From a virus, in IMG/VR virus record IMGVR_UViG_3300042894_000637, positions 1 to 21,189 of that record: a stretch of DNA of 21,189 nucleotides. One strand, given 5' to 3'. The translations under genes and the position numbers were made by a program. Under the pieces are notes generated by a model that did not search any database, was not told where the DNA came from, and saw only the letters and a program-made list of their open reading frames with translations. Below are positions 1 through 21,189 of this stretch, one piece after another. How positions within the stretch are numbered: the first letter of the stretch is position 1; the number at the start of each line of letters is the position of its first letter.

Positions 1-48
1 TATCATAAGATGTTTACTAACATGGTGTATCCGGAGGCTACGCAATGA
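1..48 (+). CDS. C-terminal end of an upstream small gene (partial)
   Basis: Only the last 15 codons and a TGA stop are inside the window; the frame is open from base 1 and ends in ...YPEATQ. The stop overlaps the next ATG in an ATGA junction, the coupling used throughout this cluster, which is the main reason to call it coding. No function can be read from so short a tail. Confidence 0.5.
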   Translation, partial: YHKMFTNMVYPEATQ

Positions 49-224
49 CACTATGGCAAGTCATGATTATATACGATGACAAGGATGAAATGTTACAGAA
101 AGAATCTATGTCCTTATGGGCAGTAGATAAACTTGATGTCATCATCTCTATTGGTTACATCTATAGTAAACGCAAGGATCACTTGCGTTCAGTAATCTTT
201 GAGGAGACAACAGATGACGAATGA
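45..224 (+). CDS. Small hypothetical protein, 59 aa
   Basis: The ATG at 45 follows a GGAGG (32-36) at good spacing and overlaps the preceding stop (ATGA). The protein starts MTLWQVMIIYDD and is acidic at its end (EETTDDE). Its hydrophobic-polar pattern suggests two beta strands around a helix, with no signal peptide or membrane segment. It belongs to a run of tiny co-directional genes at the window start, the kind of position where T7-like phages keep early host-takeover genes. I do not recognise the family. Confidence 0.65.
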   Translation: MTLWQVMIIYDDKDEMLQKESMSLWAVDKLDVIISIGYIYSKRKDHLRSVIFEETTDDE

Positions 225-423
225 TTATAAAGTATTAGAACCGTATGATATTGTCCTTGTGTATACACCTAAGGAAGACACTGAGAATTCAGCTGGCTCC
301 GAGGTTGAACACACCTTCTTAGTCTACGCATACTCACCTGCGGATGCTGTTAGGGGGCTGAAGCAACTGTTTGCAGGTGTTACAATTATTGCTGTTATCT
401 TTGGGTCTGAGTCTCCATCTTAA
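214..423 (+). CDS. Small hypothetical protein, 69 aa
   Basis: I chose the ATG at 214 over the in-frame TTG at 199 because GAGGAGA (201-207) sits at ideal distance from 214. It overlaps the previous gene by 11 nt. The protein starts MTNDYKVLEPYDIVLVYTP and ends in a hydrophobic strand (TIIAVIFG) before GSESPS. The layout of a beta strand, an acidic loop, then a strand and helix (FLVYAYSPADAVRGLKQLF) resembles small alpha/beta phage proteins. Function unknown. Confidence 0.7.
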   Translation: MTNDYKVLEPYDIVLVYTPKEDTENSAGSEVEHTFLVYAYSPADAVRGLKQLFAGVTIIAVIFGSESPS

Positions 424-433
424 GGATCTACAT

Positions 434-619
434 ATGAAAGTAAAGAAGAAGAAGCAGAAGAAGGTTACTACTAGTCCGTGTTATGTGGTGCGGATGAACG
501 GTAACGTACGTCTTATCCTTGACAGTAAGCATGATGCTAAGCGTTATGCTATTACTCTCGGACTGACATATGCAGGTGCTGACATTGAACTATACTCTTA
601 CCCAATGGTGAACCCATGA
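434..619 (+). CDS. Small hypothetical protein with basic N-terminus, 61 aa
   Basis: The ATG at 434 is preceded by AAGGAT at 422-427. The protein opens with a lysine tract (MKVKKKKQKK), unlike its acidic neighbours. The rest reads strand-turn-strand-helix: YVVRMNGNVRLIL, then DSKHDAKRYAITLGLTYAG. The V-x-M-N-G ... K-x-D-A-x-x-Y pattern resembles the protein at 752-952, so the two may be distant paralogues. The lysine tract could bind nucleic acid, but this is only inferred. Confidence 0.65.
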   Translation: MKVKKKKQKKVTTSPCYVVRMNGNVRLILDSKHDAKRYAITLGLTYAGADIELYSYPMVNP

Positions 620-762
620 AAATCTATATGGTTGTAGAGATCCCAGAGATTGATGATGTTGACTCACAAGATGCAGACAATGCATTGATGATGATTACTG
701 ATGCAATGCAACACTTTCCTTATTCATATTACATTGATGAGGTAACTGCAGATGAAGTATGA
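616..762 (+). CDS. Small acidic hypothetical protein, 48 aa
   Basis: The start overlaps the stop of the previous gene (ATGA, 616-619) and the end overlaps the ATG of the next gene, so translation is probably coupled through both junctions. The protein begins MKIYMVVEIPEIDDVDSQDA and is strongly acidic. A predicted strand followed by a helix (DADNALMMITDAMQHF) and a final strand (YSYYIDEV) suggests a mini alpha/beta fold. No family recognised. It is short, and its Shine-Dalgarno is weak. Confidence 0.6.
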   Translation: MKIYMVVEIPEIDDVDSQDADNALMMITDAMQHFPYSYYIDEVTADEV

Positions 763-952
763 AGTAATCAAAGCCCTGTATCAGGGTGAGATGTGGTATA
801 ATGTCACCATTGATGGAGTATATGTAAATGGATTCAGAGACAAGACAGATGCCCTATCATACGGATGGTGGTATACAAATTATGGTAAAGAGGTTGCCGA
901 TGGGGAACGAGATCATATGGGTAGGGTTTGTACTAACATACAACAATCCTAG
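752..952 (+). CDS. Small hypothetical protein, aromatic-rich, 66 aa
   Basis: The ATG at 752 overlaps the preceding gene by 11 nt. The sequence is rich in Tyr and Trp (DALSYGWWYTNYGKE), with two predicted strands (YNVTIDGVYVNGF) before a helix starting at RDKTDA. This is the same order as the 434-619 protein. Its end borders a hairpin-rich gap, so this may be the last gene of its transcription unit. Function unknown. Confidence 0.65.
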   Translation: MKYEVIKALYQGEMWYNVTIDGVYVNGFRDKTDALSYGWWYTNYGKEVADGERDHMGRVCTNIQQS

Positions 953-957
953 ATGGT

Positions 958-973
958 ATCCGGTGTGCGCCGG
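958..973 (+). other. Short GC hairpin in intergenic gap
   Basis: CCGG-TGTGCG-CCGG (about 960-973) forms a compact stem just after the stop at 952. It is not followed by a T tract, so it is unlikely to be an intrinsic terminator. It could be an mRNA-end stabiliser or an RNase III-type processing site ahead of the second hairpin at 992-1015. Confidence 0.35.
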
Positions 974-991
974 GGAAACACAAAGCCTTGC

Positions 992-1015
992 ACTATCGGC
1001 AACCTGCCGAATAGT
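992..1015 (+). other. Hairpin abutting promoter-like element A
   Basis: ACTATCGGC and GCCG(A)ATAGT pair as nine base pairs with one bulged A around the loop AACCT. The 3' arm is the first five bases of promoter-like element A (1011-1023), which can instead pair with the ACTAT at 1023-1027. The two foldings are mutually exclusive in RNA. There is no T tract, so it is not a classical terminator. Confidence 0.45.
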
Positions 1016-1031
1016 TGGGGCTACTATAAGT
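1009..1031 (+). promoter_or_regulatory. Promoter-like element A (candidate phage RNAP promoter)
   Basis: The 13-base core ATAGTTGGGGCTA (1011-1023) is repeated exactly at 9433-9445 and 18153-18165. Here it continues CTATAAG, so the right half reads GGGGCTACTATAAG, resembling the CACTATA end of T7, K11 and SP6 promoters. The core ends 27 nt before the ATG at 1051, with an AAAGGAA ribosome binding site (1038-1044) between. A cis element for the RNA polymerase encoded at 5282-7753 is the simplest reading; an RNA stem-loop (ATAGT/ACTAT, loop TGGGGCT) is the alternative. Confidence 0.6.
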
Positions 1032-1050
1032 ACGAAGAAAGGAACCTTGG

Positions 1051-1314
1051 ATGAGAATTAATAATCACACTATGAATATCTATACTGAAGACTATGGTAA
1101 CATTGATGTAGACTTTAGCATTGAGTGGACTATTGAGGATGGCGAGTGGACTATGGGTACTGTAGATATTAAAGACTTCTACCCTACTATAGTTGACTAT
1201 GATACAATCAAAGGGTTGTTAGATAATGTTATTGAAGAGTTGAACTTTAATCCATTGACACCTTACCGTGGTGAAGAGGATACCTATGACACCTTACCAT
1301 CAGGAGCAGACTAA
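1051..1314 (+). CDS. Small acidic hypothetical protein, 87 aa
   Basis: First gene after promoter-like element A, with AAAGGAA at 1038-1044. It starts MRINNHTMNIYTEDYGNI and is very acidic, with many Asp, Glu and Tyr residues. Strand-like segments (DVDFSIEWTIEDGEWTMGTV) precede a helix (YDTIKGLLDNVIEELNF). The acidity would suit a DNA-mimic or protein-binding inhibitor, but nothing in the sequence proves it. It ends in a TAATG junction with the next gene. Confidence 0.7.
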   Translation: MRINNHTMNIYTEDYGNIDVDFSIEWTIEDGEWTMGTVDIKDFYPTIVDYDTIKGLLDNVIEELNFNPLTPYRGEEDTYDTLPSGAD

Positions 1315-1532
1315 TGTCACCCTCTAGTAGTACAATCATCTCTGATAACATTAAGTTTATTGGTGAGGTTGCTGATGTTTTCTTCCTTTGGATCGAAGAT
1401 CCTAAGAAGAGAGATGATGCTCAGCGTATGCTGAATGACTTTGATACTATGACACATAACAAATTCTATCTTACCGAAGATGAAGAACTATTCATTGGTC
1501 AATTCGACCACCTATTGGAGACACAATCATGA
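1314..1532 (+). CDS. Small acidic helical hypothetical protein, 72 aa
   Basis: TAATG start at 1314 with AGGAG (1302-1306) seven bases upstream. After a Ser-rich start (MSPSSSTIISDN) the sequence is mostly helical and acidic: EVADVFFLWIEDPKKRDDA, then YLTEDEELFIGQFDHLLE. It overlaps the following gene by four bases (ATGA). No family recognised. Confidence 0.7.
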   Translation: MSPSSSTIISDNIKFIGEVADVFFLWIEDPKKRDDAQRMLNDFDTMTHNKFYLTEDEELFIGQFDHLLETQS

Positions 1533-1744
1533 AGACTGATATTGAAACTGCTGCTGCTACGCTTGTTAACCTGATCACTAAGGACTTGACGGATAAGATT
1601 AATCTAATCTGTGAGCATGCTGTTACCGCATACCTTGAGAGTAGTGATTGTAAGTACCTTATCAAGGATGCTATTAGTGAGAAGGTTACTGAGTTGGTTG
1701 ATGATGCTGTCTCTGAGATCTCCCTTTCAATTAGTATCGACTAA
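1529..1744 (+). CDS. Small all-helical hypothetical protein, 71 aa
   Basis: Starts at an ATGA overlap with a GGAGA upstream (about 1517-1521). It is almost entirely helix-forming (ETAAATLVNLITKDLTDKIN and the run from YLIKDAISEKV) with heptad-like hydrophobic spacing, so a coiled-coil or helical-bundle oligomer is plausible. The net charge is acidic. It ends in a TAATG junction. Function unknown. Confidence 0.7.
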   Translation: MKTDIETAAATLVNLITKDLTDKINLICEHAVTAYLESSDCKYLIKDAISEKVTELVDDAVSEISLSISID

Positions 1745-1956
1745 TGGATATCATCACCGCATATATGATTGTCCTTCTTACTGAGAAGGGTATTGATGTG
1801 GGTGAAGTTCCAGCAGATAAGTTTGATGCATGGACTAAGAATATGCATGCTAATTTTAAATCATATGTTAGTGGCATGATCCCTGAAGATTGGTATATCC
1901 CACCAACTTATGAATGGACTGAAGAACTACCTGATATTAATGGAGAAGAAGACTAA
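1744..1956 (+). CDS. Small acidic hypothetical protein, 70 aa
   Basis: TAATG start with no clear Shine-Dalgarno, so translation probably depends on coupling to the gene before. The N-terminus MDIITAYMIVLLTEKGIDV is amphipathic rather than a clear membrane span. The C-terminus is Trp-, Pro- and Glu-rich (PEDWYIPPTYEWTEELPD) and ends in EED. It joins the next gene through another TAATG. No family recognised. Confidence 0.7.
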   Translation: MDIITAYMIVLLTEKGIDVGEVPADKFDAWTKNMHANFKSYVSGMIPEDWYIPPTYEWTEELPDINGEED

Positions 1957-2171
1957 TGGAAATCCCGCTATTGATTCTTATGTTTGCGTTTATTGCTCAT
2001 GTTATTATTAATATCATTAGCAGTATGTTTGATCGTAGGTTCTATGATACCCGAATGCATGAAGTAAATGAACGATGTGATGCGTTGGTTAAGTGGTGTA
2101 CCCTATTGGACAACCAACTGAGTGGTATGCGTATGGATAATAAGACAGTCCCCTCTAAGAAGAAGAAGTAA
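1956..2171 (+). CDS. Small single-pass membrane protein, 71 aa
   Basis: Residues about 3-24 (PLLILMFAFIAHVIINIISS) form an uninterrupted hydrophobic span directly after the start. A basic/polar cytoplasmic-type tail follows, ending in SKKKK. The pattern fits an inner-membrane protein with N-out or signal-anchor topology and a helical tail (residues 32-56). GGAGAAG lies upstream of the TAATG start. It is the last gene before tRNA-Ile. T7-like phages carry small membrane proteins of unknown or exclusion function, but I cannot assign this one. Confidence 0.7.
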   Translation: MEIPLLILMFAFIAHVIINIISSMFDRRFYDTRMHEVNERCDALVKWCTLLDNQLSGMRMDNKTVPSKKKK

Positions 2172-2175
2172 ACAG

Positions 2176-2251
2176 AGAAGGGTGGCTGAAACGTAGTTAT
2201 AGCGCACACCTTATAAGTGTGAGTATGTGGGTGCAACTCCCGCCCCTTCTA
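2176..2251 (+). tRNA. tRNA-Ile(UAU)
   Basis: The acceptor stem AGAAGGG/CCCTTCT is fully paired. The anticodon arm is CACAC-CTTATAA-GTGTG, giving anticodon UAU after U33, which reads AUA. The T arm is GTGGG-TGCAACT-CCCGC with one G-U pair, the variable loop is five bases and the discriminator is A. The D arm is unusual: the stem GCTG/TAGC encloses an 11-base loop with no GG dinucleotide, so the usual D-loop/T-loop contact is missing. CCA is not encoded. Five bases separate it from the preceding stop. Confidence 0.85.
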
Positions 2252-2264
2252 TTAAAGGAATCAT

Positions 2265-2435
2265 ATGGCTCTACATACTATAGTAGTGTTCCCCGATGGG
2301 GAAACTTGGAATACAATTAATGGCTGTTATATGTGTGTTGTAACTGACGAGCAGTTTAATAATCTTTGTAGTGGTGTTGCATATCCCCGTGATATAGAAC
2401 CATTGATTCACATTCAACTACATGAAGGAACCTAA
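2265..2435 (+). CDS. Small conserved-type phage protein, 56 aa
   Basis: The ATG at 2265 follows AAAGGAA (2254-2260) just downstream of tRNA-Ile. The protein begins MALHTIVVFPDGETWNTING, a strand, turn and Trp pattern I associate with small hypothetical proteins of many phages, followed by CYMCVVTDEQFNNLCSG. Its end shares one base with the next ATG (TAATG). No catalytic motif is visible and the function is unknown. Confidence 0.7.
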   Translation: MALHTIVVFPDGETWNTINGCYMCVVTDEQFNNLCSGVAYPRDIEPLIHIQLHEGT

Positions 2436-2659
2436 TGATCTTACCCGACTTAGATGCTAATGAAACTATCTATGAGACTGCTGATCGTATGTATGATTGG
2501 CTCCGTCTTCATGGGTTTGCTGTTACTATGCTTACGCCTGATGATTTAGAAGTTGAACCTAAACAGGATAAGATTAATAGAGAAACTTTAGAACTTGAGA
2601 TGCAAGCGGCTGGTCTTAACTACATTGAATGGCTTAAGGAAGGATACTACAATGGCTGA
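2435..2659 (+). CDS. Small hypothetical protein, 74 aa, paralogue of the next gene
   Basis: TAATG start with AAGGAA at 2425-2430. The core MYDWLRLHGFAVTMLTPDDL aligns with FSWIRKQGYAVAMWTPEEME of the following gene, and both then have an acidic linker and a helix ending near Y-I-x-x-(L/M)-K. The pair looks like a tandem duplication that has diverged. Each looks like a helix, a strand (AV.M.TP) and acidic helices. It overlaps the next gene by eight bases. Function unknown. Confidence 0.75.
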   Translation: MILPDLDANETIYETADRMYDWLRLHGFAVTMLTPDDLEVEPKQDKINRETLELEMQAAGLNYIEWLKEGYYNG

Positions 2660-2930
2660 TATCTTTGAGTATGATAAGAGTGTTAGTGTGGATGCTAATG
2701 TATTCCGAGCATTCTCTTGGATCCGTAAGCAAGGCTATGCTGTTGCTATGTGGACACCTGAAGAAATGGAACTAGATCCTAAGCATTATCTTGAGACTGA
2801 TGGGTATGCTACCTTTGATCTTGAAGATCTAGAGGGAGCAATGATTACTGCAGGTAATGAATATATTAATGAGATGAAGCGTGTTCTATCTATTGATCCT
2901 AACTATGAGGAAGATGACAATGAAGATTGA
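2652..2930 (+). CDS. Small hypothetical protein, 92 aa, paralogue of the previous gene
   Basis: I chose the ATG at 2652 because AGGAAGGA (2638-2645) precedes it and an earlier in-frame start would run far into the preceding gene. It starts MADIFEYDKSVSVDANVFRA. The W-I-R-K-Q-G-Y-A-V-A-M-W-T-P-E-E block matches the preceding protein. Compared with its sister it carries an extra segment in the linker (about residues 50-60) and a longer acidic tail ending in EEDDNED. It overlaps the next gene by 11 nt. Confidence 0.75.
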   Translation: MADIFEYDKSVSVDANVFRAFSWIRKQGYAVAMWTPEEMELDPKHYLETDGYATFDLEDLEGAMITAGNEYINEMKRVLSIDPNYEEDDNED

Positions 2931-3348
2931 TATTGCTAAGCAATGGGTTGATGCTCTTAAGTCTGGTACTTATCAGCAAGGGACAGGTAAACTCCATGCC
3001 ACAGATATTAAGGGGGAGTGTATGTATTGTTGCCTTGGTGTACTGTGTGATCTGTATATGCAACAGAACCCTGATGAATTAGATGTTAAGGTTGTTACTC
3101 GTAAGAGTATCGACTTCCCTCAACACTTTCAGATGTTGAGTATAGGTGATGACTCTATTACTGTCTATGATAATGATAGTCTTGTGTTACCATTGCGTGT
3201 TCGTGAATGGGCAGGTATGCACGATGCACTTGGACGATTCATTGATAGTGAGTCACATGGACAAGACTCTTTGGCAGAACTAAATGATCATGGTATGTCA
3301 TTCGCTGCACTTGCGGATGTTATTACTGAACATGTTGATGAACTTTAA
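2920..3348 (+). CDS. Conserved phage protein with CCLGVLCDL motif, 142 aa
   Basis: The ATG at 2920 (MKIDIAKQWVDALKSGTYQQ) follows GAGGAAG (2908-2914). The W-V-x-A-L-x-S-G-x-Y-Q-Q start, then C-M-Y-C-C-L-G-V-L-C-D-L at about residues 34-45, is a pattern I know from a widespread family of phage and plasmid hypothetical proteins with a Cys-Cys core. The later part (residues ~85-130) contains WAGMHDALG and SLAELNDHGMSFAALADVI, suggesting a helical C-terminal half. The clustered Cys could bind metal, but this is not established. It ends six bases before tRNA-Arg. Confidence 0.75.
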   Translation: MKIDIAKQWVDALKSGTYQQGTGKLHATDIKGECMYCCLGVLCDLYMQQNPDELDVKVVTRKSIDFPQHFQMLSIGDDSITVYDNDSLVLPLRVREWAGMHDALGRFIDSESHGQDSLAELNDHGMSFAALADVITEHVDEL

Positions 3349-3354
3349 ACCACT

Positions 3355-3428
3355 GTCCTTGTATCTCAATTGGATAGAGGCATCGGTTTCTACCCGATAG
3401 GTTACTGGTTCGAGTCCAGTCAGGGACG
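3355..3428 (+). tRNA. tRNA-Arg(UCU)
   Basis: All arms of a class I tRNA are present: acceptor GTCCTTG/CAGGGAC (one G-U), D arm TCTC/GAGG with GG in the loop, anticodon arm ATCGG-TTTCTAC-CCGAT with anticodon UCU (reads AGA), variable AGGTT, and T arm ACTGG-TTCGAGT-CCAGT. The discriminator is G and CCA is not encoded. AGA is a codon phages with A/T-rich genes often supplement. Confidence 0.93.
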
Positions 3429-3429
3429 C

Positions 3430-3485
3430 TTTGGTAGGTGCATATACAATAGGCTTTGACCCTATCATGCTATGTATCCTACCTA
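3430..3485 (+). ncRNA. Rod-shaped tRNA-like RNA with Gln(UUG)-type anticodon loop, no D or T arms
   Basis: GGTAGG (3433-3438) pairs with CCTACC (3478-3483). TGCATA (3439-3444) pairs with TATGTA (3471-3476), with one bulged T. After a small internal loop, ATAGG-CTTTGAC-CCTAT (3449-3465) forms a five-base-pair stem and seven-base loop exactly like an anticodon arm, with U33, UUG at 34-36 and A37. It lies directly between two tRNAs and fills the spacer. There is no room for D and T arms. It may be an armless tRNA-Gln-like molecule, a decaying tRNA, an anticodon-loop decoy or a processing spacer. Confidence 0.55.
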
Positions 3486-3486
3486 T

Positions 3487-3559
3487 GGCACGGTAGACCA
3501 ATGGCAGAGTCTACAGACTTAAAATCTGTGTAGTGTGGGTTCGACTCCCACCCGTGCTA
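3487..3559 (+). tRNA. tRNA with UAA (Leu) anticodon, class I fold
   Basis: The acceptor is GGCACGG/CCGTGCT (first pair G-U), the anticodon arm ACAGA-CTTAAAA-TCTGT gives anticodon UAA (reads UUA), and the T arm GTGGG-TTCGACT-CCCAC is perfect. The D stem is weak (GAC/GTC plus a C-A mismatch) with GG in the loop. The variable region is only five bases (GTAGT), whereas bacterial tRNA-Leu normally has a long variable arm. The discriminator is A and CCA is absent. Amino acid identity is therefore less certain than the anticodon. Confidence 0.85.
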
Positions 3560-3564
3560 CTATA

Positions 3565-3636
3565 GGGATTGTAGCTCAATGGTAGAGCAGTCGGCTTTTA
3601 ACCGATTGGTTAAGAGTTCAAGTCTCTTCTGTCCCA
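3565..3636 (+). tRNA. tRNA-Lys(UUU)
   Basis: The acceptor GGGATTG/CTGTCCC has one U-U mismatch (6-67) and one G-U pair. The D arm GCTC-AATGGTA-GAGC is standard, the anticodon arm GTCGG-CTTTTAA-CCGAT gives UUU, the variable is TGGTT, and the T arm is AAGAG-TTCAAGT-CTCTT. The discriminator is A with no encoded CCA. tRNA-Lys(UUU) is the classic target of PrrC-type anticodon nucleases, so a phage copy can also serve to restore cleaved host tRNA (known biology, not shown here). Confidence 0.92.
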
Positions 3637-3654
3637 CTAAGAAAGGATACTATC

Positions 3655-3924
3655 ATGGTGTTTGATACTGAGTTAGAGAAACTGATTAACGCAATTGTTA
3701 TTATTGAATGGGAAGATATCTCTGGGTATGCTGACTCATGGATGGATAAGAAAGACATCTATGATATGCACCCTCATCAATGTATAAGTATTGCTAAACT
3801 CTATGAGTGTAATCAAGAGTACATTACTGTTGCTGCTACTTGGGATGATGTTGGTTCTATTGTATCGGATGTTAATTGCATACCGATTGGCTGTATTAAA
3901 ACAATTAAGAAGGTAAAGATATGA
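3655..3924 (+). CDS. Small hypothetical protein, 89 aa
   Basis: First gene after the tRNA cluster, with AAAGGAT (3643-3649) before the ATG. It begins MVFDTELEKLINAIVIIEWE and shows alternating strand segments (YITVAATWDDVGSIV; CIPIGCIKTIKKVKI), suggesting a small beta-rich fold. Three Cys are present without a clear metal-binding spacing. It overlaps the next gene through ATGA. Function unknown. Confidence 0.7.
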   Translation: MVFDTELEKLINAIVIIEWEDISGYADSWMDKKDIYDMHPHQCISIAKLYECNQEYITVAATWDDVGSIVSDVNCIPIGCIKTIKKVKI

Positions 3925-4223
3925 ATGAGACATTCACTAAGACATTAACAATTGACCAAGATAATTATACTGTGCTGCAGTTTATGCTTATTGAACCATC
4001 TCGTTTCAGTGAGCCTGAAGCGGTGTATGATGTGGTATTCTCCATTCTTAATGTGAGAAACGGCGAAGTTGCTTCAATGAACCAGCGTATTAATATTAAG
4101 GATATCGAATCACTATGGACTATGCAATGGGATTGCAAGCGTACTTATGAAGCAAGACAAAAGCAAATGGCTGAAGAAAGAACTCAAGCCAAAGAAGAAG
4201 TTACCTCCGTACAAGCGGACTAA
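3921..4223 (+). CDS. Hypothetical protein, 100 aa
   Basis: AAGAAGG lies upstream of the ATG at 3921. The N-terminal two thirds look like a beta sandwich (MNETFTKTLTIDQDNYTVLQ; AVYDVVFSILNVRNGEVAS), and the C-terminus is a charged helix (YEARQKQMAEERTQAKEE). The 3' part overlaps a possible small basic gene in the +1 frame (4147-4278). No family recognised. Confidence 0.7.
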   Translation: MNETFTKTLTIDQDNYTVLQFMLIEPSRFSEPEAVYDVVFSILNVRNGEVASMNQRINIKDIESLWTMQWDCKRTYEARQKQMAEERTQAKEEVTSVQAD

Positions 4224-4278
4224 GATACGGCATCTTGATACACAAGACCGTGATGAAGAGAACCCTAAAGGAAACTAA
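4147..4278 (+). CDS. Possible overlapping small basic protein, 43 aa
   Basis: An ATG at 4147, in the +1 frame of the preceding gene, opens a frame that fills the otherwise empty gap 4224-4277 and stops in a TAATG junction with the DUF932 gene, exactly like other junctions here. The product is strongly basic: MKQDKSKWLKKELKPKKKLP, then PYKRTKIRHLDTQDRDEENP. The 77-base overlap and weak Shine-Dalgarno count against it. If real it could bind nucleic acid. Confidence 0.4.
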   Translation: MKQDKSKWLKKELKPKKKLPPYKRTKIRHLDTQDRDEENPKGN

Positions 4279-5258
4279 TGGCACATAACATTACAGATAC
4301 TGATGGTGCAGTCTATAGTAAGACTGCCGCATGGCATGGACTTGGCTTGGTTATTCAGGAAGATATGTCACCGACTGAGGCAATGAAGATTGCTGGTCTT
4401 GATTGGACTGTTAGTAAGGTCGGTCCAGTAACCGCAGGTGATGCTACCTCTGATGACTACAATGCTATTGTTCGTAGTGACAACAATGCTATCTTGTCTA
4501 TTCAATCACCTGACTATCAGATCGTACAGAATAGTGAAGTCTTTGAGATGGCATACAATCTTGGTGCTGACATTAAGATTGAGTCTGCTCTAAGTATGAA
4601 TGGTGGCAAGCGTTTGGTTGTCTTGTGTAAGACAGGTGAGATGGATGGTGTCAATGGACATGATCCTATCGCACAGTATATGGCACTCATCAATAGCCAT
4701 GATGGTACTCTTGCTGAGCAAGCACTACCTACTAGTGTTCGTATCGTATGTCAGAATACATTGAGCATGGCTATGGCAGGGGGTAAGAAGTCCTTCCGTA
4801 TTGTACACTCAGGTGATATGAAGAAGAAGCGTGAGGCTATGGCAGCAGCTCTTAAGTTCTATGCTATGTCCGGTAAACTCTTTGAAGATAAGGTACAAAC
4901 TCTTGTTCGTAAGGAACTTACTAAGTCAGAGATCCAGAAGTTCTGGTTGGATGTATGGGGTATGGTTGAAGAGCCAGTTGTGGCTAATCCAACATTACCC
5001 GATGACTATGAGAACTATCTCCGCGCTACTGTAACTATCCGCAAGTGGGCTGATACCTTTGACGCTGAACGGGCTGAGTTAAATGGATGTAGTGCTAACC
5101 TTTGGCTTGCTGCTAATGCAGTAACTAAGGAACTTCAGCATCGTATCCCTGCTCGTGGTCGTAAGCCATCGTTTGAATCGTCTGCCTTTAGTAATCTTCT
5201 TGGTAAGAACCAAGAGACTACTGTGGATGTGATGAAGTTTGCACTCACCCTCGTATAA
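4278..5258 (+). CDS. DUF932 phage/plasmid-like protein, 326 aa
   Basis: The sequence opens MAHNITDTDGAVYSKTAAWH and continues GLGLVIQEDMSPTEAMKIAG, with W-H-G-L-G, then IVRSDNNAILSIQSPDYQIV and P-T-S-V-R-I-V-C-Q-N-T-L at about residues 151-162. These are hallmarks of the DUF932 family (TIGR03299-like), common in phages and plasmids, typical length 300-350 aa, so it looks complete. Its biochemical role is not established, though members often sit near replication or recombination genes. A clear AAAGGAA precedes the TAATG start. It is the gene just upstream of the RNA polymerase. Confidence 0.88.
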   Translation: MAHNITDTDGAVYSKTAAWHGLGLVIQEDMSPTEAMKIAGLDWTVSKVGPVTAGDATSDDYNAIVRSDNNAILSIQSPDYQIVQNSEVFEMAYNLGADIKIESALSMNGGKRLVVLCKTGEMDGVNGHDPIAQYMALINSHDGTLAEQALPTSVRIVCQNTLSMAMAGGKKSFRIVHSGDMKKKREAMAAALKFYAMSGKLFEDKVQTLVRKELTKSEIQKFWLDVWGMVEEPVVANPTLPDDYENYLRATVTIRKWADTFDAERAELNGCSANLWLAANAVTKELQHRIPARGRKPSFESSAFSNLLGKNQETTVDVMKFALTLV

Positions 5259-5281
5259 AAATCTAATAACCAAGGAGATAC

Positions 5282-7753
5282 ATGTCTAAACTGTGGGATT
5301 CATTATCTAAAGAAGAACAAGATAAAAGAACTGCACTACAAGTTATCTCTGAGGAAGATATGCTTTGTCTGTCGGAACATAAATACTGGGATGCATACAA
5401 TGCTAACCCTGATGAGGGTATCCCTGAGCAAACATTGATTGACGCATGTGTCATCCATCTTACACCCTTCTACCAGCAATGGATAGATACGGTATCAGAG
5501 AATAGGAAGACACCTGATTGGGCATTCCCTTTGTTTGCTGTTGGTGCTGCTAAGATGGCAGACATTACTATTAGATCACTGATTCTCGAATGGTTTAACT
5601 CTGCTTTCTGGGAGCGTAAGTATGAGAACGATCTGTTCCCATTGCCTACTGCTCAACACATAGCACATGTTATATCTGAGATGGTAGTGGAGATTGTAGC
5701 CTATCAACAGGCTAAGAAACAATTCCGTGAGGATTGGCTCAAGCAATCCCACTACCAGAAGAAGTGGACTACTAAGCGATGCAAGGCGTTTGCCTATAAG
5801 ATGGGTACTCTTAATAAGAAAACCTTCTCAAGGAAACAACGAGAAGACTTTGGTCATCACATGCTACGCATAGCGGAGATGTCTGAGGTCATTAACTTAA
5901 AGAACATTCGTAAGCATACAGGCAAGCGATGGAGTGAGCGTGTTGTAGTTACCTTTACTGATGACATATTGAGTGAACTTAATAAGCGTCATCAGGATGT
6001 GATTGCTACCGCTGCCCTGCTGTATCGACCAATGATTATCCCACCAATTAAACATACTCTAAGTAGTAGTGGTGGGAATCTACTACCCCATATCCGTAAG
6101 CCTGTAGTACAGAAGTTTAAGGATGTGATGTGGGATGAGAAGGTACACCAGAATGGTAGCCTTCCATCAGAGATAGTAGTCACTGGTCTTAATGCTATGA
6201 TGCATACCGAGTGGTCAATCAATGAGCGAGTGCTAGAGATAATGACTGCACTCTTTAAGAACAACACACGAGATGCTAACCTTCCCGTGTATGACTTCTC
6301 AGCCTTTGACTTTGCTGATCCCTATCCTAAGGATGGGACTAAAGAAGAGAAGGCTAAGTGGTGTCAACTCAAAGAAGAAACATATAGCAATTGGTATAAG
6401 GAAGAACGATCACGAGGTCGTATGCTTGTCCGGATTAAACTGGCGCAATCATTAATCCCCCTGAAGTTCTTCTATCATATCTATACCTGTGACTTCCGTG
6501 GTCGTGCTAATGCAGCATGTGATCTACTTAGTCCACAGTCAAGTGACTTTGATCGTGGTCTTATTCAGTTTGCTCAGCCAAGGAAACAAACATCTATTGG
6601 TTTGTATTGGCTCAAGGTTCATGTCGCTAATCTATTCGATCAGGATAAGATAACCTTTGACCAACGAGTTAAGTGGGTCGATGATAACATGGACATGCTT
6701 AAGAGAATCAATACTGATCCCTATGCTACCCGCTCTGAGTGGATATCACATAAGAAGAAAAAGAATCCAAGCTTCCAGCGTATCGCTGCTATCTTTGATC
6801 TGTGTCGTACTGATGGGTTAACTCAAGTGCCTGTGCAAATGGATGGTTCATGTAACGGTGTTCAGCATTGGGCTGCACTTATGCGTGACCCTTATCTTGC
6901 CAAGAAGGTTAACCTCATACACACTAACAAGCCCGAAGACCTGTATCAGTATGTTGCTGATGTGATGACATCTAATATGGTGTCAGTACAGGATGCAGAT
7001 ACTAACAATGGAAAATGGGCGAAAAAATTTATAGAGTATTGGGAGGGTGACATTGACCGCTCTGTTTGTAAGAGAGCAGTAATGACTGATCCCTATGGTG
7101 TTACCTTCTATGGTATTCGCAGGTACTGTAAGACTGAGGGTCACCTTGATTGGGTTGGTAAGGATGAGATTGCTGGTGCTGTTGTCGAGTTAGCTACCTT
7201 CATTGATGCTGCCCTCAAGGGTACATTGGTCGAGGCTAACAAGGGCAAGGCATGGCTCAAGGTGGTGGCTGATATGGCTAGTGAACTAGGTAAGAATGTT
7301 GAGTGGACTACCCCGTGTGGGTTTAAAGTAGTACACCAATACTATGAGATACTAACTAGGCGATCAGTCGCTAAGCTATTCGATATGAAAGAGTTACACT
7401 TTGGCTCACCCGATAAGGAAACAATTGATGGTGGCTCAGTTAATCTAGCCATCTCCCCTAACTATATTCACTCACTTGATGCAAGTCATATGTGGTGTAC
7501 CATATATAGAATGGTGGGTGCTGGTATTGAACAGTTCAGTATGATCCATGATTCATATGGTTGTCCTGCACCGGATGTTAATCTAATGCGTATGTTTACT
7601 AATGAAGAGTTCTGTGCTATGCATACGACCAATCTATTAGATGACATGCGGATCGAAGTATCAAAAGCATTGAAGATTACAGTACCTGATGCACCACCTA
7701 TTGGTTCATTAAACATTAAGGATGTTTTAGATGCGGAGTATTTCTTCCAATGA
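5282..7753 (+). CDS. T7-type single-subunit DNA-directed RNA polymerase, 823 aa
   Basis: It transcribes phage genes from phage-specific promoters. Motif A is VQMDGSCNGVQHW with D521 (T7 D537). Motif B is KRAVMTDPYG with K597 and Y605 (T7 K631 and Y639, same spacing). Motif C is MIHDSYG with D757 (T7 D812). Upstream, TCDFRGRANA matches the T7 DWRGR region. The promoter-specificity loop (about residues 684-725) is as long as in T7 but unlike it, so its promoters should differ from T7's. The C-terminus EYFFQ corresponds to the T7 DFAFA foot. T7 RNAP is 883 aa; the shortfall appears to be mainly in the N-terminal region. AAGGAGA precedes the ATG, and the stop overlaps the next start (ATGA). Confidence 0.97.
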   Translation: MSKLWDSLSKEEQDKRTALQVISEEDMLCLSEHKYWDAYNANPDEGIPEQTLIDACVIHLTPFYQQWIDTVSENRKTPDWAFPLFAVGAAKMADITIRSLILEWFNSAFWERKYENDLFPLPTAQHIAHVISEMVVEIVAYQQAKKQFREDWLKQSHYQKKWTTKRCKAFAYKMGTLNKKTFSRKQREDFGHHMLRIAEMSEVINLKNIRKHTGKRWSERVVVTFTDDILSELNKRHQDVIATAALLYRPMIIPPIKHTLSSSGGNLLPHIRKPVVQKFKDVMWDEKVHQNGSLPSEIVVTGLNAMMHTEWSINERVLEIMTALFKNNTRDANLPVYDFSAFDFADPYPKDGTKEEKAKWCQLKEETYSNWYKEERSRGRMLVRIKLAQSLIPLKFFYHIYTCDFRGRANAACDLLSPQSSDFDRGLIQFAQPRKQTSIGLYWLKVHVANLFDQDKITFDQRVKWVDDNMDMLKRINTDPYATRSEWISHKKKKNPSFQRIAAIFDLCRTDGLTQVPVQMDGSCNGVQHWAALMRDPYLAKKVNLIHTNKPEDLYQYVADVMTSNMVSVQDADTNNGKWAKKFIEYWEGDIDRSVCKRAVMTDPYGVTFYGIRRYCKTEGHLDWVGKDEIAGAVVELATFIDAALKGTLVEANKGKAWLKVVADMASELGKNVEWTTPCGFKVVHQYYEILTRRSVAKLFDMKELHFGSPDKETIDGGSVNLAISPNYIHSLDASHMWCTIYRMVGAGIEQFSMIHDSYGCPAPDVNLMRMFTNEEFCAMHTTNLLDDMRIEVSKALKITVPDAPPIGSLNIKDVLDAEYFFQ

Positions 7754-7989
7754 CTAAGGTATTTAAAGTTACTAGTGAGGGTGATCTAGAAGAAGCAGTA
7801 AGATTGTTTACTGCCTTAGCTGCATCTGTTAAAAAGAAAAAGAGAATATCCTTTTGGTTCCCAACGGAAGCCCTTAGTGATATCTTCTTACAAGCTGCGT
7901 ACCTAGACTTCTCTATGCGAAACATAGAGCCGCAACCAAACATGAATGTAGAAATTTTTATTGAAGGAGAACCTGATGACAGCGATTAA
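7750..7989 (+). CDS. Small hypothetical protein, 79 aa
   Basis: Starts in an ATGA overlap with the RNA polymerase, with a GGAG at moderate distance (about 7735-7738). It begins MTKVFKVTSEGDLEEAVRLF, and has a basic patch (SVKKKKRISFWF) and an acidic tail (EGEPDDSD). The alpha/beta pattern is helix, strand, helix, strand. Its position right after the polymerase resembles small transcription-related or host-modifying genes in T7 relatives, but no homology is visible. Confidence 0.7.
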   Translation: MTKVFKVTSEGDLEEAVRLFTALAASVKKKKRISFWFPTEALSDIFLQAAYLDFSMRNIEPQPNMNVEIFIEGEPDDSD

Positions 7990-8203
7990 GATGACTGTGT
8001 TACAGAACTTGAAGCCACACAGACGATTGACAGGACAGAAGTGGAGAGATGGTGATCTCTATGATAGTTGGAATCAACTGCAGAAGGATCACTTTGATGG
8101 ACTCATTGATCTCTATGCACCTATTGTTGAAGAGGGTCGTGAGCCTATGCCATCTGTTGCACAGCAATGGAAAGATGCATACAAGTGGAGAAACCATAAG
8201 TGA
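7976..8203 (+). CDS. Small hypothetical protein, 75 aa
   Basis: I prefer the ATG at 7976 to the in-frame TTG at 7961, because GAAGGAGA (7963-7970) sits just ahead of 7976. The sequence is helical and Trp-rich (QKWRDGDLYDSWNQLQKDHF; SVAQQWKDAYKWRNHK). The stop overlaps the GTG start of the metallophosphoesterase (GTGA). Function unknown. Confidence 0.7.
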   Translation: MTAIKMTVLQNLKPHRRLTGQKWRDGDLYDSWNQLQKDHFDGLIDLYAPIVEEGREPMPSVAQQWKDAYKWRNHK

Positions 8204-8856
8204 GTAGAGTACTAGTAATTGGAGACACTCACTTCCCTGCTGTGCTTGATGGTTATCTTCAGTTCGTGAAGGATATCAAGGCAGAGTATAAGTGTGACAC
8301 TATCGTACATATTGGTGACATTGTTGACCATCATTGCATTAGCTTTCATGCTAAGCATCCGGATCATCCGGGTGCGGTGAGTGAGTACCGCAATGCAATG
8401 GAACAGATTAAGGAATGGAAGTCTACCTTTAAGAACATGGTAGTTACCATTGGTAACCATGATGAGCGTGTGCTTCGACTTGCAGGTGATGCAGGTATCC
8501 CTGACTTTTACTTGAAGACTTATAATGAGGTCTACAATACTAAGTGGTCATGGGTAAAGAACCACACCGTTGATAGAGTCTTCTATCATCATGGTACAGG
8601 TGGCTCTAGTATGTATCCCTCGTTCAACACAGCCAAGGCACTTGGTATGTCCGTTGTAGCAGGGCATCATCACTCATGTGCAGGTATCAATTGGCAGGTC
8701 AGCCCTCTCAATGCTATCTTCGGTATGAATGTAGGCTGCGGTGTAGACCGCAAGCACATCGGTATGAAGTATGGTGAGAACAATATTAAGAAGCCTGTGA
8801 TTAGTTGTGGTGTTGTCATTAATGGCGCACCCTATCTAGAACTAATGCCACTATGA
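8200..8856 (+). CDS. Calcineurin-like metallophosphoesterase, 218 aa
   Basis: Two-metal phosphoesterase motifs appear in order: GDTH (D9, H11), GDIVDHH (D40), GNHDER (N86, H87), a His pair HHG (H130-H131) and GHHH (156-158). This is the complete ligand set for a hydrolase acting on phosphomono- or phosphodiesters such as nucleic acids or nucleotides; the substrate cannot be told from sequence. The GTG start at 8200 has a GGAG about ten bases upstream and overlaps the previous stop (GTGA). In phages such enzymes sit among DNA metabolism genes, as here. Confidence 0.92.
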   Translation: MSRVLVIGDTHFPAVLDGYLQFVKDIKAEYKCDTIVHIGDIVDHHCISFHAKHPDHPGAVSEYRNAMEQIKEWKSTFKNMVVTIGNHDERVLRLAGDAGIPDFYLKTYNEVYNTKWSWVKNHTVDRVFYHHGTGGSSMYPSFNTAKALGMSVVAGHHHSCAGINWQVSPLNAIFGMNVGCGVDRKHIGMKYGENNIKKPVISCGVVINGAPYLELMPL

Positions 8857-9422
8857 AAATAACAGTTGACCTACCCTATGTAGTTGAACCGCATGGTTCT
8901 ATTAATCACCAAGTCTTATTAAACATGGTGATAGAAGCACATGCTAACTCAGCAAGGAATAATCCTAACGCTAGTTCAATGGCATGTCTTAATGCGAGTG
9001 GTACAACAGGACGCTTAGAGAATGCATTAGCTTCGGCTATCCTAACTCTTGGTGTCTATCATGCGCCCATCTCTGAGGCTCGTCTGATGTTGATCACATC
9101 TACTAGAGATATAGTAGACATCCTTAATAGGAAGATTCCTATTGCTGGCTTTGGTAATTCATTCTATAAGGATGGCATTGACCCGGCTTGGCAAGAGGTA
9201 GCAAACTATATCGAAGCGTACCATCCGTGGTATCACTTTAGAATACAAGAGATCAAGAGTATTATTGGTCAGCAAACCCAGAAAAACATTTACCCCAACG
9301 CTGCTATGTATAGTGCAGTCTTATGTGAGATCCTAGGATTTAAGGAAGGCACAGAGATTTCTCTGTTCATCCTCGCCCGTATCCCTACATGGACAGACAT
9401 GGTGGTAAATCAAAACACTTAA
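8853..9422 (+). CDS. Citrate synthase / citryl-CoA lyase-like protein, catalytically degenerate, 189 aa
   Basis: Three blocks line up in order with citrate synthase/citryl-CoA lyase proteins: ALASAILTLGVYHAPISEA (H70, as in the G-P-L-H-G-G-A-N-E-A helix), IPIAGFGNSFYKDGIDPAW (as in P-G-F-G-H-x-x-Y-K-x-x-D-P-R), and YPNAAMYSAVLCEILGF followed by LFILARIPTW (as in N-V-D-F/G-x-x-A ... L-G-F ... L-F-x-I-A-R). The family's second His is N102 here and the catalytic Asp is A151, so normal acetyl-CoA/oxaloacetate chemistry is unlikely. It is short (small lyase-like members are usually above 220 aa). The start overlaps the metallophosphoesterase (ATGA). Recognition is from motifs only. Confidence 0.7.
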   Translation: MKITVDLPYVVEPHGSINHQVLLNMVIEAHANSARNNPNASSMACLNASGTTGRLENALASAILTLGVYHAPISEARLMLITSTRDIVDILNRKIPIAGFGNSFYKDGIDPAWQEVANYIEAYHPWYHFRIQEIKSIIGQQTQKNIYPNAAMYSAVLCEILGFKEGTEISLFILARIPTWTDMVVNQNT

Positions 9423-9425
9423 CAT

Positions 9426-9445
9426 TAGCCCTATAGTTGGGGCTA
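9426..9445 (+). other. Hairpin overlapping promoter-like element B
   Basis: TAGCCC (9426-9431) can pair with GGGCTA (9440-9445), the right part of element B. A T6 run (9457-9462) lies about 12 bases beyond the stem, too far for a standard intrinsic terminator. The alternative fold CTATAG/CTATAG around TTGGGG is also possible. Read-through regulation or a leader structure is possible. Confidence 0.35.
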
Positions 9446-9453
9446 TAGAAGAT
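9431..9453 (+). promoter_or_regulatory. Promoter-like element B (candidate phage RNAP promoter)
   Basis: Exact copy of the 13-base core ATAGTTGGGGCTA at 9433-9445, followed by TAGAAGATA, so the right half reads CTATAGAAG as in the SP6 promoter. It is in a true intergenic gap, 32 nt ahead of the ATG at 9478, with AAAGGAGG between. It would drive the SSB-RusA unit. Confidence 0.65.
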
Positions 9454-9477
9454 ATTATTTTTTAGAAAGGAGGAAAT

Positions 9478-9714
9478 ATGAATACTGAAACTAATACCGA
9501 GACTGAAACAAAGGAACAAGTTCCTGCTATCCGTACCGATAGTGTTGTTGCGTATCTTAGTCAGCTTTCGGCTGGCTTAAGTCAGCTCGCATCTGGCATG
9601 AATACTATTGTAATGGATTTGAATATGCAAGTTGACAATATCAACGCATCATTAAAGAAGGAAACTACGAATGAACAAGAGCAAGTTAAAGAAGATGCCA
9701 CAGTTTGTAACTGA
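9478..9714 (+). CDS. Small coiled-coil protein upstream of SSB, 78 aa
   Basis: A near-perfect Shine-Dalgarno AAAGGAGG (9467-9474) and element B upstream predict strong expression. The N-terminus is Thr/Glu-rich and disordered-looking (MNTETNTETETKEQ). Residues about 24-60 have heptad-like hydrophobics (VAYLSQLSAGLSQLASGMNT; DLNMQVDNINASLKK), suggesting an oligomeric helix. It overlaps the SSB gene by 44 bases in another frame. Function unknown; a replication accessory or highly expressed regulator is possible from context only. Confidence 0.7.
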   Translation: MNTETNTETETKEQVPAIRTDSVVAYLSQLSAGLSQLASGMNTIVMDLNMQVDNINASLKKETTNEQEQVKEDATVCN

Positions 9715-10213
9715 AGTAGTCGAAGTTAAGTGGAGCAATCTACTTAAGCCAGACATTGCTTTCGGTGAGGCATCTGCCAACCATAACATTACTGTTGTCT
9801 TAGACAAGACACTTGACAAGGTTCTCAAGGATATCCTTAAGAAGTCAGGTGCTACTAAGATTAATGGTATCATGGAGAAGGATGGATTGCGTACCTTCAA
9901 GGCTAAGAGCCGAGTACATGTTGAGGAAGGTAAGTTCCCTTGTGTTGATTCACAGGCTACCCCAACCGATACCGTACCGTTTGGTGGAGATAAGGTAAGA
10001 CTTAAACTTGCACCTTGTATTATCACACGGGACAATAGTCTTAGTGTGTACTTAAATGGCATTCAGATCATTGAGAAGAATGCCAACAACATTACAGGTG
10101 GTTCAGGTTTTGATGCAGTAGATGGTGGCTTTGTGTCAACCACTACTCCAACTAAGTCTGCACCAGCACTTGTTGATGTTGAGGAAACAGAGGATGAAGA
10201 TCTCCCATTCTAA
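9671..10213 (+). CDS. T7 gp2.5-like single-stranded DNA-binding protein, 180 aa
   Basis: It coats ssDNA and recruits replication proteins. The N-terminal ~140 residues match phage SSB proteins of the gp2.5/DUF2815-like group: KWSNLLKPDIAFGEASANHN then ITVVLDKTLDKVLKDI, a K-x-N-G-I turn, VDSQATP, FGGDKVRLKLAP and a Y-L-N-G-I-Q-I-I strand. It ends in the acidic tail VEETEDEDLPF, which has the acidic run and final Phe that gp2.5 and bacterial SSB use to contact the polymerase and helicase; its D-L-P-F end is close to the bacterial D-I-P-F. Length is near the family norm of 180-235. AAGGAA precedes the ATG. Confidence 0.88.
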   Translation: MNKSKLKKMPQFVTEVVEVKWSNLLKPDIAFGEASANHNITVVLDKTLDKVLKDILKKSGATKINGIMEKDGLRTFKAKSRVHVEEGKFPCVDSQATPTDTVPFGGDKVRLKLAPCIITRDNSLSVYLNGIQIIEKNANNITGGSGFDAVDGGFVSTTTPTKSAPALVDVEETEDEDLPF

Positions 10214-10586
10214 TCAATGGAGATTTAATCTGAATCCAGTTGCCGCATCAAGACCTAGGGTCGGTAAATGGGGAGCGTATTATACAGGTACTTATAAAGA
10301 GTTCAGAGAGAAAGCAGCAGAGGTAGTATGGGATATACTAGGCACAGACCTAGTACCCCTTACTGGTTCTCTTGCTGTTGACATTGAACTCTATGTTAAG
10401 AAGCCTAAGTCTACTGAGTTAGATGCTCCTCGCCCTGATATTGATAACTTTGCTAAAGCTATACTTGATACAATGAACAAGAAGGTTTGGGAAGATGACT
10501 CTCAAATCATTTCCCTAAATGTAACAAAGCAATGGGCAGCAACAGGTGAAGATGGTTACTTCACTCTGTCAGTAAGCAACCTATAA
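10194..10586 (+). CDS. rusA: RusA-family Holliday junction resolvase, 130 aa
   Basis: I use the ATG at 10194, inside the SSB tail, because GAGG/GAGGAAACAGAGG precedes it and the product then has RusA length (about 120-140 aa). RPDIDNFAKAILD (D82, D84) followed by VWEDDSQI (D101/D102) matches the RusA catalytic carboxylates and the downstream D-D-x-Q-V/I. An early basic region (SRPRVGKWG) fits DNA binding. It cuts four-way and branched DNA during recombination and maturation, and would replace the T7 gp3 endonuclease I function (inference). It overlaps SSB by 20 nt. Confidence 0.9.
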   Translation: MKISHSNQWRFNLNPVAASRPRVGKWGAYYTGTYKEFREKAAEVVWDILGTDLVPLTGSLAVDIELYVKKPKSTELDAPRPDIDNFAKAILDTMNKKVWEDDSQIISLNVTKQWAATGEDGYFTLSVSNL

Positions 10587-10596
10587 CTGGTGTATT

Positions 10597-10644
10597 GATC
10601 GGTCTTAGCCCAAGCAGTCCGGCACTTGTTGACTGAGATAGATC
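10597..10644 (+). other. Imperfect long hairpin in the rusA-thyX gap
   Basis: GATC (10597-10600) pairs with GATC (10641-10644), GTCTTAG (10602-10608) with CTGAGAT (10633-10639) including two G-U pairs, and CAAG (10611-10614) with CTTG (10625-10628), closing a 10-base loop CAGTCCGGCA. The direct repeat GTTGACT (10628-10634 and 10646-10652) straddles the 3' arm. It lies 25 bases before a strong terminator, so it would form the 3' end of the upstream transcript. An RNase III site or a small RNA is possible. Confidence 0.45.
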
Positions 10645-10669
10645 CGTTGACTTTATTGTCACCACCATA

Positions 10670-10703
10670 GGAAGGGAGGGGGAGAAATCCCCCTTCCTTT
10701 TTT
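10670..10703 (+). terminator. Strong intrinsic terminator
   Basis: The stem GGAAGGGAGGGGG (10670-10682) pairs with CCCCCTTCCTT (10689-10699 and beyond), with a G-U pair in the middle and more at the base, around the loop AGAAAT. The 3' arm runs directly into T6 (10698-10703). Five consecutive G-C pairs at the loop end make it very stable. It separates the SSB-RusA unit from thyX. Confidence 0.88.
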
Positions 10704-10735
10704 CTAAGTAAAACACTTATCGGAGAAACAAAAGT

Positions 10736-11395
10736 ATGATATACGAAGAGATGTCCGTAAAACACTTACTCAAAATGGGTAGTGATAATACCGTAGTAGA
10801 TGCTGCTCGTGTTTCTTTCGCTAAGGAAGCAGCCAACTACACTGAGCTACAGAATATAAAGCTTATTACTTACCTCGCTAAGCATAAGCATTGGAGTCCG
10901 TTTGCCCATTGTACCCTGCAGTTTCATATCAAGGCTCCGATCTTTGTGGCAAGACAGCTAGCCAAGCATCAGGTTGGCTTCGCATGGAACGAAGTTAGTA
11001 GACGGTATGTAGACTACGAGCCTACCTTCTGGTCACCACAGAGCAACTGGAGGGCAGCAGCAGAGAACAAAAAGCAAGGCTCCTCCTCTGAGTATGTGAA
11101 GGATAGCGCATTAGTACAACAGTGTTATAATGAATCAATCAAATCTTCTCTCAGTACTTACAAGCTCATGCTATATGAGGGTGTCTGTCCTGAGCAAGCA
11201 AGGACAGTACTACCACAGTCTATGATGACTGAGTGGTATTGGACTGGTTCACTCTATGGTTTCAACAGGGTATGTCAGCTCCGTCTTGACCCACACGCAC
11301 AGGATGAGTGCCGACAAGTAGCCTTAGCAATATCTGATTGCTGTGCTAGAGCATTCCCCATATCATGGATGGCATTAAATGGATCGCTGGGTTAA
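10736..11395 (+). CDS. thyX: Flavin-dependent thymidylate synthase ThyX, 219 aa
   Basis: It converts dUMP to dTMP using FAD and methylene-tetrahydrofolate. RQLAKHQVGFAWNEVSRRY (residues 73-91) is the phage-type version of the ThyX signature R-H-R-x-x-S-x-N-E-x-S-x-R-Y: the first Arg-His-Arg is K-H-Q, while N-E-x-S-R-R-Y is kept. Downstream, ARTVLPQSMM (155-164) and QLRLDPHAQDECR (181-193) match the substrate-binding Arg and the L-R-L-D-x-x-A-Q-x-E-x-R block. Length is normal. CGGAG (10721-10725) precedes the ATG, just after the terminator. Works with the dUTPase, which makes dUMP. Confidence 0.95.
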   Translation: MIYEEMSVKHLLKMGSDNTVVDAARVSFAKEAANYTELQNIKLITYLAKHKHWSPFAHCTLQFHIKAPIFVARQLAKHQVGFAWNEVSRRYVDYEPTFWSPQSNWRAAAENKKQGSSSEYVKDSALVQQCYNESIKSSLSTYKLMLYEGVCPEQARTVLPQSMMTEWYWTGSLYGFNRVCQLRLDPHAQDECRQVALAISDCCARAFPISWMALNGSLG

Positions 11396-11729
11396 TCTAG
11401 CCTATCATGTCGCCTCAACGGTTAATAGGGATAGAGCACACATTAGTTTGATTGTAAGGAAATCACAATTGTTGGCTATAGGTAGTAATAATTGGAAGAC
11501 ACACCCCAAAACTGTAAAGTATGGTTACATGTACCCATACCTACACTCTGAGTTGGATGCCTTCCGTAAGATTAAAACCCCTACTGACCGCATGATATTA
11601 TATAACTTTCGATTTAGTAAGACAGGCAAGCTAGGTATGGCAAGACCATGCAAGTTCTGTATGCCTTGGTGTGCTCATGTCTTTGATAAGATAATATTCT
11701 CAAATGAGGAAGGTATGTTTGATGGATGA
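11379..11729 (+). CDS. Short cytidine/dCMP deaminase-fold protein, 116 aa
   Basis: H56-S-E58 (YLHSELDA) and P90-C91-K-F-C94 form the zinc-site pattern of the cytidine deaminase superfamily (H-x-E ... P-C-x-x-C), with a strand (HISLIVRKSQLLAIGSNNW) before it and a further Cys at 98. The start is fixed by an in-frame stop directly upstream (11376-11378), giving a 17-base overlap with thyX. It is shorter than typical phage dCMP deaminases (about 150-190 aa). A dCMP-to-dUMP role feeding ThyX is attractive from context; deamination of other bases, including nucleic acid, cannot be excluded. Confidence 0.75.
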   Translation: MDRWVNLAYHVASTVNRDRAHISLIVRKSQLLAIGSNNWKTHPKTVKYGYMYPYLHSELDAFRKIKTPTDRMILYNFRFSKTGKLGMARPCKFCMPWCAHVFDKIIFSNEEGMFDG

Positions 11730-11928
11730 TTTAAAACCGCCCAATACTTCCCATATGGAAGGAACTTCTCAACAAGATTTAATCACACTCCTGCAAGAGG
11801 AACGTGATGCTGCCCGTGCTGAACTGATAGCATATGACTCCTTGCATGGTAGGATAACACTAAAGCAAGCAGCTAAACTAAGACAATGGGGATACCTAAT
11901 AAAGGAGGATTCAATTGGCAAAAGATAA
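11722..11928 (+). CDS. Small charged helical protein, 68 aa
   Basis: The ATG at 11722 is chosen because GAGGAAGG (11705-11712) lies about ten bases upstream; an in-frame ATG at 11704 has no such site. The protein has a helix rich in Glu/Arg (DLITLLQEERDAARAELIAY) followed by RITLKQAAKLRQWGYLI, whose helix-turn layout recalls a small DNA-binding element, though this is speculative. It overlaps the deaminase-like gene by eight bases. Confidence 0.65.
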   Translation: MDDLKPPNTSHMEGTSQQDLITLLQEERDAARAELIAYDSLHGRITLKQAAKLRQWGYLIKEDSIGKR

Positions 11929-12073
11929 ACCTTGGCTCAAAGCTAAGAAGCGTGACAAGTCACAGTCAGGTAAGGGTGATAAGTATCGCCCCGTTGATCG
12001 TGAAACTTATGAAAAAAATTATGAAGCTATCTTTGGTAAACCAAAAGAAATAAATAAAGATGAATCTAAATGA
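11915..12073 (+). CDS. Small basic protein with TTG start, 52 aa
   Basis: A near-consensus AAAGGAGG (11902-11909) is followed five bases later by TTG at 11915, opening a frame of 52 codons up to TGA at 12071-12073; no ATG fits. The product begins (M)AKDKPWLKAKKRDKSQSGK, is Lys-rich, and ends YEKNYEAIFGKPKEINKDES. The segment YRPVDRETYEKNYEAIFGK resembles small conserved phage proteins that I cannot name. It overlaps both neighbours by 14 bases and fills what would otherwise be a gap. Confidence 0.7.
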   Translation: MAKDKPWLKAKKRDKSQSGKGDKYRPVDRETYEKNYEAIFGKPKEINKDESK

Positions 12074-12269
12074 ACTGGAAGAACTGGTATATGATCTGGC
12101 AGCACTTAGTCACAAGCTTGGTCGTATTGAAACGGATGGTACGACAAGTCAAAACAAGTACGATAAATTGGTTGACGAGCGTAACGATATCAAGGCATTA
12201 ATTAAATCTGGCTTTAATCAAATGTCAGACAACACCACCTTAGGGTGGGGCAAGGGTAAAGATGAGTGA
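12060..12269 (+). CDS. Small coiled-coil hypothetical protein, 69 aa
   Basis: The ATG at 12060 overlaps the TTG-started gene by 14 bases. The sequence is a helical hairpin-like protein: MNLNELEELVYDLAALSHKL, a Thr/Gly turn, then YDKLVDERNDIKALIKSGF. Leu/Ile spacing suggests a coiled coil. The tail is Gly-Lys rich (GWGKGKDE). It overlaps the next gene by eight bases. No family recognised. Confidence 0.65.
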   Translation: MNLNELEELVYDLAALSHKLGRIETDGTTSQNKYDKLVDERNDIKALIKSGFNQMSDNTTLGWGKGKDE

Positions 12270-12543
12270 ACGAGATGGATGGTTGCAGATGAATTTTCCT
12301 GTTGGTTCTTTCATAGTACATTCGGATGATGCTGGTATCGGTGGTGATGATAGACTATACCTACGCATTCAGATGTCTAATAAGAATGTTAACTTTATTG
12401 TTTATGCCTCTGAGGATCCTAATGGATATCGAACAGATGAAGATCAGGCTATAGCAAGCTTTTGTTTTAGCCCAGAGTTTCTTATCAAGCTAGCAAAGAT
12501 CGGATCAATTGATTTAAATGAGTCTATTCCAAAGCAAGACTGA
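12262..12543 (+). CDS. Hypothetical protein, 93 aa
   Basis: AAGGG (12253-12257) precedes the ATG at 12262. The sequence alternates polar and hydrophobic residues (FPVGSFIVHSDDAGIGGDDR; LYLRIQMSNKNVNFIVYAS), suggesting a beta-rich domain, followed by a short helix (SPEFLIKLAKIG). It ends inside the primase-helicase gene, 26 bases after that gene's start. Function unknown; its position suggests a replication-linked role. Confidence 0.7.
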   Translation: MSERDGWLQMNFPVGSFIVHSDDAGIGGDDRLYLRIQMSNKNVNFIVYASEDPNGYRTDEDQAIASFCFSPEFLIKLAKIGSIDLNESIPKQD

Positions 12544-14248
12544 GTGTCCACGCTGTGTACAGAATGGTGCAGATCGTAGTGGTGACAACCTTGCAGTCTA
12601 TGATGATCATGTGTATTGTTTTAAATGCAAGTATTACCGCTCTTCTAAAGGAACAGAGATGACAGATGAACTTACTACAACAACCCCTAAAGAATTTAAA
12701 GTGCTCACTGGTTCTTACATTGATCTTGAGGATCGCGGCGTTACGGAAAAGACTTGCCGCATGTATGGCTATCAGGTAGCCAAGATTAATGGCAAGGAAG
12801 TACACATTGCTAACTACTATCAAAGTGGTGAGCTATTAGGACAACACCTTCGCGGTCCTAACAAACAGTTTGCTTGGCGTGGTAGTGCCAAAGGTTTAGA
12901 ACTCTTTGGTCAGAACCTATGGAAGGCAGGAGGCAAGCGGCTTATCATTACTGAGGGTGAGATTGATTGTATGACAGTCAACCAAGTACTCGGTGGTACA
13001 TGGGCTGTCGTGTCTATCCCCAATGGTGCTACCTCTGCAGCCAAGTCTATCAAAGAGAATCTTGAGTTCATTAACTCATACGCTGAAGTTGTCCTATGCT
13101 TTGATATGGATGAGGCAGGACAGAAAGCTACTATGGAAGTTGCTGATCTACTTCCTCCGGGTAAGTGCAAGATTGCTAAGCTTCCGTACAAGGATGCTAG
13201 TGAGTGCTACATGAATGCTCAGACCAAGCAATTGGTATCAGCACTATGGGAAGCACAGCAGTATTCTCCTGATGAGATCATGCACATCTCTAAAGTTATC
13301 ACAGACTCACAGTCTATGAACCATGCTCGTGTCTATCCTTTCCCTTACGATGGTCTATCAGAGTTCCTGATTGGTCAGCGTAGTGGAGAGATTACACTAT
13401 GGGCATCCGGTACTGGGTCTGGTAAGTCTACTATACTTCGTGAGCTTATGATGCATCACTTAGTAGAGGGTCGTAGTGTTGGGTGTATCATGCTTGAGGA
13501 ATCTCCGCAGGAAACTATGGATGATATGATCAGCTTGATACTTAACAAACCAGTCCGTGCTATTAGAGCAGGACGAATGATGAATGAATTGCGTACCATG
13601 CTTGGCAAGAAACAAATCAACATGGCTATGGTTGATGATCTTACTGATGAGGAATACGCAGCAGCTAAGGCACAACTGTGTGGCACAAACTTCTATGTGT
13701 ATGACCACTTAGGTAACAGTGCAATGGCTAATCTGCTGGCTCGTATGGAGTTCATGGCAACCTCCCTCAAGGTGGATGTCATTGTGCTTGACCATATCAC
13801 CGCCGCTGCTGCAGGACTTATGAGTATGCAGACTAAAGATGTCGAGGGTGGTAACTCAGAGCGTATCATTATTGATACACTCATGAAGGAACTCCGTGCT
13901 ATTGCTGTGCGTACAGGTGTGCATGTAGACATCGTATCACAACTAAAGAAGAGTGACAAGGCATACGAAGAGGGTGACCGTATTACCCTGCAAGATCTGC
14001 GTGGCTCAGGTGCATTGGCATCTGTACCTAACACAGTCATTGCTTTGGAGAGAGATCGACAGAACACAGACGAGAAGATTGCTAACACTACACTAGTGCG
14101 TGTACTCAAGAACCGTCTGACTGGTCGAGCAGGTATTGCAAGTACATTATATTATGACCATGTGTCAGGCAGACTAGAAGAAATTGGATTCGCTATTGCT
14201 GAGGATGGCTCAGTAGTGTTTGAACCCGAACAACAACAGGAGTTCTAA
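12518..14248 (+). CDS. T7 gp4-like DNA primase-helicase, 576 aa
   Basis: It unwinds the fork and makes RNA primers. The zinc motif is C10-x2-C13 ... C34-x2-C37 (T7 C17, C20, C36, C39). The TOPRIM domain has LIITEGEIDCMTV and VVLCFDMDEAGQKA. The helicase has Walker A ASGTGSGKST (K303), Walker B VDVIVLDH, the SQLKKSD sensor region and LRGSGAL. Total length matches T7 gp4 (566 aa). The C-terminus ends in acidic/Gln-rich PEQQQEF with a final aromatic, as T7 gp4 uses to bind its polymerase. The zinc site at residue 10 fixes the start near 12518. It overlaps the preceding gene and joins the polymerase through TAATG. Confidence 0.96.
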   Translation: MSLFQSKTECPRCVQNGADRSGDNLAVYDDHVYCFKCKYYRSSKGTEMTDELTTTTPKEFKVLTGSYIDLEDRGVTEKTCRMYGYQVAKINGKEVHIANYYQSGELLGQHLRGPNKQFAWRGSAKGLELFGQNLWKAGGKRLIITEGEIDCMTVNQVLGGTWAVVSIPNGATSAAKSIKENLEFINSYAEVVLCFDMDEAGQKATMEVADLLPPGKCKIAKLPYKDASECYMNAQTKQLVSALWEAQQYSPDEIMHISKVITDSQSMNHARVYPFPYDGLSEFLIGQRSGEITLWASGTGSGKSTILRELMMHHLVEGRSVGCIMLEESPQETMDDMISLILNKPVRAIRAGRMMNELRTMLGKKQINMAMVDDLTDEEYAAAKAQLCGTNFYVYDHLGNSAMANLLARMEFMATSLKVDVIVLDHITAAAAGLMSMQTKDVEGGNSERIIIDTLMKELRAIAVRTGVHVDIVSQLKKSDKAYEEGDRITLQDLRGSGALASVPNTVIALERDRQNTDEKIANTTLVRVLKNRLTGRAGIASTLYYDHVSGRLEEIGFAIAEDGSVVFEPEQQQEF

Positions 14249-15939
14249 TGAAAGTATGCGTACTTGATATTGAAGGAAATGGTTTAGCTGAGTTGATATT
14301 AGATTCTAAAGGTAATCCTCACAAGGAAGTTACTCGTGTATTATGTGCAGCTACCAAGATTCCTAATCAAGAACCAGTACTTTGGTTAGAACATCAGATG
14401 CCTGAGCTTGTAAATTACCTCAAACAATTTGATGTTATTATCGGTCACAACATCTTGGGGTATGACTACCCGGTCATGCGTAGGCTGTACAATATGACTA
14501 TGCCTAAGCGTATTGTTGATACACTGATCATCAGCAAGCTAATGCATCCAGACATCAACACCCACCCATTCAAAGACAACTCACTCAAGTCATGGGGTAT
14601 ACATCTTAACTTTCCTAAGTCAGAGTATACCTTGGGCTGGACTAGTTATAATCTAGAGATGGGCAAGTACTGTCAGCAAGACACTCGACTTGGCGAAGCT
14701 ATCTTCAACAAGCAAAAGAGTTTCATATCAGACAACAAAGCTATTGTATCTTTCGAGCATACAGTATCTACAATATTAATGGAGCAAGTGTGCAATGGAT
14801 TTAATTATGACCTTGATGCCGGAGAAGAGTTGTATAAAAACCTTATGTTGGAAAAGCTTGGTATCGAAGATGAAATGCGTCAAGTCTTCCCTGACCGGGT
14901 TATCATTAGACATTCGCCCAAGACAGGCAAGAGACTCAAAGACAAAGTAGATACTTTTAATCCCGGTTCTCGACAACAAATAGCTAACCGTCTTACCGAA
15001 AGGTATGGATGGAAACCACAAGAAACTGAGAAGGGAAACCCAAAGGTAGATGAATCCGTGTTGGCTGTGTTAGACTATCCAGAAGCAAAGACACTCGTAA
15101 AGTATTTCAATGCAATCAAGTTAATGGGTATGGTTGAGGACTGGAACAGTCGATCAATCAATAGTCGAGACAAGCGTATACATGGCAACATCAATCCACA
15201 GGGTGCAGCGACAGGTCGTTGTACTCATAGTCAGCCCAACATAGCACAGGTAAGTGGTGACCACAGAGCAAGAGAACTCTGGCTATGTGATCCCAAGCAG
15301 GTGTTAGTTGGTGCTGACTTGTCGGGGCTAGAGCTTCGTATGCTTGCCCACTTCATGGCTAAGTATGACAACGGTGAATATGGTAAAGTACTCCTAACAG
15401 GAGACATTCATACACACAATCAGAAGGCAGCTGGACTCAGCTCACGAGCATTAGCAAAGTCTTTCATCTATGCGTACCTCTATGGTGCGGGTGACAAGAA
15501 GATTGCTTTAGTTTGTAGTTGTAGTATTGGTGAGGCTAGAGGATTACGCGAACGCTTTCAGAAAGAAATCCCAGCACTAGCTAAGGTACAGGACATGGTA
15601 AAGTATGAAGCACTCAAGCACAAGGGTGTACTCCTGCCTGATGGTAGGCGTGTACCCGTGCGTAGCGAACACGCTGCCCTCAACACCCTGCTGCAGGGTT
15701 CAGGAGCCATCGTAAGCAAGTACTGGATGGTCGAGGCGTTCAAGGCTATCAAGCCCGCAGGAGCCAAGCAGCTGGCTTATGTGCATGACGAACTACAGTA
15801 CTCATGTCCGGCAGATACTGCCGATGTATTTGGTAAAGCTGTTACTGCCGCTGCTACTACAGCAGGTGAGATGTTAAAGATGAATATTCGTATTGATGCA
15901 GAGTACTGCATTGGTAAGTGCTGGGCTGATACACATTAA
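14248..15939 (+). CDS. Family A (T7-type) replicative DNA polymerase with 3'-5' exonuclease, 563 aa
   Basis: Exo I is D7-I-E9, Exo II is HNILGYD (D73), Exo III is YCQQD (D145). Polymerase motif A is GADLSGLELR (D357; T7 D475), motif B is RALAKSFIYAYLYGAG (R400, K404, Y408, same spacing as T7 R518, K522, Y526), motif C is YVHDE (D514; T7 D654). NPQGAATGRCTH matches the T7 N-P-x-G-A-x-T-G-R region. It is about 140 residues shorter than T7 gp5 (704), so the thioredoxin-binding insertion of the thumb appears reduced or absent. AGGAG sits before the TAATG start. Confidence 0.96.
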   Translation: MKVCVLDIEGNGLAELILDSKGNPHKEVTRVLCAATKIPNQEPVLWLEHQMPELVNYLKQFDVIIGHNILGYDYPVMRRLYNMTMPKRIVDTLIISKLMHPDINTHPFKDNSLKSWGIHLNFPKSEYTLGWTSYNLEMGKYCQQDTRLGEAIFNKQKSFISDNKAIVSFEHTVSTILMEQVCNGFNYDLDAGEELYKNLMLEKLGIEDEMRQVFPDRVIIRHSPKTGKRLKDKVDTFNPGSRQQIANRLTERYGWKPQETEKGNPKVDESVLAVLDYPEAKTLVKYFNAIKLMGMVEDWNSRSINSRDKRIHGNINPQGAATGRCTHSQPNIAQVSGDHRARELWLCDPKQVLVGADLSGLELRMLAHFMAKYDNGEYGKVLLTGDIHTHNQKAAGLSSRALAKSFIYAYLYGAGDKKIALVCSCSIGEARGLRERFQKEIPALAKVQDMVKYEALKHKGVLLPDGRRVPVRSEHAALNTLLQGSGAIVSKYWMVEAFKAIKPAGAKQLAYVHDELQYSCPADTADVFGKAVTAAATTAGEMLKMNIRIDAEYCIGKCWADTH

Positions 15940-15947
15940 GGAGACAC

Positions 15948-16280
15948 ATGTCTAAGTTAGAATTATATATTGCTGGTCCTATGAGAGGGTATCCTAACCA
16001 TAACTTTGAGGCTTTCTATAAGGCTGAGAAGAAGTGGACTAAGAATCCTGCGGTAACTAAGATACACAATCCCGCTAAGATGGATGAGGATGAAGGGTTT
16101 GATCCCTCTACTGTTGAGGATTCATTAGATCATCTTCGTGCTTGCATGAAGCGTGACATTGATGCTATCCTTCAATGTACTGGGATGGTAATGCTCTGTG
16201 GTTGGGAGCATTCGGAAGGTGCGAGGGTTGAACATTCACTAGCTACATATCTAGGGATGCCGATCTTCTATGAAAGTTAA
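15948..16280 (+). CDS. DUF4406 / nucleoside 2-deoxyribosyltransferase-like protein, 110 aa
   Basis: LYIAGPMRGYPNHNFEAFYK at the start, a central acidic region with VEDSLDHLRACMKRDIDAIL, and VMLCGWEHSEGARVEHSLAT near the end form the DUF4406 pattern (Y-I-A-G-P-M-R-G ... L-x-G-W-x-x-S-x-G-A-x-x-E). The family is related to nucleoside 2-deoxyribosyltransferases, so a nucleotide-salvage role is the usual guess; the activity of phage members is not established. AAGGAGA lies upstream. The end overlaps the next start by 11 nt. Confidence 0.85.
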   Translation: MSKLELYIAGPMRGYPNHNFEAFYKAEKKWTKNPAVTKIHNPAKMDEDEGFDPSTVEDSLDHLRACMKRDIDAILQCTGMVMLCGWEHSEGARVEHSLATYLGMPIFYES

Positions 16281-16773
16281 TGGAAGAATTGTATTCTACA
16301 ACTTCAAGAAGGTACAAGGGTGGCGATACTATGCCATTCGTTTACTATCTTGGAGCCGTCATACTCATGCTCACATTGAGTTTGATCTAAGTATACCATT
16401 TGCTTTTGTAGTGGTAGATCGTAAGCCAGTAAAGGTAATGAGACTTGCCAATCTTAAACAACTAAAGATAAGCAAGTACTATGAGTTTGATCTAGGATCT
16501 ATAGACATGAGTGAAGAAGATATTACTTTTGCTTACAAATATAAACCACTCAATAGTTATAAGATGCTAGTGTATACACTCATAGGTAAACACATTGGTA
16601 TGAAACAACCAACCAATTGTATTACTTTTATATGTGACTATTTAAAATTCAAAGGTTGGGATACACCCAATCTGTTCAACCCTAAACAATTATGGGAAAG
16701 CTTACATGATAACGATAATGATCGGTGGACAGGCAAGAGTCGGGAAGACAACACTAGCAAAGTGGATCAGTGA
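16270..16773 (+). CDS. Permuted papain-like (NlpC/P60, LRAT/YiiX-type) protein, 167 aa
   Basis: A His-rich strand WSRHTHAHIEF (H31, H33, H35) comes before the Cys motif QPTNCITFICDYL (C117), and a tail LFNPKQLWESL follows. His-before-Cys order is that of circularly permuted papain-fold proteins (YiiX, LRAT), some of which act as peptidases, amidases or acyltransferases. Substrate is unknown; a role in cell-wall attack or host-protein processing is speculation. It shares 68 bases with the next gene in another frame, so its last 20 or so residues are constrained by that gene's P-loop. Confidence 0.6.
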   Translation: MKVNGRIVFYNFKKVQGWRYYAIRLLSWSRHTHAHIEFDLSIPFAFVVVDRKPVKVMRLANLKQLKISKYYEFDLGSIDMSEEDITFAYKYKPLNSYKMLVYTLIGKHIGMKQPTNCITFICDYLKFKGWDTPNLFNPKQLWESLHDNDNDRWTGKSREDNTSKVDQ

Positions 16774-17446
16774 GTACGCTTATAACAATAAGTATACACC
16801 AGTGATTGTTCCCTTTGCTGCTGCCCTTAAGGAAGAGGCGGCTAAGAAGGGATACACTAAGGATACCAATCAAGAAGAGTATCGTGAGTTCTGTCAGACC
16901 CTTGGCTCTACTATGAGACAAGAAGATCCAGACTACTGGGTTAAACAATTCCGAATTAAGATTAAGAAACTATATGAGGAAGAGCAAGCTGCTCTAAAAA
17001 CTGACCCATCTATCTGGCATGAGAAGGTTATCATTGTGGATGACTGTCGCTATACCAATGAAATTGCTGCTGCTCGTGACATCCGTGCTCTTACAGTCTT
17101 CATCTCAGCAGGTGAACGTGAACTCCCTGAGGAGTTTGCAGAGTGGAGAACACATGAGTCTGAAGCACTAGCAATTGCTATTGAGACAGGCAATAAACAA
17201 TATGAAGACATGTTTCATTACACACTAAAGAATGATGAGAGTGAGGCAGCATTCAAAACTAAGTGCAATACAAAGTTTGATGAATGGTTTCACCTACTCT
17301 CCGAATCAATGTTAGATGATTTGTGTAACTGTGAGCTGTGCCTATCCTCAAGAGAAGACAGACTACCTGATGGAGATACTGTGTTTAAAGAGATCATGGA
17401 AATTTTTATAGATAAGGAAGACGATGATAAGCCAACCAAGACCTGA
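16706..17446 (+). CDS. P-loop kinase, probable deoxynucleoside monophosphate kinase, 246 aa
   Basis: Walker A is GGQARVGKTT (K14). PFAAALKEEAAKKGYTK, then LGSTMRQEDPDYWVKQF, and a strand-Asp-Asp-x-Arg block VIIVDDCRYTNEI (about residues 109-121) resemble the phage dNMP kinase family (T4 gp1-like), which phosphorylates dNMPs. The family fits the dNTP genes nearby. A C-terminal extension carries CNCELC, a possible metal site. GGGAAAG precedes the ATG at 16706. The alternative in-frame ATG at 16718 has no Shine-Dalgarno. Substrate assignment is inference. Confidence 0.7.
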   Translation: MITIMIGGQARVGKTTLAKWISEYAYNNKYTPVIVPFAAALKEEAAKKGYTKDTNQEEYREFCQTLGSTMRQEDPDYWVKQFRIKIKKLYEEEQAALKTDPSIWHEKVIIVDDCRYTNEIAAARDIRALTVFISAGERELPEEFAEWRTHESEALAIAIETGNKQYEDMFHYTLKNDESEAAFKTKCNTKFDEWFHLLSESMLDDLCNCELCLSSREDRLPDGDTVFKEIMEIFIDKEDDDKPTKT

Positions 17447-18203
17447 TACTGCTGTGCTTGACGGAGACATCATTGCCTATCGTGCTGCCTTTTGGGCAGA
17501 CCAAGAAGGCATTGAGTACCTTGCTGAGCGCATCGAACACGATGTCAAGGCATGGACTCCAGTAGGGGTAACGAAAGTATATGTGGCTATCTCCTGTGAT
17601 CGTAAGGATAACTTCCGTAGACAGGTGTGGGAACCATATAAAGCCCATCGGGATGTGAAGAAACAAGCACCAGATTGTTTATCATATGCTGTTGATTTAA
17701 TTAAACAGAACGACATACTCTTTGTTCCTACCCTAGAGGCTGATGATATTATGGGACTTATGGCTTCAGGCAATAAGGCTATTGCCGTAACCATTGACAA
17801 GGATCTCCGGTCTGTACCGGGGTGGCATTGGAACCCAGACAAAGAAGTTAAACCGCTGGAACTTGATACTTATACCGCTGACTTTAACTTCCACAAGCAG
17901 TGGATCATGGGTGATACGACTGATAATATCCCCGGTATCTGGAAGTGGGGACCTGCCAAGGCAGAGAAGTGGCTTAAGTATGTCCATCCAAGGAACTGGA
18001 CAGCCGCCGTATTGGCAGCTTATGACCAAGCTAAGCCTCAGGAAATGGATAGATATGGATATGATTACTGTCTCGCTATGGCTAGGTGTGTACGCATCCT
18101 TAGACATGGTGAATATAACAAGAAAACTAAGTCCGTACTATTGTTTGACCCAATAGTTGGGGCTACTAAGAGTGATACTCAAGGGAACACTAATGAACAC
18201 TGA
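17424..18203 (+). CDS. T7 gp6-like 5'-3' exonuclease / flap endonuclease, 259 aa
   Basis: It removes RNA primers and degrades DNA 5' ends. FEN-family acidic residues are in order: AVLDGDIIAYR (D13, D15), DRKDNFRRQVWEPYKAHR (the helical arch Arg/Lys region), LEADDIM (E105, D107, D108), IDKD (D125, D127) and MGDTTDNIPG (D164, D167) followed by a helix-hairpin-helix-type KWGPAKAEKWL. Length is close to the T7 exonuclease (about 300). AAGGAAG lies upstream, with a 23-base overlap with the kinase-like gene. Its 3' end carries promoter-like element C and overlaps the dUTPase start. Confidence 0.94.
   Translation: MISQPRPDTAVLDGDIIAYRAAFWADQEGIEYLAERIEHDVKAWTPVGVTKVYVAISCDRKDNFRRQVWEPYKAHRDVKKQAPDCLSYAVDLIKQNDILFVPTLEADDIMGLMASGNKAIAVTIDKDLRSVPGWHWNPDKEVKPLELDTYTADFNFHKQWIMGDTTDNIPGIWKWGPAKAEKWLKYVHPRNWTAAVLAAYDQAKPQEMDRYGYDYCLAMARCVRILRHGEYNKKTKSVLLFDPIVGATKSDTQGNTNEH
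18151..18173 (+). promoter_or_regulatory. Promoter-like element C (candidate phage RNAP promoter)
   Basis: Third exact copy of ATAGTTGGGGCTA (18153-18165), followed by CTAAGAG, so the right half GGGGCTACTAAGAG resembles the T3 CACTAAAGGG end. It lies inside the 3' end of the exonuclease gene yet is fully conserved, and ends 27 nt before the dUTPase ATG, the same distance as element A. It would drive dUTPase and RNR. Confidence 0.6.
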
Positions 18204-18705
18204 TGTAAACCAATACAACACTGAGTCTATAACTATTGTTAATCCAAACAATTACAATACTTCTACTTATACCCATAGCGATTCTAAGATCCCTATGGTA
18301 CTCCATGATAGAGACTGTGCTCCAGCCTACCATACCAAGGGTGCAGCCGGGGCTGATCTTAAGATCACTACGGACACTACGCTACTCCCCGGAGTAGTAA
18401 CTAGAGTACCCACAGGGGTTAGCTTAGCTATCCCTGAGGGCTATGTAGGTTTACTCTTTATGAGATCAGGTCTTTCTAACAAGGGAATCAACTTAGCCAA
18501 CTCAGTTGGTGTCATTGATTCTGATTATCGTGGTGAGATTTGGTTACCACTTATTAACAATTCAACAATAACACACACTCTTAAACGGGGTGATCGTGTT
18601 GCACAGATTGCCTTCATGCCCGTTACACAGTTCTCGTTTGTCTCTGTAGATAAACTTCCTAATACTGTGCGAGGCGAAGGTAAGTTTGGGAGTACAGGAG
18701 TCTAA
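18193..18705 (+). CDS. dut: dUTPase (dUTP nucleotidohydrolase), 170 aa
   Basis: It hydrolyses dUTP to dUMP, protecting DNA from uracil and feeding ThyX. All five trimeric dUTPase motifs appear: I AGADL (D55), II MRSGLS (R91, S92), III GVIDSDYRGE (D109), IV DRVAQIAF and V RGEGKFGSTG (160-169). Motif V has K where most have G. The N-terminal ~30 residues are an Asn/Thr/Tyr-rich extension beyond the usual start. I chose the ATG at 18193 over one at 18157 because AAGGGAA (18180-18186) fits it and element C lies upstream. It overlaps the exonuclease by 11 nt. Confidence 0.95.
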   Translation: MNTDVNQYNTESITIVNPNNYNTSTYTHSDSKIPMVLHDRDCAPAYHTKGAAGADLKITTDTTLLPGVVTRVPTGVSLAIPEGYVGLLFMRSGLSNKGINLANSVGVIDSDYRGEIWLPLINNSTITHTLKRGDRVAQIAFMPVTQFSFVSVDKLPNTVRGEGKFGSTGV

Positions 18706-20594
18706 TGGATACATTTCAAAAGTTTATTGCTATCAGTCGCTACAGTCGTTGGCTTGATAAAGAAAATCGGAGAGAGACTTGGGATGAGACTGTCGATAGA
18801 TGGTGGAATTACTTTACTGGTAAAGCCCCTGTCCTTCTGACACGGACAGATATCAGAGATGCTATCCTTAATCTAGAAGTACTGCCAAGTATGCGTGGGT
18901 TGATGACCGCAGGTCCAGCATTGGATCGTGATCATACTGCCCTATATAATTGCTCATACATTGAGATTAATAAAACAACTTCCTTCTCCAACCTTATGTA
19001 CATTCTTATGTGCGGTACTGGAGTAGGCTATACGGTTGAGCGTAGATGCACGGACAAACTTGGGACTATCCCAACAATTCATAAGATGTTTGATACAGTT
19101 ATGTTTGTTGAGGATAGCCGCGAGGGTTGGTGTGATGCACTTAACAATCTACTTGACAATCTTTACAAGGGTATCCATATTAAGTGGGACACAAGTAAGA
19201 TTCGTAAGTCAGGTGAAAGACTAAAGACCTTTGGTGGTAGAGCAAGCGGTCCTGCCCCACTAGAAGAAGTCTTTAGATTTGTAGTACAGACATTCTATTC
19301 TGCCCAAGGTCGTAGACTTACGCCCCTTGAGTGCCATGATATCTGCTGCAAGATTGCTCAGTCAGTCATCGTGGGTGGTGTACGCCGCTCCGCTATGATC
19401 TCTCTAAGCGACCTAGCAGACCGTGAGATGGCTACTTGCAAGAGTGGTGCGTGGTGGCAAGCCTCAAGTCATCGTGCCTTAGCGAACAACTCAGCCATCT
19501 ACAATGGCAGACCATCAATGGGTCAGTTCCTCGAAGAGTGGACAGACTTATACAACTCCCATAGTGGAGAGCGTGGTCTTTGTAATCGTGATGCAATGAA
19601 AAACATTGCAGTCAAGGCAGAGCGTGGTGAGGATCATTACTATGGTACGAACCCATGTAGTGAGATCATCCTACGCCCCAATCAATTCTGTAATTTATCT
19701 ACTGTTGTTGTCAATGCAACTGATACACAAGAGTCGTTAGAAAAGAAAATTGAAATGGCTACCATCATTGGTACTATCCAAAGCATGTTCACTTACTTCC
19801 CTTACCTAGCCAAGGATAAGACATGGCAGGATAACTGTGAAGAAGAGAGACTGCTTGGTGTATCCATGACAGGTATCTTTGATAACAAGCTGATGTCCGG
19901 TCTATTAGGACATGGCAGACTTAAGTATGTCCTTGAGGATCTACGAGAGACAGCCATCAAGACTAACCTTGACTGGTCTAAGAAGCTGGGTATTAATCCA
20001 AGTAAATCAATTACTTGTATTAAACCAGAAGGTACAACTTCATGTCTTGCTTCGTCAGCCAGCGGATTACATCCCCGGTATGCTGAGCATTACTTTAGAA
20101 GAGTCCGTATCGACAAGAAGGATCCACTCTACTTTATGATGCGAGATGCTCAAGTACCAGTAGAAGACTGTGTAATGAATGCAGATTCAACTGCCGTCTT
20201 TACCTTTGTTCAGGCTGCTCCATCGGGATCATTAACTCAGAATGAACTGTCAGCTATTGATCATCTTAACTTATGGTTAACTTATCAAGAGCACTACTGT
20301 CAGCACAAGCCAAGCATCACTGTTAACTATGCTGACAATGAATTCCTACCTGTTGGACAATGGGTATGGGAAAACTTTGATAAGATCTCTGGTATATCTT
20401 TCTTACCCAAGTCAGATCATATCTATGCACAAGCTCCCTTTGAATCTATATCACTAGAAACTTACAATTCGTTTCCTGTTATAGATGTAGACTTTAATCA
20501 TCTCTCTTTATATGAGAAGACAGACACAACAACATCATCTCACACCTTAGCCTGTACTGCAGGAGCTTGTGAGATAATAGATTTAACAGGATAA
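18705..20594 (+). CDS. Monomeric class II (adenosylcobalamin-dependent) ribonucleotide reductase, 629 aa
   Basis: It reduces ribonucleotides to deoxyribonucleotides. Key residues match the Lactobacillus leichmannii enzyme by spacing: LYNCSYIEI (C83; C119), TNPCSEI (C318 and E320; C408 and E410), NQFCNL (C329; C419, both pairs 11 apart) and a C-terminal C617-x4-C622 pair (C731 and C736). GVRRSAM is also typical. No glycyl-radical tail or diiron subunit is present, so it should need cobalamin from the host. At 629 aa it is about 110 residues shorter than the Lactobacillus protein, lost partly before C83 and partly between C83 and C318. AGGAG precedes the TAATG start. Confidence 0.93.
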   Translation: MDTFQKFIAISRYSRWLDKENRRETWDETVDRWWNYFTGKAPVLLTRTDIRDAILNLEVLPSMRGLMTAGPALDRDHTALYNCSYIEINKTTSFSNLMYILMCGTGVGYTVERRCTDKLGTIPTIHKMFDTVMFVEDSREGWCDALNNLLDNLYKGIHIKWDTSKIRKSGERLKTFGGRASGPAPLEEVFRFVVQTFYSAQGRRLTPLECHDICCKIAQSVIVGGVRRSAMISLSDLADREMATCKSGAWWQASSHRALANNSAIYNGRPSMGQFLEEWTDLYNSHSGERGLCNRDAMKNIAVKAERGEDHYYGTNPCSEIILRPNQFCNLSTVVVNATDTQESLEKKIEMATIIGTIQSMFTYFPYLAKDKTWQDNCEEERLLGVSMTGIFDNKLMSGLLGHGRLKYVLEDLRETAIKTNLDWSKKLGINPSKSITCIKPEGTTSCLASSASGLHPRYAEHYFRRVRIDKKDPLYFMMRDAQVPVEDCVMNADSTAVFTFVQAAPSGSLTQNELSAIDHLNLWLTYQEHYCQHKPSITVNYADNEFLPVGQWVWENFDKISGISFLPKSDHIYAQAPFESISLETYNSFPVIDVDFNHLSLYEKTDTTTSSHTLACTAGACEIIDLTG

Positions 20595-20597
20595 ACA

Positions 20598-21189
20598 ATG
20601 GCAAGAAAAAAGAAAGCAACTGCACAATCATCTGCAGAAATTGCTGTCCAACAACAGCAAGTACAGAAACAATTGAGCGGTGTTCAGGGCGGTCTTTTAA
20701 ATATGGAAAATGTAGGACAAGATTCCTACTTAGCTGCTACCGGAGAAACTGCCCTGACTAAGCAAGACTTACCTAACTTTGCGGATATTTATAATCCTCT
20801 CTATGAAAAGATGAAAGATATTAAATATACTTTAGGTGAAGATGCTACAACATCTACAGCTGATCAAGCATTCTATGTATTTAATGCAGAAACTGAAGCA
20901 AAGAAACAAACTGATGCACAGATTTCTGTGGTTGAGAAACAAAATGAAGATGCTGCTAAACAACAACAGAATATTGCTGAGTTTGTAAAGCAAGAAGGTG
21001 AACAACAAAAGCTTGCCATTCAACAGCAATACATTCAATCAGTAGTTAATAAATCCTCAACCCTAAGTAAAGGTTTTATTACTAGTGCTGATACTGGGTT
21101 TGATATGAATGCATATAAAAAAGCTAAAGGTAAAAATAAAACTATTTCTTATGATGCCAATCGAAAGCCTATCTATAGTTATAAACTAT
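20598..21189 (+). CDS. Gln-rich coiled-coil hypothetical protein, N-terminal part (partial)
   Basis: ACAGGA precedes the ATG at 20598, and the frame stays open to the window end (197 codons). The N-terminus is basic (MARKKKATAQSSAE). It is then rich in Gln and Ala, with long helical segments (EIAVQQQQVQKQLSGVQGG; EKQNEDAAKQQQNIAEFVKQ), and later turns to KKAKGKNKTISYDANRKPIY. It follows the replication module, where T7-like genomes start their virion genes; a virion or internal core protein is possible, but no homology is visible. Confidence 0.75.
   Translation, partial: MARKKKATAQSSAEIAVQQQQVQKQLSGVQGGLLNMENVGQDSYLAATGETALTKQDLPNFADIYNPLYEKMKDIKYTLGEDATTSTADQAFYVFNAETEAKKQTDAQISVVEKQNEDAAKQQQNIAEFVKQEGEQQKLAIQQQYIQSVVNKSSTLSKGFITSADTGFDMNAYKKAKGKNKTISYDANRKPIYSYKL

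What the first reader, a model, noticed from the sequence alone, without database searches (positions are those of the whole stretch)
3430..3485. Armless, rod-shaped tRNA-like RNA with a Gln(UUG) anticodon loop
Between two good tRNAs lies a 54-base element with an acceptor-like GGTAGG/CCTACC stem, a perfect seven-base anticodon-type loop (CTTTGAC) and no D or T arms. The flanking segments pair to make a near-continuous rod of 17 base pairs. Overall size and plan resemble armless mitochondrial tRNAs, which would be very unusual in a phage. Hypotheses: functional mini-tRNA-Gln, anticodon-loop decoy for host anticodon nucleases, or processing spacer.
Basis: partly seen in the sequence, partly recalled or inferred. 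Interest (0 to 1): 0.78.

Follow-up and report, generated by a model that had tools for sequence, protein, structure and literature searches.

The report
Conserved RNA hairpin among phage tRNAs
Between the tRNA genes of an uncultured phage lies a small rod-shaped RNA hairpin that its relatives keep through matched mutations; it looks like a bare tRNA anticodon arm but is very unlikely to work as a tRNA, and is more likely a processing signal or an anticodon mimic.

Summary
The hairpin is real. At 3433-3483, between tRNA-Arg and tRNA-Leu, 17 pairs form a rod: a 12-pair lower helix, a 4/5-nt internal loop (TACA/CATGC), a 5-pair upper helix and the loop CTTTGAC. Alone it would not be remarkable. 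Relatives decide it: 17 other IMG/VR contigs carry a clear copy and 2 an eroded one, each within 60 nt upstream of tRNA-Leu. Over 6 distinct cores 95.5% of pair cells pair, 8 of 11 pairs change on both sides, 0 of 500 shuffles reach this, and sliding the partners destroys it. Unpaired bases are conserved beyond near-neutral codon sites. No Rfam match; no convincing copy in 12 outgroup records.

It is probably not a tRNA-Gln. Two sister sequences read UUC and UUU instead of UUG, one without U33; no acceptor sequence is kept; the phage records show no CCA-adding enzyme or EF-Tu domain; E. coli EF-Tu and CCA enzyme fail on armless tRNAs (PMC12221289, PMC7730189, passages).

Best reading (0.42): a cis-acting processing or protection hairpin of the tRNA transcript. 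Main rival (0.27): an anticodon-stem-loop mimic or decoy. Expression is untested.

The parts
3355..3428 (+). tRNA-Arg(UCU), upstream neighbour
   Evidence: ARAGORN (3355-3429), RF00005 57.7 bits
3433..3444 (+). 5' strand of the lower helix (GGTAGG + TGCATA)
   Evidence: fold; helix positions 3439-3444 covary
3445..3448 (+). TACA, 4-nt side of the internal loop; identical in all 6 distinct cores
   Evidence: alignment
3449..3453 (+). 5' strand of the 5-pair upper (anticodon-like) helix
3454..3460 (+). 7-nt apical loop CTTTGAC (would-be anticodon TTG at 3456-3458)
   Evidence: identical in L022 and L023 types, altered in L087, L071, L075, L021
3461..3465 (+). 3' strand of the upper helix
3466..3470 (+). 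CATGC, 5-nt side of the internal loop (CAAGG in the other 5 distinct cores)
   Evidence: alignment
3471..3483 (+). 3' strand of the lower helix (TATGTA, bulged T3477, CCTACC)
   Evidence: L003 and L004 have C to T here, giving G-U
3487..3559 (+). tRNA-Leu(UAA), 3 nt downstream of the rod; downstream neighbour in the relatives
   Evidence: ARAGORN (3487-3560), RF00005 57 bits; spacing
3565..3636 (+). tRNA-Lys(UUU)
   Evidence: ARAGORN (3565-3637), RF00005 70.8 bits

Best explanation
A structured RNA element in the polycistronic tRNA transcript of one phage clade. Shown: a lower helix of about 8-12 pairs, a conserved 4/5-nt asymmetric internal loop (UACA/CAAGG type), a short upper helix and a CUUU-bearing apical loop, kept by selection upstream of tRNA-Leu. 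Inferred: it acts in cis. The internal loop and apical loop are bound or cut by a host or phage factor during maturation of the early transcript, so that the tRNA-Leu/tRNA-Lys part is separated from, and protected against decay of, the part upstream, as RNase III hairpins with internal loops do between genes of phage T7. The nuclease or binding protein is not identified, and transcription itself is inferred.
For: Covariation: 6 distinct cores, 11 pairs, 95.5% of 66 cells paired, 8 of 11 pairs changed on both sides, 0 of 500 shuffles as high, slid partners fall to 24-46%; with L003 and the eroded L021 added, 94.3% of 87 cells. Position: the core ends 7-10 nt before tRNA-Leu in the window, L003, L022, L023 and L087, and 57 nt before it in L071 and L075; in L022/L027 a gene sits between tRNA-Arg and the rod, but the rod stays with tRNA-Leu. 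Internal-loop bases are the most constant part: TACA in 6 of 6 and CAAGG in 5 of 6 cores. T7 R1.1, a real RNase III site, also has a 4/5-nt asymmetric internal loop (PMC6121014, passage). Unpaired bases 14 of 16 identical window against L022, P 0.0004 by a binomial at the 4-fold-site identity of 0.44.
Against: Three T7 intergenic regions, whose names R1, R1.1 and R1.3 I recall (the record lists no RNase III sites there), fold with upper stems of 9-13 pairs and loops of 3-4 nt, not 5 pairs and 7 nt, and nothing in the RNase III model that I know of asks for a conserved apical loop. T7 has several such sites (recalled); here there is one copy of this motif per record. tRNA-Leu genes of other phages lack the rod, so it is not needed for tRNA-Leu maturation as such. 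The L071 copy does not fold into the modelled upper helix (mean pair probability 0.63, minimum 0.0), and the L071, L075 and L021 regions are not clearly more stable than shuffles (z -1.14, -1.71, 0.39). No expression or cleavage data.
Confidence: 0.42

Rival explanations
1. Anticodon-stem-loop mimic acting in trans. RNase P cleavage at tRNA-Leu and 3' processing of tRNA-Arg free a stable rod that displays a tRNA-Gln-like (or Glu/Lys-like) anticodon arm and soaks up an anticodon nuclease or another anticodon-binding enzyme of the host.
For: 5-pair/7-nt cap in the window, L003, L022 and L023 types and in L021; CU at loop positions 1-2 in all but L075; UU at positions 3-4 in all. Loop identical to a tRNA-Gln. 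Loop 7 of 7 identical window against L022 and L023 where 4-fold sites are only 0.44-0.45 identical (P 0.003-0.004). For PrrC the anticodon stem-loop is the predominant specificity element (PMC3014915, passage); Cas13a cuts tRNAs with U-rich anticodons (PMC11042736, passages); AriB cuts in the anticodon stem (PMC12409363, passages).
Against: Loop altered in L071 and L075; for L075 it is not conserved beyond neutral (P 0.24-0.54 in 4 comparisons); closing pair lost in L087, L071 and L075; U37 in L021. The same PrrC passage says that a stable stem inhibits that nuclease. One copy per record, so it would need high expression. No RNA ligase of PF09414 in 11 records (rings in 6 of 14 controls; the PF09511 search, rang in no control and says nothing). 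The host and its nucleases are unknown.
Confidence: 0.27
2. Another regulatory RNA: a trans-acting sRNA, a cis antiterminator or a protein operator whose partner is not the tRNA machinery.
For: It lies upstream of the phage RNA polymerase gene (5282-7753) in a region with many short open frames; the constant parts are the internal loop and CUUU. The loops recall part of boxA.
Against: The gamma-proteobacterial boxA consensus GYTCTTTAANA (PMC5725501, passage) is met by 0 of 6 cores. No GTCAAAG (complement of the loop) on the + strand of the window. Not among the terminator-like sites.
Confidence: 0.18
3. Functional armless tRNA-Gln(UUG), as in nematode mitochondria.
For: Overall plan, loop, and a phage tRNA set for A-ending codons (Ile-UAU, Arg-UCU, Leu-UAA, Lys-UUU). 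A distant relative, L116, carries an ordinary tRNA-Gln(UUG) beside Leu and Lys. Mitochondrial-mode ARAGORN calls Gln in 2 of 6 rods against 1 of 200 shuffles, but the calls run into neighbouring tRNA genes (both in the window, tRNA-Leu in L022) and shuffles lack the palindrome, so the control is lenient.
Against: Anticodon not kept (L071, L075); acceptor-like sequence not kept; no RF00005 match at E up to 10; E. coli EF-Tu shows no interaction with an armless tRNA (PMC12221289, passages) and the E. coli CCA enzyme is inactive on hairpin-like tRNAs (PMC7730189, passage); PF01743 and PF00009 in 0 of 11 phage records. CAA is an ordinary codon here, 102 of 195 Gln codons in 27 frames that I chose.
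Confidence: 0.05
4. Decaying relic of a former tRNA-Gln, or a chance hairpin without function.
For: The L021/L026 copy is eroded; rods of this shape occur by chance in 21 kb.
Against: Compensatory changes across strong divergence are not expected of a relic.
Confidence: 0.05

Closest known systems
T7 intercistronic RNase III processing hairpins (R1.1)
   Same: Irregular hairpin between genes of a phage with a single-subunit RNA polymerase; asymmetric 4/5-nt internal loop
   Different: Upper helix 5 pairs against 9-13 in the three T7 regions folded; constant cap in several lineages; cleavage untested
Armless mitochondrial tRNAs of nematodes (Romanomermis) and mites
   Same: Two helices joined by short connectors, 5-pair stem and 7-nt anticodon-type loop, about 50 nt
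   Different: Longer variable lower helix, no conserved acceptor, anticodon not conserved, no adapted partner enzymes found
Phage tRNAs that resist or replace tRNAs cut by host nucleases (for example T5 tRNAs against PARIS)
   Same: Phage tRNA cluster; the nuclease cuts in the anticodon arm
   Different: Those are tRNAs; this is a bare arm on a rod, and no nuclease is known here
Phage T4 stable RNAs C and D in its tRNA cluster (recalled; no paper on them found)
   Same: Non-tRNA RNA lying among phage tRNAs
   Different: Longer, as recalled; not compared here

Membership tests
tRNA (RF00005) | Match to the tRNA covariance model | tested here: not met
   No match at E up to 10 for 3425-3490; ARAGORN bacterial mode 0 of 6 rods
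tRNA (RF00005) | Conserved anticodon with U33 and purine 37 | tested here: not met
   L071 UUC, L075 UUU with C33, L021 U37
Armless tRNA | Acceptor and anticodon helices joined by connectors, 5-pair/7-nt arm | tested here: inconclusive
   Plan matches in the window, L003, L022 and L023 types; upper helix is 4 pairs or bulged in L087, L071, L075
Armless tRNA | Adapted CCA-adding enzyme and EF-Tu | tested here: not met
   PF01743 and PF00009 in 0 of 11 phage records, some partial (controls ring in 10 and 14 of 14); host enzymes unknown
Armless tRNA | CCA end and aminoacylation | not testable with these tools
   Needs RNA from infected cells
T7-type RNase III site | Asymmetric 4/5 internal loop in an irregular hairpin | tested here: met
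   TACA/CATGC here, TACA/CAAGG in relatives; R1.1 described as 4/5
T7-type RNase III site | Long upper stem (9-13 pairs in three T7 regions) | tested here: not met
   5 pairs here; T7 regions folded
T7-type RNase III site | Cleavage by RNase III | not testable with these tools
   Needs in vitro assay
Intrinsic terminator | GC-rich hairpin followed by a T run | tested here: not met
   Not among the 5 sites; downstream is TATGGCACGG
Integrase att site in a tRNA anticodon loop | Tyrosine integrase in the phage | tested here: not met
   PF00589 in 0 of 11 records, some partial; 14 of 14 controls ring
boxA | GYTCTTTAANA | tested here: not met
   0 of 6 cores by reading; consensus from PMC5725501 (passage)

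The most novel reading that the evidence does not exclude
A phage-encoded, rod-borne anticodon-stem-loop mimic: a minimal RNA released from the tRNA operon by tRNA-processing enzymes, showing the host a tRNA-Gln-type arm (Glu- or Lys-type in one subclade) as a decoy for an anticodon nuclease or other anticodon-reading enzyme, with the loop changing as its target changes while the scaffold stays fixed.
Probability: 0.25. Interest if true: 0.82.

Novelty: new variant of a known kind. Interest (0 to 1): 0.5.

Why it matters
Phage tRNA clusters are usually annotated only for tRNAs. Here an unannotated RNA element between them is under clear structural selection and has no Rfam match. If it is a processing signal, it shows how these phages mature their tRNA transcripts. 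If it is an anticodon mimic, it would be a new, very small kind of counter-defence against tRNA-cutting immunity, and directly testable.

Tried and rejected
Attachment site for an integrase: rejected, no tyrosine integrase in 11 records, some partial. Intrinsic terminator: no T run. Known RNA family: none at E up to 10 for the window rod; the hits listed in L025 fall on the tRNAs or elsewhere. Host-derived copy: a pattern for the L022/L023/L087 types over 257 Gb of genomes gave 27 matches; 26 have at most 3 of 5 inner pairs, and the one with 5 (L239) pairs in only 4 of 8 outer positions, so none is a rod; that pattern cannot find the window, L071 or L075 types. Viral pattern scans: of 30 stretches 14 are rods on contigs already known, and the other 16 have at most 4 inner pairs; of 20 stretches 6 were known and 14 have at most 4 inner pairs. 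Annotated phages: no match to the window rod; 3 short matches (18-22 nt), in annotated genes, for the L022 rod. Other tRNA-Leu-pattern loci: 25 printed, some duplicates and one with only 13 bases upstream; no rod recognised by eye. Outgroups: model R1 hit 9 of 21 records clearly (G000-G008); G012 only at E 0.7, taken as chance; in 80 sources only the 6 types used to build it were hit, not L021. Further relatives by the tRNA-Lys pattern: 17 contigs, none new. Codon usage does not single out CAA. A first script for odd tRNA-like genes printed nothing and was loosened. Seven short upstream frames show no similarity to each other; an eighth was read in a wrong frame. Literature: searched open-access PMC only; judged by titles and abstract starts, none of the papers listed describes such an element; most subscription journals are not covered. 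Seven papers were seen in passages only.

Rows dropped: L021/L026 and L003 were left out of alignment A4; the count with L021 and L003 is. L071 (bulged) and L021 were left out of the position-wise test. The relatives used (L022, L023, L071, L075, L087, L021) came in by protein similarity, not by the motif.

Full report
What is there. The window is a 21,189-base virus record with a T7/N4-type RNA polymerase, primase-helicase, DNA polymerase and ribonucleotide reductase. Upstream of the polymerase gene lie tRNA-Ile(UAU), tRNA-Arg(UCU), tRNA-Leu(UAA) and tRNA-Lys(UUU). The bases between Arg and Leu hold the reported rod at 3433-3483: GGTAGG+TGCATA / TATGTA+t+CCTACC, TACA / CATGC, ATAGG / CCTAT, loop CTTTGAC.

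Chance. Stability does not single it out: 216 of 7043 overlapping 60-nt windows of the + strand, its own included, fold as well or better, and 21 of 30 shuffled windows contain a comparable rod somewhere. Its fold z-score is -3.07 alone and -1.04 with flanks. The case therefore rests on relatives.

Relatives. Protein searches with neighbouring genes and the RNA polymerase fetched IMG/VR contigs of the same clade. Nine contigs carry the window type (two of them, L003 and L004, with one change in the lower helix, G-C to G-U), three the L023 type, two the L022 type, and one each the L087, L071 and L075 types: 17 contigs besides the window. Two more (L021, L026) carry an eroded copy with loop CTTTGTC and a different 3' linker; model R1 does not find it in L021. 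Each copy lies upstream of tRNA-Leu, within 60 nt. In L022/L027 a protein gene separates it from tRNA-Arg; in L071/L075 another hairpin lies between it and tRNA-Leu.

Covariation. Over six distinct cores (window, L022, L023, L087, L071, L075), 63 of 66 cells pair; the three that do not are the closing pair of the upper helix (A-C in L087, L071, L075). Eight of 11 pairs show changes on both sides; none of 500 shuffles reaches any of the five measures, and sliding the 3' partner by 1-3 columns lowers pairing to 24-46%. Adding L003 and the eroded L021 gives 94.3% of 87 cells and 8 of 11 pairs, with 0 to 12 of 500 shuffles as high depending on the measure. Related sequences inflate the shuffle comparison; the slide control keeps relatedness. 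The polymerase tree shows four groups (window+L003; L021; L071+L075; L022+L023+L087) whose order is not resolved, and identity at four-fold codon sites between the groups is only 0.43-0.52.

What is kept. Unpaired bases are more constant than paired ones: window against L022, 14 of 16 unpaired identical against 9 of 22 paired; binomial P 0.0004 at the four-fold-site identity, 0.003 for the loop alone. Over all 10 comparisons of that call the unpaired-base P runs from 0.00004 to 0.049; the comparisons are not independent. The loop alone is weaker: P 0.003 to 0.04 for window-L022, window-L023, window-L087 and L022-L023, 0.09 for L022-L087, 0.37 for the close pair L023-L087, and 0.24-0.54 for the four comparisons with L075, that is, not conserved beyond neutral there. 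TACA is in all six cores, CAAGG in five; the loop is CTTTGAC in three, CTTTGAA, CTTTCAA and CCTTTAA in the others. So the internal loop is the steadiest part and CTTT the steadiest part of the cap. Folding bears the structure out well for window, L022, L023, L087 and L075 (mean pair probability 0.97-1.0) but not for the upper helix of L071 (0.63, minimum 0.0).

Distribution. Whole-record searches with R1 give one copy in each of nine records of the clade, some partial, and none that is convincing in 12 outgroup records, some partial too, nor in the other loci among 80 sources. The sister phages L107 and L108 have no rod and no tRNA-Leu in their Lys-Ile-Arg cluster; the L108 record carries a long-form tRNA-Leu elsewhere with no rod before it. 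L109 has a short tRNA-Leu without the rod.

Is it a tRNA? Against it: the would-be anticodon becomes UUC or UUU in the sisters L071/L075, U33 is lost in L075 and purine 37 in L021; lower-helix ends share no acceptor sequence; no tRNA model matches. Armless tRNAs need adapted enzymes: E. coli EF-Tu shows no interaction with one (PMC12221289, passages) and the E. coli CCA enzyme is completely inactive on them (PMC7730189, passage). None of 11 phage records (9 of the clade, 2 outgroup, some partial) has a CCA-enzyme or EF-Tu domain.

How it probably works. My leading reading is a cis element: a hairpin with a recognised internal loop, tied to the start of tRNA-Leu, that is cut or bound while the early transcript is matured. 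T7 R1.1 is the nearest model (4/5 internal loop; PMC6121014, passage), but the T7 regions I folded have longer upper stems and their loops are not known to me to matter (recalled). What this leaves unexplained is the constant CTTTGAC cap in three of the types, and for that the mimic reading is better: for the anticodon nuclease PrrC the anticodon arm is the main specificity element, though the same passage says that a stable stem inhibits it (PMC3014915, passage). L071 and L075 differ from each other mainly in the cap while their scaffold is nearly the same, which could be retargeting or decay; two sequences cannot tell. Structural selection is shown; transcription, processing and partner are inferred.

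Verdict. A real, clade-specific structured RNA with no Rfam match, not an armless tRNA on present evidence. Probability split: cis processing or protection 0.42, anticodon mimic 0.27, other regulation 0.18, armless tRNA 0.05, relic or chance 0.05.

Noticed in passing
L107 from about 3946, L108 4784-4852, L109 2220-2291, L135 12329-12397, L148 about 13007-13077: Outgroup phages carry a tRNA-like gene with normal-looking acceptor, D and T arms but a shortened anticodon arm with a conserved ACAATACC/ACAATGCC stretch and no clear U33; ARAGORN misses it in four and calls Ile-AAT in L109. Possibly a tRNA without a usable anticodon.
   Followed up: partly
window 3487-3559: tRNA-Leu(UAA) without the long variable arm usual for Leu; similar tRNA-Leu genes (UAA or CAA) are matched in other phages, while some polymerase relatives of about 50% identity and the sister record G009 have the long form.
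   Followed up: no
L021 about 1258-1334: Where other clade members have tRNA-Arg(UCU), L021 has an odd tRNA-like sequence with a long insert between anticodon and T arms that ARAGORN does not call; no tRNA-Lys is called after tRNA-Leu, and the rod is eroded there.
   Followed up: no
IMGVR_UViG_3300046028_001578 (L007, L013): The rod and tRNAs lie at one end of this 64,485-base contig and the gene normally downstream of them at the other end, as expected of a complete, circularly permuted genome of about 64 kb.
   Followed up: no
window 10669-10704: Strong GC-rich hairpin followed by a run of T, a likely intrinsic terminator.
   Followed up: no
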